Positions 1 to 64,000 of a stretch of DNA of 64,000 bases are shown piece after piece. The stretch's first letter is position 1. The number at the start of each line of letters is the position of its first letter. Origin of the DNA: Spongiibacter taiwanensis (GTDB lineage: Bacteria; Pseudomonadota; Gammaproteobacteria; Pseudomonadales; Spongiibacteraceae); assembly GCF_023702635.1 (NCBI RefSeq), contig NZ_CP098455.1, positions 806,001 to 870,000 of the forward strand. Reading direction: 5' to 3'. The position numbers and the translations under genes were made by a program. The notes under the pieces were generated by a model, which saw only the letters and a list, made by a program, of their open reading frames with translations, was not told where the DNA came from and searched no databases.

Positions 1-433
1 GCTGACTGGGGCCGTATATATCGGCGTCCAGTAAGCCTACCCGAGCACCCTCTGCGGCCAATGCCAGGGCCAGATTAACGGAGGTCGTCGATTTACCGAC
101 TCCGCCCTTGCCCGAGGCAACGGCAATAATGTTGCGCACATTTTCCATGTTCTGCAGGTTTTGCTGGGGAGCAAAGGCCGCTACCTGCCAGCTGACCTGA
201 ACCGATGCACCCGTCACACCCGGCAGCGCCCTCAACGCCTCGCTCAGGGCGTGTTGATAGTCCTGCTGCAGATTTTTGGCGGGAAACCCCAATACCACCG
301 ACACCGCAACTTGACCATCTTCTGCGCACACCACCTGGGCGATTTCGGCGACCCGGCCCAGGGGCTGGGAAACACCCGGCAAGGGCAGGGCCTCCAGACA
401 TTGACGGACCGCGATTTCCAGCTCAGCAGACAT
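1..433 (-). CDS. apbC: Mrp/ApbC-type iron-sulfur carrier ATPase (5' part only)
   Basis: Partial gene; the C-terminal two thirds lie before the window. The 144 visible residues hold an N-terminal DUF59-like domain (about 1-80, beginning MSAELEIAV) and then the start of a MinD/Mrp P-loop ATPase. The deviant Walker [10 protein letters not shown] is at about 108-116, followed by [11 protein letters not shown], typical of Mrp proteins. The family binds and transfers [4Fe-4S] clusters to apoproteins in the cytoplasm. The ATG at 433 gives the full DUF59 domain. It is divergent from metG, with 193 bp between the two starts; this mrp-metG pairing is common in gammaproteobacteria. High confidence in family. 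Confidence 0.93.
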
Positions 434-626
434 GGAGACTCCAATGGCAAACAAACCCGCGAGTATACGCGCCGATGCCGGGGCAAACAACGCGCAGACA
501 GGTGCAGGCCGCGGGCAAAAACGCTATAGTAGCGCGCCTCGAAAGTGGCGCAGCGCCTCGCTTGGCGGCACCCACGATATTGAATACTCGGCCCCTGATT
601 GATGGCCAAATCGCACAAGGAATCCC

Positions 627-2663
627 ATGACGCGCAAGATCCTCGTCACCAGCGCCCTGCCCTATGCCAATGGTCCACTGCACCTGGGTCATCTGTTGGA
701 ATCCATCCAGACGGACATCTGGGTACGCTTTCAGAATTTGCGCGGCAACGACTGCCTGTATTTCTGTGCCGATGACGCCCACGGCACCGCGATCATGCTC
801 ACCGCCGAGAAACTCGGCATTACCCCAGAAGAGCAAATCGCCCAGGTCAAGGCCCAGCACGAGCGGGATCTTGCCGGTTTCCTGATTCGCTTTGATAACT
901 ACTACTCCACTCACTCACCCGAGAACCGCGAGCTATCCGAGCTGATATACAAGCGTCTGGACGAAAACGGCCATATCGAGCGGCGGGACATCACCCAGCT
1001 GTTCGACCCCGAAAAGCAACTGTTTCTGGCCGACCGCTACATCAAGGGTACCTGCCCCAAGTGCAAGACCGAAGACCAATACGGCGACAATTGCGAGGCC
1101 TGCGGGGCCACCTACACCCCTGCCGAGCTGATCAACCCGCGGTCGGCTATCTCCGGGGCCACGCCGGTGGAAAAAGAATCCACCCACTACTTTTTTAAAC
1201 TCGGCGAGTTCGCCGACATGCTGCGCAGCTGGACTCGCAGCGACAGCCTCCAACCCCAGATTGCCAACAAGCTCAATGAATGGCTCGATGCGGGCCTGCA
1301 AAGCTGGGACATTTCCCGGGACGCGCCCTACTTTGGTTTTGAAATCCCCGGCGCGCCTGGCAAGTACTTTTATGTCTGGCTGGATGCCCCCATCGGCTAC
1401 ATGGCCAGCTGCGCCAATTGGTGCAGCCACAATGACCGCGACTTTGACGAATTCTGGAGCAAAGACTCCAGCGCCGAGGTATACCACTTCATCGGCAAAG
1501 ACATTATTAATTTTCACGGCCTGTTCTGGCCGGCCATGCTCGACAGCGCCGGCTTCCGCCAGCCCACGGCAATTTATTCCCACGGCTTTCTCACCGTGAA
1601 TGGCAAGAAGATGTCCAAATCCCGGGGCACCTTTATCAAAGCGGAGACTTACCTGAAGCACCTGCCCCCGGAGTATCTGCGCTACTACTTTGCCGCCAAA
1701 CTGTCTGGAGCGGTGGATGATATCGACCTCAACCTGGAAGATTTCACCAAGCGGGTAAATTCTGATCTGGTGGGCAAGCTGGTCAATATCGCCAGTCGCT
1801 CTGCCAAATTTGTCCAGAAAGGCAATGACGGGAATACCACCGGCTCCCTCGACAACCCCGAACTGTGGCAGCGCACCATTGGCCTCAGCGACACCATTGC
1901 CCAACTTTTTGAGGACCGGGAATACAGCAAAGCAGTGCGGGAAATTATGGCTCTAGCCGACGCCTGCAACGAATACTTTGACCAGCGCGAACCCTGGAAG
2001 CTGGCCAAGACCGAGGACGGCGCCATGGAAGCCGCCGCGGTGGCATCCCAGTGTCTCAACGTGTTCCGGGTGCTGGTGACGTACCTGTCCGCCGTGCTGC
2101 CTGAACTCAGCCAACAGGCCGCTGACTTCCTGAATTGTGATATCACCTGGCAGGGCGAGTTTTCCCCTCTGCTCAACCACCCCGTGAAGCCCTTCAAAGC
2201 CATGATGGCCCGGGTCGACCCCGACAAGGTCGCCGCCATGGTTGCCGACAGTGCCGACAGCACACCGGCCCCCACGGCCAGCCCCGACAAAGGCAAAACC
2301 AAAAAGCCGAGTCAGGACCCGGGAACCATCGCTGACACCATTGAGTTTCCGGATTTTGCCAAAGTCGATTTGCGGGTCGCCGAGATCATTGCCGCCGCCC
2401 CCGTCGAAGGCGCGGACAAACTGTTACAGTTGACCTTGAGCCTGGGCGAGCTGGGCACGCGCAACGTGTTTGCCGGGATCAAATCCGCGTACACGGCGGA
2501 GCAATTGGTGGGCAAACTCACCGTAATGGTCGCGAATCTGGCACCGCGAAAAATGCGTTTCGGCGTATCCGAGGGCATGGTGCTGGCCGCCGGGCCCGGC
2601 GGTAAAGACATTTGGATACTGAGCCCCGACAGCGGCGCCCAAGCGGGCATGAAAATTCAGTAG
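627..2663 (+). CDS. metG: Methionine-tRNA ligase (MetG), long form with C-terminal tRNA-binding domain
   Basis: Cytoplasmic class I aminoacyl-tRNA synthetase charging tRNA-Met. The 678 residues include the HIGH-like motif HLGH near residue 18, a zinc-knuckle insert with CPKC and CEAC (about 143-160), and KMSKS at about 328-332. The C-terminal EMAP/Trbp111-like domain from about residue 568 ([12 protein letters not shown]) mediates dimerisation and tRNA binding in the long MetG1 class. A charged Ala/Pro/Lys linker (about 540-565) joins catalytic and C-terminal parts. Length and domain order match E. coli MetG (about 677 residues). The ATG at 627 gives the canonical N-terminus [15 protein letters not shown]. 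Confidence 0.97.
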
Positions 2664-2836
2664 TCAGATCATCTCAGGCTGTTATCGGCTCTACCGATAA
2701 AGCTTTGTTGATTAAGCTGTTTTTATTTATTCGGCCGGTGCCCATAAAATAGGCGCCGCGCGGATTATCCGCGCTCGCACTTCGCCTTGGGACCGAGGGG
2801 GTACCGGGGCGGTTGGCGACAGGGGGAGACTAAAAG
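2664..2836 (+). other. metG-rsxA intergenic region with two short hairpins
   Basis: 173 bp between metG and rsxA. It holds a hairpin TTATCGG-CTCTA-CCGATAA at 2682-2700 and a GC-rich palindrome GCGCGGAT/ATCCGCGC at 2758-2774. Neither is followed by a convincing T-run, so I do not call a terminator. A strong purine-rich ribosome-binding site (AGGGGGAG, 2821-2828) precedes the GTG start of rsxA. Confidence 0.4.
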
Positions 2837-3415
2837 GTGTTAGCCGACTATTCCATTTTGCTAATCAGCGCCATTTTGGTGAACAACTTCGTGTTGGTCC
2901 AGTTCTTGGGGCTGTGTCCTTTTATGGGCGTATCGAGCAAGCTGGAAACGGCCATCGGCATGTCCAGCGCGACCACCTTCGTACTCACCCTCGCGTCCAT
3001 CTGCAGCTGGATTACTTACGAGTGGCTACTGGTACCGCTGGGCCTGGAGTATCTGCGCACCATCAGCTTTATTTTGGTAATCGCCGTGGTGGTCCAATTT
3101 ACTGAGATGGTAGTGCGTAAGACCAGCCCGCTACTCTACAAGGTGCTGGGCGTCTTCCTGCCCTTGATTACCACCAACTGCGCCGTGCTGGGTGTGGCAT
3201 TGCTCAACATCAACAAAGATCACAGCTTTGCCGAAGCCGCCCTCTATGGCTTTGGCGCTGCCGCTGGCTTCTCTTTAGTGCTGGTGCTGTTTGCCGCCAT
3301 GCGGGAGCGCTTAAATGTGGCCGACGTGCCCACCCCCTTCAAAGGCGCTGCCATCGGTATGATCACCGCCGGCTTAATGTCGCTGGCCTTTATGGGCTTT
3401 GCCGGATTGGTGTAA
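2837..3415 (+). CDS. rsxA: Electron transport complex subunit RsxA/RnfA
   Basis: Integral inner-membrane subunit of the Rnf/Rsx complex, 192 residues with about six membrane helices. The family has short conserved stretches seen here: [22 protein letters not shown] near the N-terminus (residues about 15-36) and [12 protein letters not shown] in the middle (about 108-119); the Cys residues near these motifs are implicated in an intramembrane iron-sulfur centre. RsxA and RsxE are homologous to NqrE and NqrD. Start is GTG, supported by AGGGGGAG eight bases upstream. First gene of the rsxABCDGE operon; rsxB follows after 4 bp. Confidence 0.95.
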
Positions 3416-3419
3416 CGCG

Positions 3420-4028
3420 ATGCTGGAATTGATTGCCCAACAACCCCTGATTGCCTCGCTTATTGCCTTGGTCAGCATGGGCCTGATTTTTGGCGCACTG
3501 CTTGGTTACGCCTCGGTCAAATTCAAAACCGAGGGCGACCCGATTGCCGATCAGGTCGAGGAACTGCTGCCGCAAACCCAATGTGGCCAATGCGGTTATC
3601 CCGGCTGCCGGCCCTACGCCGAAGCCATTGCCGGGGGCGATGACATCAACAAGTGCCCCCCCGGCGGCGAAGCCACAATTGCCGCCCTGGCCGACTTGCT
3701 TGGGGTAGAAGCCAAGCCCCTGGACGCCGCCGAAGAATCCGTGCCCTCGGTGGCCTATATCCGCGAAGAAGAATGTATCGGCTGCACCAAATGCATCCAG
3801 GCCTGCCCGGTAGATGCCATCCTTGGCGCGGCCAAGCACATGCACACGGTCATCGCCAGCGAGTGCACCGGCTGCGACCTTTGCGTTGAACCCTGCCCTG
3901 TCGACTGCATAGAAATGCGCCCCATCGAAACCACCCTGCAGAGCTGGCATTGGCAAAAGCCGCCTGCCGCTGAAGATGTGATCGCCTCTGATCGTCACCC
4001 GAATCCAAGCGTGGGGGCCGGGGCATGA
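3420..4028 (+). CDS. rsxB: Electron transport complex ferredoxin-like subunit RsxB/RnfB
   Basis: Membrane-anchored iron-sulfur protein that is the ferredoxin/electron entry side of the complex. One N-terminal membrane helix (about 8-31) is followed by a four-cysteine [4Fe-4S] domain (Cys55, Cys58, Cys63, Cys79; CGQCGYPGC). Two bacterial ferredoxin motifs follow, centred on Cys119-Cys129 ([12 protein letters not shown]) and Cys149-Cys159 ([12 protein letters not shown]). I chose ATG 3420, giving [10 protein letters not shown] and 202 residues, because an upstream start at 3399 would overlap rsxA and prepend a non-family stretch. The end overlaps rsxC by 4 bp, indicating translational coupling. 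Confidence 0.94.
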
Positions 4029-6385
4029 GAAAAATCTGGGATATCCACGGCGGCATTCACCCGCCGGAAAACAAACACCAGTCCATGCAAGGGCCGATTC
4101 GCCAGGCCGGCATTCCGCCACAACTGGTGCTGCCACTGGCGCAACATATCGGCGCCCCGGCCAACCCGGTAGTCGCGGTTGGGCAGCGTGTACTCAAGGG
4201 TCAGATGATTGCCGAAGCCAAGGGCTTTGTCAGCGCACCGGTCCACGCCCCCACCTCCGGGGTGGTCGTCGCCATTGAATCCCGGCTGATTCCTCACCCC
4301 TCCGGGATGAGCGCCCCCTGCATTGTCATTGACACTGACGGTCGCGATGAGTGGATTGGTCGCAGCGGGGTGGATGACTTCCGCAGTCTGGAGCGGAGCA
4401 AACTCCTCGAACGAATTCGCGCCGCCGGCATTGCTGGCATGGGCGGGGCGGGCTTCCCGTCTGCCGTCAAACTCGGCAAACGCGATGGCAAGCCCATCGA
4501 GACATTGATTCTCAACGGCACCGAGTGCGAGCCCTATATCACCGCCGACGATGCCCTGATGCGCGAGCGCGCAGATCAAATCATCGCCGGCGCCGAAATT
4601 CTGCGCTATTTGGTGGAGCCAACCAAAGAAACCCTGATTGGTGTCGAAGACAACAAACCCGAAGGGATCGCCGCCCTGCAAAAGGCCGCAGCCGGCACCG
4701 GCATTGAGATTGTCGTCTTCCCCACAAAATACCCGTCGGGCGGCGAAAAACAGCTGATCGAAATTCTCACTGGCAAAGAGGTGCCCAACGGCGGCCTGCC
4801 CGCAGACATCGGCATTGTCTGCCAGAACGTCGGCACCGCGGTGGCCATCCACAAAGCGATTCATTTTGGCGAGCCGCTGATTTCACGCATTACCACCGTG
4901 ACCGGCGACGCCTGCCAACAACCCGGCAATTTCGAAACCCTGCTTGGCACGCCGGTACAATTTCTGCTCGAGCTCAGCGGCTTCGACCAGAGCAAGTGCA
5001 TCCGCTTAATTATGGGCGGCCCGATGATGGGCTATACCCTCAACGATACCGCCGTCCCTGTGGTAAAAACCGCCAACTGCGTGCTGGCCCCCACCGCCCG
5101 GGAATTGCCGCCGCCACCGCCGGCACAGGCGTGCATCCGCTGCGGCATGTGCAGCGAAGCCTGCCCGGTTTCCCTGTTGCCCCAGCAAATGTACTGGTTT
5201 GCCCGGGCCCAGGAGCACGACAAGCTGGAGGCGCACAATCTGTTCGACTGCATTGAGTGCGGCGCTTGCTCCTATGTTTGCCCCAGCAGCATTCCCCTGG
5301 TGCAGTACTACCGAGCAGCCAAAGGTGAAATTCGCCAAGCCCAGCAAGACAAAATCAAAGCCGAGCGCAGTAAAGAGCGCTTTGAAGCCCGTCAGGCGCG
5401 GCTCGAAAAAGAAGAGGCGGAAAAAGAAGCCCGCCGCAAAGCGCGCCTTGAGGCCGCCAAACAGAAAAGTGCTGCCAGCAGTGAGGTGGACCCCATTCAA
5501 GCGGCCATCGAGCGCAGTAAGGCCAAAAAGGCTGACGCCCAGACAACCAGCCAGGACCCGGCTCAAGCCGCCATTGCCAGAGCCCAGGCCGCACGCTCTG
5601 GATCAACCCCGACAGAAAGCCCGGCAGAGAAAACGGCCCGACTGGAAAAACAAATTGCCAGCGCAGAAAAGCGCCTGAGTGCAGCACAAGAGAAACACCA
5701 ACAGGCCCTGACCCAGGGCGATGCCAACGCCGACGCCTTTGCCAAAGCGGTGAGTAATACCGAGCAGAAACTCGAGAGCGCCCGCCAAGAACTGGCCGCC
5801 CATCAAGCCCAGAGCGCACCACCCTCGCCACCACCCACGGCTGAAGCAGACCCCGCAGCGGCAGCCATTGCCCGAGCCCAGGCCAAGCGCGCCGGTGGTG
5901 AAGTCGAAGAGACGAACGAGCAGAAAACAGCGCGCCTGCAGCAAGCCGTTGCCGCCAGCGAGAAAAAGCTCCTGGCCGCCCAGGAAAAACTGGATCAGGC
6001 CCGCAGCACGGGCGACAGCAAGGTCGCGGCCTTTGAAACCGCCGTCGACAAACTCAGCGCCAAGCTGGCCGAAACCAAGCAGGCACTCAGCGAGCTGGAA
6101 GGCGAGGCGCCGGCGACCACAGAGCCATCGACCGACGATGATCCGGCCCAAGCCGCCATCAAGCGCGCCCAGGCCGCCAGAGAAGCGGCCGCGTCAATGA
6201 CTGATGCCGACAAGCTCAAAGCCAATGTCGCCTCCCTGGAAAAGCGATTGGCCAAAACCCGTGAAAAGCTCAGTGCGGCAAAGGAAAACGGCGATGACAC
6301 TGCCGATTTGCTGGCCGACACCGTGGCCAAGCTCGAAGACAAATTAGCCCAGGCCCAGCAGCAGCTGGCCGAGCACAGCGCGTAA
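4025..6385 (+). CDS. rsxC: Electron transport complex subunit RsxC/RnfC with long repeat-bearing C-terminal tail
   Basis: 786 residues. The N-terminal ~360 residues are the RnfC barrel plus NADH-dehydrogenase 51-kDa-like FMN/NADH domain ([30 protein letters not shown]). Two CxxCxxCxxxCP ferredoxin motifs at about 369-425 ([24 protein letters not shown]) bind two [4Fe-4S] clusters. From about residue 440 the chain is low-complexity, Ala/Lys/Glu-rich and coiled-coil-like. It carries four DPxxAAIxRxxA units ([48 protein letters not shown]) alternating with about 60-residue helical spacers. Such tails occur in gammaproteobacterial RsxC, where those of some enterics are long. The role of the tail is not evident from sequence. 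Confidence 0.95.
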
Positions 6386-6398
6386 GGGGCACTCTGAT

Positions 6399-7433
6399 AT
6401 GGCATTTATGAAGATCAGCTCCCCCCACGCCCACGGCCCCATGACCACCGCCAAAGTCATGCGTCTGGTGCTGCTGGCAACGGTACCGGGGCTGCTGACA
6501 CTCACCTGGTTCTTTGGTTTTGGCACGCTGATCAATGTGCTCTGGGCAAGCCTGAGTGCGCTGATGTTTGAAGCGCTGGCCCTGAAACTGCGCGGTCGCC
6601 CGATCCGCTTTTATTTGAACGATGCCAGCGCCCTGGTTACCGCCTTCCTGCTCGGTATCGCGCTGCCGCCGGCGGCACCGCTATGGCTGATCATTGTCGG
6701 TTGCGGCTTTGCCATTCTCATCGCCAAACACCTCTACGGCGGCATGGGTTACAACCCCTTCAACCCGGCGATGGCGGCCTATGTTTTTCTGCTGATTTCG
6801 TTCCCAGTGGCAATGACCACCTGGCTGGCACCCAAAGGCGTAACCACAGACTGGCTGGGCCCCATCGACGCCCTGCTTATGAGCCTTGGCCAGCTATCCG
6901 CCGTCGACGGCCTCACCGCCGCCACACCGCTGGACGTGCTCAAACAGAACAACAGCCTGGAACTCAGCGAGCTATGGGCCCAGTCACCACAAATGGGACA
7001 GTTCGCCGGAATTGGCTGGGAGGCCGCTAACGTCGCCTTTTTGCTCGGCGGTATTTACTTGCTCTACCGACGGGTATTCACATGGCACGCGCCGCTGTCC
7101 ATGTTGGCGGCCCTCTTCCTGATGTCAGCCCTGTTTTACGACGGCGGTAGCTCCGCATCGGGTGGATCGCCACTGTTCCAGCTGCTGAGCGGCGCCACCA
7201 TGTTCGGCGCCTTCTTCATCATCACTGACCCTGTCACCTCGGCAGTTTCCAATCGCGGCCGGGTGATTTACGGCGCATTGATCGGCGTACTGGTCTACCT
7301 CATCCGGCACTGGGGAAATTATCCCGACGCGGTGGCTTTTGCCGTGCTGCTAATGAATTTTGCTGCACCGTTTATTGACCACTACACCCAGCCGCGCACC
7401 TACGGTCACCAACCCAAGGGAGGACCGGGCTGA
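6399..7433 (+). CDS. rsxD: Electron transport complex subunit RsxD/RnfD
   Basis: Inner-membrane subunit, 344 residues with about ten hydrophobic helices. It is homologous to NqrB and carries a covalently bound FMN in the family. The conserved block around SGATMFGAFFIITDPVTSAV (nt about 7188-7248) contains the SGAT segment whose Thr is the flavin attachment site in homologues. GGMGYNPFNPAMAAYVFLL, near residues 115-133, is another RnfD signature. ATG 6399 is 13 bp after rsxC; the stop overlaps the rsxG start by one base. Confidence 0.94.
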   Translation: MAFMKISSPHAHGPMTTAKVMRLVLLATVPGLLTLTWFFGFGTLINVLWASLSALMFEALALKLRGRPIRFYLNDASALVTAFLLGIALPPAAPLWLIIVGCGFAILIAKHLYGGMGYNPFNPAMAAYVFLLISFPVAMTTWLAPKGVTTDWLGPIDALLMSLGQLSAVDGLTAATPLDVLKQNNSLELSELWAQSPQMGQFAGIGWEAANVAFLLGGIYLLYRRVFTWHAPLSMLAALFLMSALFYDGGSSASGGSPLFQLLSGATMFGAFFIITDPVTSAVSNRGRVIYGALIGVLVYLIRHWGNYPDAVAFAVLLMNFAAPFIDHYTQPRTYGHQPKGGPG

Positions 7434-8125
7434 TGCTGGGGCAATCGATTACCAAGAATGGCGTCTTGTTGGGGCTGTTTGCCGTGGTCACCACCGCAGT
7501 GATTGCCTCCACCTATCTGGGCACCAGGGACAGTATTCGCGACAATATTCGCCAGGCTGAGGCGAAGGCCCTGCTGGAAATTATTCCGGCAAACCGCCAT
7601 GACAATGACATGCTCGATGATGCCTACCCCATTGACGACGAGTCGCTGCTCGGCCTGCGTGAGACGAAGCAGTATTATCTGGCCCGCCAGCAAGGCCAAG
7701 CTGTGGCCGTCATTTTGCCCGCCACCGCCCGGGATGGTTATACCGGCGATATCGATCTTATCGTTGGCATCAACGCCGACGGCAGCATCGCTGGGGTGAG
7801 GGTGCTGTCCCACCGGGAAACTCCTGGCCTGGGCGACCAGGTAGACTACAAGAAAAGCCGCTGGGTCGACGGATTTATCGGCAAGTCACTGGCGCAGCCC
7901 GAGCCGGCCCGCTGGACAGTGAAAAAAGATGGCGGCGTGTTTGACCAATTTACCGGCGCGACCATTACCCCCAGAGCCGTAACCGCGGCGGTTCGCCGCA
8001 GCCTGGAGTACTTCAGCGCCCACCGGGATGCACTGCTGCACCCTAGCAGCGAGGCCGCACACCCAGCGGCAGCGGGCCAGCAGAGTGATAACTCAGAGAT
8101 TCTCTTACAAGAGGCAGCGCCATGA
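7433..8125 (+). CDS. rsxG: Electron transport complex subunit RsxG/RnfG (FMN-binding)
   Basis: 230 residues: an N-terminal membrane anchor (about 9-28) and a periplasmic FMN-binding domain. The family attaches FMN through a phosphoester to the last Thr of an [S/T]GAT motif. Here it is [10 protein letters not shown], with the acceptor inferred as about Thr177. Also typical is [16 protein letters not shown] (about 122-137). In the complex it passes electrons across the membrane side facing the periplasm. It overlaps rsxE by 4 bp. Confidence 0.94.
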
Positions 8126-8835
8126 GCGACGTGAGCTACCGGGAAATTTCTCTCAACGGCCTGTGGAAAAACAACCCCGCCATTGTTCAGCTGCTGGGCC
8201 TGTGCCCCCTGCTGGCGGTAACCGGTTCTGTCATCAATGCCCTTGGCATGGGACTGGCCACCCTGATGGTGCTGGTGATTTCCAACAGCTGCGTATCAAT
8301 GATCCGCCACTTTGCCAGCGACGCCATCCGCCTGCCCGCCTTTGTGATGATTATTGCCGCAGCGGTCACCTGCATCGAACTATTGATGCAGGCTTTTGCC
8401 TACGAGCTGTTCACCATCCTCGGCATCTTTCTGCCGCTGATTACCACCAACTGCGCCATCCTCGGCCGGGCCGATGCCTTCGCCTGCAAAAACAGATTGC
8501 TGCCCGCCGCCGTTGACGGCCTGGTGATGGGACTTGGCTTTGCCGCGGTGCTGGTGGTGCTGGGCGCCATGCGCGAAATCGTCGGCACCGGCGCCATCTT
8601 TGCCAATATGGACCTGCTCTTTGGTGAGGGCGCCAAACATTGGAAAATCGTGCTGGTGGAAGATTACACCTCGGTATTGGTCGCCGTTTTACCCCCCGGC
8701 GCCTTTATTTTTACCGGCTTGATCATTGCCCTGAAAAATATCATCGACGCGCAAATCGCTAAGCGACAGGCCGCCGCCAGCGCGCCCCAGACCAAAGAAA
8801 GCCGCCGGGTTCGGGTCACAGGCAACGTCAGCTGA
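8122..8835 (+). CDS. rsxE: Electron transport complex subunit RsxE/RnfE
   Basis: Inner-membrane subunit paralogous to RsxA, 237 residues and about six helices. Family segments seen: [18 protein letters not shown] near the N-terminus and [14 protein letters not shown] around residue 105. It ends the rsxABCDGE operon. In E. coli rsxE is followed by nth; here no nth is present and a thiolase gene follows after about 100 bp. Whether the complex works as a ferredoxin:NAD oxidoreductase with ion pumping (Rnf) or as the SoxR-reducing system (Rsx) cannot be read from the sequence; no soxR is visible. Confidence 0.94.
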
Positions 8836-8933
8836 CCCGGCAATTTGCCCCCGCAGGCATATTTGCCATATCCTGTTCGCCACCATATAATTAGCTTGGT
8901 TACCAATTACCCCCAATGTGGAGAGCACCAGCA

Positions 8934-10118
8934 ATGAACCAGGTCGTAATCGTCGACAATATTAGAACGGGACTTGCCAAATCCTTCCGTGGCACCTTCA
9001 ACCTGACCCGGGCTGACGACCTTGTTGCCCACTGCATTGATGCGCTGCTGGCGCGCAACCCCAACTTTGATCCCGCCCTGGTTGACGACGTTGTTGTCGG
9101 CGCGGCCCGCCAGACTGGCGAGCAATCAGCCAACATTGCCCGCTACGCCGTAGCCCTGTCCAAACTGCCGATCAGCGCATCCGGTCTGACCATCAGCCGC
9201 GCCTGTTCTTCCGGCCTCAATGCCATCGCCATTGCCGCCCAGCATATCGCCAGTGGTGCCGGTGACATTTGCATCGCCGGGGGTGTTGAGTCCATCACCG
9301 GTCTGGAGCGCGGCAAGTCCGAGTTTGAAGAAAACCCCCGCCTGGTCAATGAACTGCCCCAGTTCCTGATGCCCATGGGCCTCACCGCTGAAATCGTCGC
9401 CGAGCGCTACAATGTGAGCCGTGAGCAGCAGGACGAATACGCGCTGCAAAGCCAGCAACGCTACGCCGCTGCCGCCGAGGCTGGCCTGATTGCCGACGAA
9501 ATCGCGCCGATGACCGTGAACTGGCTCAAGGAAGACAAGAAGGCCGGCACCAAAGAAATTCTGGAAGGCACCGTCAGCAAAGACGAGTGCAACCGGCCAC
9601 AAACGACTCTCGAAGGCCTGGCTGGCCTGAAGCCCGTGTTCAATGAGGAAACCGGCACCATCACCGCCGGCAATGCCTCCCAGCTTTCCGATGGCGCCTC
9701 AATGACCCTGTTGATGTCTGAGAAAAAAGCCATCGAGCTGGGCCTGACACCAAAAGCCTACTTCCGCGGTTTCACCGTGGCCGGCTGCGAGCCCGATGAA
9801 ATGGGTATCGGACCCGTGTTCGCCATTCCCAAGCTGTTGAAGATGAACGGCCTGACCATGGCAGATATCGACCTGGTTGAGCTGAACGAAGCCTTTGCCT
9901 CCCAGTGCCTGTACTGCCGCGATGCCCTGGAAATCGACAACGACATCTACAACGTGAACGGCGGCGCCATTGCCATCGGTCACCCCTACGGCATGACCGG
10001 CTCTCGCATGACGGGTGTGGTGATCCGCGAGCTGCAGCGCCGGAACAAAAAGTACGGCATCGTGTCTATGTGTGTCGGTAAAGGCATGGGCGCTGCCGGT
10101 CTGTTCGAGGCCTGCTAA
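8934..10118 (+). CDS. Acetyl-CoA C-acyltransferase (thiolase II family)
   Basis: Cytoplasmic thiolase of 394 residues catalysing thiolytic cleavage of 3-ketoacyl-CoA, or the reverse condensation. The catalytic nucleophile is Cys91 in ISRACSSG. The GHP block [18 protein letters not shown] is at about 341-358, and the second catalytic Cys is in [11 protein letters not shown] near residue 381. The C-terminal CVGKGMG and single-gene context resemble beta-oxidation-type (FadA/FadI-like) thiolases more than biosynthetic AtoB, but substrate range is not determinable. I chose ATG 8934, preceded by GGAGAG at 8920-8925, over an upstream start at 8916. A rho-independent terminator follows. Confidence 0.92.
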
Positions 10119-10156
10119 GCCCAAACCAAAATTACAAAGCCACCGTCCCAAACGGA

Positions 10157-10189
10157 AAAGCCCTGACCTTGCGGTCAGGGCTTTTTTTC
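10157..10189 (+). terminator. Rho-independent terminator of the thiolase gene
   Basis: Stem AGCCCTGACC / GGTCAGGGCT with loop TTGC, followed by a run of seven or eight T. It sits 39 bp after the thiolase stop. Confidence 0.88.
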
Positions 10190-10290
10190 TACCCGTTGAT
10201 ACAACCTGCAAGCCCCTATGGTTATGCTGTCTGTAGAGAAACTAAGCCGGTAGTTTATGCCGGTTGTCACTGTCCAAAAAGCCACTGCCC

Positions 10291-10321
10291 GAAAAAAAGG
10301 TGGCCCCTTGGCCACCTTTTT
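10291..10321 (-). terminator. Rho-independent terminator of the endopeptidase gene (possibly bidirectional)
   Basis: Hairpin AAGGTGGCC-CCTT-GGCCACCTT flanked by A-run and T-run, so it can act on both strands. It lies between the convergent thiolase (+) and PBP7-like gene (-), about 60 bp past the latter's stop. Confidence 0.8.
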
Positions 10322-10380
10322 ACATTTGTTCGCTTTCGCCGGCGAGTCGCCCGCTGGGCACTAGCCCGGTTGAACATCCC

Positions 10381-11304
10381 TTACTGCGCGCTAGCCGCCA
10401 CCTGCCGAGACAACAATTCCTTCGTCTTACGCTTTTGGTAAGCCAATGCCGAGCCCGCAACCGAACCGCCTTTGCCGGTTTCCAGCCAGGACTTAATTCG
10501 ACCTGCATCACCTACCGGGCTGCGCTTGCCAAAGGAATCGAGCATCACCATCAGCACGTCCCGGCCATTAACCTTGGTGTTCATTACCAGACAGCGGCCC
10601 GCCTCATTTAAATAACCGGTTTTACTGACATGCACATCCCAGCGCTCGTACCGAACCAGTACATTGGTGTTCACGTACGCCAGCGCATAATTGGGTTTGG
10701 AAAAATTGGCGGTGTGGACCGCAGTGGTGCTGTATTTACGAATTTCGGGGTAGTTGGATGCGGCCGCAACCATCAATGCCAGATCGGAGGCGGTGGACAC
10801 ATTTTTGTGAGATAAGCCACTGGCATCGACAAACTGGGTATTTTTCATACCCAACGCCCGCGCCTTGGCATTCATCGCCGCCACAAAGGCCGTTGTGCCA
10901 CCGGGATAATGACGCCCCAGGGTCGCTGCAGCGAGATTTTCCGAAGACATCAGCGCCAACCGCAGGGCTTCACCCCTGGATATTTCAGACCCTACCCGAA
11001 TCCGGGAGAAGTAGTTATTGATCGCTTTGCGATCCTGCTGACTGAACTGAATGTTTTCTTTCAGCGATTGTTTGCCATCAAGCACAACCATCGCCGTCAT
11101 CACTTTGGTCAAAGACGCGATGGGCATCACGATATTGGCATTGCGATCCAGGAGCACCTCACCTGACTTGGCGTCCACCGCCAGGGCGCTCACCGACGCC
11201 AGAACAAGGTTGGCCGGATTGAATTTTTGCTCAGCGCTGAGCACGGGTGCGGACCACCCCACCAACGCGACTAACAACAAAAACGCCGAAACTATATTCT
11301 TCAT
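10381..11304 (-). CDS. pbpG: D-alanyl-D-alanine endopeptidase (PBP7/PbpG-like)
   Basis: Periplasmic serine penicillin-binding protein, 307 residues. A Sec signal peptide (about 1-24, MKNIVSAFLLLVALVGWSAP...LSA) precedes the transpeptidase-fold domain with all three motifs: SxxK as SLTK (about residue 63), SxN as SEN (about 121) and KTG in HVSKTGYLNEAG (about 229). The class (PBP7/8) cleaves the D-Ala-mDAP crosslinks of peptidoglycan. ATG 11304 was preferred over 11340 because it starts the signal peptide directly and has AGGG upstream. Monocistronic. Confidence 0.92.
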   Translation of the reverse strand: MKNIVSAFLLLVALVGWSAPVLSAEQKFNPANLVLASVSALAVDAKSGEVLLDRNANIVMPIASLTKVMTAMVVLDGKQSLKENIQFSQQDRKAINNYFSRIRVGSEISRGEALRLALMSSENLAAATLGRHYPGGTTAFVAAMNAKARALGMKNTQFVDASGLSHKNVSTASDLALMVAAASNYPEIRKYSTTAVHTANFSKPNYALAYVNTNVLVRYERWDVHVSKTGYLNEAGRCLVMNTKVNGRDVLMVMLDSFGKRSPVGDAGRIKSWLETGKGGSVAGSALAYQKRKTKELLSRQVAASAQ

Positions 11305-11456
11305 TATTGACCCTGCAAGATGACCCTCAGTCACCAACAAAATGCCAAATTTACTTCAAATGTCGAAGTGCCCAGGCTGTCTTATACTTTGTATAACTGC
11401 CTATTAAACTGCTGTCTTTCTATTCAATTGCTGTCTTTCCGTCTGCAACCGACAAA

Positions 11457-11864
11457 TTAGCCCGCCGCCTTCAAGCGCAGACTATCGAGAATTTCATCGA
11501 CCACCGCCACGTCCATAGCGCGATCTTCCTCAGCGCAGGAATAACTCACCAGCAAAATCAACCCGCCGCCAAACAAAAACCATTCTCGAATATAATCGCC
11601 TTCCTCTATGGTTTCAAACTGCCACCCGCGCCACTCCTCGGCAATCGTGCAGGCCTTTCCAGCAGCCGGGTCGTAGCCGAGATCATTCAGCAGTGCCTTC
11701 AGCGCATTTTCATCCGCTGGCTTGCCGGTATCGGAAGCCAGGGTAGAAAGGCTGATACAACCCAGTTCATCCTCATCAAACACCAAGATGCTGTCTTCAT
11801 CCTGCTCGCTTTGCCATTCATCCGGCAATAAGAGAAACCACCAATCAGATTCAATTTCGCGCAT
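11457..11864 (-). CDS. Small acidic cytoplasmic hypothetical protein
   Basis: 135 residues, no signal peptide, and strongly acidic (many Asp/Glu in 10-35 and 110-125). Notable stretches are WWFLLLPDEWQSEQDED near the start and EEWRGWQFETIEEGDYIREW in the middle. It lies just 6 bp downstream of rimI in the same direction, so it probably belongs to the holD-like/rimI unit. I do not recognise the family; the Trp-rich beta pattern suggests a small alpha/beta fold. Coding is supported by position and length. Confidence 0.72.
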   Translation of the reverse strand: MREIESDWWFLLLPDEWQSEQDEDSILVFDEDELGCISLSTLASDTGKPADENALKALLNDLGYDPAAGKACTIAEEWRGWQFETIEEGDYIREWFLFGGGLILLVSYSCAEEDRAMDVAVVDEILDSLRLKAAG

Positions 11865-11870
11865 TGGGTC

Positions 11871-12320
11871 TCACTTCCATTCGTCCAAGGGCAGGGGCGC
11901 TGACATTAGCACAGCATCCTCCCTTCCCGCCCCCAGGGGGTAATAATTTTTTCGGATTCCATCTTCGCCAAAGCCCACACTGCGATACAAGCCCCGGGCC
12001 ACCACGTTGGACTCCCTCACTTCCAAAATACAACGGCTGGGTCCGAGCTGTTGCATCCACTCCAGACCGCCCAGCAACAATGCGCGACCATACCCTCTGC
12101 CGCCCTCACCCGAGGCAACCACCAGGTTCATCAGACTCAGTTCATCGAACACCAGCGTGAAGGCACTAATGGCAACCAAATCCGCACCCCGCCACAGCCC
12201 CAGACAATGATCATCGCGCAGGCTGCGGGACCAATGGGTTTTCCCCCAGGGAAAGGGCGCCGCTTCGTCAATTGCCATACAGCGCGCCAAATGGCGATGG
12301 CTAAGCAAATCGATGTTCAC
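11871..12320 (-). CDS. rimI: Ribosomal protein bS18-alanine N-acetyltransferase (RimI)
   Basis: GNAT-fold acetyltransferase of 149 residues that acetylates the N-terminal Ala of ribosomal protein S18 from acetyl-CoA. Motif A, the acetyl-CoA pyrophosphate loop, is GGRGYGRALL (about 73-82). Motif B is the conserved LEVRESNVVARGLYRSVGF (about 98-116), and NYYP near 125 matches the RimI C-terminal catalytic region. Start overlaps the upstream gene by 4 bp, so the two are translationally coupled. High confidence. Confidence 0.93.
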   Translation of the reverse strand: MNIDLLSHRHLARCMAIDEAAPFPWGKTHWSRSLRDDHCLGLWRGADLVAISAFTLVFDELSLMNLVVASGEGGRGYGRALLLGGLEWMQQLGPSRCILEVRESNVVARGLYRSVGFGEDGIRKNYYPLGAGREDAVLMSAPLPLDEWK

Positions 12321-13063
12321 GGGCTTTCTGTTCCGCCCTTAACGGCGTCTTGCAAGGCTCGCCACAGGGCGGCTTTGGCCGCAGCACTCTGGAGGAGTTC
12401 CGCCAGCTCCGCCGCGGGCACCAATAGCACCCCTTCCTGGGCAAGCAGTTGAGAATCCAGGTAAGGCAGCAGACCGTCGCCAAATACCACCACCCACTTC
12501 ATGCGAAGGCGCTCGGCCTGCGCCAGCACATTTGCACTGAGGGCATCCCGGGCAGCATCGGCTCCCTGGGCAAGGCCAGCCGATTGCAGCACAGGCCAGG
12601 AAAACCGACTCGCCTGAAGCCCCGCTTCCTGATCCGGCAGGAAATGGCGGGAGAAGGCTGCTGCAATGTTGGCCACTAGCCGTTTTTGCTCCGGGCGGAG
12701 GCTGCCCTCGCAGAGGAACATCAGCCCCAGTTGAGTGGTTACCAGATCCGCTGCAAACCGAACCGCCTCGGCAGGCGGAGCAGCGGCCGGCTTGGTCGGC
12801 GCCGAGGGCGCCTGAATCGACGGCATTTCCACACGCTGGCGGGCTTCACCTGCGGGCCTGACAGCAGGCGCCTCAGGGCCAACACCAGCAGTCCCGCCAA
12901 CTGGCGGCGCTGCCCGCGCGGGCGCTTCACTCCGAACATCGCCAGGCCGCGGCACAGGCATTTCACAGCGGGCGGAAGGTCGCGCATTGGGCAGGACAAA
13001 GCGCGGCACGTAGCTGATGACCCCCATAGCATCGAGAAAACTCTGGCGACGTGGTTCTAGCAT
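12317..13063 (-). CDS. Putative DNA polymerase III psi-like subunit (HolD analogue), divergent
   Basis: 248 residues beginning MLEPRRQSFLDAMGVISYVPR. This resembles the N-terminal pattern of the psi subunit (short RRxxxLxxMGIxxWxxR helix that binds chi). The middle (about 30-100) is Pro/Ala-rich and probably disordered. The C-terminal part (about 110-245) looks alpha/beta, with WVVVFGDGLLPYLD. In E. coli holD directly precedes rimI, and in pseudomonads a cryptic psi is encoded next to rimI; the same order and a 4-bp overlap are seen here. Start ATG 13063 has AAAGGA upstream; the open frame extends to 13207 without a better start. Function is inferred from synteny plus the N-terminal pattern. 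Confidence 0.6.
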   Translation of the reverse strand: MLEPRRQSFLDAMGVISYVPRFVLPNARPSARCEMPVPRPGDVRSEAPARAAPPVGGTAGVGPEAPAVRPAGEARQRVEMPSIQAPSAPTKPAAAPPAEAVRFAADLVTTQLGLMFLCEGSLRPEQKRLVANIAAAFSRHFLPDQEAGLQASRFSWPVLQSAGLAQGADAARDALSANVLAQAERLRMKWVVVFGDGLLPYLDSQLLAQEGVLLVPAAELAELLQSAAAKAALWRALQDAVKGGTESP

Positions 13064-13408
13064 TAACGCGTGTCCTTTCAGCCTGCTCCGCGAAGATAAA
13101 ATCGGCATCAGCCAATTTGGGCGAGGTAAAAGACGGCTCCCCAGCATTGGCGTAGCTCTAGTAAAGCCGCCATTATGCCCGAAGCCAGCCCAATTGGCGC
13201 GACCCACTTACTATTCACATTTTCGTGCTGGAACTCGCCGCAACGGACGGATCAAAGCGGGTGATAACATCAAATCTGCGCCCGGCACGACGCCGCTTAG
13301 GCAAAATTGCCACTGGCATCCCAGATACAGGCATGCACAATGAAGCGTATGATTTGCGGCAATCGGCCTCGGGCCGGATACCATCAACATGGAGTGATCG
13401 CCCGTATT
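13064..13408. other. Divergent intergenic region between the psi-like gene and the deacylase gene
   Basis: 345 bp serving as the divergent promoter region. I see no hairpin terminator, RNA motif or coding sequence I can support. Part of it could be 5' coding sequence of the + strand gene if a start at 13340 is used, but that would bury the signal peptide. Confidence 0.4.
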
Positions 13409-14911
13409 ATGCGAGGCCTACTAATTCTGCTGACCAGCTTGGGCTTGACCTGGTCTGCCAGCGTTTACGCAGACGAGCAAACGCCCAAGTCTCTCGATGA
13501 GACCCAGGGCAGCAACCAGCTTCCGGCTATCGAAGAAAGTGACGACCTGTTCACCCCGACCCGAAAGAAGTCGGTTAACGTCAACAGTGACTTCAACCAG
13601 ACCGAGGAAGGCAGCGACACCGAGACAGATACGGTGGCCATCACGCTGCTTGGCGAGGATATTCTGCGCGGCCGCTTTGAGCGTCTGTACTGGACGGCAG
13701 GCCAAGCCATTGCCGGCTTGGCCATGCCCACGCCGGTACTGGTTGCCGCCGGTGCCAACCCCGGCCCTACGCTGTGCCTGACCGCGGCGGTACATGGCGA
13801 CGAACTTAACGGCGTGGAAACCATTCGCCGGGTCATGTTCAGCCTGGAAAGCGACAAGCTCCAGGGCATTGTGATTGGCGTGCCCATCGTCAATATGCAC
13901 GGCTTTCGCCGCAGCTCCCGTTACCTGCCCGACCGTCGGGACCTGAACCGCTATTTTCCCGGCGACCCCAAAGGAAGCTCAGCGGGCCGCATTGCCCACA
14001 GCTTCTTCAATGAAATCATCGCCCACTGTGACCGGCTGATTGATATCCACACCGGGTCGTTCCATCGCACCAATATCACCCAGCTGCGTTCGGATCTCGG
14101 CAAAGAGAGCGTGAAAGAATTCAGCAAAATGTTTCATGACATCACCGTGCTCGATGGCGCCGGCGCCTCCGGCACCCTGCGCCGCGCCGCGGTGGATGCC
14201 GGCATTCCCGCTGTGACCCTGGAGGCCGGCGAGCCCCTGCGCCTGCAATCCCGTGAAGTGTCCGAAAGTGTTAAGGGCATTCGCGCGGTGCTATATCACA
14301 TGGGCATGATCGCCGAAAAACCCAACCGGGCCCCCAAGCAGGCGATCTTCTACAAATCCACCTGGTTGCGAGCCGACCAGAGCGGGGTCTTCCTGACCGA
14401 GGCCAAGCTCGGACAACGGGTCAAAAAGGGTGACATCCTCGGCTCGGTCACCGATCCCATTACCAATCGCAGCTCGCTGATTCGCAGCCACGTGGACGGC
14501 CAAATTATCGGTATTGCCGTTAACCAGATGGTCATGCCGGGTTTTGCCGCCTATCACGTGGGAATCGAAACCGACGAACGTAAAGTCGCCGCCGAAAAGG
14601 TCGCCGACTCCGTGGTCGCCGAAGCCCTTGAACCCGTGGCAGAGGAATTGAAGGAAGCCGCCCGGGAGGCCGCCCAGTCCGCTGCCCAGCAAAGCAACGA
14701 TCCTGAAGCGGTCAATGCCGCAGTGAGGGAAGCGGTGAAAGCGGCCGCCAAGGGCGCCCCGAAAATTGTTGAAGAGAAGGCGGATGGCCTGACCGCCGAG
14801 CCCAAGTCCTCCGACAATGCCGACAACCCTGGCGCTGACAAGCCTGCGGAGAAATCCAAACCCAAGGAGGTTCCCAACCCGCGGGATGAGATTGAAGACC
14901 ATCCTGAGTAA
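13409..14911 (+). CDS. Secreted succinylglutamate desuccinylase/aspartoacylase-family zinc hydrolase
   Basis: 500 residues from ATG 13409: signal peptide MRGLLILLTSLGLTWSASVYA then DEQT. An acidic linker precedes an M14-like AstE/AspA domain. Zinc ligands are the HGDE pair in AAVHGDELNGVET (about 127-139) and the later His in LIDIHTGSFHRTN (about 214). A beta-rich C-terminal domain follows (GVFLTEAKLGQRVKKGDILG), as in many members where it resembles a lipoyl-like barrel. The last ~110 residues are Ala/Glu/Lys-rich and probably disordered. Substrate is unknown; a periplasmic carboxypeptidase or deacylase role is likely. Upstream in-frame ATGs (13307, 13340) would disrupt the signal peptide. 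Confidence 0.82.
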   Translation: MRGLLILLTSLGLTWSASVYADEQTPKSLDETQGSNQLPAIEESDDLFTPTRKKSVNVNSDFNQTEEGSDTETDTVAITLLGEDILRGRFERLYWTAGQAIAGLAMPTPVLVAAGANPGPTLCLTAAVHGDELNGVETIRRVMFSLESDKLQGIVIGVPIVNMHGFRRSSRYLPDRRDLNRYFPGDPKGSSAGRIAHSFFNEIIAHCDRLIDIHTGSFHRTNITQLRSDLGKESVKEFSKMFHDITVLDGAGASGTLRRAAVDAGIPAVTLEAGEPLRLQSREVSESVKGIRAVLYHMGMIAEKPNRAPKQAIFYKSTWLRADQSGVFLTEAKLGQRVKKGDILGSVTDPITNRSSLIRSHVDGQIIGIAVNQMVMPGFAAYHVGIETDERKVAAEKVADSVVAEALEPVAEELKEAAREAAQSAAQQSNDPEAVNAAVREAVKAAAKGAPKIVEEKADGLTAEPKSSDNADNPGADKPAEKSKPKEVPNPRDEIEDHPE

Positions 14912-14964
14912 GCCGGTGGCGAAGGCGCTACAATGGGCGTTTTTTCGCTGACGCAAAGGATAAG

Positions 14965-16059
14965 ATGGATCCACTGACTCAGGGCCTGCTCGGTGTCACC
15001 GCCAGCCAGAATCTGGCCAGCCGCAGCGCCTATCAACGCCGGGTAGCGGGCATCGGTTTTCTCGCGGGAATGGCCGCGGACCTGGACGTGCTGATTCGCT
15101 CGCCAGCTGATCCGCTGCTGTTTCTCGAATTCCATCGCCAGTTCACCCACTCACTGGTTTTTATTCCCCTCGCAGGGGCCTTACTCGGCACCCTGCTGTA
15201 CACCCTGTTTGCCCGCAAAAAACTGCCGCTCTGGCAGTGTATCGTGCTGGCCTGCGCTGGCTATGCCACCCACGGCTTGCTCGACGCCTGCACAACCTAC
15301 GGTACGCAGTTGCTCTGGCCCTTCAGCAGTACGCGCATCGCCTGGAATACTCTGTCAATTATCGACCCGCTGTACACACTGCCGCTGCTCGCACTGTGCG
15401 TATTGGCGCTCAAACCCGGACGCCGCTGGGCAGCCAGAACGGCATTGGCCTGGGCGCTGATTTACCCCGGTATCGGTTGGATACAACGCGACCGGGCCGA
15501 AGCGGCCGGCCTCCAGCTCGCGCTCAGCCGGGGCCACCGGGTGGATCAACTGGAGGCAAAGCCGGCGTTTGCCAACCTGTTACTGTGGAAGACCATTTAC
15601 CGAAGCGGAGAAACCTTCTTTGTGGACGGTATTCGCGCTGGTCGGGAGCTCCGCGTTTATCCCGGCAGCAGTATTCCCCGACTGGATATTGCCCGGGATT
15701 TACCCTTCCTCCAGGCCAACTCCCAACAGGCAATCGACCTGGAGCGATTTCGCTGGTTTTCCAAGGGGTATATCGCGCTGGACCCGACAAACCCGCTGCG
15801 CGTCGTGGACATTCGCTACTCCCTGCTGCCCAATGAAATTGAAGCGTTGTGGAGCATTGAACTTGCCCCCCAAGCGCCCGATCAACATGTGACGTTCGCC
15901 AATCACCGCAACGATGCCCGGGCCAAATCCCGCACGCTCTGGCAAATGCTGTTAGGTCGTGAGGTGGTCAAGCCCCAGACCATCGCGCTTGAAAACACGG
16001 CGATTGAACACCACCACATTGACACGTCCACCGATTCGCAGGATCACAATTCGCCATGA
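14965..16059 (+). CDS. YdjM/DUF457-type membrane-bound metal-dependent hydrolase
   Basis: 364 residues. The N-terminal half has four to five membrane helices and the family His/Asp motifs: [10 protein letters not shown] at the start, [15 protein letters not shown] (about 31-45), [13 protein letters not shown] (about 54-66) and [15 protein letters not shown] (about 98-112). The C-terminal ~170 residues are soluble (periplasmic or cytoplasmic). The family is annotated as inner-membrane metal-dependent hydrolases of unknown substrate; E. coli YdjM is LexA-regulated but no LexA box is seen here. It overlaps the next gene by 4 bp, so the two are coupled. Confidence 0.88.
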
Positions 16060-17042
16060 CCGCACTTTCCGTTCTCGACCTTTCACCGATCACCGAGGGC
16101 AGTAATGCAAGGCAGTCTTTGCAATGCTCATTGTCACTGGCCCAGCACTGTGAAGCCCTGGGGTTTCAGCGCTACTGGCTGGCTGAACACCACAATATGG
16201 CAGGTATCGCCAGTGCAGCCACCGCCGTTGCCATTGGTTTTATAGCGGCGGGCACTCAGTCCATTCGGGTAGGGGCCGGAGGCGTGATGCTACCCAATCA
16301 CGCACCACTGCTCATTGCTGAACAGTTCGGTACGCTCGAAAGCCTCTATCCAGGCCGCATTGATTTAGGCCTGGGCCGTGCTCCCGGCACCGATCAGGCA
16401 ACAGCCCAGGCCCTGCGCCGCAACCTGGACAGCGATCCGAATCAATTCCCTAACGATGTAGTCGAGCTGCTAAATTACTTCGGCCCGGGCGAGGGACAGT
16501 TGGTGCGGGCCATTCCCGGCGTCGGACTAAACGTCCCCGTGTGGATTCTCGGCTCAAGCCTGTTCGGCGCGCAGCTCGCCGCCGCGCTCGGACTCCCGTA
16601 CGCGTTTGCCTCCCACTTTGCACCGGCACAACTCGATGAGGCGCTGCAGATTTACCGCTCCCGATTCCGGCCCTCATCCTACCTGGACAAACCCAAAGTC
16701 ATGGTGGCGGTGAGCGTCTTCGCGGCAGACAGCGATGAAGCCGGTGAACTGCTGGCCAGCTCCATGCAGCAAACCTTCGTCGCCCTGCGCCGGGGGAATC
16801 CCGGCCCCCTGAAACCGCCAGTACCGGGTTATCGGGACAGCCTTCACCCTGCCGACCGGATGATGCTGGATGGCGTTATGGCCTGCGCGGCCATAGGGAG
16901 CGAAGACACCGTAGAAAAAGCACTGCGAGAAATTCTGGCGCGAACCCAGGCAGACGAGTTGATCGTGACTTCCCAGATTTACGACCATCAAGCCCGGCTC
17001 GACAGCTACAGCCGCCTGGCTGAAATCAACTGCCGGTTATGA
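16056..17042 (+). CDS. LLM-class flavin-dependent oxidoreductase (luciferase-like, YhbW type)
   Basis: 328 residues of a TIM-barrel bacterial-luciferase-like monooxygenase, likely FMN- or F420-type. Family blocks: [20 protein letters not shown] (about 38-57), [44 protein letters not shown] (about 71-114), and the C-terminal [13 protein letters not shown]. Substrate unknown. It overlaps convergently by 6 bp (TTATGA, 17037-17042) with the next minus-strand gene, so each stop codon lies inside the other gene's last codons. Confidence 0.88.
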
Positions 17043-17579
17043 CCGCCGCTGCCGCAGTAAGGTTTGCAGGAGTCGCCCGGCCAAGCCCTTGCCCCAACGA
17101 ATAACGCGCACAGCCTGGTAAAACATCCACACATTGGCCGGCCACGCCAGCGGCATCAGCAACACAATATTGGTCACACAAAACAGACGCATGGGCAGGT
17201 AGGTTGGCTGGTATGCCCGTGGGTGCCAGGCGGGATAGTAGCTTGGCCAAAGCCACTGCAGGGCCAGCGCAAACAAAATTGCGGCGGCGATGACACTGGC
17301 CGTGTGCCGAAATCGCGGCGCGAGAAAATACGTCGAGGGCAACACCACCAGCGGCACAACCACTGCGGCTACTGACTGGGTCCACCAACCAAACAGATAG
17401 CCCAACCAGGCAGCGAGCCACACGGCGGCAATGCCAATGATCGGCAGCAGGGCCAGACACAACACCCAGGCGAACCCCTGACGTATAAAGGGGTGCATGC
17501 GCCTGCGCCGGTGAGGCGGCTTAGCATTGTGCTCTGGGGCAGGGATCTCACTGCTGGCTTGTTGGTCCACATTTTCCAT
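17037..17579 (-). CDS. Hypothetical four-helix inner-membrane protein
   Basis: 180 residues. An Arg/Pro-rich cytoplasmic N-terminus ([15 protein letters not shown]) leads into about four hydrophobic helices (about 35-60, 66-88, 93-112, 130-155). It ends with a basic tail ([13 protein letters not shown]). No family recognised. It lies 78 bp downstream of the ECF sigma gene on the same strand and may be the last gene of that unit. Start ATG 17579 gives MENVDQQA. Confidence 0.72.
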
Positions 17580-17657
17580 TGACGCTGGTATCGCTCCCTT
17601 GATGTGGCGTTTTCCGTTTTCCGCTTTTTGGGACGGCTAAGACGAATGCTGGCTGGC

Positions 17658-18296
17658 TCAGTTCAAGTAATCTCGGCACAGCGATAGCACATCTCGCAGC
17701 TTCTTTCTGACCTGAGACAAGAACTCCCGGGTCGCACCCGGGCTGCGTCCGAGCAGTGAGGCAATCTCCGGCGCGGTAAACCCTTCCACCACCGCCCAGG
17801 AAATAGCCTGGGCCGCTTCCGGGCTAGCGTCGGCAAATCGGGCAAACTGGCGCCGCACGCAGTCGCCCAAGCCTTCCTGATCTGTCGATACCTCGTCAGC
17901 GGTCTGAAAGTCGCTCCACGCTTGCCCTGCCGCGGCGCCATCGAGGGCCAAATCATCATGCGCAGTGCGCTGCTGTTTGCCAAGATGATCCAGATGCACA
18001 GAACGGGCAACAAGCCAAAGCCAGGCCCGCGGCGCCGTTATCCCCCGCGGACTCGCCAACGCGGGGCCGACCGAGCGCATAATTTTAACGAAAGCTTCCT
18101 GACATAGGTCGTCGGCATCGGCATCTGACGCGCCCCGGCGCCGAAAATACCCGATAAAGCGCGGCGCATAATACGCATAAAGCAGGCGCAGCGCCTGCTG
18201 GCTCCGCCCTCCTCCGACCGTCAGCTCGGCCAATAATGCCCCGTCATCAGGAGCGCAGCTGTGCTGGGAAGTGTCATTCAGAGATGCATCGTTCAT
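17658..18296 (-). CDS. ECF-type RNA polymerase sigma factor
   Basis: 212 residues. Region 2 contains LYAYYAPRFIGYFRRRGASDADADDLCQEAFVKIMRSV (about 39-76), with the DDLCQEAFVKI core-binding motif. Region 4 is AISWAVVEGFTAPEIASLLGRSPGATREFLSQVRKKL (about 164-200), a helix-turn-helix for -35 recognition. An unusually long inter-domain linker (about 90-160) separates them. The start overlaps the upstream putative anti-sigma gene by 4 bp, so here the regulator gene precedes the sigma gene, the reverse of the usual order. Confidence 0.88.
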   Translation of the reverse strand: MNDASLNDTSQHSCAPDDGALLAELTVGGGRSQQALRLLYAYYAPRFIGYFRRRGASDADADDLCQEAFVKIMRSVGPALASPRGITAPRAWLWLVARSVHLDHLGKQQRTAHDDLALDGAAAGQAWSDFQTADEVSTDQEGLGDCVRRQFARFADASPEAAQAISWAVVEGFTAPEIASLLGRSPGATREFLSQVRKKLRDVLSLCRDYLN

Positions 18297-19213
18297 GGGC
18301 TGCTCGCCCCCGGCAACACCGCCACCGACAGCCGCGTCACGCCACGCAAATCACAACCCTGCCACCCAAACTCAGCCAGCAAACTTGCCAGCGCAGCCCG
18401 CGCAGCCGCCGAGTGAAGCATAATATCGCTGGGGCCCGCTGGCCGAGAATAGGTAAATTCCAGCGCCTCAATCTGTGCCAGCGCGGCATAAAAGCGCCGG
18501 GTCTGCGCCAGGTTCAAGTTTGCCAATTCAACCTGCAGCCGTTCACCCCGTTTCCGCTGGCAGGCCGGCGGCGCAGCTGGGCCCTTACCTTGCTGCAACG
18601 CTGACATTGGTGGTACCGACGCCACGGCATCGGCGCGCTCCGCTGCCGAATCACTCGCCGCCCCCGCTGACGAAAATGCCCTGCGCTCTTGTCTATCCAT
18701 GGTCAGCCCGCGATCAGGCGACGATTTTGACATCGCAGCGCTGGGGGCGGCTGGCGCGACCACCAGCTCGCCGTCTGCCTCCTCGCTCACCAGCAACTCG
18801 CTAGCGCGCTCAGCCGGGGCGCTGGCAAATTGCAGGCTGCGCTCCACAGGCCACTGGGGTCGCACCAGCAATATGGCCGCGACTACGGTTGCGGCAATCC
18901 CCACCAAGCGAGGCCAGCGGGACGGGATGGGTGGCCGAGTCACCCGCTGCTGCTCAGCCACCGACCGAGCGGTCACGGAATCGGCCGAGTCACCGGAGGG
19001 TTCATTTTGAGATTGGCGGCGGACCTGGGGCGATGTATTTAAAAGCCCCTCGCCCTCGAGCCGCCGCAACAAACGCTGGAACGCCAAGTCATTGAGCTGC
19101 CCCGCCGCATCATGCTGCCCGGCCAGCAGTGCCTGACGAAGGGCCGCAATCATCGGATCGTCTTGCCGCCGTCCGGCCAACTCATCCAGCCATTGGTCGA
19201 TGGCATCCGCCAT
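18293..19213 (-). CDS. Putative membrane-spanning anti-sigma/regulatory protein
   Basis: 306 residues. A cytoplasmic N-terminal part (about 1-98; MADAIDQWLDELAGRRQDDP) is followed by one membrane helix (about 102-120, LVGIAATVVAAILLV). The periplasmic remainder is Ala/Ser-rich to about 220 and then folds at the C-terminus (LNLAQTRRFYAALAQIEALEFTYSRP...). Single-helix topology and the 4-bp coupling to an ECF sigma gene are what anti-sigma factors show, but I see no zinc HxxxCxxC motif, so this is an inference. Starts 3 bp after the VWA gene. Confidence 0.68.
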   Translation of the reverse strand: MADAIDQWLDELAGRRQDDPMIAALRQALLAGQHDAAGQLNDLAFQRLLRRLEGEGLLNTSPQVRRQSQNEPSGDSADSVTARSVAEQQRVTRPPIPSRWPRLVGIAATVVAAILLVRPQWPVERSLQFASAPAERASELLVSEEADGELVVAPAAPSAAMSKSSPDRGLTMDRQERRAFSSAGAASDSAAERADAVASVPPMSALQQGKGPAAPPACQRKRGERLQVELANLNLAQTRRFYAALAQIEALEFTYSRPAGPSDIMLHSAAARAALASLLAEFGWQGCDLRGVTRLSVAVLPGASSP

Positions 19214-19216
19214 CCC

Positions 19217-20998
19217 TTAACCTCCACCAATCTTGTGAGTAGCGGCACGTTCGCCGACGGCCAGATCAGAATGCCTTGGACTGCCACCCGGGGCTTTCAA
19301 CAGGGATGCCAGGCGAGCCAGCGAAACAAACTCCCGCTTGCGCTCGCCCGCGGCGCCGGTGCTTTGGGCCGCAAGCTGCGCAGCCCGCTCGATGACGCTG
19401 GCATAAGCTGCCTCAGCCCGATATTTCGAATCGCTTAACAACAGACCAAATTCAGCCACCGCGGCGGCCCACTGAACATTGGCAGAAGGCCTCTCTGACA
19501 GGCGGTCATCCACGATGGTCGAGAGTTCCTTTGCCGGCCCACCCTGAGGTGCACGGTAGCGTAAATGGACTGCCATCAATTCATTCCTTGATGGGTCAAC
19601 GAGCGCGCGCTGCTGGTAGCGCAGGTCTGAGCCAGTTTGCTGCTCACCTGCCTTGCTGACAATTTCATAAAGGGCCGTCACCACCTGACCAGCGCCAACG
19701 TCGCCAGCATCCTTGGTGTCATCGCGAAAATCTTCCGCCGCCATGCGCCGGGTCTCATAGCCAAGCAAGCGATACTGGCCAACGGTGCCGGGGTTGAATT
19801 CGACTTGCAACTTAACATCTTTGGCCACGGTCATCAGGCTCTGCTGAAGCTTTTCCACCAGCACCCGTCGGGCCTCAAGCTCACTGTCGATGTAGAAGTA
19901 ATTGCCATCGCCATGTTGGGCCAGACGGTTCATCGGTCCGTCACCCAAATTGCCCTGGCCAAAGCCCAGCACCGTGAGAAAAATTCCCCCATCCCGCTGG
20001 GATTCAATCAGTTTGATCAGGGCGTCGCTGCTGCGCGGGCCCACGTTGAAATCGCCGTCGGTGGCTAATATCACCCGATTGTTCGCATCCGGGCTGAACT
20101 GCTGTCGGGCGAGTTGGTAGGCCTGCTCAATTCCCGCTCCACCGGCCGTCGAGCCGCCGGAACGCAGCGATTGCAGGGAGCGAAGAATGGTATTCTTGTC
20201 GCCGCCGCTGGTACTGGCCAAGGCCACCCCCGCACTGCCGGCATAGGTGACAATGGCGATGCGGTCAGCGGCCGACATTTGCTCGACGAGTCCCATAAAC
20301 GCCTTTTTCAACAGCGGCAGTCGATCACCACCCTGCATTGACCCAGACGTATCGATCAGAAAAACAAAACGATTTGGGCGCTCAGTCTCGCGCATGGCCG
20401 CGCGCAACTGCACCATGGCCAATTTGTTTGTCGGGTTCCAGGGTGCGGCGATCACCTCGGTGGTAATGCTGAGTTGCTCACCTCCAGTCGCTAGCGTGGC
20501 CGGATAATCAAAGTAGTTCAGCAACTCTTCAATTCGCACCGCCTCGCTGGGTGGCAGGTTTCCATCGTTAAGAAACCGCCGCAGAAGACTGTATGACGCC
20601 GTATCTACGTCGAGCGCAAAGGTCGACAGCGGCGACAAAATAGGATCCCGGTAGCCGCTTTCGAGCAGGGTTTCGTAGCGATCCCCGCTCACTGGAACGG
20701 ACACTCGTTGAGGGCCTAGCGGCCCAACAGGCGCAAACGCTTGGGCCATACGAGCTTCACCACTCGAAGCCATCGCGCTGTAGGTCGCGGGTGCAGCCGC
20801 CTGTTCGGCGACGGCAGCGTGATGCACGACCTTCGTCCGCGGCGAGGGCGCAAGAGCATCTGCTTCACTGCCTGCGCTATCTGCCCTTGTGCTGGACTGC
20901 GATTCGAGGCGGGCTTCTGAAGCCGGCGGTTGGTGACAGGCGGAAAGACCCGCCAGCCAAGCGGCGAGCGCCACTGCCAATATCGACTTTTGCATCAT
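19217..20998 (-). CDS. yfbK: VWA-domain lipoprotein, YfbK family
   Basis: 593 residues from ATG 20998, preceded by GGAGAAAC. Lipoprotein signal MMQKSILAVALAAWLAGLSAC with lipobox LSAC. A Ser/Ala/Glu-rich linker leads to the YfbK N-terminal region (FALDVDTASYSLLRRFLNDGNLPPSEAVRIEELLNYFDY, about 127-165). A von Willebrand A domain follows with MIDAS DTSGSMQGGDRLPLLKKAF (about 222-240) and later Thr/Asp residues. The C-terminal DUF3520-type segment ends with EFVSLARLASLLKAP. It heads a minus-strand unit with the anti-sigma-like and ECF sigma genes. Likely an envelope protein-binding or sensing lipoprotein. Confidence 0.9.
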   Translation of the reverse strand: MMQKSILAVALAAWLAGLSACHQPPASEARLESQSSTRADSAGSEADALAPSPRTKVVHHAAVAEQAAAPATYSAMASSGEARMAQAFAPVGPLGPQRVSVPVSGDRYETLLESGYRDPILSPLSTFALDVDTASYSLLRRFLNDGNLPPSEAVRIEELLNYFDYPATLATGGEQLSITTEVIAAPWNPTNKLAMVQLRAAMRETERPNRFVFLIDTSGSMQGGDRLPLLKKAFMGLVEQMSAADRIAIVTYAGSAGVALASTSGGDKNTILRSLQSLRSGGSTAGGAGIEQAYQLARQQFSPDANNRVILATDGDFNVGPRSSDALIKLIESQRDGGIFLTVLGFGQGNLGDGPMNRLAQHGDGNYFYIDSELEARRVLVEKLQQSLMTVAKDVKLQVEFNPGTVGQYRLLGYETRRMAAEDFRDDTKDAGDVGAGQVVTALYEIVSKAGEQQTGSDLRYQQRALVDPSRNELMAVHLRYRAPQGGPAKELSTIVDDRLSERPSANVQWAAAVAEFGLLLSDSKYRAEAAYASVIERAAQLAAQSTGAAGERKREFVSLARLASLLKAPGGSPRHSDLAVGERAATHKIGGG

Positions 20999-21072
20999 GT
21001 TTCTCCGGTTTGTGGGGGCTTTCCGGATAGACGAAGGGGCAGGCAAAAGTGTCAGGCCATGTTGCGATTTTT

Positions 21073-21642
21073 TTATTCCGAGAAATCCGGCTCCAGAATA
21101 TAGGGCCGATCTTCGGGCGCCGGTTGCGCCGGAGCACGATAGGGCTCAGGCGCACTGGCGCGCTGTGTGGGCGCAGGCCGGGGCTTGCCCGTAACGACCG
21201 TCGCCCGGTCCTTGCGAATTGCCTCACTCAGCGCTTCAGCGAGCTGTTGATAGGCGCGATCGCGCTCCTTCTTTTTGGTCAGTTTGCCATCTTCGGCCAA
21301 ACCGATCGTCGCGACCGTGCGGCCACTGATAAAGTTCTGCAGGGAGATACCCAGCAGGATACTGTCATCGTCGCCATCGACAGTGAGCAACGCGCCCAGG
21401 GTTTGCTTTTTGTCCTCGTAGGGAAGATTGGCCACTTCCTTATCACCCAGTACTTGGAACTGGTTTTCAGTAAAGGTGTTGGCCAGTTGCAAATCAAAAC
21501 CAAACACCCCGCTGGATTTGCCTTTCTCAAGGACAATAAATTGATAATCCGCGAAGCTAAATCCTGGGGAGTAGACCAGGTTCTCCTGGTTCGCGCACCC
21601 CACCAGCCACAGGCTTAACAACAACGCCATACCCTTTTTCAT
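21073..21642 (-). CDS. Hypothetical lipoprotein
   Basis: 189 residues. Signal peptide with lipobox: MKKGMALLLSLWLVGC (Cys16). The mature part has a beta-rich domain (YSPGFSFADYQFIVLEKGK, TFTENQFQVLGDKEVANLP) and a conserved-looking VDGDDDSILLGISLQNFISGRTVATIGL. It ends in a helical segment and a Pro-rich tail. No family recognised. It lies 75 bp upstream of the VWA lipoprotein on the same strand and may be co-transcribed. Good GGAGCGAAG-type ribosome-binding sequence precedes the ATG. Confidence 0.78.
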   Translation of the reverse strand: MKKGMALLLSLWLVGCANQENLVYSPGFSFADYQFIVLEKGKSSGVFGFDLQLANTFTENQFQVLGDKEVANLPYEDKKQTLGALLTVDGDDDSILLGISLQNFISGRTVATIGLAEDGKLTKKKERDRAYQQLAEALSEAIRKDRATVVTGKPRPAPTQRASAPEPYRAPAQPAPEDRPYILEPDFSE

Positions 21643-21918
21643 GAACTTCGCTCCTTCTCAATTCTTTTAATACGATTTTTTCTATCATGCCTGTTTTTGC
21701 GCGCCCTCCCAAGCGCAATGGCGGGTTGATACCGAAAACGGTTCCGCCCAATTCGCGGCCTAAATGACACTTTGATTGCAAGAGTGATCGTCAATGCGCT
21801 GACAACACCCGGTGGTTTCATATAAGCGCAATACACCTGTCACCAAACCATTACATGACCAAGCTAACCTCTGGCGTCGACGATTTATATAACTCGATTC
21901 TTCGGAGAGATCAGCCCC
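21643..21918. promoter_or_regulatory. Divergent promoter region upstream of phoX with a weak Pho-box-like site
   Basis: 276 bp between the lipoprotein gene (-) and phoX (+). At 21837-21854 the sequence CTGTCAC-CAAA-CCATTAC resembles a PhoB box: the first half-site and A-rich spacer fit well, the second half poorly. It is about 65-80 bp upstream of the phoX start. The phoX ribosome-binding site GGAGAG is about 14 bp before the ATG. Confidence 0.3.
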
Positions 21919-23943
21919 ATGAGTGAAGCAACATTCGACCCTACCCGCTACAACAACAGCAAAAATGAACCATTCTCCAGCGTTCTTGATAAGGAAATCT
22001 CTCGCCGCCGAGTTTTGAAAACAGGCGCCGGCATGAGCGCCCTCACCATGTTCAGTGGTGTTGGCCTGTTTGGCTGCTCCGATGATGATGACGATAACAA
22101 TGGCGGCAGCGGCAGCCAGGAAACCAGCCTGGGCTTTCAATCCATTGCCGGCTCAAAAACAGATGCTGTGGTCGTGCCCGAGGGTTACTCTGCGCAGGTT
22201 CTGGCACCCTGGGGTACGCCGTTGAACAGCAGCGCCAACGCCTGGAAGAACGACGGCAGCAACACCGCAGAGGATCAAGCCAACGCCGTGGGCATGCACC
22301 ACGATGGGATGAGCTTCTTCCCCATCAACGGTAGCTCCGACGACGGCCTGCTGTGCATCAACCACGAATACATCGACGAAGACGCGCTTCACCCGAACGG
22401 CCAGACCTTTGCTGGCAGTGTGCGGACGATCGTTGACGAAGTTCGCAAGGAAATTAACGCCCACGGCGTGAGCGTAGTGCGTGTAAAACGCAGCAATGGC
22501 GAGTGGAGCGTGGTCGAAAATGATCCGCTGAACCGCCGTTACACTGGCGCTAGCGAAATGGACATCGCCGGTCCGTTGGCAGGTTCTGAACTGTTGGTAA
22601 CGAAATACGCGCCCAACGGCGAAGTCGCCCGCGGCACCCTGAACAACTGTGGCAGTGGCGAGTCACCCTGGGGCACCTTCCTGACGTGTGAAGAAAACTG
22701 GCCCGGCTACTTCACCAAATCCAGCGGCCGTAGCGCCGGTGACGACCGCATTGGTATCGAAGACGAAGGCACTCGCTACGCTTGGGAAACGCTGGCTGGC
22801 AACGCCGCTGAAATTGACGACGAATTCACCCGCTTCGACGCGACGCCCTTTGCAGAAACCGCCGCTGGCGACTACCGCAACGAAACCCACGGTCACGGCT
22901 ATGTGGTCGAAATTGACCCCTACACCGCCGAATCTCGCGCAGTGAAGCGCACCGCGCTGGGCCGCTTCCGCCACGAGTGTGTGGTCTACGGCAAACTGGT
23001 CGAAGGCCAGCCGGTAACCTTCTACTCCGGTCACGACGGCCGCTTTGAGTACCTCTACAAATTCGTCTCTACCGCCGTGTGGGATAACGACGATGCCAAC
23101 CCAAGCGACCGCCTGGCAACCGGTGACAAGTACCTGAATGACGGCACCCTCTACGTTGCCAAATTCAGCGAAGGCGGCGTGGGAAGCTGGATTCCGCTGG
23201 AAACTACCACTGCGGTCACTGGTGGCGGCACCCTGGGCGATACCTTCGCCACCCAAGCCGAGGTCATTCTGGACACCATTCGCGCTGCCGACATGGTCGG
23301 TGCGACACCGATGGATCGCCCCGAGTGGATCGCGGTTGACCCGAAAAATGGCGCAGTTTACCTGACCCTGACCAACAACACCGCGCGCACCACAGAAACC
23401 AACCCGGCCAACCCCCGCCTCAACAACGCCTTTGGCCATATCATCCGCTGGATGGATGGCGCTGATGTTGAAAGCTTCGACTGGGATATCTTCGTTTTCG
23501 GCAGCGCCGACGACAGCGATGCCAGCGTCAACCTGTCAGGTCTGACCGAGCTGAACCAGTTTGCCAGCCCCGATGGCCTGGTCTTTGACCCCCGCGGCAT
23601 TCTGTGGGTGCAAACCGATAACGGCGCCCAAGAGCTGACCTCTTACACCAACGATCAGATGCTGGCCGTTATCCCCTCCAAGCTTGTTGACGAAAACAAC
23701 AACCTGGACGTGGTTAACAGCGACAACCAGATGGAATTGCGTCGCTTCTTTGTTGGCCCCAATGATTGCGAGGTCACCGGCCTGGCCTTTACCCCAGACC
23801 AGAAAAACTTCTTCGCCAATATTCAACACCCCGGCAACTGGCCCTACACCACAGACGCTACTGAAGTGACGGTAGGCAGTGTCCGCCCGCGGGCAACCAC
23901 TGTGGTGATCACCAAGAACGACGGCGGCGCTGTGGGTGAATAA
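21919..23943 (+). CDS. PhoX-family (DUF839) Tat-exported phosphatase
   Basis: 674 residues. A twin-arginine signal SRRRVLKTGAGMSALTMF starts near residue 31; it is followed by GLFGC, a possible Tat lipobox, and an Asp/Gly-rich spacer. The body is a DUF839/PhoX beta-propeller: WGTFLTCEENWPGYF (about 253-267), FRHECVVYGK (about 352), GHDGRFEYLYKFVS and the C-terminal block GPNDCEVTGLAFTPDQKNFFANIQHPG (about 612-638). PhoX enzymes are Ca/Fe-dependent periplasmic alkaline phosphatases releasing phosphate from organic phosphoesters. Some DUF839 proteins have other roles, so substrate is inferred. A terminator follows. Confidence 0.9.
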   Translation: MSEATFDPTRYNNSKNEPFSSVLDKEISRRRVLKTGAGMSALTMFSGVGLFGCSDDDDDNNGGSGSQETSLGFQSIAGSKTDAVVVPEGYSAQVLAPWGTPLNSSANAWKNDGSNTAEDQANAVGMHHDGMSFFPINGSSDDGLLCINHEYIDEDALHPNGQTFAGSVRTIVDEVRKEINAHGVSVVRVKRSNGEWSVVENDPLNRRYTGASEMDIAGPLAGSELLVTKYAPNGEVARGTLNNCGSGESPWGTFLTCEENWPGYFTKSSGRSAGDDRIGIEDEGTRYAWETLAGNAAEIDDEFTRFDATPFAETAAGDYRNETHGHGYVVEIDPYTAESRAVKRTALGRFRHECVVYGKLVEGQPVTFYSGHDGRFEYLYKFVSTAVWDNDDANPSDRLATGDKYLNDGTLYVAKFSEGGVGSWIPLETTTAVTGGGTLGDTFATQAEVILDTIRAADMVGATPMDRPEWIAVDPKNGAVYLTLTNNTARTTETNPANPRLNNAFGHIIRWMDGADVESFDWDIFVFGSADDSDASVNLSGLTELNQFASPDGLVFDPRGILWVQTDNGAQELTSYTNDQMLAVIPSKLVDENNNLDVVNSDNQMELRRFFVGPNDCEVTGLAFTPDQKNFFANIQHPGNWPYTTDATEVTVGSVRPRATTVVITKNDGGAVGE

Positions 23944-23971
23944 CGCAAAATAACAATAATCGCGTGCTATC

Positions 23972-23998
23972 GGCGGCCCAAGGGGCCGCCATTTTTTA
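23972..23998 (+). terminator. Rho-independent terminator of phoX
   Basis: GC stem GGCGGCCC-AAG-GGGCCGCC followed by A and six T, 28 bp after the stop codon. Confidence 0.88.
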
Positions 23999-24071
23999 TC
24001 TGCCAAACCGCTTAATCCAGCGACAACATGCTCAGCTGTGGTTTGCGATACAAGCAATGAGCAGGCCCGAC

Positions 24072-25706
24072 CTATAAATGCCCCGGGTTATGCAGCTCCC
24101 GCTCAGCCGCAGGCGGCGGTGTCCATTGATACACCCAGGTTTCACTAATCGGCTGACCAGCCACCAGCAACTGCAAACTGAGATCAATCGGTTCAGTTCC
24201 CTTGGGCGGCACCAGATCAAACATGGCGCGATACCCGGAAATGGCACGCTGGGGGCGCACCGACACCAGCTCAACCCGACCACTGGAATGGATGATTTTC
24301 GCTTCCACCTTGGCAGCCGACTCACTCGCTGATTTGGCATCGGCGGTTATTTTTGCCAACGAGCCACCCGCAAAATCCACCACAAAACGCTTGCTGAAGT
24401 ACTCCCGCTTTTTGCCCACCACGCCACCCAAACCAGTGAACGTGTTCTGCACGCGAGCATAGTGATGCTCAGGCGTGGGGGCTGCGCCCCAGGTCAGGCG
24501 GTAGGAAAAGAGCCACTCCTGGCCTGCCTCAATCGGTTTCGCCGGACGCCAGAACGCCACGATATTATCGAAAGTTTCATCTAAGGTCGGGATTTCCACC
24601 AACTGAACTTCGCCGCGACCCCACGGCCCTTTCGGGGCGACCCAAACCCCGGGACGCTTGTCGTAAAACACGCCGTCGTCCTGGTAGTGGTCAAAATTGC
24701 GATCGCGTTGCAGTAGACCAAAGCCCTTGGGATTGTCATCACTGAATGCGCTGAAACGTAACGCCTGGGGATTAACCAAAGGACGCCAGAGCCAGTTACC
24801 TTGCCCGGTTTGCATGGCCAAACCATCGCTGTCGTGAATCTCCGGGCGCCAATCCCAGCCCGCACGGCGGTGGTTTTCGCCAATCATGTACATGCTGGTA
24901 AGCGGCGCAACGCCCAAACGTTCAATGGCTTTGCGCGGATAAATAGCAACATCGACATCCATGACAGTGTGAGTACCGGGCGTAATGGCAAAGCGATAGG
25001 CACCGGTGGCACTAGGCGAATCCAGCAGCGCATACACCACCGCCGTATCACTGCCCGGTGCGGGCTTCTCCAGCCAGAAGTGAGTAAACACCGGAAATTC
25101 TTCGGGACGGTTTAGCGCCGTATCGATCGCCAGCCCTCTGGCGGATAACCCGTACTGCATATCGGCACCCACGGCCCGGAAGTAACTCGCGCCGAGAAAA
25201 GCCACCATGTCGCGCTGCCAGTCCCGGTGAAATTTAAAGCGAAAACCAGCAAAGCCCAAATCGCTCGGTAAGTTGTCACCATCAATACCGGACTTGCCAT
25301 ACTCAAACAATTCGGGGCGATAGGCGATCTCCCGGGCGACGCCCTCTTCCAGGGCGTAAATCCGAATGGCTTGCTTAAAATACAGGCCCAGGTGGAATAA
25401 CTCTGCCCGCAAATTGCTTCCGGTCTGCTGCCACAGGGCCTGATCGGCATCAAAGGCGAGCTGCTGGTAATCATCCCAGCTTAGGTCCTGCAGGGGGCCG
25501 GGGAGGGTGAGATTGGGCTCGGTATAAGGCCTCTCGGCCAGTGCCTTGGCCCGCCCCTTCAGCCCGGCATAGTCGAAAGCGCCCGCAGCATCGGCGCGCT
25601 CTACACTCCCCGCGCAGGCGCTCATGCTAAGGCCGAGCAACAGGGGCGCAGTCATCTGGAACAGCAACCTGACGGTAATGGCCGGCAAAATACGGCATAG
25701 CGACAT
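24072..25706 (-). CDS. Periplasmic glucan biosynthesis protein OpgG/OpgD (MdoG/D family), lipoprotein form
   Basis: 544 residues from ATG 25706, preceded by GGGAGGAAG. The N-terminus has a hydrophobic signal with SMSAC (lipobox-like, Cys about 31) rather than the plain Sec or Tat signal of E. coli OpgG and OpgD. The body matches the family: FDYAGLKGRAKALAERPY (about 45-62), FLGASYFRAVGADMQYGLSARGLAIDT, PLTSMYMIGENHRRAGWDWRPEIHDSDGLAM, NPKGFGLLQRDRNFDHYQDD and GWVAP-like GVWVAPKGPWGRGEVQLVEIPT. These proteins act in the periplasm on osmoregulated beta-glucans. No opgH glucosyltransferase is in the window, so OpgG versus OpgD cannot be assigned. Confidence 0.88.
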   Translation of the reverse strand: MSLCRILPAITVRLLFQMTAPLLLGLSMSACAGSVERADAAGAFDYAGLKGRAKALAERPYTEPNLTLPGPLQDLSWDDYQQLAFDADQALWQQTGSNLRAELFHLGLYFKQAIRIYALEEGVAREIAYRPELFEYGKSGIDGDNLPSDLGFAGFRFKFHRDWQRDMVAFLGASYFRAVGADMQYGLSARGLAIDTALNRPEEFPVFTHFWLEKPAPGSDTAVVYALLDSPSATGAYRFAITPGTHTVMDVDVAIYPRKAIERLGVAPLTSMYMIGENHRRAGWDWRPEIHDSDGLAMQTGQGNWLWRPLVNPQALRFSAFSDDNPKGFGLLQRDRNFDHYQDDGVFYDKRPGVWVAPKGPWGRGEVQLVEIPTLDETFDNIVAFWRPAKPIEAGQEWLFSYRLTWGAAPTPEHHYARVQNTFTGLGGVVGKKREYFSKRFVVDFAGGSLAKITADAKSASESAAKVEAKIIHSSGRVELVSVRPQRAISGYRAMFDLVPPKGTEPIDLSLQLLVAGQPISETWVYQWTPPPAAERELHNPGHL

Positions 25707-25845
25707 CGCGCTTCCTCCCTGAAGAATCAAGTAATAAAACTGACCCCCGGGAGGGAAATTAGTTTGCTTTTTACTGGCACTGGCCGCCAAAGGCGCTAAA
25801 GTAAACACTATTCCCCGCGCAACGCGGCAGTAACGAGATAATGAA

Positions 25846-26094
25846 ATGCGCCTACAGAATGATATGTTGGAAGAGCTGCGCTTACTGGCTCAATTCAACC
25901 CCGCCTCCACTCTGGAGGGAATCAAGGTCCACCACACCGCAGAAGAGAGTTTGATTGAGGCCGCCGAGCGCCTGTTTGCCAAAGGCCTGGTCAGTCAACC
26001 CGATGGCGGTTACCTCACGCTGCGCGGCCAGGAAGCCGTGCAGCATCTGGACAATGTCCTGTCGCTATTAAACAGCGCTATCGCCCACCACTGA
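25846..26094 (+). CDS. TIGR02647-like small conserved protein
   Basis: 82 residues without signal or membrane helix. The pattern LEELRLLAQFN...GIKVHHTAEESLIEAAERLFAKGLVSQPDGGYLTLRGQEAVQHLDNVLSLL matches a small gammaproteobacterial family of unknown function (TIGR02647). The helix-wing-like GLVSQPDGGYLTLRGQEA part resembles a winged-helix DNA-binding end. Start ATG 25846; an internal Met (25864) is also possible. Confidence 0.8.
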   Translation: MRLQNDMLEELRLLAQFNPASTLEGIKVHHTAEESLIEAAERLFAKGLVSQPDGGYLTLRGQEAVQHLDNVLSLLNSAIAHH

Positions 26095-26129
26095 ACCTTA
26101 TGCCGGTCTTGGCCGGCGTACCTGTCGAC

Positions 26130-26151
26130 TACCCCCGCTCTGCCGGGGGTA
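26130..26151 (+). terminator. Possible terminator hairpin
   Basis: Perfect 8-bp stem TACCCCCG / CGGGGGTA with loop CTCTGC, 35 bp after the TIGR02647-like gene and 28 bp before the next start. There is no T-run, so intrinsic termination is uncertain; it could also regulate the downstream gene. Confidence 0.4.
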
Positions 26152-26179
26152 ATACTGCGAACGCAACCTGAACCGCCCG

Positions 26180-27739
26180 ATGTCAAAACGTAAACCCAGT
26201 AAAGCCGATAAACACGCAAACAAAGTTGTCTCTGTCAGTCTGCCGGGAAGGCCTGGGCAAAACCGGTTAACCGGCGCACAAGCCATCGCCTTTGCTCGTC
26301 AACTTGCCAGCCAAAACCAATGGCCCGCCGTTATCGTCCTGCTGCGCCAGGTCCTGCAGCAGCAAGCCCAGCTCGATGACGCCTGGCATCTGCTGTTTGA
26401 CGGTCTGCGCGAAGCCGGTGACTACCCGGAAATGGAAAGAGCCGCCCGCCTTTGTCTGGAGCAAAAACCACGAAGTGTGCCTGCTCTGCTCGCTCTGTCC
26501 TTCGCTCTGCGGGTACAGCTAAAGCATGACGACGCGTTAACAGCCATCGACAAGGCGATCAAATTGGCGCCGGCCGACGCCAGCGCCCATAACCACCGAG
26601 GGGTCATCCTCAAAGAAACTGGCGACACTGAGCAGGCGCTGACGAGTTTCAATCGTAGTATCAAGCTCGCCCCAAAGTCGGGGCAGGCCTATTGGAATCG
26701 GGCAGATTTGATTGCGGAATATAGCGATGAAGAAATTGCGACAATGGAGTCGCTGCTGAAACAAGCCCTGAGCCCCGATAATCAAATTCGCATTCACTAC
26801 GCGCTGTCCCGGGCCTACGCCACACGCCGTCAGTACGAAGCAGAATTCCGCCATGTCCAGCGAGGCGCAGAAATAAAGCGCCAGCGTATTCGGGAAAATG
26901 ACGAATATGATCATGCGGCGGAAATAGGCCAGATCAATGAGATTGTCGCGCGCTTCACCCTCGACCAGCGCGCCAGCGGCACGACACCAACACATTGCCC
27001 TGTTTTCATTTGCGGCCTACCGCGCTCGGGCACAACCCTGGCCGAGCAGATTCTTTCCAGTCATCCGCTGGTGACCGCGGGTGATGAGCTAAATGCCCTG
27101 CCCAGAGCCACCGCCGAACAGCTGCGACAACAGGGCATCAATCAACCTTTCCCAGAATGGGTCGATGACATGGGTGAAGAGCAATGGCTAGCGATCGGCG
27201 CTCGCTACCTGGACATGACCAAAGCGTTGCACACCACGCCGTTCTTTACCGACAAAAACCTGCAAAACTACAAAGCAATTGGCCTGATTAGACGAGCGAT
27301 CCCCGGCGCCAAAATCATCTTCTGTCGGCGCCAACCCATGGACAATTTATGGGGCTGCTACCGGCAGTACTTTGCCAACGGCTTGCGCTTTACTTATTCC
27401 CAAGAGGAGCTCGCAGACCATTACCACGGCGCCATGACCCTGCTCAAACATTGGCAGTCTCAGCTAGGAAATGAGCTGTTTTTACTGGATTACGAGACAC
27501 TGCTGGCCGACCAAGCCGGTACGACCCGAAAACTGCTCGATTATGTCGGACTTCCCTGGGCGGAAGAGTGCCTGCATTTCTATCGCAACACCCGCAGCGT
27601 GCGCACAACCTCGGCCAGCCAAGTACGCTCTCCCCTCAACCCGCAGAGGGTTGGGCAGTGGCAACCCTTCGCCAGCGAATTAATACCGATGCGGCAACGG
27701 CTGCTGGAACTCGGCGAAGAGACAGAGCGCATCGCCTGA
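26180..27739 (+). CDS. TPR-repeat sulfotransferase-family protein
   Basis: 519 residues, no signal peptide. The N-terminal half (about 30-260) is built of TPR-like helical repeats (ALTAIDKAIKLAPADASAHNHRGVILKETGDTEQALTSFNRSIKLAPKSGQAYWNRADL). The C-terminal half is a sulfotransferase domain with the PAPS 5'-phosphosulfate loop CGLPRSGTTLAEQIL (about 276-290), a DKNLQNYKAIGLI block (about 356), IIFCRRQPMDNLWGCYRQYF (3'-phosphate region) and a typical end ...TTSASQVRSPLNPQRVGQW. It would transfer sulfate from PAPS to an unknown acceptor. TPR-sulfotransferase fusions are common in marine proteobacteria. Confidence 0.87.
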   Translation: MSKRKPSKADKHANKVVSVSLPGRPGQNRLTGAQAIAFARQLASQNQWPAVIVLLRQVLQQQAQLDDAWHLLFDGLREAGDYPEMERAARLCLEQKPRSVPALLALSFALRVQLKHDDALTAIDKAIKLAPADASAHNHRGVILKETGDTEQALTSFNRSIKLAPKSGQAYWNRADLIAEYSDEEIATMESLLKQALSPDNQIRIHYALSRAYATRRQYEAEFRHVQRGAEIKRQRIRENDEYDHAAEIGQINEIVARFTLDQRASGTTPTHCPVFICGLPRSGTTLAEQILSSHPLVTAGDELNALPRATAEQLRQQGINQPFPEWVDDMGEEQWLAIGARYLDMTKALHTTPFFTDKNLQNYKAIGLIRRAIPGAKIIFCRRQPMDNLWGCYRQYFANGLRFTYSQEELADHYHGAMTLLKHWQSQLGNELFLLDYETLLADQAGTTRKLLDYVGLPWAEECLHFYRNTRSVRTTSASQVRSPLNPQRVGQWQPFASELIPMRQRLLELGEETERIA

Positions 27740-28096
27740 TCAATCAGGCCCGTCAAAATGTGACACATCGCACATTTCCAAAGGCCATTTGCCCCGTAAT
27801 AATTGGCTATTAGCTGCAATTAGTCACTTTACAGTCTGAATAGACTGTTTTAATATCCCAATATCTCACTACAAGATAAATCGTATCTTAGTGGGTCTTG
27901 GTTATCTCTGTAGGTGCGCCTTCTCGTTCGCCTACAAAAGATACCCAAGAATACTTTTAACTAGCATACAAAATGATGTATTTGCGTCGTCGCAGCGTCC
28001 GTGACCAACGACAATAACAACAGCGCTGAGTTGGGGCAGCGCATCACGACAAAACGATAAATCTAGATCTTTAAAAAAACCTAGAGGCGAACAACA
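27740..28096 (+). promoter_or_regulatory. AT-rich leader region of the TonB receptor gene with a long imperfect hairpin
   Basis: 357 bp with no gene. It is much more AT-rich than its flanks. An imperfect inverted repeat pairs 27897-27914 (CTTGGTTATCTCTGTAGG) with 27931-27949 (CCTACAAAAGATACCCAAG). A smaller AAGATA/TATCTT hairpin sits near 27875. It could be a leader-RNA structure or an operator. No known riboswitch core was recognised. Confidence 0.4.
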
Positions 28097-30499
28097 ATGA
28101 AGAAGAAGCTTATCGCGCTGGCTGTTATGTCAGTGCCGCTATGCTCCGGGCCCGTGGTTGCCCAAGAAAAGCGCTCTAACCGACTCCTCGAGGAAGTCAC
28201 GGTAACGGCCCAAAAGCGGGAGGAAGACTCCCAGGACGTGCCGATTGCCATCCAGGCCTTCTCTGGCGAGAAGCTGGATGCATTCAATATTGAAGACACC
28301 GCCGACCTGCAAAAGATTACCCCCGGACTGACCTTCACTTACACCTACGGCTACACCCTGATCTACCTGCGGGGAGTGGGCAGTGACGCCTTCCTGCCCA
28401 ACGCCGACCCCTCGGTGGCCACCTATATCGACGGTATCAACATCCCCGCCAGCCAAGGCAAGCAAGACGCCCTCGGCCCCGTTAAGCGGGTTGAGGTCCT
28501 CAAGGGCCCCCAGGGCACCCTGTTTGGCCGTAACGCCACCGCCGGTGCCATCAGCATCGTCACCGAAGATCCGCCGATCGATGAAATCGTCGGTAACATC
28601 AAAGCCACTCGCGGCAACTACGACAGCCAGGAATACCAGGCCTACCTCGGTCTGCCCCTGTTTGATGGCGCCGGCATCACCCTGGCCGCCTTCAGTGACA
28701 CCCACGAGAACTACGGCACCAACTTCAGCAACGGCGAGCCCCGTCCCTGGCGGGAAGACTTCTCCGAAGGGGGCCGGGTCAAATTCAAGTGGGACTTCCT
28801 GGAAGACTTCAGCCTGACCCTGATTGGCTCCTACGTGAACCAGTTCAACGGCAACTCCCTGGTGCAGGAAAACACCCGGCCCTCACCCATTCTGTGTGCC
28901 GGCTGTGAAACCGATACCGCCGACCGGGATACCGACACCAACTACGAAGGCGGTAACGCCACCATCAACACCATGTACGGCACCATCTTTGAATGGCGCC
29001 CCGGCCCGGTGGACGTGAAGTTCATCTACTCCGACCAGCTGGCTGACGTGGACTGGGGTCAGTACGACTACGACTCCACCGATGAAGACCGCTCCGGCTT
29101 CTTCACCTACGACCAGTACAACGATCAGCAGACCTACGAGCTGCAGATCCTGTCCAACGCCGACACCCCCCTGTCTGAGAACCTGGAGTGGGTGGCCGGT
29201 TACTACCGCCTGGAAGCCGAAGGCGGTTTCGGCCGCCTGTTCTTCTTCCTCAACAACGGGTTGGCCACCGGCCTGCTGCCTGGCAGCATTACCGGCCTGT
29301 TGGGTGACTCTGGCAGCCGTGCGGTGCTTGAATCCGGCGGTCTGCTGACCACCGAGTCTGACGCGCTGTACTTCCAGGGCACCTGGCGCTTTAACGAAGA
29401 GTGGGCCATGACCCTGGGCGCCCGTTACCAGGAAGAGACCCGGGAAATCGGCAATACCGCGCTGGACCTGGTGGACACCGGGTGTGCTGGCGGTGACGGC
29501 AGCTACGGCACCGACGTGAGCTACTATCAGGGCAGCGACAAGTCCTGTAACTCCCGCCTGCTCGACTTTGGTGGACCACCGCTGGAAGAGACCACCTTCT
29601 CGCCCAAGATCAACGTGCAGTGGTTCCCCACCGAAACGGCTCAGATCTACGCGTCTATTCAGAAAGGCTACAAGAGCCCGACCTACAACATTGTTAACTT
29701 CTTCGGCAGCCCCGATCCGGTCGAAGGTGAAGAAGCGGTTGCCGCGGAGCTGGGCTTCAAGTCCGAGTGGCTGGACGGCGCCCTGCAGTTGAACGGTGCC
29801 CTGTTTGCCTCCAAGACCGACAAGCTGCTGACCGGGATTGTGTCCTTTACCTCCGGTGCGATCGTGCGCTACGCCAACGCCGGCAGCGCCGAAGCCAAGG
29901 GCGTGGAGTTTGACTTCCAGTGGCAGCCAATGCCGGACATGAATCCCGGCCTGGCGATCACCGGTGGTGCCACCTACGTGAACTCCGAGTTTACCGACTA
30001 CAAGAACGGCGAAGGCTTTGATGATGACACCGGCCTGTATTTCGGTCCCGGTGGTCTGGAAGACATTGCGACCGACCTGCTCGGTCTGGAACTGCCCATC
30101 TCCCTGGCGGACTTTGCCAACGGACCCCGTGACTTCACGGGCAACAAGGTCCCCCGGGCACCCGAGCTGACCTCTGCGGTATCGGTGAACCAGTTCATTG
30201 ATGCGGGGGATATCGGTGCCTTCGAAGTGGCGGTGGATTACTCCTACAAGAGTGAATACTTCACCACCCCCCAAAACTCGCCCTTCTTCGTGCAGGATCA
30301 ATACGAACTGTGGTCACTGCGGGGCAGCTACTTCTTTGACCCCTGGGGTCTGCAGCTGACCGCCTTTGTGGATAACGTCAAGGACAAGGAATACTTCTCC
30401 TCGATTCTGCAGCAGGACTTTGGTCGCTCGGTGACTTTGGCGCCGCCTCGCTTGTACGGCCTGAAGCTCAAGTGGGATTTTGATGTGTTTTTGAACTAA
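28097..30499 (+). CDS. TonB-dependent outer-membrane receptor
   Basis: 800 residues: signal peptide (MKKKLIALAVMSVPLCSGPVVAQ), TonB box within EEVTVTAQKREEDSQDVPIAI (about 33-53), plug domain with IYLRGVGSDAF and VEVLKGPQGTLFGRNATAGAISIVTEDP (about 134-161), then a 22-strand type barrel. LNLS-type FQWQPMPDMNPGLAITGGATYV and the C-terminal strand LYGLKLKWDFDVFLN are consistent with the barrel end. Such VTAQKR-type receptors are abundant in marine gammaproteobacteria and take up siderophores, glycans or lipophilic compounds; no adjacent catabolic gene indicates the substrate. Codon use is strongly biased to C-ending codons, suggesting high expression. Confidence 0.94.
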   Translation: MKKKLIALAVMSVPLCSGPVVAQEKRSNRLLEEVTVTAQKREEDSQDVPIAIQAFSGEKLDAFNIEDTADLQKITPGLTFTYTYGYTLIYLRGVGSDAFLPNADPSVATYIDGINIPASQGKQDALGPVKRVEVLKGPQGTLFGRNATAGAISIVTEDPPIDEIVGNIKATRGNYDSQEYQAYLGLPLFDGAGITLAAFSDTHENYGTNFSNGEPRPWREDFSEGGRVKFKWDFLEDFSLTLIGSYVNQFNGNSLVQENTRPSPILCAGCETDTADRDTDTNYEGGNATINTMYGTIFEWRPGPVDVKFIYSDQLADVDWGQYDYDSTDEDRSGFFTYDQYNDQQTYELQILSNADTPLSENLEWVAGYYRLEAEGGFGRLFFFLNNGLATGLLPGSITGLLGDSGSRAVLESGGLLTTESDALYFQGTWRFNEEWAMTLGARYQEETREIGNTALDLVDTGCAGGDGSYGTDVSYYQGSDKSCNSRLLDFGGPPLEETTFSPKINVQWFPTETAQIYASIQKGYKSPTYNIVNFFGSPDPVEGEEAVAAELGFKSEWLDGALQLNGALFASKTDKLLTGIVSFTSGAIVRYANAGSAEAKGVEFDFQWQPMPDMNPGLAITGGATYVNSEFTDYKNGEGFDDDTGLYFGPGGLEDIATDLLGLELPISLADFANGPRDFTGNKVPRAPELTSAVSVNQFIDAGDIGAFEVAVDYSYKSEYFTTPQNSPFFVQDQYELWSLRGSYFFDPWGLQLTAFVDNVKDKEYFSSILQQDFGRSVTLAPPRLYGLKLKWDFDVFLN

Positions 30500-30515
30500 G
30501 TCCACAAAAACAAGA

Positions 30516-30547
30516 CGGCAGAGTGATATCGTTATATCACTCTGCCG
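30516..30547 (+). terminator. Strong hairpin after the TonB receptor gene
   Basis: Perfect 14-bp stem CGGCAGAGTGATAT / ATATCACTCTGCCG with loop CGTT, 17 bp after the stop. Only CTCTTC follows instead of a T-run, so it may be a terminator or an mRNA-stabilising or attenuating element ahead of the small downstream gene. Confidence 0.5.
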
Positions 30548-30619
30548 CTCTTCGCCGTCGCGCTATGGCGCGGTAACTGTGAAAATGCGACCAAATCTAA
30601 AAATAACGGTGTAGTCATT

Positions 30620-31093
30620 ATGAAAAAACAGCTTTGCGGAACACTCTTATTAGCAACCCTGACCAGCAACAGTTTTGCGGTCGTGCCGGGCCTGGGGACG
30701 GTATTTTCCTTGGCGGCGCCTCTGGGCGGCGTAAGCGGGATTACCTCCTTGGCCGACCCGTTGGGTGGCATTTCTGGTCTGGCGGCAACGGGCACTTCGC
30801 TGACCTCTCAGCTGCCCATTGATGGCCTGAGCGTGATTGACGTGAGCTTTATCAGCTCTGCCTTGCCGATTAACGATGTGCTCTCTGCATTAGGCTCAGG
30901 TGCGATTATGGGCAACGACGTGCTTGAGGGGCTGACCACTGGCAGTGGCGGTGGCCTACCAGGCCTGCCCGACTTGGGCGGATTAGCAAGCCTCGATACG
31001 GGATTTGGTCTGGATGCCCTGTTTGATGCCGGCATGCTGCCGGGCTTAGATGTCATCCCAGTGGATTTTCTCGCCCTGGTGCCGCTTCCCTAG
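30620..31093 (+). CDS. Small secreted hydrophobic Gly/Leu-rich protein of unknown function
   Basis: 157 residues. Signal peptide MKKQLCGTLLLATLTSNSFA then VVPGLG. The mature protein lacks Cys and is almost free of Lys/Arg. It is made of Gly/Leu/Pro/Asp-rich stretches with a near-tandem PLGGVSGITSLAD / PLGGISGLAATG (about 35-60) and a later GLPGLPDLGGLASLD. No family recognised. It starts 120 bp after the TonB receptor gene, behind a strong hairpin, and may be an accessory surface protein of that system (inference from position). Own terminator follows. Confidence 0.7.
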   Translation: MKKQLCGTLLLATLTSNSFAVVPGLGTVFSLAAPLGGVSGITSLADPLGGISGLAATGTSLTSQLPIDGLSVIDVSFISSALPINDVLSALGSGAIMGNDVLEGLTTGSGGGLPGLPDLGGLASLDTGFGLDALFDAGMLPGLDVIPVDFLALVPLP

Positions 31094-31119
31094 GTGATCA
31101 CAACCCAGCGAGATAAGAA

Positions 31120-31190
31120 GTTACTGCCGGGTCTAATCCGGCAGTAACAGACGCCTGAACCGAAACCGGCCTCCAATGGGGCCGTTTTTT
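31120..31190 (+). terminator. Tandem hairpins ending the small secreted protein gene
   Basis: First, an 11-bp hairpin GTTACTGCCGG / CCGGCAGTAAC (31120-31148). Second, CGGCC / GGCCG (31167-31184) followed by six T (31185-31190), an intrinsic terminator. Confidence 0.65.
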
Positions 31191-31225
31191 ATTGTCTGCC
31201 ATATAGCACCCGATCAGTCATCGAC

Positions 31226-31420
31226 TTAATACGCCTCGCCCTCACTGTGCACGGTGAGGGTCACGTCCTCACCCACCAGAAACACCCTGACCACCATCGG
31301 CTGGCAACAAACCTGACAATCCTCGGTGTACTCCTGATCACCCTCAGAGCAGTCCACCAACAACTGAATGGGCTCACCACAATAGGGACAATACTGTTCA
31401 ATGGTTTCGAGTGCATTCAT
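31226..31420 (-). CDS. CPXCG-motif cysteine-rich small protein
   Basis: 64 residues with two Cys pairs: YCPYCGEP (Cys11, Cys14) and CQVCCQP (Cys36, Cys39/40), plus one isolated Cys. This is the CPXCG-type zinc-ribbon family, of unknown function. Sequence between pairs is acidic (SEGDQEYTED). Monocistronic or last gene behind the membrane protein at 31493-31936 (72 bp). Confidence 0.86.
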   Translation of the reverse strand: MNALETIEQYCPYCGEPIQLLVDCSEGDQEYTEDCQVCCQPMVVRVFLVGEDVTLTVHSEGEAY

Positions 31421-31492
31421 CGCTGCGCTCCGGCAAATCTGGTGCAGAAAGCATAGTTCATCTATGGCACTTCGCCGCCTGACAACAGCAAT

Positions 31493-31936
31493 CTATAAAC
31501 TGCCCGCACGGCGTACTTTTAGCAAACTCACTACCAAGACAAAACACAGGCAAACGCCAACGCAAGCTATCAACTCATTCACGCGGGGCGGAAAAATCAA
31601 CACAAACCCCTGCCCCTTGATCAACGAGGAAAAACTGGAGACACAGAACGGCATTAGAAACAACCGGGCGATCTGCCAAGGCTCTGGGCGCGAGGCCCCC
31701 GGCCCGGTGACGCTGAGTACCAGCGCAATGCCGATCACCACACTAATACCAGCAGAGTTCAGCCAGATTCGCGGCGCCGGATCAAAATAGAAAAACAGCA
31801 CGACCACATACCAAAGCAGATAACACCACAACACTGCTTTGCCTAAACGTAATTGAGAGAAATAGCGAAGGATCAACTGTCCCGCCCTGAGATGATTGGC
31901 CACGTCCGACAAGCCACAGTGTAACTCCGGCAACAA
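31493..31936 (-). CDS. Hypothetical inner-membrane protein
   Basis: 147 residues with about four hydrophobic helices (about 35-52, 61-80, 90-105, 120-140). It contains FFYFDPAPRIWLNSAGISVVIGIALVLSV and a basic end VSLLKVRRAGSL. No family recognised. Coding is supported by continuous hydrophobic pattern and position; start uncertain (ATG 31936 gives MLPELHCGL). Confidence 0.6.
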   Translation of the reverse strand: MLPELHCGLSDVANHLRAGQLILRYFSQLRLGKAVLWCYLLWYVVVLFFYFDPAPRIWLNSAGISVVIGIALVLSVTGPGASRPEPWQIARLFLMPFCVSSFSSLIKGQGFVLIFPPRVNELIACVGVCLCFVLVVSLLKVRRAGSL

Positions 31937-31957
31937 ACGCTAAATTAGCAGGGCGGA

Positions 31958-33541
31958 TTAAAAACGAAAACCCGCCTGAAGCGAGAGACCAACCTCGTCA
32001 TTATCCGCCGATTTCGTCACCGCGATATCCAAATGTGAGGAAAAGGTCCCCAAACCGAAGCCGATAGAGGGAAGGTATTTTCCAGTGGCCATGTTGTAAC
32101 GAAGCCCTCCGCGAATGGCGGTCGAGCGCCACAAATACCACTCGGCACCCAAGCTGAGATATTGCTTATCGGGATCAAAGCCAAGGGGATCATTGCGGGT
32201 TAAATCCAAATCCGCCGCAAAGCGCAATTTAGGGGTATAGCGGTAGGAGACACCCGCCCTGGCCAATGGCCGAAACTCGAGGTCATTACCGCGCACCGTC
32301 TTGAAATCATGGGGGATCAGATTTTTAACTACCGCTCCCAACGCCCACTGATCGTCCAATTGATACAAAACGCCCACATCCAGATTCAGTGTCTGATGGC
32401 GAGTCTGATTACGGGAGTTCTCCGCATTGTCCAGATCGATGTCCTCCACCGACTGTTCAAAATCCACCGTCGTGACCGTGAGGTGTTTGATATTTAATCC
32501 GAGCTTCAAGCGATCTCGGTCATCCGGTGTGAAGGCATAGCCCACACTGACTTCGTCCACGTAGGCACCCTGCACCTCAATAGTGGATTCAAAATTTTCC
32601 GGAATCTGGTAGCGCAGATAATTTTTTAACTCCGGTGGGTTGTCCACACTGCCAGGGTCTCTCAGCTCTGCTTCCAGGTCTTCCAATTGAAAATAGTCGG
32701 CGACTTCCTGAACCAGCCTACCTGTCTCTATTGATCGTTCGACCAGCTCCTGTACAGAGGGCAAATCGTAGTAAGACAGTAACTCCTCGCTGGGCACACC
32801 ATCAATCACTGCTTGCTCAATCAAATCGCCCAGTTCATCAAGACCAAGCGCCTCCTCGAGTGCAGAAATCTCCTCGGTTTGATCGGAAATATCGGCCAGC
32901 AACTCGGTGGTTTCTATGGCTTGCGATACCCGAATGCGATCGACCTCGGCGAAATTGACTCGAGCGCCCAACACAAAATAGCGCCGATAGTGCGCGCCCC
33001 AAGCGCGGCGTTTAGCTGTGGAGCCGATAGTGAAGCCATAGGAAAGGGAAGCGCGAAGTGGCTTGTCGGATAGCTTGTCAATGTCGCCCTGCCAGTCCTC
33101 TGCCGCAGCCGCCAGCGCGCGCAAGTCGTCGGCGGTGATTAACCCGGCAGCGAAGTCCCGCTTGGCAATCTCAAGCAAGCGATCAAATTCATCTTCCGAG
33201 TTACTATCCTGATACTCATCTAAGGCGTCGAGAAAGTTATCCCGATCGAGAAGACGAGCACCAAGATAGGGACGAAAATAGAATTTCCAGTCGTCGCTGC
33301 TTTGAGATGAAACCAACAACGCCGGGTTAAAGATCGTCGCATTGTAGGATCGCGCACTGGCCACCCCCGCCCCGCCCATCGCCATGGAGCGAGGATCGAA
33401 GGACAGAAATGATACCGCGGCACTGGATGGGACAAAGCCGAGAAGGCCGCAAGTCACCCCCAGCGACAACAGGCTTGAGCGGCGTATCCCGCCCCTGAAC
33501 TTAGTTTGTCGATATCTCTTTAAAAAACAAAATCCAGCCAT
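31958..33541 (-). CDS. TraF-like (TraF_2) outer-membrane beta-barrel protein
   Basis: 527 residues from ATG 33541, with GGGAGG directly upstream; the frame opens at 33562. A signal region (GGIRRSSLLSLGVTCGLLGFVPSSAA) precedes VSFLSFDPRSMAMGGAGVASARSYNATIFNPALL, the classic N-terminus of PF13729-type TraF proteins. A helical insert (about 95-300) interrupts the barrel. The C-terminal half has amphipathic strands (RAGVSYRYTPKLRFAADLDLTRNDPLGFDPDKQYLSLGAEWYLW) ending in LSLQAGFRF, a C-terminal Phe as in outer-membrane proteins. The name derives from plasmid transfer, but no conjugation genes are nearby; a FadL/PorV-like envelope role is more likely. Confidence 0.82.
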   Translation of the reverse strand: MAGFCFLKRYRQTKFRGGIRRSSLLSLGVTCGLLGFVPSSAAVSFLSFDPRSMAMGGAGVASARSYNATIFNPALLVSSQSSDDWKFYFRPYLGARLLDRDNFLDALDEYQDSNSEDEFDRLLEIAKRDFAAGLITADDLRALAAAAEDWQGDIDKLSDKPLRASLSYGFTIGSTAKRRAWGAHYRRYFVLGARVNFAEVDRIRVSQAIETTELLADISDQTEEISALEEALGLDELGDLIEQAVIDGVPSEELLSYYDLPSVQELVERSIETGRLVQEVADYFQLEDLEAELRDPGSVDNPPELKNYLRYQIPENFESTIEVQGAYVDEVSVGYAFTPDDRDRLKLGLNIKHLTVTTVDFEQSVEDIDLDNAENSRNQTRHQTLNLDVGVLYQLDDQWALGAVVKNLIPHDFKTVRGNDLEFRPLARAGVSYRYTPKLRFAADLDLTRNDPLGFDPDKQYLSLGAEWYLWRSTAIRGGLRYNMATGKYLPSIGFGLGTFSSHLDIAVTKSADNDEVGLSLQAGFRF

Positions 33542-33899
33542 CCTTGCCTCCCGGAGCGGCATTAATCACGCCTGCCAAACCTCCGCAGAAGCCCCCGCGA
33601 CAGACACTACGTTACACAGATATTGATTCAACCTTACCTTGACGATAATAAAGCCTTTCTTAGAAGGCAATATTTCTAGCCCGCCAAATCAATCCGAAAT
33701 GGACACCTGCTGAAACGCATCTTACTTTCGCCCTGTCTACAAAGAGTTTCTTAGGAAAAGCAGGCGCGCGAGATCTGTGCCAGTGCCGATGGGCCCTTCC
33801 CTTGTGGTCAGGGAACGACGTCGGTTGCTCTTCTCAGTGCATCCGAAGCACGCCCACGACGCTCTCTGTGCGGCTCGAGGAGCGCGCAAAGGAGGACAT
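33542..33899. other. Intergenic region downstream of the allophanate hydrolase gene
   Basis: 358 bp between the TraF-like start and the allophanate hydrolase stop. On the minus strand a weak hairpin GCCTT-CTAAGA-AAGGC followed by TTTATT (33650-33668) could end the guanidine operon. The rest shows no gene or motif I can support. Confidence 0.35.
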
Positions 33900-35708
33900 T
33901 CAATGACGCGCCATATAAGCTCGCCATCCCCCTAAATGGGTAATATCTTCTGCGCCGACCAGGCCTGATGCCTCACAGATAAAGCCGCTCAGCATACGAC
34001 CATCCGCCAGCTTTACTTTGCCAATTCCCAAAGGCGCAGGAATCCCCGCCACAAAGCTGCCAAACGCCTCGCTGGGTACCGACCACACCTCAACCTCTAT
34101 TGCGGCGCCGCCTTGCTCAGCCACCACCATCCCAGGACGATAAGGCGGTCCGCCTGCCAGCGCGTAGAGCTTGTACTCGGGAGCGGAGCGGGTTTTCTCA
34201 ACTAACTGCCCACCTCGCTCCCGCAACTGCCAATTCAAGGGCATTCCATCCAAGTGGGCACCACACACCACCACCGGAATACATGAAGCCCCTTGCACCG
34301 GGTTGTCGGCCAGCGGTTGATATTCTCCCTGCCCGGAGCCCAGAGGTAATTTGAAAAGTTGCTGTAGACGATTGCTGATCGACAGCAGCTTGCGATCAGA
34401 AAATGCCTCAGCAATCAGAGTGACACCGAAGGGGAACCCGGACCCGGTGAAAGTCGTTGGCAGCGCCACGCCAGCGAGATCAAACAGGTTCATGTAATTG
34501 GTGTAGTAACCCAGATTGGTGTTGAGCACGACCGGATCAGCCTGCAACTCCGCAATCGAATAAGGGCGCCCCGCCGTTGGGGTTAGCAGGGCATCCACAC
34601 TCTCGAGTACAGCCTGGGCCTGCTTACGTAGCGATTTGAGCTTGTACTGGGCCCGGAAGGTATCCGCAGCACTCACCTTGGCGCCGCCGCCAATGATATT
34701 ACGCGTCACTGGGAGCATGGCTTCGGGCTGTTGGTCAATTAAGGGTTGAGTTGCCAGATAGCGTTCAGCCACCCAGGGGCCTTCATACAACAGTCGGGCA
34801 GCCTCAAGAAAGGCCGACATATCAACCTCAACCAGTTCTATCCCACTGTCCACCAACGTGGCGAGGGAGTTACGATAACAGTGCTCGTAATCCTTGTTGC
34901 CGAAAAAAGCCAGTTGAGATGCCTTCATCACACCCAAGCGAAGAGGCCCTGTGTGCTGACCATAATAACGATGGCTGTTGCTAAAGGGGTTGGCGCGGCT
35001 GTAGGCGTCTTCCCTATCTTCACCCTCAGCGACATTAAGTAGCGTGGCGGCATCATCGGTATTGAGGGCGAAGATCGTCATGCAATCCAGTGAGCGGCAA
35101 GCGGGCAGCATGCCGCCGGCAGACAGCAGTCCGATGCTGGGCTTTACGCCGACCAGATTATTAAAACAGGCTGGCACACGCCCCGAGCCCGCCGTATCGG
35201 TGCCCAAAGAAAAACTGGCCAGCCCCAGCGCCACGGCCACCGCCGAGCCCGAGCTGGAACCGCCGCTGATCATCTGCTCATCGAAGCTGTTTTTACAGGC
35301 GCCATAAGGCGAACGCGTACCCACCAGGCCCGTGGCAAATTGGTCTAGGTTGGTTTTCCCCAGCGGTATCGCGCCCGCATCAATCAGACGCTGCACCACA
35401 AAGGCCGATTTTTCCGGGACGTACGCAAAGGCCTCACAGGCCGCCGTGGTCGGCACACCAGCAAGATCAATATTATCCTTTACGGCGAAGGGCACACCGA
35501 ACAACGGCAGCTGCTCAGGTGAGGTGGCATCCAGGCGCGCCAGATAGGGCTCAAGCTGGTCCGCTGTCAGGCGGGTTATCCAGATATTGTGCCCCGCATA
35601 GACCTCACATTGTTCGCTGATCTTTTCCATTACCTGCCGTGGTGTCAGCGCGCCGGAGGCATAAGCCTGACGCAACGACGACAGACTCAAATTCGGTAAA
35701 CTCGACAT
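33900..35708 (-). CDS. atzF: Allophanate hydrolase (AtzF type)
   Basis: 602 residues, cytoplasmic. The N-terminal ~440 residues form an amidase-signature domain: FAVKDNIDLAGVPTTAACEAF (catalytic Lys, about 72-92) and ISGGSSSGSAVAVALGLASFSLGTDTAGSGR (cis-Ser and nucleophile Ser, about 147-177). The C-terminal domain (about 445-600) is AtzF_C-like (VVCGAHLDGMPLNWQLRERGGQ; PYRPGMV; SEAFGSFVAGIPAPLGIGKV). It hydrolyses allophanate to 2 NH3 and 2 CO2, the last step of urea-amidolyase and guanidine degradation. Its start overlaps the stop of the carboxylase gene by a base, so it is co-translated with it. Confidence 0.94.
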   Translation of the reverse strand: MSSLPNLSLSSLRQAYASGALTPRQVMEKISEQCEVYAGHNIWITRLTADQLEPYLARLDATSPEQLPLFGVPFAVKDNIDLAGVPTTAACEAFAYVPEKSAFVVQRLIDAGAIPLGKTNLDQFATGLVGTRSPYGACKNSFDEQMISGGSSSGSAVAVALGLASFSLGTDTAGSGRVPACFNNLVGVKPSIGLLSAGGMLPACRSLDCMTIFALNTDDAATLLNVAEGEDREDAYSRANPFSNSHRYYGQHTGPLRLGVMKASQLAFFGNKDYEHCYRNSLATLVDSGIELVEVDMSAFLEAARLLYEGPWVAERYLATQPLIDQQPEAMLPVTRNIIGGGAKVSAADTFRAQYKLKSLRKQAQAVLESVDALLTPTAGRPYSIAELQADPVVLNTNLGYYTNYMNLFDLAGVALPTTFTGSGFPFGVTLIAEAFSDRKLLSISNRLQQLFKLPLGSGQGEYQPLADNPVQGASCIPVVVCGAHLDGMPLNWQLRERGGQLVEKTRSAPEYKLYALAGGPPYRPGMVVAEQGGAAIEVEVWSVPSEAFGSFVAGIPAPLGIGKVKLADGRMLSGFICEASGLVGAEDITHLGGWRAYMARH

Positions 35709-38700
35709 TACTGCTCCTCCAGAATCACCACACTTTGCCCCGCCGCCACTCGGGCCCCTTCATTCAACAGGCATTTTTTCACCCGCCCCGCCTGCGGCGC
35801 GAATACCGAGATTTCCATTTTCATCGACTCCAACAACAGCAGCGCTTGGCCCGCCTGAACGGAATCTCCCTCCTTCACTAGCCATTGCCATACACTGCCC
35901 GCCACCGCGCTATCCACTGGCACCTCGCCCTCGGCCAGGGCCACCTCCGGCACCGCAGCATCAATTTCTGGCGCTTCATAATGGAATTGACCGTCCCGGT
36001 GCCAGCGGGCCAGCTCTTCCTCAAAGGCCTGCTCGCGTCGGCGGGTATGCGCGCTGATCTCGCTGGCGTTTTCTGCCAACATGGCCTCATAGTCCGCGAG
36101 GGAAAATTCGCCTTCCTCAATGCGCAGATCGTATTTCCCCAAAGGAAAATCATCGCGGAATCGCAACAACGCCTCCTCGCTCACTTCGAAAAACCGAATC
36201 TGATCGAAAAACCGTAGCAGGTAGGGTTCGGTGAAGGCGGCCGTCTTCCGGTAACGGTTCCACATTTGTATGGTCCGGCCCACAAACTGATACCCCCCCG
36301 GCCCTTCCATTCCGTAAACACACATATAGGATCCGCCAATACCGACGGAGTTTTCCGCCGTCCAGGTCCGGGCCGGATTGTATTTGGTGGTCACCAAGCG
36401 GTGACGGGGGTCTACCGGAGTCGCCACTGGCGCACCCAGATACACATCCCCCAAGCCCATCACCAGATAGGCCGCGTCAAACACAATCTGCTTAACCTCA
36501 TCGATACTTTCCAGGCCGTTAATCCTGCGAATAAACTCCAGATTACTCGGGCACCAGGGCGCATTTTGCCGCACCGATTGCTGGTACTTCTTAATGGCGA
36601 GCTGACAGGCCTGATCATCCCAACTCAGTGGCAGATAGACTGTCCGCGACGGCACACTCAGGCTCTCCAGCTGCCCCGCCAACGCGGTTTCAGCGTCCTT
36701 CAACGCGCCCAGCAGTGACGTCAGTGAAATTTGCTGGGAATCGTAGTGCAGCTGCAGTGAGCGAATACCGGGCGTCATTTCCAGCACACCGGCAATCGGC
36801 TTCTGTTGCAAATGCTGCATCAGGGCGTGGGCGCGAAAGCGCAGGCGGATATCCAGTTCGAGGGGGCCGTATTCCACCAGCAGAAAATGATCGCCCGCGA
36901 CCCGATAGACGATGTCGTCACCAAATTCAGCCGCGGGCAGTCGTTGCACGATAGGTGAAGGCAATTCCCCTGAGCTGATAATGTCGTTCGCTGCCGGCGG
37001 GTTCGGTGCGAGATCCGCAATGCGCTGACGCTGATGTTGTTCCGCAATCACCGCCTGATCAATGGTCATTGCCACGAAGCGAACCTTGTCGCCAGCGCGC
37101 AGCTGACCCAGCTTCCACAGATCCGCCGTGATGACCGTTGCCGGACAAACAAACCCGCCCAAAGAGGGCCCATCCGGCCCCAGGATAACCGGCATATCCC
37201 CGGTAAAATCGACGGTGCCAAAGGCGTAGGCATTGTCATGAATATTACTGGGATGCATGCCCGCCTCACCGCCGCTGTCTCTGGCCCACGTCGGCTTGGG
37301 GCCAATCAGACGCACACCAGTGCGGCTCGAGTTGTAATGCACTTCCCAGTCGGTATTGAAGAAGGTATCGATATCGTCATCGGTGAAGAAATCTGGCGCA
37401 CCGTGGGGGCCATAGATCACCCGCAATTGATAATGCTCGCCGATGTCCGGTTTGAGACTTTCTGGCAAGGCTGCAGGACAGGCCGCAATGGGCGCCATGG
37501 ATAAATTCAGTGCGTCCCCCACTCGCAGCGCGCGACCGCTGTGGCCGCCAAATTGCCCCAGCGTAAAGGTGGAACGGGAGCCGAGGTATTCGGGGCACTG
37601 AATGCCGCCCAGTACGGCCAGATAAGCGCGGGCACCGCTGCTGATCCGCCCGAGGCTCAAGCTCTGACCAGCCTTGACCGGCACGGCTTGCCACAGCGGC
37701 ACTGCCATGTCATCCAGGGTCGCGGGAATATCGGCACCCGCCAGCGCGATCATGGTGTCGCAGCTAAACTGCAGCACGGGACCTTGCAGGGTAATCTCCA
37801 GGCCTGCCGCCGAAGGGTCATTACCCAATAATCTGTTGGCCAGACGGAAACTGTAGTTATCAAAGGGACCCGACGGCGGTACGCCAACATCCCAGTAACC
37901 CGTCCTCGCCGGGTAGTCTTGTACCGTGGTTTGGGTACCTGCCTGCAGCACATCAATCCGCCGCGGCTGCCAGGCAAAATCATTCAGGTACCGAGTGGTG
38001 ACCAGGCCTTGCTGGAGCAGCGGATCTTGCAGCAAGGCACCGAGGTAATTCACATTGGTGACAATGCCGTACAGCTCACTTTGGCGCAGGGCCTGAGCCA
38101 CCCCCGCCAGCGCCGTCTCCCGGGAGTCAGCATGGACAATGACCTTGGCGAGCATCGGATCAAAGAAGGGCGAGACTTCGATGCCGCTGTCCAGCCAATG
38201 GTCCACCCGCAAGGTGCCCTGCTCCACAGCCGCAGGAAAAGCAACCTTACTGAGCAGCCCGGCGCAGGGCTGGAACTGACGAAAAGGATCTTCTGCATAG
38301 ACCCGCACCTGCACCGCATGCCCAGTAGCAACAAGGCCCGCCTTTAACTGAGACAGATCGCCCAAATCGCCGGCAGCCAATTGCAACATCCACTTGACCA
38401 GGTCAACGCCCCAGACCATTTCAGTGACACCATGCTCCACCTGCAGGCGGGTATTCACCTCGAGGAAGTAAAACTGCTGGCTATCCTGGTCATAAATAAA
38501 CTCAACCGTGCCCGCGTTGCGGTAATTTACTGCCGCCAATAACGCTTCCGCGCACTGGTGCAATTTACCCCTGACCTCATCTGGTAGATTGGGTGCTGGC
38601 GATTCTTCGACCACTTTCTGGTTTCGGCGCTGGGCGGAGCAGTCCCGCTCACCGAGGGCAATGACCTGGCCGGCACCATCACCAAATACCTGAACTTCAA

Positions 38701-39322
38701 TATGCCGGGCCCGGGCAATAAACTTTTCCAGAAATACACCGTCATCGGCAAAGTTGCTTTGGCCCAATTTCTTCACTTTATCGAAGCCGCTGGCCAGCTC
38801 ATCACTGCCGTGACACACCTGCATGCCAATACCACCGCCCCCGGCGGTGCTTTTCAGCATGACGGGATACCCAATTTTCTCTGCGTCAGCCAGCGCCGCC
38901 GCCTTGTCAATCAACAGCCCCGTGCCCGGCGGCAGCGGCACACCCACCGACTCGGCCACTTCTCTGGCCCGGTGTTTTAAGCCAAAGGCCAGCATCTGCT
39001 CCGGGGTGGGGCCGATAAAGGCGATACCCGCCGCCTCACACGCCTCAACAAATTTGCTGTTTTCGCTGAGAAAGCCATAGCCGGGGTGGATTGCCTCGGC
39101 GCCGGAGTCCTTCGCAATTTTCAGGATTTTTGCGGCATCGAGATAGGTCTCCGCCGCACCACCTTCGCCCAGGGAGTACGCCTCATCTGCATTGCGTACA
39201 TGTAAGCTGCGGGCATCGGCCTCGGCGTAAACGGCCACTGAGGTGACGCCGAGTTCTTTCAGTGTTCGCTGGATGCGGGTTGCGATGGCACCGCGGTTGG
39301 CGATCAGTATTTTGGTAAACAT
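35708..39322 (-). CDS. Biotin-dependent guanidine carboxylase (urea carboxylase family)
   Basis: 1204 residues. Domain order is as in urea carboxylase: biotin carboxylase/ATP-grasp (about 1-450; [30 protein letters not shown]), KipA-like then KipI-like carboxyltransferase domains (about 470-1060; [41 protein letters not shown] at about 1005-1017), and a C-terminal biotinyl domain with ESMKM (about 1168). By sequence alone it could be urea or guanidine carboxylase. The guanidine-II riboswitch right upstream and the UAAP1/2 genes argue for guanidine: ATP + HCO3- + guanidine to carboxyguanidine. Ribosome-binding AGGAG is 4 bp before the ATG, next to riboswitch hairpin 2. Confidence 0.92.
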   Translation of the reverse strand: [1204 protein letters not shown]

Positions 39323-39332
39323 GAGCTCCTGT

Positions 39333-39382
39333 CTGTGAGTCGTCCCACAGGGTGGTTCTTTGCCAGTGGTCGTCCACTGGGG
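39333..39382 (-). ncRNA. Guanidine-II (mini-ykkC) riboswitch upstream of the carboxylase gene
   Basis: Read on the minus strand there are two consecutive hairpins with identical ACGA tetraloops. Hairpin 1 (39380-39363) is CCAGTGG-ACGA-CCACTGG, a perfect 7-bp stem. Hairpin 2 (39350-39333) is CTGTGGG-ACGA-CTCACAG, 7 bp with one G-U pair. They are joined by 12 nt. The AGGAG ribosome-binding site begins 2 nt after hairpin 2 and the carboxylase ATG is at 39322. Two stem-loops with ACGR loops just before a ribosome-binding site define the guanidine-II class, which usually acts on translation. The genes it controls fit guanidine metabolism. The DNA appears as a 21-bp near-direct repeat with 30-bp period. 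Confidence 0.9.
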
Positions 39383-39492
39383 TGGTTCTGCGTTTTTTGC
39401 TGCTGATGCAGCGGTTTTCAGTTGTTCATTGTCGACAGGAATGCTGTCGGGTTGCTTTTCCCTGCAGATAGCAGTTGTTTCACTTAAGTCTT

Positions 39493-39522
39493 TTAATATT
39501 CACCCTTCGAGCACCCTGTCGA
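39493..39522 (-). promoter_or_regulatory. Candidate sigma-70 promoter for the carboxylase-allophanate hydrolase unit
   Basis: On the minus strand TCGACA (-35, 39522-39517), an 18-bp spacer and TATTAA (-10, 39498-39493). It lies between the inverted-repeat element and the guanidine-II riboswitch and would give a leader of about 160 nt that includes the riboswitch. Weak consensus, so tentative. Confidence 0.35.
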
Positions 39523-39548
39523 GTTTGTAAGGGGCTTTGCTAGCCCTA

Positions 39549-40071
39549 TTTCGCCCCGCTGGGCGACTTACTTCTTTTTTGCGCCAAAAAAGAAGTAAGC
39601 AAGAAAAAGGGCGCCCCAATCGCTCGCCCTTCGGGTGCGTTGCGCTTCTCAAAATCCAATGGGAACGCTGCGGAACTCGCCTGCGGCTCAAACAGTCCTC
39701 GCTAAAAGACTCCCATTGAATTTCTGCGATGCTCACCGAGCTCAAAGGGGGTAATTACGCCGTACTTCGATTCAAGATCATCAGGTTTCTTAAGACCTTA
39801 AAGTTTAGCGCTTTCGGCAAGTGCTTGCCGATTTACATCCTCCCATAATCGATGCTGCGACCTCCCCCTTGTGGAGCTGCCGAGCACCGGAGTCCATCGC
39901 GGAAATAAGCAAAACACTGTTTGAGCGTAGCGAGTTTGTTTTGCGCCGCGATGGATGAGGAGCGCAGGGAACCGATGGCATCTTTTCGCCATCGGCAGCG
40001 CAGCCGGGGTGTGCTTTTCTTGCTTACTTCTTTTTCACATAAAAAGAAGTAAGTCGCCCTGCGGGGCGAAA
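39549..40071. repeat. 523-bp inverted-repeat element (MITE- or repeat-cassette-like) inside the guanidine locus
   Basis: The left end (39549-39607) and the inverted right end (40015-40071) match over about 58 nt with a few mismatches and gaps. Both begin TTTCGCCCCGC and include GGGCGACTTACTTCTTTTT. Each arm is itself a palindrome (CTTACTTCTTTTT ... AAAAAGAAGTAAG), so four half-sites exist. The interior has no transposase. Its short open frames (such as 39500-39745 and 39833-40213, minus) look like the spurious Arg/Ser-rich proteins annotated from dispersed intergenic repeats. It lies 118 bp after the UAAP2 stop and upstream of the carboxylase promoter, splitting the locus. Target-site duplication not seen. 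Confidence 0.7.
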
Positions 40072-40188
40072 CAGCTGCCTTCCGCCAGAAACAAAACCCG
40101 ATAGCGTGCCAATACAGCGAGAACCCAAATTCCGTCGACCCCACGAATCGTCTATCCACTCGATAATGCGCCGTAAAACAGCACTCCA

Positions 40189-40842
40189 TCAAACCCCGTT
40201 TGGGGCATCCCAAACCAAAAACTCAATCGGTGTTGGATTGTATGCATTACAAGGATTATTCAACTGCGGGCAGTTGGAAATCAGCACCAGCACATCCATC
40301 AGCGCCGTCAGCTCAACATATTTCCCCGCCCCGGAAATCCCATCGGCAAAGGTCAGCCCACCCTCCTCGGTGATCGGTACGTTCATGAAAAAATTGATGT
40401 TGTGGGTGATGTCCCGTTTGCTCAGCCCAAACTCGGGCCTTTCGGCAATGGCCAGCATCCAGCTGTCACGGCAGGCATGCATGCAGCGCTTCTCTAGGTC
40501 GTAGCGCACGGTGTTGCTCTCGCTCGCGCAGGCACCACCGAGGGTGTCGTGGCGACCACAGGTGTCGGCGACAATCTCCAACATCGGATGATTTTCATTG
40601 CTGCGCAGCACACTGCCTGCGGTCAGGTAAACATTGCCCTGCTCGCGGATGGTGTCGGTGGCGCTGTAGCGCTCTGCCGGATTCGCAGCACTGAAAAACA
40701 AGGTATCGGCGGCCTGGTTGCCCTCCAAATCCAGAATCCGGAAGGTCTGTCCCGCGTTGACTTTGCCCAGGTAGTAATCGCCGGCATCCACCACCTGTTT
40801 GAATACGGCGTCGTCAACGTGTCGTTGGCTCTCTTTAATCAT
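40189..40842 (-). CDS. Carboxyguanidine deiminase subunit (urea-amidolyase-associated protein 2, UAAP2)
   Basis: 217 residues from ATG 40842; the frame is open to 40998 but that would run through UAAP1. It belongs to the DUF1989 family: [23 protein letters not shown] (about 25-47), [28 protein letters not shown] (about 86-113), [18 protein letters not shown] (about 147-164) and [27 protein letters not shown] near the end. UAAP1/UAAP2 pairs have been shown in other bacteria to form carboxyguanidine deiminase (CgdAB), converting carboxyguanidine to allophanate and NH3. Last gene of the guanidine-I-controlled unit. Confidence 0.9.
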
Positions 40843-40852
40843 GACGCTTCTC

Positions 40853-41563
40853 TTATGCCCCCAAATGGTAGAGGGCGTTGTTGGCAAAGCCCCGGCGATT
40901 TTCATCACAGTGATTGAGACAAAGGTCATCCTCGCCGACTGGCGCCGCCGTGGCCAGGCCCAATCCAATGGCCTTGCGCGGATAGGTCGTGGCATCACTC
41001 AAGGGGTGGGGACAAGCATGCAGCAAGACCAGGGTGTCCATCTCAACGCGCAGGGTCACACTGCTGCCCGCCGGACTCGGTGATGTCAGGCACAGATTGC
41101 CCTCGGCATCGGTCGCGACTTTACTGAACCAATTGATGTTGGCCGCCATATCCGCCGCACCCAGACCGTACTTGGCCAACTCGACCAGAAAGGCGTCATA
41201 GCCATTCTGATGCCAGTCATTGCGATGGTGTTGGTAGTCACGCGCCCCCCATTTACTGGCCACGTGTTGGGCGTTTGCATTGCCACATACGGTGTCGTGC
41301 CAACCGAAGGTATCCGCGGTGACCGACGCAAAGATGCGCCCCATATCCGAATACAGGCAGTGGCCGGCGGTCAGCTTAAAGGTGTGCTGACATTTCAGCG
41401 TATCCGGGGCGTTGTAGCGCTCGAGTAAATTACGGGGGTTGTAAAACAGCATGCCGCAATTGCCGCCACCGGCAATATCGGTCAGCGTGAGCTGGGTACC
41501 CCGGCGCAACTCCAGTGACCAGTGGCCGCCGGGGGAAATTTCAGTGTTGTAGCCTTGCATCAT
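40853..41563 (-). CDS. Carboxyguanidine deiminase subunit (urea-amidolyase-associated protein 1, UAAP1)
   Basis: 236 residues, the longer DUF1989 paralogue. [45 protein letters not shown] is at the N-terminus, [20 protein letters not shown] is near 78-97, and [19 protein letters not shown] around 138-156. [11 protein letters not shown] occurs near the C-terminus. Partner of UAAP2, whose start is 10 bp downstream. Two adjacent ATGs (41563, 41560) both overlap the stop of the ATPase gene (ATGATG), so translation is coupled; GGAAG lies just upstream. CgdA/CgdB naming between the two subunits is not assigned here. Confidence 0.9.
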
Positions 41564-42342
41564 TCCACTTCCAATTCGCCTGCGATATTGCTCGACAGGC
41601 TTTCGTCAATTTCTTCCAGCAGATCGTCGCCACATACCCCTACCGGCAGGTCATAGGTAATACCGGCGCCGTAGGCATTCGGGCTTTGGGGATCTACCCG
41701 GAGTTTGTCAAAGACCCACAGGCGGGTGCCAAGATGGAAGCCCTCCTTCAAATCGTGGGTCACCATAAAAATGGTGAGCTTGTGCTTACGCCATAAATTC
41801 AGCACAAGCTCGTGCATGTCGGCGCGAATCCCGGGGTCCAGTGCACCAAAGGGCTCATCGAGCAACAAAATACGCGGCTTGAGGATCAGCGCCTGGGCGA
41901 TGGCCAGCCGCTGGCGCATACCACCAGACAATTCATCGGGATACCGGTCTTGCATATGGGACAAGCCCACAATGTTCAGCAGGTCCGCCGCTTCTGCCAA
42001 CGCCGCTTTTTTGCGGGCGCCAAACAAATAACCCAGGCGGGTTTGTTCAAAGGCCCGGCCGATCGCGACGTTCTGCAAAACCGTCATGTGGGGGAAAACG
42101 GAATACTGCTGAAACACCACCCCCCGCTCGGCGTCGGGCTCGGTCGCGATGGGTTGGCCGTCGAGCAGGATGCTGCCCTGGCTCGGTGTTTCGGTGCCCA
42201 GCAGCATTTTGAGAAAGGTCGATTTACCGCAGCCCGATGCCCCGACCAGGGTAATAAATTCCCCCTCGGCAACCGACGCCGAAATATTTTCGAGAATCAC
42301 GTTACTGCCGTAACGCTTCCAGATATTTTTGACCTCTATCAT
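41560..42342 (-). CDS. Guanidine/urea-type ABC transporter ATP-binding protein
   Basis: 260 residues, cytoplasmic ABC ATPase of the nitrate/taurine/urea type. Walker A GASGCGKSTFLKML (about 34-47), Q-loop VFQQYSVFPHM (about 76-86), signature LSGGMRQRLAIAQALI (about 138-153), Walker B ILLLDEPFGALD (about 158-169) and H-loop MVTHD (about 192-196). It energises the permease encoded immediately upstream (1-base overlap). Substrate assigned from the riboswitch and locus: guanidine is likely, urea possible. Confidence 0.93.
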   Translation of the reverse strand: MIEVKNIWKRYGSNVILENISASVAEGEFITLVGASGCGKSTFLKMLLGTETPSQGSILLDGQPIATEPDAERGVVFQQYSVFPHMTVLQNVAIGRAFEQTRLGYLFGARKKAALAEAADLLNIVGLSHMQDRYPDELSGGMRQRLAIAQALILKPRILLLDEPFGALDPGIRADMHELVLNLWRKHKLTIFMVTHDLKEGFHLGTRLWVFDKLRVDPQSPNAYGAGITYDLPVGVCGDDLLEEIDESLSSNIAGELEVE

Positions 42343-43163
42343 TACTTGCCCTCCTGCTGCGCATGCCAGGGAAAGGCAAAACGGCTGGCCCTGACCAGCA
42401 GGTAGTCAATGATGAAGGCCAGAAAGGTGATCCAGGCGACATAGGGCAGTATCACATCCATCGACAAATAGCGGCGTACCAGGAAAACCCGATAGCCCAG
42501 TCCATCGGTGGAGGCAATGGCTTCTGCCGCAATGAGAAACAACCAGGCACTGCCGAGCGACAGTCGCACGGCATCAATCAGCCGAGGCATTAACTGGGGA
42601 ATGAGCACCCGCAGCATAATTTGTCCGGTATTGGCACCGAGGGTCTGTGCCTTTACCAATTGCTCCCGGGGAATCTCCAGCGCGCGCTTTTGAATATCCC
42701 GGGCAATAAAGGGGGTAACACCAATAGCGATCAGCGCCACCTTGGACAGCTCGCCCAAACCAAACACGATAAACAGAATCGGCAACAGCGCCATTGGCGG
42801 CACCAGCGAGATAATGGTGATCAGTGGTGCCAGCGAGGCATTCACCAGGGGAATGGCACCGGTCATCAAACCAAAAAACATGCCCAGCGATGCCGCAATC
42901 AGCATGCCCAGACCCAGCCGCCGCAGGCTGCTGCCGGTATCCTCCCAAAACAAATACTCACCGGTGCGCTTGCTGGGCTCAAAGGCAAGACGCTGCACCG
43001 CATCGGCCATCTGCCCGAAGCTGGGTAACAACTTGTCCTGGGCATTCTCCGCCAGCCGTGCCTCTGAGGCTGAAATGTACAGCAACAAGATAATTGCAAA
43101 AGGCAGTAGCGCAAGGCCGATTCGCCAAACCCGGCTGGGGTTTTGATTGATGAGTCGTTTCAT
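42342..43163 (-). CDS. Guanidine/urea-type ABC transporter permease
   Basis: 273 residues from ATG 43163 (MKRLINQNPSRVWRIGL). About six to seven membrane helices with a binding-protein-dependent inner-membrane component domain. The EAA-like loop is AIGVTPFIARDIQKRALEIPREQLVKAQTLGANTGQIMLRVLIPQLMPRL (about 161-209). Sequence upstream to 43235 is open but has no plausible additional coding content. The stop overlaps the ATPase start by one base. The gene is separated from the binding-protein gene by 158 bp. Confidence 0.92.
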   Translation of the reverse strand: MKRLINQNPSRVWRIGLALLPFAIILLLYISASEARLAENAQDKLLPSFGQMADAVQRLAFEPSKRTGEYLFWEDTGSSLRRLGLGMLIAASLGMFFGLMTGAIPLVNASLAPLITIISLVPPMALLPILFIVFGLGELSKVALIAIGVTPFIARDIQKRALEIPREQLVKAQTLGANTGQIMLRVLIPQLMPRLIDAVRLSLGSAWLFLIAAEAIASTDGLGYRVFLVRRYLSMDVILPYVAWITFLAFIIDYLLVRASRFAFPWHAQQEGK

Positions 43164-43321
43164 TCTCGTTCCCGTGGTTGGGGCGTGCTTTTTGGATGGG
43201 AGATGCAATACGGAAAGCGGAAGACGCAACAGCAAGCGCGGCTTTGCCGTGTGAGGCTACGACAGCAGCAAATCTGCAAATCTTAGCGTCCCCCTTCTCC
43301 CGTCCAGCGTCTCCCGCGCCC

Positions 43322-44362
43322 TTACAACTTACCGTCAGCCGCCATCTGCATGTAGCTGGGATCAAAGCGGAATTTAACGTTGGATTTATTACCGTAAACC
43401 CCCGCAGGTGTCTCGATGCCAATGAAGCCCGCATCCGGTGCACCCTCACCCAACAAGCCGTGGTCAAAGGAGAATTCGGCAACGTTTTTCATGGTCTCCA
43501 TCAGCGCGGCACTCTCGGTGAATTTAACCGCGGCCGCTGGCTCGTAAAACATCTCGGTGCTGGCCAATTGAGCGTCAAAGCCCGCCAGATCAGTGCCCGA
43601 GGCCACACCCATTGCCGTGCGAGCTGCCATTGCCGCTTTACTCTCGCCACTCATGGTTGCCATGATTTCATACCAGGCGCCGGTGAGGGCTTTACCCAGT
43701 TTGGGATTGGCCTTGAGGGTTTCGGTATTGATCACCAACAGGTCGATGATTTCACCAGGAATTTGCGAGGAGTCGAATACCTTGTTGGCGCCAGGCATGT
43801 CCAGGATTTCGCTCAATAGGGGGTTCCAGGTCACCACAGAGGTCACCCCGGCGGTCGGAAATACCGCAACCATGTCAGCATCTGAGGTGTTGACCACCGT
43901 CACGTCCGCTTCGCTCATGCCCACACTTTCAAGCCCCCGGGCCAGCAGGTAATGAGACACGCTGAGTTCGACCAGATTAACCTGCTGGCCTTTGATATCA
44001 GCGAGCTTGTCGGTGCCTTTCAACACCACACCATCATTACCGTTAGAGAAGTCACCCACGATCAATGCGGTGCTGTCCACACCACCCGCTGCAGGGATAG
44101 TCAGTGCATCCATATTGGTCATAGTGCACGCGTCGAAGGCGCCGGCGGTGTATTGATTGATGGACTCAACGTAATCGTTGATTTGCACGACATCGATTTC
44201 AATGCCGTACTTCTTGGCCCACTTGTCGACAATTTTTTGCTCGTCGCCATAACCCCAGGGCATCCAACCAACATAGATCGACCAGCAAACCTTGAAGCTG
44301 TCTGCCGCCATGGAAAAGGAAGAGAAAGTCAGTGTGAGTAGTAAAGCGGCTAAACGCTTCAT
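43322..44362 (-). CDS. ABC transporter periplasmic substrate-binding protein (urea-carboxylase-region type; probable guanidine binder)
   Basis: 346 residues, Sec signal MKRLAALLLTLTFSSFSMAAD then SFKVCWSIYVGWMPWGYGDEQKIVDKWAKKYGIEIDVVQINDYVESINQYTAGAFDACTMTNMDALTIP. This is the NMT1/taurine-like SBP family whose members sit in carboxylase regions. First gene after the guanidine-I riboswitch; GGAGG at 44369-44373 is 6 bp before the ATG. Binds ligand in the periplasm for the permease/ATPase encoded downstream. Confidence 0.92.
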   Translation of the reverse strand: MKRLAALLLTLTFSSFSMAADSFKVCWSIYVGWMPWGYGDEQKIVDKWAKKYGIEIDVVQINDYVESINQYTAGAFDACTMTNMDALTIPAAGGVDSTALIVGDFSNGNDGVVLKGTDKLADIKGQQVNLVELSVSHYLLARGLESVGMSEADVTVVNTSDADMVAVFPTAGVTSVVTWNPLLSEILDMPGANKVFDSSQIPGEIIDLLVINTETLKANPKLGKALTGAWYEIMATMSGESKAAMAARTAMGVASGTDLAGFDAQLASTEMFYEPAAAVKFTESAALMETMKNVAEFSFDHGLLGEGAPDAGFIGIETPAGVYGNKSNVKFRFDPSYMQMAADGKL

Positions 44363-44423
44363 CGCGAACCTCCAGCGGTTTGTTACGCGGTTAACAGAGC
44401 ACTCCTGGCGAAATCGCCGATCG

Positions 44424-44579
44424 TCTCCCGGGCTTTTATCCCGCCGTGTAACCTTGCTGAGGGCCGAAGCCTGCCACTTTTTGTCGGGGCGTAACCCCTA
44501 AGTGAGCGAAGGTCGAAAGCTCTCGGACCAGTCATTGCGGCGCGCTTGCGCGCTATTGCAATCGGAACCCTAGCTTTCC
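44424..44579 (-). ncRNA. Guanidine-I (ykkC) riboswitch
   Basis: Read on the minus strand, the conserved blocks appear in order: GCTAGGGTTCCG at the 5' end (complement of 44563-44574), CTGGTCCGAGAGC (complement of about 44519-44531), then ACACGGCGGGATAAAAGCCC and GGGAGA at the 3' end (complement of 44424-44448). The P1 stem pairs GGAAAGC with GCTTTC, and a P1b hairpin has ATTGC...GCGCGC-AA-GCGCGC...GCAAT. This is a near-perfect ykkC aptamer. It lies 61 nt upstream of the substrate-binding-protein ATG. A possible switch is pairing of CCTCAGC inside the aptamer with GCTGGAGG carrying the ribosome-binding site (one bulge); this is inference. Confidence 0.95.
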
Positions 44580-44635
44580 ATTGCCAAATTGTCGTGTACG
44601 TCCTGATTCACCATGAGTGCGGACGCATTAAGTTA

Positions 44636-44652
44636 TACAGATTTTGTGCCAA
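44636..44652 (-). promoter_or_regulatory. Imperfect sigma-54-like promoter motif upstream of the guanidine-I riboswitch
   Basis: On the minus strand TTGGCAC (44652-44646) fits the -24 element exactly, but the -12 element reads CTGTA instead of TTGCA/T. About 57 nt upstream of the aptamer start. Low confidence; a sigma-70 promoter may overlap (TATAAC nearby). Confidence 0.25.
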
Positions 44653-44787
44653 CACTGCCACCCCCCGTCATCCGGTCTCCTGTGCAGCGTAGCTGGACGA
44701 ATAAGTTAGGTTCGCAGCCAATCAGCCCGCCTTTTGGCCCTAAAAAGTGGCGCGGCGCACCACAAGCAACCACAAGACCCGCTGCCA

Positions 44788-44818
44788 CAAAATAGAAAAG
44801 CCCGCGACAACGCGGGCT
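44788..44818 (-). terminator. Rho-independent terminator of the TonB receptor gene
   Basis: On the minus strand AGCCCGCG-TTGT-CGCGGGCT followed by TTCTATTTT, 26 bp after the receptor's stop. It separates receptor transcription from the riboswitch unit. Confidence 0.8.
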
Positions 44819-44843
44819 CTGCTGATCATTGGCTATTCGGGGA

Positions 44844-47195
44844 TTACATAAAATGGTAGGCGAAGGTCAAACCGTAGGTTACCGGCTTGGCCGCATAGCG
44901 CACCACCACGTCCTGGGTGACAAACTGGTTGCTCCAATAGTACTCGTCGGTCACATTGCGGCCCCACAGGGTCGCGGTCCAAGTGCCGTCGAGGGACTCA
45001 AGCCCCAGGCGAATATCCAGCGTGGTAAAACCATCGATACGGGTCGCTTTGGGGTCACCAAAGGTGGAGTTGGCCTCACTGTTGTACAGCAGGTTGGCAC
45101 CGATGAAGGCTCCCAGGGTGTCATTCAGCGGCCAGCGGTAGTCCACATCCGCCACAAAATGCAGTTCAGGCGTAAAAGGCAGATCAGATCCAGAGAAATC
45201 GCCCTGCTCACGCACACCGTTCAGGCCATCCTCTTCCATGCCGGTGGCCGGATTGACGAAGGTGTACCACTCTTTTACCTCGGTCTCGACATAGGTTCCG
45301 GAGGCCCGCAGCATCAGCCCTTCAATGGGAGTGAAGGTCAACTCCAGTTCAAAACCCTGAATGGTGGACTCGGGAATATTCACCAAGCGATCCAACTGGT
45401 TATAGACCGGATCTTTAACGCTGCCACGGACCTGCTTGTCGTCATACTCGTAGTAGAACACCGCAGAGTTCAACTGGGCACGACGGTCGGCCAGACTCCA
45501 TTTGAAGCCCGCCTCCAGGGCCTGCACAGACTCTTGGGTAACCGGTTCAAACTGGGCCGTGGTTGAAGCCGGCAGAATCGGATAGCTGCCGGTTTTATAG
45601 CCTTTAGAGGCCAACGTATAGAGCAGCAAATCCTCATTCACCCGGTAGTTCAAACCCACGCGCCAGGAGACGTTGTCCTCTTCCAATGAATCCTCATAAG
45701 GTGTGCGGCTGTTTTCTGCCGTGAGTGGATCAAGACTGACACAATCCCCTGGTGCTAACACGGTTGTACCCGGCAACTGCCCCCGCAATACATCAGAGAA
45801 AAACGCGAAAGTGGAGTTCAGCCCTGGGTCGGTGCTGCGACTACAAGCCGTAAAATCATTGGTGCTTTCGGTATAGCGCGCCCCCACCAACAGGGTGAGC
45901 TGTTCGCTCAGGTCTTGCTCAAGGTTAGCAAAGACACCAATATCCTCAATGTCCTGAGTAATGCTGGTGGTGGCGTTCTGAATGAAGGGACCGCCGGGCT
46001 GGAGTGCAACGTTTGTCGAGTCTGCGACCAACACCGTCTCATCGCTCTCCACGTCATTGGTCGCGTAGTTCACCCCCACCAGCCACTGGTTGCTGTCTGA
46101 GCTACCAGAAATGCGCAACTCTTGGGTAAAGCTATCCACGCTGCCCACGGAATCGATCCCCATATTTTGCAGGGTCGTGCCATCGCGATCCATCGCATAG
46201 TCTTCCTCATACTCCGACGCAGCGGTAATCGAGGTGAACATCAGGTTATCGCCCAGCTCGTGATCGATCCGTAGAGTGACCTGGGTAAAGCTGTCATCTC
46301 GGGAGAGGTCACGCCCCTCATCCCACTCCGCGCTGCGCGCATTATTGCCGGCGTTGGGTTGGGTAAAAAAGGCGTCAATGCGCTGCTGGGTAGCCGCCAC
46401 ATCGGCAACGGGGGCATCGGCCGGCGAGGCATATTGCAACTGCAAACCCTGCAGTTGCGCGGCTTGTGTGTCGGATTGGTCGGTCCAACCGTTAATACCC
46501 ACTAATACCGAGGTCCTGTCAGTCGCATCAATTTGCAGCTGCGCCCGTCCTTTAAAGGTGTCTTCTGCGCCAAGTTCACGATTAGAAGAAATACTCTCCT
46601 GCCATTCATCGGCTTGGGTTGTGGCCAATGCCACTCGTCCGGCGACCACGTCACCCAGCGGGCCACTGGCATAGGCGTCGGCCTCAACACGGTTGAAGCG
46701 CCCAACACTCAGACGACCACCAGCCTCAAATTCGCGAGTAGGTTTTGCCGCGATATAGTTAATTGCGCCGCCGGTAGAGTTTTGGCCAAACAACAAACCC
46801 TGAGGCCCTTTGAGCACTTCAACCCGCTCCAGATCCAGGGTGGCGCCTTTGGTGAACGCACCATAGGCCAGAGGCACTTCATCCACATATACGCTAACTG
46901 CGGGGCTCGCTCCCAGAGTGTAATCATTGAAGCCGACACCACGTAGGGAAAACAGCGGGGTACCATTTTGACTGGCGGTGAAAACCAGCCCGGGCGATAC
47001 CTTGATCAAATCGCCTGTATCGGAAATACCCGCATCGGCAATCTGCTCCGATGTCGCCGCCGAAACGGAGAGACCTACATCATTGATCGACTGTGACCGC
47101 TTCTGGGCAGTTACCACAACCTCTTCAAGCTGAGCCGCATTAAGCGCAACCGGAAACAGAACTGCAACCACCTCAAGCGCAAGAATCTTTCTCAT
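44844..47195 (-). CDS. TonB-dependent outer-membrane receptor adjacent to the guanidine locus
   Basis: 783 residues: N-terminal signal (MRKILALEVVAVLFPVALNAAQ), TonB box LEEVVVTAQKRSQSINDVGLSVSA (about 23-46), plug with LFSLRGVGFNDYTLGASPAVSVYVDEVPLAYGAFTKGATLDLERVEVLKGPQGLLFGQNSTGGAINYIAAKPT (about 82-154), and a barrel ending GLTFAYHFM. GGGAGG ribosome-binding site precedes ATG 47195. It lies upstream of the riboswitch unit on the same strand with its own terminator. Substrate unknown; guanidine itself diffuses through porins, so import of a guanidinium-containing larger compound is only a speculation from position. Confidence 0.92.
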   Translation of the reverse strand: MRKILALEVVAVLFPVALNAAQLEEVVVTAQKRSQSINDVGLSVSAATSEQIADAGISDTGDLIKVSPGLVFTASQNGTPLFSLRGVGFNDYTLGASPAVSVYVDEVPLAYGAFTKGATLDLERVEVLKGPQGLLFGQNSTGGAINYIAAKPTREFEAGGRLSVGRFNRVEADAYASGPLGDVVAGRVALATTQADEWQESISSNRELGAEDTFKGRAQLQIDATDRTSVLVGINGWTDQSDTQAAQLQGLQLQYASPADAPVADVAATQQRIDAFFTQPNAGNNARSAEWDEGRDLSRDDSFTQVTLRIDHELGDNLMFTSITAASEYEEDYAMDRDGTTLQNMGIDSVGSVDSFTQELRISGSSDSNQWLVGVNYATNDVESDETVLVADSTNVALQPGGPFIQNATTSITQDIEDIGVFANLEQDLSEQLTLLVGARYTESTNDFTACSRSTDPGLNSTFAFFSDVLRGQLPGTTVLAPGDCVSLDPLTAENSRTPYEDSLEEDNVSWRVGLNYRVNEDLLLYTLASKGYKTGSYPILPASTTAQFEPVTQESVQALEAGFKWSLADRRAQLNSAVFYYEYDDKQVRGSVKDPVYNQLDRLVNIPESTIQGFELELTFTPIEGLMLRASGTYVETEVKEWYTFVNPATGMEEDGLNGVREQGDFSGSDLPFTPELHFVADVDYRWPLNDTLGAFIGANLLYNSEANSTFGDPKATRIDGFTTLDIRLGLESLDGTWTATLWGRNVTDEYYWSNQFVTQDVVVRYAAKPVTYGLTFAYHFM

Positions 47196-47607
47196 TCACC
47201 TAAACCTCCCGTTGTTATAAATCTAAAACTGTTCTTTATCGGCCAGTTATCAGGGTGTCGTGTGCAGCTTCGCCAAAATAGAAATCGCTGACACAGGCCG
47301 CCACTCGTATTGATCTGCATTTCAATATTTTGAACGAGCGCATTCTGCCTACTGAGATCACCTACCGGCATACGTAATAACCCCTACTCAATTCTCATTC
47401 GGCCGTTTTTGCCTTCGCAACGACACATGTTGACAACATTGACCAGGCAACCTTAGGTTTGCCCCACTACCAATCGGTATTACGCAGAGATTGCAAAACG
47501 CCCCCCTTACGGGATAAATGCACAGTTGAGGTCGTTGCGGCTTGCAGCGAACGGCACGGATTTCTATTTGAACTAGGCCCTAATCAGTTTTCTAACGAGC
47601 TTATGGA
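47196..47607. other. Divergent intergenic region between TonB receptor and gdx-type gene
   Basis: 412 bp, AT-richer than the flanks, holding divergent promoters. I searched both strands by eye for ykkC, mini-ykkC and ykkC-III cores ahead of the SMR gene and found none. A near-direct GTAGG repeat flanks ATTACGTATGCC at about 47360-47390 (minus), which might be an operator. Confidence 0.35.
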
Positions 47608-47931
47608 ATGGGTATGAGTTATTGGCTATATCTATTGTTGGCCGTGGTCTTTGAAATTGCCTGGGCCATGTCGATGAAATGGTTCAGTAAACAACCTGGT
47701 CTCATGCCGGGCCTGGTGGTGCTGCTGCTGGCCTTTGCCATCATCAGCTTGTTGAGTTTTGCCCTGCGCGGAATCCCCATGGGGACCGCTTATGCCATTT
47801 GGACCGGACTTGGTGCCGTTGGGGTCACCATTTGCGGTGTTATCTGGTTTGGTGAGGCACTCACTTTAGTCAGGATGGCCTGCATCAGTCTAATTATTAT
47901 CGGCGCCGCGGGCCTGAAGCTCAGCGCCTGA
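47608..47931 (+). CDS. Gdx/SugE-type small multidrug resistance transporter, probable guanidinium exporter
   Basis: 107 residues, four membrane helices. The essential Glu is in FEIAWAMSMKW (Glu16, or Glu14 if translation begins at ATG 47614). The GTAYAIWTGLGAVG block (about 58-71) and the end GAAGLKLSA are typical of the SugE/Gdx branch rather than EmrE (which has VAYAIWSGLG). Gdx proteins export guanidinium by proton antiport. No riboswitch was found in front of it. Its position close to the guanidine catabolic unit supports the substrate. Start ambiguous between 47608 and 47614. Confidence 0.87.
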   Translation: MGMSYWLYLLLAVVFEIAWAMSMKWFSKQPGLMPGLVVLLLAFAIISLLSFALRGIPMGTAYAIWTGLGAVGVTICGVIWFGEALTLVRMACISLIIIGAAGLKLSA

Positions 47932-47938
47932 CAAGCAC

Positions 47939-47948
47939 TTGTCATAAA
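47939..47948 (+). promoter_or_regulatory. Pho-box-like half-site upstream of the alkaline phosphatase gene
   Basis: TTGTCATAAA, similar to the CTGTCATAAA half of PhoB boxes, about 85 bp before the phosphatase ATG. The second half-site is poor, so this is tentative. Confidence 0.28.
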
Positions 47949-48031
47949 CAGCCACTATAATCAGCCGGCCGCGAGGTGTGTCTGGCTGACATCATTGTCG
48001 GCGTTACCGTCTGCTCAGCTTCGGAGTGCTA

Positions 48032-49618
48032 ATGCGATTTTTCCTTTTTGCCGTAACGTCCCTTTGCCTGGCTGCCTGTGATAGTCCGTCAACCTCCGTG
48101 ACACCAGCGCCGGTCAAGCAGCTGGAATTCATCGAGCGCAGCCTCAACAATACCTGGTTTCAGGATGCCAGCAAGGCGGTGACCAAAGATGCCGCGAGGG
48201 CGCCAGGGCAGCAAGGCCGAGCAAAGAACATTATTCTATTTGTCGGCGACGGCATGGGTATTTCCACATTAACCGCCGCACGAATTTTTCAGGGCCAGCA
48301 ACAAGGTCTCTCCGGTGAAGAAAACAGCCTGAGCTTTGAGCAGTTCCCCTTCGCTGGATTGATCAAAACCTACAATGTCGATGCCCAGGTGCCAGATTCC
48401 GCCGGCACCATGAGCGCAATAGTCACCGGCGCCAAAACACGCGCGGGTGTGCTTGCCGTTGACGCCTCCGCCAACCGGGGTGATTGCCACACCCAAAACG
48501 GCGCAGCCCTACCCAGTATTTTGGAGATCGCAGAGCTTGCCGGCAAAGCCACCGGCATTGTCAGTACCGCCCGAATCACCCATGCCACCCCCGCCGCGAC
48601 CTATGCCAAATCGGTTGAGCGAGACTGGGAAAATGATGCTGCCCTTTCCGCTGAAGCCCAGGCAGCCGGGTGCGAAGATATCGCCCAGCAGCTTGTTCAC
48701 TTTGAAACTCGCTTCGCGCAGCGGTTTGCCGGGCACCAAAGTAACGGCATTGAAGTTGTACTGGGTGGTGGACGCGCCAATTTTCTTCCCGCCCAGGCCG
48801 AGTTCAATAGCGACCGCAGCCATACCGGTATCGAAGGTTTGCGTCAGGATGGCCACAACCTGACAGCGCGCTGGCAGCAACAACATCCCCAGGGGCACTA
48901 TGTTACCGACCGGGACGCGCTACTGACGCTATCCAAACCGGACGGCGCCCCGCTACTGGGGCTATTCAACCCTTCGCACATGAGCTTTGAAGTGGATCGG
49001 GTTGCCGGCAGCCTCGGCGAGCCCTCTCTCAGTGAGATGACCGACATCGCCATTCGGCGCTTACGCCAACATGAGAACGGTTTTTTTCTCATGGTCGAAG
49101 CCGGGCGAATTGACCACGCTCATCACGCTGGCAACGCTTACCGGGCGCTGAGTGAAACCGTTGCGCTTTCCGATGCCGTTGCCGTCGCGACATCACTGAC
49201 CAATACGGATGACACGCTTATTCTGGTGACCGCCGATCACAGCCACGTTTTCACTATGGCAGGCTACCCCAAACGGGGGAATCCGATTCTCGGCAAGGTA
49301 GTGGGTGTGGGAGAAAGCGATGCTGCCCAAGCCAATGATGGCAAGCCCTATACCACGCTGGGGTACGCCAACGGGCCTGGACACCAATCCCAAGACCGCC
49401 AGGACCTTAGCGAACACGATACAACAGACAAGAACTATCACCAACAGTCCCTGGTCCCCCTCTCATCAGAGACCCATGGCGGCGAGGACGTGGCGATTTT
49501 TGCAAGCGGCCCGGGAGCCGCCCTGGTCAGTGGCAGCCATGAACAGAATCGCATTTTTCATATTATGGAATTCGCCGGGGCACTGTTTAGCGCAGCGGGA
49601 ATCGGCAAAACTCAGTAG
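48032..49618 (+). CDS. Alkaline phosphatase (PhoA family) lipoprotein
   Basis: 528 residues from ATG 48032, with GGAG at 48023-48026; an upstream GTG (48026) is less likely. Lipoprotein signal MRFFLFAVTSLCLAAC. Family motifs: FVGDGMGIST (metal-binding Asp, about 72-81), nucleophile Ser in VPDSAGTMSAIVTGAKTRAG (about 120-139), VSTARITHATPAATYAK, VEAGRIDHAHHAGNAYRAL (about 352-370), VTADHSHVF (about 396-404) and SETHGGEDVAIFASGPGA (about 482-499). It hydrolyses phosphomonoesters in the periplasm or at the outer membrane. With phoX in the same window it suggests adaptation to phosphate scarcity. Confidence 0.93.
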   Translation: MRFFLFAVTSLCLAACDSPSTSVTPAPVKQLEFIERSLNNTWFQDASKAVTKDAARAPGQQGRAKNIILFVGDGMGISTLTAARIFQGQQQGLSGEENSLSFEQFPFAGLIKTYNVDAQVPDSAGTMSAIVTGAKTRAGVLAVDASANRGDCHTQNGAALPSILEIAELAGKATGIVSTARITHATPAATYAKSVERDWENDAALSAEAQAAGCEDIAQQLVHFETRFAQRFAGHQSNGIEVVLGGGRANFLPAQAEFNSDRSHTGIEGLRQDGHNLTARWQQQHPQGHYVTDRDALLTLSKPDGAPLLGLFNPSHMSFEVDRVAGSLGEPSLSEMTDIAIRRLRQHENGFFLMVEAGRIDHAHHAGNAYRALSETVALSDAVAVATSLTNTDDTLILVTADHSHVFTMAGYPKRGNPILGKVVGVGESDAAQANDGKPYTTLGYANGPGHQSQDRQDLSEHDTTDKNYHQQSLVPLSSETHGGEDVAIFASGPGAALVSGSHEQNRIFHIMEFAGALFSAAGIGKTQ

Positions 49619-50061
49619 CTTGCTTGCGAACGCCGATTGTCAGTAGAGCGCGACATTGTGCCACTGAAGTTGCAATGACCCAGCCCTGCTCCGCCCGGTG
49701 CCGATAACCGCTCTGGTAGTCAGCCTCGGCTTTGTACACATAGCCTTAAGTACCGGCGCCTAGGTGCAGCGTTCTATGGCAACGGTGGTTATTGGTGACA
49801 TTACTTCGTCCACACTGCCGACATTATTTACACTGCTGGTGCGGTACAAATGGCTGCATCAGCTCGACCAATGGAAAATATAAACGCGCCTTTAGGCGAA
49901 AGTTGTCTCTAACGCTATTTACCGCGAAAGCCCTAGGGGCGCGCTGGCCGAGACAACCGCTCAAATGGGAATTGCCGGAGAAAACGAAGAAAAACCGGAA
50001 AGAGGGACAGTGACTGCAACACCAGAGTGGGTATTGCAGTCCACGCAAGCGGCAAAGCCGC
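49619..50061. other. Intergenic region between phosphatase and antiporter operon
   Basis: 443 bp. Contains only a small hairpin AAGCGGC-AAA-GCCGCTT at 50047-50063, which abuts the antiporter operon's stop codon and lacks a T-run. No gene or known RNA recognised; a 73-residue frame at 49792-50013 has no coding signature. Confidence 0.4.
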
Positions 50062-51774
50062 TTAGATAAACTTCAACAGCAGCATTGCGGCCAACAACAC
50101 ACACATCCAGGCCACCATCGCGCTGGTGGAAATGCCCCGGGAAAGCAGACCGTTATCCTGGTTCAGTTTCGCCAGGCGGCCCTCAAAGGTTGTCAGCACC
50201 GACATTACTGTGCGACGCATCGCGCCATCAACGGCCCAAAATGCCGCCGTGATACCACCCACCAGGCGCGGAATTGGCCGGCGATAGAACCAGTCTGCAT
50301 CGAGGTTGGTTGACGGCAGCTCCGGTGGATACATGCCCTTCAGGTTCAGCCACACAAAGGCCAGCGCTGAGAAGAACAGCAATTGGGTTTGCGTGAGCAC
50401 GTGAGTCACGTCATAGGCGCTGTAATCCGTAGCAAAGGGCAAGTTGCGATACAGCAGCTCAGGGAAGCAGCCAATGCCGATACATAAGGTGGCGGCAATA
50501 CCCATCGCAATCAGCATATTGGTTGGGGCTTCTTTGCAACGAATACCGGAGTCGTGGGCGAAGAACGCAAAATACGGAATCTTGATACCTGCGTGGTGGA
50601 ATACGCCGGCTGATGCAAACAGCAACAGCAACCACACCACATTAAAGTGCTCTTTCAACGCAGCAGACATAATCATCGATTTGCTGACAAAACCACTGAA
50701 CAGCGGGAAAGCTGAGATGGATGCGGCACCAACAATACACAGTATGGTGGTCTTGGGCATCGACTTGTACAGACCGCCCAATTCAGACCCGTTGATACGC
50801 CCGGTGCGATACAACACCGCCCCCATCGACATAAACAACAGGCCCTTGAAGATGACATCGTTGAAGGCGTGGGCCACGGCGCCATTGATCGCCAGCTCGG
50901 TACCAATACCGATGCCGACAATCATGAAGCCCAGCTGGTTGATCAGGCTGTAAGCCAGTACCCGGCGCAGGTCGTTTTCAATTACCGCATAGAAGATCGG
51001 GAAGCAGGCCATGCTGGCGCCGATGTAAACCAACAGCTCCGTGCCAGGAAAAGCCCGAGCCATAGCATAAATCGCCACCTTGGTGGTGAATGCACTCAGG
51101 AATACCGTACCGCTAGGGGTCGATTCCGGATACGCATCGGTAAGCCAGGTATGCAGAGCCGGGAAGGCACATTTCACCCCGAAGCCGATAAAGATCAACC
51201 AGGCCGAGAGCCCTTCCAGGCCAATGAAGTTGAACGCAAGTGACCCATTTTTCTGGTAGTGAAGCAGAATACCGGCCAACAGTAACAAGCCGGAAATCAC
51301 CTGAATGACCAGATAGCGCATGCCTGAGCTGTAAGCCTGTTCACTGCGTCGGGCCCACACCAGGAACACCGAGGTGAGCGCCAGCATTTCCCAAAACACA
51401 AACAAGGTCAGCAAATCGCCGGCAAATACAGCGCCAAGCGCACTGCCAGCGTAGAACATGGAGGCTGACTGCTGGAGCGTGTCCTTCACATGCAGTGAGT
51501 AAATCACGCCGATCAGCGCGGCGATATGGAACAGATAGCCAAACAGGAAGTTAAGGTTATCCAGCCTGACCGGTTCCAGCGCCATGCCCATCAACTCGGC
51601 CTGGACGGAGAAACCATCCGGCAGCATCCACAGGTTCAACGCACTCAGGGCAATCGTGGCCAACATTAAACCGGCGCGCAATTTACCCCGGCTCAGCGCG
51701 GCTAACAGCCCGCCGAGATAGAACAGCAGAAAAGGCGGTAAATCAGTGATCAGCACGGCCGACCTCCTTGTCAC
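50062..51774 (-). CDS. Mrp-type antiporter MrpD/NuoL-like subunit (third copy)
   Basis: 570 residues with about 14-16 membrane helices and the proton-antiporter module: FVFWEMLALTSVFLVWARRSEQA (conserved Glu), GFGVKCAFPALHTWLTDAYPESTPSGTVFLSAFTTKVAIYAMARAF (conserved Lys and His, about 202-247) and AYSLINQLGFMIVGIGIG. It carries a C-terminal extension from about 470 (YRRPIPRLVGGITAAFWAVDGAMRRTVMSVLTTFEGRLA) as in NuoL-like members. Last gene of a nine-gene operon; its start overlaps the small gene upstream by 32 bp. May take the place of the MrpA antiporter-like module, which is otherwise absent. Confidence 0.9.
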   Translation of the reverse strand: MTRRSAVLITDLPPFLLFYLGGLLAALSRGKLRAGLMLATIALSALNLWMLPDGFSVQAELMGMALEPVRLDNLNFLFGYLFHIAALIGVIYSLHVKDTLQQSASMFYAGSALGAVFAGDLLTLFVFWEMLALTSVFLVWARRSEQAYSSGMRYLVIQVISGLLLLAGILLHYQKNGSLAFNFIGLEGLSAWLIFIGFGVKCAFPALHTWLTDAYPESTPSGTVFLSAFTTKVAIYAMARAFPGTELLVYIGASMACFPIFYAVIENDLRRVLAYSLINQLGFMIVGIGIGTELAINGAVAHAFNDVIFKGLLFMSMGAVLYRTGRINGSELGGLYKSMPKTTILCIVGAASISAFPLFSGFVSKSMIMSAALKEHFNVVWLLLLFASAGVFHHAGIKIPYFAFFAHDSGIRCKEAPTNMLIAMGIAATLCIGIGCFPELLYRNLPFATDYSAYDVTHVLTQTQLLFFSALAFVWLNLKGMYPPELPSTNLDADWFYRRPIPRLVGGITAAFWAVDGAMRRTVMSVLTTFEGRLAKLNQDNGLLSRGISTSAMVAWMCVLLAAMLLLKFI

Positions 51775-52018
51775 CGGCTTGATAATAATCTTCGCTACGC
51801 ATCAGACCGCGGCGCATCAACTTAGCCACCAGGACCAACACCACGCACCCTACGAAGCCGTAGATGGGGTAGAAACCAACCATGCCCTCCCAGGGATGCT
51901 CAGTATGTCGGTGCACAACAAAATCCAGAATCACCAACAACGCGCAGAGAATGTACAGGCCACGCAATATCCACTTAACGGTTTCGGGCTTATCAAAAAA
52001 ATCCTGCGACTGGCTCAT
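51743..52018 (-). CDS. Small two-helix membrane protein of the Mrp operon
   Basis: 91 residues, two membrane helices (about 15-33 and 47-66), basic C-terminal KLMRRGLMRSEDYYQAGDKEV. Located between two MrpD-like genes, overlapping both neighbours (4 bp upstream, 32 bp downstream). I recognise it as the type of small protein in such multi-D operons, without known function. Confidence 0.75.
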   Translation of the reverse strand: MSQSQDFFDKPETVKWILRGLYILCALLVILDFVVHRHTEHPWEGMVGFYPIYGFVGCVVLVLVAKLMRRGLMRSEDYYQAGDKEVGRADH

Positions 52019-53493
52019 TGACTTGGGCCCTCACTAAAAATGCCATTGGCCAGCGCAACGAGAAAATCCGGCCAGATAAACAATGCCACACAGGCGACGC
52101 TTGTTATTCCAATCGCAATCAACGAAGGCAGCGGCGCCTCTTTAATTTGCCAAGATTCGTCGGCCCGGCCGTCGGCGGGAAAGAAGGCCCGCAGCGGAAT
52201 GGGCAACAGATAAACAATATTCAGCAACGAGCTGATTAGCAGCACGCCCATCATTGCCAGCTCACCGGCGTCCAGCGTGGCGCTCAACAGCAGCCATTTG
52301 CTCCAGGTTCCCCCCGTTGGCGGCAGCCCGATAATACTGAGCGCGCCGATAAAAAAGGCCGCCATGGTGAAAGGCATCTGGCGGCCAAGTCCCCGCATCT
52401 GACTGATCTCGCTCTTATGCGCTGCCACCAGGATCGCACCCGCGCAGAAGAACAGCGTGATTTTGCCAACCGCGTGCATGGCAATATGCACGGCACTACC
52501 GACCACACCGGCTTGCACTGCCAGCAGGGCGCCTAAGCTTATGTAACCCAACTGACTCACCGTTGAGTAAGCCAGCCGCGCCTTGAGATTGTCTTGACGC
52601 ATGGCCACCAGCGAGGCGAGCAGAATGCCAGCGCCGGCAAGGTATAGCAGATAGTCAGCCATCGGGATGCTTTGCAGCCGCTCGATACCGACGATAAACA
52701 CCAGAATTTTAATCAGGCTGAATACCCCGGCCTTTACCACCGCCACGGCATGCAGCAAGGCACTAACCGGCGTGGGCGCTACCATCGCAGCGGGCAACCA
52801 GCGGTGAAAGGGCATCATCGCCGCCTTGGCCACACCAAAGACAAATAGCACCAGCAACATGGCCAGCACCGGGCCAGACAGGGAGTCAGGCAAAATGCCG
52901 CCCAGCTGGAAGTCCAGTGTGCCGCTGACAACCCAGGTGATGATCATGGCGGGCAACAAGAAGGCGATGGAGGTACCCATCAGAATACCCAGATAAATCC
53001 GCCCACCGCGACGGGCTTTGTCGGTGCCGGCGTGAGTCACCAGCGGATAGGTGCACAGCGACAACACCTCGTAAAACACGAATAAGGTGAAGAGGTTGGC
53101 AGCGAACGCAATTGCCATCACCGCAGAGATAGCAACGGCAAAACAGGCAAAGAAGCGGGTCTGGTTTTGCTCACCGTGGCCCCGCATGTAGCCGATGGCG
53201 TAAACGATCGTAACCGGCCAGAGGCAGCTCGCCACCAAAGCAAAGATCAGCCCCAGGGCCTCAACCTCGAACGCAAGACCCAGACCGGGCAATATCTCGA
53301 GCCATTGGACGTCGAGACTAACGCCGCCCTGCCACTGGCGGAAAATGGCAATATTTACCAACAGCAGCAACAAGCCGACCAGGATAGAGCAGGCCTCGCG
53401 CAAATTGGGGAAGCGCCCAATAGCCGCGACCCCCATTGCAGCCAGCAGCGGCAATACAATGGCCAGATTAATCAAGCCTTGTGGTCCCATCAT
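52015..53493 (-). CDS. Mrp-type antiporter MrpD-like subunit (second copy)
   Basis: 492 residues, about 14 helices. Antiporter blocks: FVFYEVLSLCTYPLVTHAGT (Glu, about 140), FGVAKAAMMPFHRWLPAAMVAPTPVSALLHAVAVVKAGVFSLIKILVF (Lys and His, about 218-265), ARLAYSTVSQLGYISLGALL. Homologous to MrpD/NuoM/NuoN proton-translocating subunits. Overlaps both neighbours by 4 bp. Confidence 0.9.
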   Translation of the reverse strand: MMGPQGLINLAIVLPLLAAMGVAAIGRFPNLREACSILVGLLLLLVNIAIFRQWQGGVSLDVQWLEILPGLGLAFEVEALGLIFALVASCLWPVTIVYAIGYMRGHGEQNQTRFFACFAVAISAVMAIAFAANLFTLFVFYEVLSLCTYPLVTHAGTDKARRGGRIYLGILMGTSIAFLLPAMIITWVVSGTLDFQLGGILPDSLSGPVLAMLLVLFVFGVAKAAMMPFHRWLPAAMVAPTPVSALLHAVAVVKAGVFSLIKILVFIVGIERLQSIPMADYLLYLAGAGILLASLVAMRQDNLKARLAYSTVSQLGYISLGALLAVQAGVVGSAVHIAMHAVGKITLFFCAGAILVAAHKSEISQMRGLGRQMPFTMAAFFIGALSIIGLPPTGGTWSKWLLLSATLDAGELAMMGVLLISSLLNIVYLLPIPLRAFFPADGRADESWQIKEAPLPSLIAIGITSVACVALFIWPDFLVALANGIFSEGPSQ

Positions 53494-54965
53494 TGCACCA
53501 CCTCCAGCAAGCTGCGGGCGGCATCAGCCGTGATGGCCAGAGGGATGCGGGTATCAATGCCAAAGTATAAGTTGGCGGCAATCAGCACCCACAGCGGCAA
53601 CAACATCATCAGCGGCGCTTCACCTTTCGGGCTGCCCTCTTCTGAGGGTTTGAAATACATGGCTTCCACCACCCGCCAGATGTAGGCAATGGCCAGCAGC
53701 GACCCCAACACCACCAGCAACGCCAGTGGCCAACGGCCGTCGGCAACCGCCGCAGATACCAGGTACCACTTGCTGATAAAGCCCACGGTCAAAGGCACAC
53801 CAATCAAGCTAAGCCCACCCACAACAAAACTGAAGGCGGTAATCGGCATGCGTTGACCGAGGCCATACAAATCTTTTAACTGGGTGCTCCCCAAACGGAA
53901 GGCCATCGCCGCGAGGGACAGAAACAGTGCTGCCTTCATTAATGCGTGATTGAATAGATGGAGAAGTGTGGCCTGTAGGCCCAGCAGACCGCCGATCCCC
54001 AAACCGACAATCATGTAGCCGATCTGCCCTACGCTGGAGTAGGCGATGGCGCGCTTGATATTGCTCTGGTAGATCGCCACCGTCGACCCGGCAAACACCG
54101 CGATCATCCCCAGCGCAATCAGAATTTCCGGCAACGGCAGACCGGCACTGCGCAGGTCGCTGTCGAATACCGAATAGGTAAAGCGAATCAGCAGATAAAT
54201 TGCCACCTTAGTGGAGCTGGCCGCCAAAAATGCAGTGACGATCGAAGGCGCAAAGGTATAGGCGTTCGGCAGCCAGAAATGCAGCGGGAACATCGCCAAC
54301 TTAAGACCGATACCCACCACGACAAATGCGTAGGCAGCAAACACGGTGTAGGAGCTGCTGGCGGCCGGCAGGCGCTCGGATAGGTCAGCCATATTCAGCG
54401 TACCGGTCATCATGTACATGAAGCCGATACCGATCAAAATGAAGGTCGCACCAATAGTACCCATGATCAGGTAACGGAAGGCCGACCACAGTGCCTGGCG
54501 CTGCTTACCCAATGAAATCAGGGTGTAGGTCGACAGGGACGACACCTCGAGGAACACGAACACGTTGAAGGCATCGCCCGTGGCCAAAATCCCCAGCAGC
54601 CCGGCTAAGCACAGTAACCATGCAACGTAGAAAAACAGCTGCTTCTCGCCGGGAATTTCATTGCTGATGCTGGTTTGTGCAGCCACCAGGCTGACCGTGC
54701 TACTAAGACTGACAATAAACAGCAGCCAGCCGTTGAGCAGGTCGATGCGGTATTCAATTCCCCAGGGCGCAGCCCAACCGCCAAGCTCATAGCTTAGCGG
54801 CCCTTGCGCGTAGACTTCACTGAGTAACTGGCAAGAAATGAGGAACGCTGCCGTACTGACCAGCAGGGCAAAAACCCATGCCAACTTGGCCCTGCCGAGA
54901 ATCAAACAGGCAGGAGCGCCCAGCAGGGGGACAATAACCTGGAGTATGGGTAAGTGGTTTAGCAC
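53490..54965 (-). CDS. mrpD: Na+(K+)/H+ antiporter subunit MrpD (first copy)
   Basis: 491 residues, about 14 helices. Blocks: FVFLEVSSLSTYTLISLGKQRQAL (about 136-159), GIGLKLAMFPLHFWLPNAYTFAPSIVTAFLAASSTKVAIYLLIRFTYS (about 219-266) and RAIAYSSVGQIGYMIVGLGIG. Closest of the three D-like proteins to canonical MrpD by its position directly after mrpC (7-bp overlap). The complex exchanges monovalent cations for protons across the inner membrane. Confidence 0.92.
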   Translation of the reverse strand: MLNHLPILQVIVPLLGAPACLILGRAKLAWVFALLVSTAAFLISCQLLSEVYAQGPLSYELGGWAAPWGIEYRIDLLNGWLLFIVSLSSTVSLVAAQTSISNEIPGEKQLFFYVAWLLCLAGLLGILATGDAFNVFVFLEVSSLSTYTLISLGKQRQALWSAFRYLIMGTIGATFILIGIGFMYMMTGTLNMADLSERLPAASSSYTVFAAYAFVVVGIGLKLAMFPLHFWLPNAYTFAPSIVTAFLAASSTKVAIYLLIRFTYSVFDSDLRSAGLPLPEILIALGMIAVFAGSTVAIYQSNIKRAIAYSSVGQIGYMIVGLGIGGLLGLQATLLHLFNHALMKAALFLSLAAMAFRLGSTQLKDLYGLGQRMPITAFSFVVGGLSLIGVPLTVGFISKWYLVSAAVADGRWPLALLVVLGSLLAIAYIWRVVEAMYFKPSEEGSPKGEAPLMMLLPLWVLIAANLYFGIDTRIPLAITADAARSLLEVVQ

Positions 54966-55315
54966 GAGTGATCCTGTTGCTGAATTTCCGGCTCTTCTAC
55001 AGTGCCATAGGCCTTTTTAATTCGAATCACCAGCGCAAGTCCCAAAGCGGTAGTCGCAATGCCGACGACAATGGCGGTGAGGATGAGCACGTGGGGCAAG
55101 GGGTTGGAGTACGCCGTGACCGAATCACTGAGAATCGGTGCACTACCGCCCGAGACCTTGCCGACACTAATGTAAAGAATGAAAACCGAGGTCTGAAAAA
55201 TATTCAAACCCACCAGTTTTTTGACCAGGTTGCCCTGGGCGATGACGACAAAGAAGCCAATCATCATCAGGGCAATCACCACCCAGTAATTGTAGTGCGA
55301 GAAAATCAAACTCAT
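54959..55315 (-). CDS. mrpC: Na+(K+)/H+ antiporter subunit MrpC (NuoK-like)
   Basis: 118 residues from ATG 55315 (MSLIFSHYNYW). Three helices; GLNIFQTSVFILYISVGKV and LPHVLILTAIVVGIATTALGLALVIRI are NuoK/MrpC signatures. The frame is open to 55357 but the ATG at 55315 overlaps the mrpB stop (ATGA) and starts the family sequence. C-terminal soluble tail EEPEIQQQDHSC. Confidence 0.93.
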   Translation of the reverse strand: MSLIFSHYNYWVVIALMMIGFFVVIAQGNLVKKLVGLNIFQTSVFILYISVGKVSGGSAPILSDSVTAYSNPLPHVLILTAIVVGIATTALGLALVIRIKKAYGTVEEPEIQQQDHSC

Positions 55316-56364
55316 TTCTCGCCCTCCGGTGCTGGTCTGACCTGACTGACGAAACAATAGAAAATCAACATCATTACCGCGGCCACCGTAATACCCACAC
55401 CCAGCTCAATGACAATGATGCCAATGTGCTGCCCGGCAGTGGCTGACTCGGCCAGCACCGAATAATCGAGAAAGTTGCCGCCATTAAGCATCGAGACAAC
55501 CCCCACCGAGCCGTACAACAGCGCGCCCGTTGCAGCCAGAATTCTGAGCACGGACGAGCTCACTACCCGGCGCGCCAGGTCAACCCCAAAAAACATGGTG
55601 TACAGAATGATCGCCGCAGCAAAAATGACCCCGGCCTGGAACCCACCACCCGGGCCGTAATCGCCGTGAAACTGCACATAAAGGGCAAAAATCAAAATCG
55701 GCGGAATCAGTATCTTGCTCACGATCCGCAACACTCTGTGGCCATGAGCCCCATCAACAGATGGATTGGCAGGCAGTGGCCGCAACGTCAGCAAAGACAG
55801 AACACCGACACCGGCAGTGAAAATAACCAACACCTCACCAAAGGTATCAAAGCCGCGATAACTGGCCAGAACCGAGGTGACAATATTGGGGATGCCGATT
55901 TCCTCGCCAGACACTTCAATATAGCGCGGCGCCACGTGGGTATGGGCTGGCGCATTGGCATCGCCAAAGGCCGGCATATCCAAGGTGCCCATGATCAGCA
56001 ATGCGCCGGTGATCACCACCAATATCAGCGCTGGCAAGGCCTTATTGGCAGCCGGCACCGCTTCATAGCGTCCCACCAGCGCGATGGTAAGCAACATTAA
56101 CAGCGGGGAGATCCCCGACCCCACCGCCGCCTCGGTGAAGGCCACATCCACCGCATCCATCAAGACAAAAAAGCTGGCGGAGAGAAAGCCGTAAATACCG
56201 GTCAGCATGACCACGGCCAACAGATCGCGACTCAGCACAATGCCGATCGCTGTGGCCAACAGCAAACTCAGTAGACTGATGTTGATAAACAGTTCTATGA
56301 CACTACCCTCCCTGTCACCCTCATTTCTCAGACTTCTGCTGATGCCGCCATGTCGCTTTGGCAA
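55312..56364 (-). CDS. mrpB: Fused MrpA C-terminal (DUF4040/MbhE-like) plus MrpB subunit
   Basis: Up to 350 residues. Three parts: a DUF4040-like N-terminal module (MLTGIYGFLSASFFVLMDAVDVAFTEAAVGSGISPLLML, about 54-92), an MbhE-like module (ASYRGFDTFGEVLVIFTAGVGVLSLLTL, about 168-195) and MrpB proper (PPILIFALYVQFHGDYGPGGGFQAGVIFAAAIILY, about 226-260). The first two modules are normally the C-terminal end of MrpA. Start is uncertain: the longest frame opens with TTG at 56364, overlapping mrpG by 44 bp. A strong AGGGAGGG lies just before residue about 21, so translation may begin near 56292-56298 at a non-standard codon. Confidence 0.88.
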   Translation of the reverse strand: MPKRHGGISRSLRNEGDREGSVIELFINISLLSLLLATAIGIVLSRDLLAVVMLTGIYGFLSASFFVLMDAVDVAFTEAAVGSGISPLLMLLTIALVGRYEAVPAANKALPALILVVITGALLIMGTLDMPAFGDANAPAHTHVAPRYIEVSGEEIGIPNIVTSVLASYRGFDTFGEVLVIFTAGVGVLSLLTLRPLPANPSVDGAHGHRVLRIVSKILIPPILIFALYVQFHGDYGPGGGFQAGVIFAAAIILYTMFFGVDLARRVVSSSVLRILAATGALLYGSVGVVSMLNGGNFLDYSVLAESATAGQHIGIIVIELGVGITVAAVMMLIFYCFVSQVRPAPEGEK

Positions 56365-56620
56365 GGGCGTAACTGGCAGTGGGGCTGGTGAACAGCAAAA
56401 ACAATAAGATCATGCACAATTTGAGCAGCACCAGGCTCCAGCCCGCGAGCAGCATTAGTCCCACCAGCAGCGCCGTGGTTGCCAGTGTTTCGGTCACACC
56501 TGCAGCGTGCATACGGGACAATGTATCGGGGAAGCGCAGCACACCCAGTGCACCGGTAAAAATAAAAAAACAGCCGAAGCACAACAGCGCAGTGCTAATA
56601 AAGGGGATCACATCACTCAT
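56321..56620 (-). CDS. mrpG: Na+(K+)/H+ antiporter subunit MrpG
   Basis: 99 residues with three helices. MrpG signature GALGVLRFPDTLSRMHAAGVTETLATTALLVGLML (about 24-58) and LFLLFTSPTASYALAKATWR at the C-terminus. Overlaps mrpF by 4 bp. Confidence 0.94.
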   Translation of the reverse strand: MSDVIPFISTALLCFGCFFIFTGALGVLRFPDTLSRMHAAGVTETLATTALLVGLMLLAGWSLVLLKLCMILLFLLFTSPTASYALAKATWRHQQKSEK

Positions 56621-56895
56621 TGGGAAGACCCACCCTGCTCCAGCTTTTCGACATGTTCGAAGTAGCGCAACAAGGCGATAACACTGATGAAATTCATCAA
56701 CGCATAAACCAGCGCGATATCGAGGAACTCGGGCCGACCGAACAAGAAGCCCAGCACGGCAATTAACAACACGGTCTTGGTGCCAAACAGGTTGACGGCA
56801 AGCACCCGGTCAAACACGGTAGGACCGGCGATGGCCCGAGCAATAGCCATGGCCATAACAACAAGTAGGGTAATAGCAGTGGCGGCAAGCATCAT
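56617..56895 (-). CDS. mrpF: Na+(K+)/H+ antiporter subunit MrpF
   Basis: 92 residues, three helices. AIAGPTVFDRVLAVNLFGTKTVLLIAVLGFLFGRPEFLDIALVYALMNFISVIALLRYFE is the MrpF signature (about 24-82). Overlaps mrpE by 4 bp. Confidence 0.94.
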   Translation of the reverse strand: MMLAATAITLLVVMAMAIARAIAGPTVFDRVLAVNLFGTKTVLLIAVLGFLFGRPEFLDIALVYALMNFISVIALLRYFEHVEKLEQGGSSQ

Positions 56896-57362
56896 TTTTC
56901 TAACCCACAGGTTCTGCGGCTCATTTCCCCACTTTCGAGCTCAGCAATATTTGCTGGCACCAGCGCATGAACCAGGACGGTATCGTCACCCAACTCGATA
57001 GAAACGGTACCCGGTGTCAGGTTGATGGAATTCGCGTAGATCACGCGACCGATATCGGTGGTCTGTTTGACCGGCAAGACCTTGGTGGTCGGTTCAATAG
57101 ACCCGCAGCCTCGCCAGACCCGCTTGGCCACATCGATATTACTGAGCAATATCTGCCATGCCAGCCAGGCATAGTAGCCGGGAAGCCGCCGGGTCAGGTG
57201 AATAGGCTGAGACTCGTGATCAACCACATCCATCCGGTGACAAACCCACACCACCAGCGCCACCGACAACACGCCGAAGGACAACAGAAGGCCCGTGTAG
57301 TGACCGGAATTTGCCAGCCAGATAAACGCCAGCAGTAGTGAAATACTGATTGTGTGCCGCAT
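56892..57362 (-). CDS. mrpE: Na+(K+)/H+ antiporter subunit MrpE
   Basis: 156 residues: two N-terminal helices (about 5-45), RLPGYYAWLAWQILLSNIDVAKRVW (about 64-88) and a soluble domain with IYANSINLTPGTVSIELGDDTVLVHALVPANIAELESGEM, typical of MrpE. First gene of the operon. No clear ribosome-binding sequence precedes ATG 57362; a 7-bp palindrome ATTTGTT/AACAAAT lies immediately upstream (57368-57386). Confidence 0.93.
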   Translation of the reverse strand: MRHTISISLLLAFIWLANSGHYTGLLLSFGVLSVALVVWVCHRMDVVDHESQPIHLTRRLPGYYAWLAWQILLSNIDVAKRVWRGCGSIEPTTKVLPVKQTTDIGRVIYANSINLTPGTVSIELGDDTVLVHALVPANIAELESGEMSRRTCGLEK

Positions 57363-57434
57363 AATTAATTTGTTCGCTTAACAAATGTGTCCAAATGTTG
57401 CGCTTTCCATCACACCGGACTTCGTCCAAGAGCA

Positions 57435-57863
57435 TTAGCAGGCGTAGTTAGATTCCAGCACGCGCTTTAGTAGTGCACCCGCGGAGGCACCTTCCCGATA
57501 GGCAGTTTCCGAAGCGACTTTTTCCGCGAGCGCCACTGTGCTCAAGTCATTCGGCAGACAATAACGACCCAGTCGCATCGCCTCTACACTGGAAGAACCA
57601 CCAGGAGCCCGGGTTCGAATTGCCCTTTCAGCAAAACTGGGCTCACTGCCGTCAACGATGCGAACATAGGGATTCGCCGAGATATAGCCCTGCAGATACG
57701 CAGAGCAGATCGACCCTTCGGCCGTCACAGAACCCCCTGCAATCTGACCGCACTCTTGCCCTAATTGTTTGGCAGTCATACTCTCAAGCGCATGTGCCGA
57801 GCTAATACAAGTGGCTATCGCAATTGATGAAACTAAGCACGGTTTGATGTTTTTTATAAGCAT
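57435..57863 (-). CDS. Secreted Rap1a/Tai-like small protein
   Basis: 142 residues from ATG 57863 (ribosome-binding GGGGGTGA). Signal peptide MLIKNIKPCLVSSIAIATCISSAHA. The mature domain has four Cys: LGQECGQ, SICSAYLQGYI, LGRYCLPNDLS and the terminal NYAC. The spacing C...C-x-AYxxGY...CLPxxLS and the flanking helical region LAEKVASETAYREGASAGALL resemble the Rap1a/Tai immunity-protein fold, which neutralises type VI amidase effectors in the periplasm. No effector gene or T6SS is in the window, so only the fold is suggested. Divergent from the response-regulator gene. Confidence 0.65.
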   Translation of the reverse strand: MLIKNIKPCLVSSIAIATCISSAHALESMTAKQLGQECGQIAGGSVTAEGSICSAYLQGYISANPYVRIVDGSEPSFAERAIRTRAPGGSSSVEAMRLGRYCLPNDLSTVALAEKVASETAYREGASAGALLKRVLESNYAC

Positions 57864-58054
57864 CGATTCACCCCCGACAAGCGGATGACCCACACTTTGA
57901 CATTGAATATGTGAAAAGTAATGCCGAAATTGTAAAAAAGTATGCAGCATTGTCGCCGGGTGTCGCAAATCGGGGCCAAGGCATACCAAGACTTGTCATT
58001 GTGTGGCGAAATTCGTCAAACTATCTTTTCATCTGTTATTGAGTAAGGTCTGAC

Positions 58055-58783
58055 GTGGACAACATGGACCACAATACAAAGTCGCGGCTGCTGCTCGTCG
58101 ATGACAATGACGACATTCTCCAGCTGGTGTCAGAGCTGCTGACCAAGGAGGGCTACCACTGCGCCACGGCAAAAAGTGGCGAGGAAATGTTTGCCCGCCT
58201 GTCACAATTCCAACCAGAGCTTATCCTGCTCGACGTGATGCTACCGGGCCAGGACGGCTTCGAATTGTGCCGCCAATTACGCGCAGACCCCGAAATGCCA
58301 CCGGTCATCATTCTAAGCGCCAAAGATGAGGAAATCGACCGAGTCGTGGGCCTTGAGCTGGGGGCTGACGACTACATTGTTAAACCCTTTGGTCGTCGAG
58401 AGCTGGTCGCGCGGGTAAAAACCGTGCTGCGCAGAGTTAACCAGCATTATCACCATCGCGCCCAAGGGGTTTACTGCTTTGGAGGCTGGCGCTTCAAGCC
58501 AACGCGCATGGAGCTGATCGACGCCGACTTTACGGTTATCCCCCTATCTTCTAGTGAGTGTGATCTTCTGCTCGCCTTTGTACAGAACCCGCAAATCCCG
58601 CTCTCGCGTGACCGCTTGCTCGGTCTGACCAAGGGTCGCAACAGCACCGCGTTTGACCGGAGTGTCGACTCCCATGTCAGTCGGCTGCGGCGCAAACTCC
58701 GCGACAACGCCAAACACCCGGAAATCATCAAAACGGCCTGGGGTGCAGGCTACCTGTTTACCTATGCTGTAGAAGTTGTGTGA
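58055..58783 (+). CDS. OmpR/PhoB-family response regulator
   Basis: 242 residues from GTG 58055, with AAGG upstream; an internal ATG (58064) is also possible. Receiver domain with acidic pocket LLLVDDNDD (Asp16/17), phosphoacceptor Asp60 in ILLDVMLPGQDGFE, Thr/Ser in VIILSAKDEE and Lys in DDYIVKPFGRRE (about 110). C-terminal winged helix DNA-binding domain ends with FDRSVDSHVSRLRRKLRD...IKTAWGAGYLF. Its stop overlaps the histidine kinase start (GTGA), so the two are co-translated. Confidence 0.94.
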   Translation: MDNMDHNTKSRLLLVDDNDDILQLVSELLTKEGYHCATAKSGEEMFARLSQFQPELILLDVMLPGQDGFELCRQLRADPEMPPVIILSAKDEEIDRVVGLELGADDYIVKPFGRRELVARVKTVLRRVNQHYHHRAQGVYCFGGWRFKPTRMELIDADFTVIPLSSSECDLLLAFVQNPQIPLSRDRLLGLTKGRNSTAFDRSVDSHVSRLRRKLRDNAKHPEIIKTAWGAGYLFTYAVEVV

Positions 58784-60132
58784 AACGCTTTTTTCCCGGC
58801 ACGCTGAAGGCCCAGAGTTTACTGCTTCTTGTCGCCCTGCTGATTAGCTCTCACTTGCTGACGCTGTTTATATACGAACGCCATCGGGAGGAAAGTGTAC
58901 TTCTCACCGAGGCAGCGGACCTCGCCCAACGTATCATCGGCGTTATTGAACTGGCCAACACCTTTGCTGACGATGAGCGCATTCGCATTCTGCAAACCGC
59001 GCAAACGCAGTTTCTGACCGCCTACCCCGAAGTCGTGCCCCTCGATTATGTCGCCTGCCAGAAAAGTGCGTTTGCCGATGAAATGCTTAAACACTTTAAG
59101 AAAGCCTTCTCCCAGCGCCAGTATCAAATCGACGTCTGTGCGCGAAGTGTTGCCACGCTGAAACCCTTTTTTCACACACCGTCGAACAGCAATGCCCTTG
59201 ATCTGCTGATCAATCTGCAATTTGCCGATCAGGGAAACGCATCCTTTCACGCCCTACTGCCCCATGCCACTTCACTCCTTCAAGACAGGGTTTTGCTCTA
59301 TTTAGGACTGGTAAGTCTCATCAGCCTTATTTTTGGCGGGCTGATGATTTCACGGCTTACCTCACCCATTAGAACATTGGGCAATGCGGCGACCACCATT
59401 GGACAAGACCTGAAAGCAACGCCGTTGCCCGAACACGGCCCAGAGGAGATCCGCCTCGCAGCCGCAGCATTTAATACTATGCAGCACCGGCTCCAACGCA
59501 CCTTACAAGATCAAAAGGACATGCTCGCGGCGATTTCTCACGACCTGAAATCCGGTCTGACCCGACTCCAGCTCCGGGCAGAGATGCTCAGCGATGAGGT
59601 TGAGCGGCAAGGAATGGAAGCCGTGGTCATGGATATGAAAAAGATGGTGTCATCCATCATCGACTTGGTGCGTCTGGGCAATAATACCGGCCCTCGGCAG
59701 AAGACCAACCTGAGCTACCTGCTCGACAACCTGGTCCATGCGCTGTGCGAGGAAGGTCGGCAAATTAGTGCAGAGATACAGGGCGACCTCAGCTTTCTCT
59801 GCAATGCCAGCGAACTACAACGGGCTGTGCAAAACCTGCTTGATAACGCCATCAAATACGCCGGCAGCGCAACGTTGACACTGTCAGGTAGCGGCCGGGA
59901 ACTCCGCATTTGCGTGTGCGACACCGGCCCCGGTATTCCAGCCGAGCGACTGGAAGATGTACTCAAGCCCTTTGTTACCGTCGACCCCTCCCGCAGCGCT
60001 GCCACCGGTGGCCAGGGGCTGGGCCTGGCCATCGCCAGTAATATCGCCCGCAGCCACGGCGGCAATCTGACACTGGAAAACCGCAGCAGCGGTGGCCTCT
60101 GCGCCACCCTGATCTTTCCACTGGACCAATAA
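58780..60132 (+). CDS. Sensor histidine kinase
   Basis: 450 residues from GTG 58780. Two membrane helices (about 10-30 and 172-190) bracket a periplasmic sensor with two Cys. HAMP domain SRLTSPIRTLGNAATTIGQDL (about 190-210). Dimerisation/phosphoacceptor helix with His254 in LAAISHDLKSGLTRLQLRAEM. HATPase domain with N box NLLDNAIKYA, G1 DTGPGIP, and G2 GGQGLGLAIASNIARSHGG. Cognate of the upstream response regulator. Stimulus unknown. Confidence 0.94.
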   Translation: MKRFFPGTLKAQSLLLLVALLISSHLLTLFIYERHREESVLLTEAADLAQRIIGVIELANTFADDERIRILQTAQTQFLTAYPEVVPLDYVACQKSAFADEMLKHFKKAFSQRQYQIDVCARSVATLKPFFHTPSNSNALDLLINLQFADQGNASFHALLPHATSLLQDRVLLYLGLVSLISLIFGGLMISRLTSPIRTLGNAATTIGQDLKATPLPEHGPEEIRLAAAAFNTMQHRLQRTLQDQKDMLAAISHDLKSGLTRLQLRAEMLSDEVERQGMEAVVMDMKKMVSSIIDLVRLGNNTGPRQKTNLSYLLDNLVHALCEEGRQISAEIQGDLSFLCNASELQRAVQNLLDNAIKYAGSATLTLSGSGRELRICVCDTGPGIPAERLEDVLKPFVTVDPSRSAATGGQGLGLAIASNIARSHGGNLTLENRSSGGLCATLIFPLDQ

Positions 60133-60155
60133 CGCCGCCGAGATTGACATTCGCC

Positions 60156-60197
60156 GGCCTTCAAAATACTGTATATATACACAGTATTTTGAAGGCC
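60156..60197 (+). promoter_or_regulatory. LexA (SOS) box inside a 17-bp perfect inverted repeat before imuA
   Basis: CTGTATATATACACAG at 60169-60184 matches the LexA consensus CTGT-N8-ACAG exactly. It is embedded in a longer palindrome with arms GGCCTTCAAAATACTGT (60156-60172) and its exact complement (60181-60197), 8-nt centre ATATATAC. The right arm contains GAAGG (60191-60195), the probable ribosome-binding sequence for imuA, 3 nt before ATG 60199. Confidence 0.9.
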
Positions 60198-60198
60198 A

Positions 60199-60990
60199 AT
60201 GTATTCCGTGTCCAACCACGCCCTCAACACATTGCTGGACAAGCGCCACCTCTGGCGAGGCAGGCACGTGCTACCGCCCAGCACAGAGGGCGTCAGCACG
60301 GGCTTTTCCGAACTCGACACTCACCTGCACTTGGGTGGCTGGCCAGTCGTTGGCTCAACAGAAATTCTCAGTCAGCAGCTGGGTATTGGCGAGTTGTGGC
60401 TGCTGCTGCCAGCCCTTGCCCAGCGCTCCCAGGAGGGCGCCGTGGTTTGGGTCAACCCGCCCTGCCTGCCCTCGCCCCAGGCACTGGCACAGCAGGGGCT
60501 GGCCGCCCATCGGCAGCTGCTGATTCGCCCCAGCCAGTTGTCAGAACAGCTTTGGGCTGCAGAGGAATGCCTGCGCAGCGGTGCCTGCAGCGCGGTGCTC
60601 AGCTGGTTCACAACACAAAGCCTGCCGGACAAACAATTGCGGCGCCTGCATCTGGCCGCCCAGGAGGGGCGCAGCTGGCACCTCCATTTCCGGCCCGAGC
60701 AAATCGCACAGCAGGTTTCTCCAGCCCCCCTGCGGCTGCAACTTCGCCCGGCGCCGCAGGCCCTGGATATCGAAATACTCAAACAACGCGGTGGCCCCGC
60801 CGGTCAGCGGCTAACCCTGCGCCGCCATGCTGAGCTGTATTACCAACAGCGCCCACCCGCACAGTGGCCCACCGCCCATCACCGCGCAAAGACAACCCGA
60901 GACACTCGGCGCCTGCCGCTGCTCGCACCGCTACCCTCATACCCAGTAACAATTACGCCGTCCAGTAAGAGCCAGACCGGAGCCAGCTAA
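60199..60990 (+). CDS. imuA: Translesion-synthesis accessory protein ImuA (SulA-like)
   Basis: 263 residues: VSTGFSELDTHLHLGGWPVVGSTEILSQQLGIGELWLLLPALAQRSQEGAVVWVNPP (about 32-88) is the RecA/SulA-like core. GACSAVLSWFTTQSLPDKQLRRLHLAAQEGRSWHLHFRP near 130-170 is typical of proteobacterial ImuA. The C-terminal tail is Arg/Pro-rich. Acts in SOS-induced mutagenic bypass with ImuB and DnaE2. A GTG at 60208 is an alternative start with more usual ribosome-binding spacing. The stop overlaps the imuB ATG by one base. Confidence 0.88.
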   Translation: MYSVSNHALNTLLDKRHLWRGRHVLPPSTEGVSTGFSELDTHLHLGGWPVVGSTEILSQQLGIGELWLLLPALAQRSQEGAVVWVNPPCLPSPQALAQQGLAAHRQLLIRPSQLSEQLWAAEECLRSGACSAVLSWFTTQSLPDKQLRRLHLAAQEGRSWHLHFRPEQIAQQVSPAPLRLQLRPAPQALDIEILKQRGGPAGQRLTLRRHAELYYQQRPPAQWPTAHHRAKTTRDTRRLPLLAPLPSYPVTITPSSKSQTGAS

Positions 60991-62456
60991 TGCTGTGGTT
61001 ATGCATTCGCCTGCCCCAGTTGCCACTGGCGGCTTTGCCACCGTCGCCCCCCGGCACACCGGTTGCGGTTATTGAGCAGAACCTGGTCATCCTCGCCAAC
61101 GCCGAGGCAGCGCACTATGGCGTCAGCCCCGGCCAGTCATTCCAGACTGCCCAGGGCTTGTGCGCACTGCTGGAGTGTCGCCCCCGACAGATCGCACTGG
61201 AGCAACAGATGCTGCACAACATCGCGCTGTGGGCCTATCGCTTCAGTGGCCATGTCAGCCTGAGCTCAAACCAGGCCATTGTGCTGGAGCTCAGCCGCTC
61301 CCTGCGGCTTTTTCGCGACCTGAATCGGCTTTATAGGCGTTTCATCCGGGCATTCCGCCAGCGCCAACTTCAGGTGTGGGCAGCCCTGGCAGACACCCCC
61401 CTGGCCGCCGAGCTGCTCAGTTACCAGAACCCACCGCTGAAGACCCTGGTAAATGCTCAAGGAGAGCTAAACGAAGCCGCACTCAAAGCAGCGCTGGCGC
61501 ACTTGCCGGTGCGATATCTACCTCTGCCCGAAGAGGATAAGGAACGCCTGGAAGAAATGGGGCTGCACACGCTTGGGAAGGTGTTAGCGCTGCCGAGAAC
61601 AGCCCTGGAAACCCGCTTCGGCAAGGCATTGGAAGAACTACTTGCCAAGGCGCTGGGCGAAGCGCCCGACCCAAGAGCGCATTTCCGCCCGGCAGAGCAC
61701 TTCAGCAGTCGCCGCTACTTTGATAGCGGCCTGAACAACCACCGGCAATTGCGCTTTCCCATTGCCGCCCTGCTCGGCGAACTGCAAGCCTATTTGCGCC
61801 TGCGTCAACGCGTTAATCGGGATCTGGACTGGCAGCTGGATTACCTGGACGGCAGCCGGGAGCAGTGGCGCCAGCACCTAAGCCATTCGCACTTCGATAA
61901 GCAGGCTGTTATGGCCCTGGTGATGCTGGATCTGGAGCGCCGACAGCTCAGCGGCCCAGTATGCGGAATCAGTCTACACAGTCGGCATTTTGTCTCTCCG
62001 CCAACCGCACCAAGCACGCTGTTCAGCAAGCTTCAACACGACCGGGATGCCGCCCTGCCCCAGCTGCTGGACAAATTGCAACTGCGTCTGGAGCCCGGAC
62101 AATGCGTGCAGTATCTGCCCACCGACACCTACTTGCCGGAGCAATTCCGTCATGACCATTTGCCTGACAGGTTATTGAGCAACCTGCAGTCTTCCCCGGC
62201 CGCGACACCGACAGGCAAGCTGTTGCGGCCAAACTGGCTATTAGAGCCCGCCGTGCCACTGTATGAGCGTGAAGGGGAACTGTTTTGGCGCGGCACCGTT
62301 CATCTGCTACAGGGGCCTGAACGAATCGATAGTCAGTGGTGGCAACAACGCCAGGTGCGGGATTACTACATTGCCCTTCATGAAGATGGCCGACTGTGCT
62401 GGTTATACCGCGACTGCCTGCAGCCTGCCTGGTATCTGCATGGTTTCTTTGGATAA
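60990..62456 (+). CDS. imuB: ImuB, Y-family polymerase-like protein
   Basis: 488 residues with a UmuC/DinB-like core: MLWLCIRLPQLPLAALPPS at the N-terminus, LFRDLNRLYRRFIRAFRQ near 110, ALPRTALETRFGKALEELL (thumb/HhH region, about 206-224) and a late palm/little-finger block. ImuB proteins usually lack the catalytic acidic residues, and here the first segment reads WLCIRLP without an Asp. That fits a non-catalytic scaffold that links ImuA, DnaE2 and the sliding clamp. Immediately followed by dnaE2. Confidence 0.92.
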   Translation: MLWLCIRLPQLPLAALPPSPPGTPVAVIEQNLVILANAEAAHYGVSPGQSFQTAQGLCALLECRPRQIALEQQMLHNIALWAYRFSGHVSLSSNQAIVLELSRSLRLFRDLNRLYRRFIRAFRQRQLQVWAALADTPLAAELLSYQNPPLKTLVNAQGELNEAALKAALAHLPVRYLPLPEEDKERLEEMGLHTLGKVLALPRTALETRFGKALEELLAKALGEAPDPRAHFRPAEHFSSRRYFDSGLNNHRQLRFPIAALLGELQAYLRLRQRVNRDLDWQLDYLDGSREQWRQHLSHSHFDKQAVMALVMLDLERRQLSGPVCGISLHSRHFVSPPTAPSTLFSKLQHDRDAALPQLLDKLQLRLEPGQCVQYLPTDTYLPEQFRHDHLPDRLLSNLQSSPAATPTGKLLRPNWLLEPAVPLYEREGELFWRGTVHLLQGPERIDSQWWQQRQVRDYYIALHEDGRLCWLYRDCLQPAWYLHGFFG

Positions 62457-62459
62457 GTC

Positions 62460-64000
62460 ATGTCCTACGCCGAACTGCACTGCCTGAGTAACTTCAGCTT
62501 CCTTCGGGGTGCCTCCCATCCTCAGGAGTTAGTTGCCCAGGCCGACGAACTGGGATACCAGGCCATCGCCATTACCGATGAATGCTCTTTGGCCGGTATT
62601 GTCAGGGCCTGGAACGAGGCCAAAAAACGCAACATAAAACTCATCTGTGGCGCCGAGTTTCGCCTGCAAGAAGGCTTAACCTTAGTTATTCTTGCGCCCC
62701 AGCGCCAGGCCTATGCCGAGCTTTGTCAGTTAATCAGCCAGGCCCGGCTGCGCAGCAGAAAGGGCGAATACCGCGTTGGCCTGGCAGATATCCGTCGCCA
62801 TTGCCAACAGGGGCTTCTGATCTGGCGGCCGGATTTTCGGGATGGCCTGCCCCTGAACGCGGCCCGGAAGCTGCACCAGGCATTCCCCGAGCGCCTCTGG
62901 ATCGGGTTCAGTGCCGCGGGCCAACAACAACTGGAGCCGGATTATCTCCAACACCAGCGCCTGTCCAGCCACTGCGGCCTGCCGCTATTGGCCTGCGGCA
63001 ATGTGCATATGCATGTCCGCCAACGCAAACCACTGCAGGATGTTCTTACCGCCATTCGGCTGGGGCAGCCAGTCACCGAACTGGGTACGGCCCTGCAGCA
63101 AAACAGCGAGAGTTATCTGAAACCTCTGGCACAGCTGCGCCGCTATTATCCCGAAGCGTTGTTGCAGGAGAGCTGCCGCCTGGCCCAGCGCTGTCACTTT
63201 GAACTCGACGAAATCAGCTACCAATATCCCGAGGAGGCCCTCCCCAAAGGCCGCAATGCCAGTGAGTTTTTACGGGAACTGAGCCTGGACGGTGCCCGTC
63301 GGCGCTGGCCGGAAGGTGTGCCGGATAAGGTGTTTCAGCAAATAGAGCGAGAGCTGGGCATTATCAAACAACTGGGTTACGAGCATTATTTCCTGACCGT
63401 ATACGACATTGTGCAGTTCGCCCGCAGCCAGCGCATTCTCTGCCAGGGCCGGGGCTCCGCGGCAAACTCCGCCGTCTGCTACTGCCTGCATATTACCGAA
63501 GTCGACCCATCCCAGGGACAACTCCTGTTTGAGCGCTTCATTTCACCCGAGCGGGATGAGGAGCCAGATATCGATGTGGACTTTGAGCACGAGCGCCGGG
63601 AAGAGGTCATTCAATATATCTACCGAAAATACGGCCGCGAGCGAGCCGCCCTGGCTGCCACCGTCATTACCTATCGCCGAAAAAGTGCCATCCGGGATGT
63701 CGGCAAAGCCCTGGGGCTGGATGACACGTTTCTGACCAGCCTGTCCAAAAACCTTGCCTGGTGGGATAAACGCGAGGACGTTACCCGGCACCTGCAGGAA
63801 GCCCGGCTGGATATCAGCGGCCAGCTCGCCGTCCAGTTTGCCGAGCTGGTGGAGACCTTGCTGGGCTTTCCTCGGCATCTGTCGCAACACGTTGGTGGTT
63901 TTGTGATCGCCCGGGATCCGATCGCCAGCCTGGTACCCCAGGAAAATGCGGCCATGGCAGATCGCACATTAATCCAGTGGGATAAGGAGGATCTGGAATC
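62460..64000 (+). CDS. dnaE2: Error-prone DNA polymerase DnaE2/ImuC (5' part only)
   Basis: Begins at ATG 62460 (MSYAELHCLSNFSFLRGASHPQ), 4 bp after imuB, and continues beyond the window; 513 codons are visible. The PHP domain (about 1-260) contains ELHCLSNFSFLRGASHP and DECSLAGIVRA. The polymerase palm begins around 290, with YEHYFLTVYDIVQFARSQRILCQGRGSAANSAVCYCL (about 305-341). PDIDVDFEHERREEVIQYIYRKYGRERAALAATVITYRRKSAIRDVGKALG (about 365-415) carries the catalytic Asp residues of the C-family polymerase active site. Member of the imuA-imuB-dnaE2 cassette. Confidence 0.93.
   Translation, partial: MSYAELHCLSNFSFLRGASHPQELVAQADELGYQAIAITDECSLAGIVRAWNEAKKRNIKLICGAEFRLQEGLTLVILAPQRQAYAELCQLISQARLRSRKGEYRVGLADIRRHCQQGLLIWRPDFRDGLPLNAARKLHQAFPERLWIGFSAAGQQQLEPDYLQHQRLSSHCGLPLLACGNVHMHVRQRKPLQDVLTAIRLGQPVTELGTALQQNSESYLKPLAQLRRYYPEALLQESCRLAQRCHFELDEISYQYPEEALPKGRNASEFLRELSLDGARRRWPEGVPDKVFQQIERELGIIKQLGYEHYFLTVYDIVQFARSQRILCQGRGSAANSAVCYCLHITEVDPSQGQLLFERFISPERDEEPDIDVDFEHERREEVIQYIYRKYGRERAALAATVITYRRKSAIRDVGKALGLDDTFLTSLSKNLAWWDKREDVTRHLQEARLDISGQLAVQFAELVETLLGFPRHLSQHVGGFVIARDPIASLVPQENAAMADRTLIQWDKEDLE

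Follow-up and report, generated by a model that had tools for sequence, protein, structure and literature searches.

A LexA operator inside a long, lineage-specific palindrome before imuA, with predicted masking of the imuA start in read-through RNA

Genes for SOS mutagenesis need to be silent while DNA is undamaged, and the imuA-imuB-dnaE2 cassette of Spongiibacter taiwanensis raises the question of whether the long inverted repeat around its LexA box acts not only in DNA but also in RNA that reads in from the operon upstream. The window, the whole 64,000-nucleotide stretch analysed here, belongs to a complete genome of 3.71 Mb. All of the genes concerned lie on the forward strand. imuA (60199–60990 from its ATG, or from GTG 60208 according to the homologues, as judged by N-terminal alignment) scores 199.7 bits against NF033429 ImuA, for which the cut-off is 150. 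It is followed by imuB (60990–62456, IMS domain), whose ATG overlaps the imuA stop codon (TAATG), and, 3 nt further on, by dnaE2/imuC (62460–63998), which runs off the window, carries PHP and DNA_pol3_alpha domains and has the error-prone DNA polymerase family NF004225 as the top NCBIfam match for its in-window, N-terminal half. The three genes thus stand in one operon. ImuA (60199–60987) also matches SulA models, weakly yet significantly (E ~1e-10), consistent with the known ImuA/SulA/RecA-like relationship. Upstream lie a gene for an OmpR-family response regulator (58055–58783; Response_reg and Trans_reg_C in Pfam) and, overlapping it, an open reading frame for an EnvZ/CpxA-like sensor histidine kinase (58780–60132; HAMP, HATPase_c) whose end lies 66 nt 5′ of the imuA ATG. 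In the stretch from the kinase to imuA, a terminator scan found no good candidate. Among the relatives compared, this two-component operon precedes imuA in this genome only, and tblastn with the kinase found it at this locus only, bar one weak paralogous match in L027.

The LexA box CTGTATATATACACAG (60169–60184, CTGT-N8-ACAG, no strand assigned) cannot be judged by its pattern, since CTGTN8ACAG occurs 26 times in the genome as against 25 times for a reversed control, i.e., without excess, and context is therefore needed. Judged by that context, the box before imuA is real: it is almost invariant in the imuA leaders of the genus, the genome has a lexA gene (C1:358488) whose start is preceded by the same pattern at a distance of 38 nt, and further copies stand before open reading frames that we read from their translations as dinB, recN and yebG. 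The genus-wide leaders further show a TTGACA-like −35 element (here 60144–60149, forward strand) lying 16–17 nt 5′ of TACTGT (60167–60172, forward strand; N17 in this genome), which we propose, from this spacing and its conservation, to be a −10 element that overlaps the box in its left half. TACTGT matches TATAAT at only three of six positions and is not reported by a promoter scan. In promoters of the E. coli sulA/umuDC type, a CTGT-N8-ACAG operator overlaps the −10 and a TTGAxx element stands at N16–17, and we take the arrangement at imuA to be this same layout. Conserved box and TTGACA at a fixed spacing make a LexA-controlled, sulA-type SOS promoter overlapping the box well supported by inference, and the layout places the predicted start about 7 nt past TACTGT, within the palindrome, as the preliminary description had supposed for the SOS transcripts. 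LexA binding and damage induction of the cassette are predicted. Elsewhere in the genus, LexA-like boxes lie directly upstream of related genes in two species (L081, G001:C1:602152-602181; L083, G000:C1:1028267-1028296), genes that look to us like PA0069-type radical SAM proteins, and the first of these boxes has eight consecutive extra symmetric pairs beyond CTGT. A degenerate LexA-like box (L079, G004:C1:3996132-3996161) stands 23 nt 5′ of an open reading frame that we read as an integron-type tyrosine recombinase (IntI-like).

The earlier claim that the LexA consensus is centred in a 17/17 inverted repeat is borne out. The palindrome (60156–60197) consists, on the forward strand, of a left arm GGCCTTCAAAATACTGT (60156–60172), 8 nt and a right arm ACAGTATTTTGAAGGCC (60181–60197), with all 17 arm positions paired, or 20 of 21 pairs over 42 bp if no loop is allowed for. 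Among the near-perfect inverted repeats of the whole 64-kb window it is the longest, and in a 464-kb sample of the genome it is one of three hairpins with perfect arms of at least 17 and a loop of at most 12; the two others have T/A-rich ends and outer arms and look like bidirectional terminators. Outside CTGT, 13 of 13 flank positions pair at imuA, as compared with 4.1 on average and at most 9 in 26 imuA operators of relatives and with no more than 6 at each of the 25 further CTGTN8ACAG sites of the genome. The product of position-wise pairing rates in the relatives' operators puts such pairing at ~1e-7, a null that assumes independent changes and leaves out template-switch mutation, which perfects palindromes in one step. 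The 131-nt RNA around the palindrome is predicted to fold with −44.2 kcal/mol (z = −4.8). An origin of the arm in a repeat element was rejected, as the arm sequence occurs once in the genome. Elsewhere in the window, two near-identical inverted repeats (CTTACTTCTTTTT...AAAAAGAAGTAAG) lie less than 500 bp apart at 39567–39599 and 40023–40053, and a close variant (CCTACTTCTTTTTTGGCGC...) is found elsewhere in the genome (L063:1164-1196).

What this geometry would mean for translation was assessed in silico as an opening energy, the cost of freeing positions −18 to +6 around the start codon. At ATG 60199 the predicted cost is 22.1 kcal/mol for read-through RNA, as against 4.9 kcal/mol for RNA starting inside the box; at GTG 60208 the values are 18.3 and 7.8 kcal/mol, respectively. 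The figure of 22.1 kcal/mol is an outlier relative to the read-through RNA of 20 relatives (4–16 kcal/mol) and to five further SOS genes of this genome (5–14 kcal/mol), and 500 shuffled left flanks averaged 7.4 kcal/mol and reached at most 14.5 kcal/mol. The hairpin begins 23 nt 3′ of the kinase stop codon, so that a terminating ribosome should leave it closed. Masking of the imuA start in read-through RNA is therefore likely as a physical consequence of the predicted fold, and lower translation of long imuA transcripts is predicted with it.

Which site would be masked is less clear. GAAGG (60191–60195, forward strand), named in the preliminary description as the imuA ribosome-binding site, does lie within the right arm. 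Its spacing is bad for ATG 60199 (3 nt) and long for GTG 60208 (12 nt), and it is with the in-frame GTG that the initiator methionine of the homologues aligns. ATG 60199 is thus probably not the ancestral start, and the short gap and the alignment together leave both the working start and the role of GAAGG as a Shine-Dalgarno sequence uncertain. No clear Shine-Dalgarno sequence was seen in the imuA leaders of relatives, and SOS-initiated RNA is predicted to keep GAAGG mostly, though weakly, paired with early coding sequence. The proposal that read-through RNA folds and hides the site accordingly stands as regards the strong masking predicted in read-through RNA alone and the want of a good terminator after the kinase, and is uncertain as regards the identity of the site.

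The preliminary description had also suggested looking for the long palindrome in relatives and had read the whole as insulation of a mutagenic cassette. None of the 26 comparable imuA operators of the genus (a set of 18 genomes) and order carries the palindrome beyond the LexA core. The preliminary description had itself named such a loss in close relatives as counting against its reading, although the nearest relative compared is only ~55% identical in ImuA and ImuB. The only named-species relative found, the genus-mate Spongiibacter thalassae, shows 55% identity, and in a tree of ImuA and ImuB the sister branch, L004, is long and 54.8% identical. At such distances the sequences point to a lineage-specific palindrome and do not imply an absence of selection. 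A conserved RNA element was rejected, the flanks outside the core varying among relatives. The upstream neighbours of imuA also vary between species, and in two relatives (L003 and L010) a co-directional gene ends 47–62 bp before the box, yet the extended palindrome is lacking, which leaves a link between a read-through-prone neighbour and the palindrome unsupported. With conservation failing and the two-component operon standing before imuA, among the genomes compared, in this one only, selection for insulation is unproven. We hold it doubtful that selection, once a new operon running in the same direction had arrived upstream, made the operator the tip of an RNA safety catch, with one palindrome serving both LexA repression and the silencing of read-through mRNA at the level of translation.

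We tentatively propose the following reading. A standard LexA-repressed imuA-imuB-dnaE2 promoter, with its operator over the −10 as in sulA and umuD, would in this lineage have had its operator flanks turned into a perfect 17-bp inverted repeat. RNA from the two-component operon would carry both arms and form a very stable hairpin burying the region just 5′ of the imuA start, while SOS-initiated RNA, starting near 60178–60180, would be without the left arm and far easier to translate. Because the cistrons abut, weak initiation at imuA could lower expression of the whole cassette. Such an SOS promoter within a stem, with masking of read-through RNA as its physical consequence, we consider reasonably probable. 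The observation on which the preliminary description was built is thus confirmed, and its interpretation is partly supported.

How the arms came to match is a separate matter, for which there is a serious rival. Template switching between the arms (quasipalindrome correction) may have perfected an imperfect LexA palindrome, the masking being incidental; the mechanism is documented (PMC7202029, PMC8604942). The extension is restricted to one long-branched lineage, and both arms lie in tolerant DNA, namely promoter spacer and leader. The outer left arm resembles that of a seven-species clade (TTCGC-GCCACTT as against TTCGCCGGCCTT) and the inner right arm that of L004 (TATTTGA as against TATTTTGA), so that either half could have been the template. 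Against this, the event is undated, neither arm bears a sign of having been copied at once, and the relatives are too distant for reconstruction of the ancestor. Template switching is a credible alternative origin, possibly the correct one, and it is compatible with masking, as translation would be affected as predicted whatever the origin of the arms. Lying 23 nt 3′ of the kinase stop and having a stem of about −26 kcal/mol, the hairpin could also serve as a protector of the 3′ end or a weak terminator of the two-component mRNA, blocking exonucleases or aiding Rho-dependent ending. This is less likely, and on our estimate rather unlikely: such a role would not explain why the hairpin is centred on the LexA box, the terminator scan does not list the hairpin, and an intrinsic terminator was rejected since no U-run follows it (AATGTATTCC). 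An extended protein operator, in which the outer arms contact LexA flanks or bind a second symmetric repressor, is likewise less likely and seems to us improbable. Other LexA boxes of the genus do have A/T-rich symmetric flanks, the box before the G001 radical SAM gene described above being an example, but the outer GGCCTTC recurs as an inverted pair nowhere else in the genome, nor at other SOS boxes.

Should the hairpin work as we favour, by masking read-through RNA, a repressor operator would also insulate a gene, at the level of translation, from transcription of its neighbours, and LexA boxes close to other start codons could be searched for the same rule. If it is instead a by-product, the locus would exemplify how operators, as imperfect palindromes, may drift into RNA regulatory elements. 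A search of the literature available found no paper joining a LexA box, a hairpin, a ribosome-binding site and read-through.

Individual features of the arrangement are found in several known systems. With sulA/umuDC-type promoters and other imuA-imuB-dnaE2 cassettes it shares the layout of operator and −10 and the gene order, and no long palindrome was seen in the relatives examined. In IS10/Tn10 and IS50/Tn5, a hairpin derived from inverted repeats forms in read-through RNA and blocks translation of the transposase; the likeness lies in the hairpin in read-through RNA, whereas those repeats are the ends of mobile elements without an SOS operator. A close likeness is to the lysozyme gene e of phage T4, in which long early transcripts hide the initiation region, while the 5′ strand of the stem contains the gene's own late promoters, whose RNA lacks that strand and is translated (PMC3014915, which cites McPheeters et al. 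1986). There the effect was shown experimentally, at about 100-fold, and the structure is conserved in related phages (PMC3014915). At imuA, too, the promoter would lie inside the stem and the start region is predicted, in silico, to be paired in the long RNA and freed in the promoter-proximal one; unlike that of gene e, the imuA structure is absent from the relatives compared, members of genus and order of which the nearest is ~55% identical. Where T4 relies on late promoters and phage timing, imuA would rely on LexA. The control logic would therefore be one already known from gene e, and its joining to a LexA operator would represent a single-lineage case.
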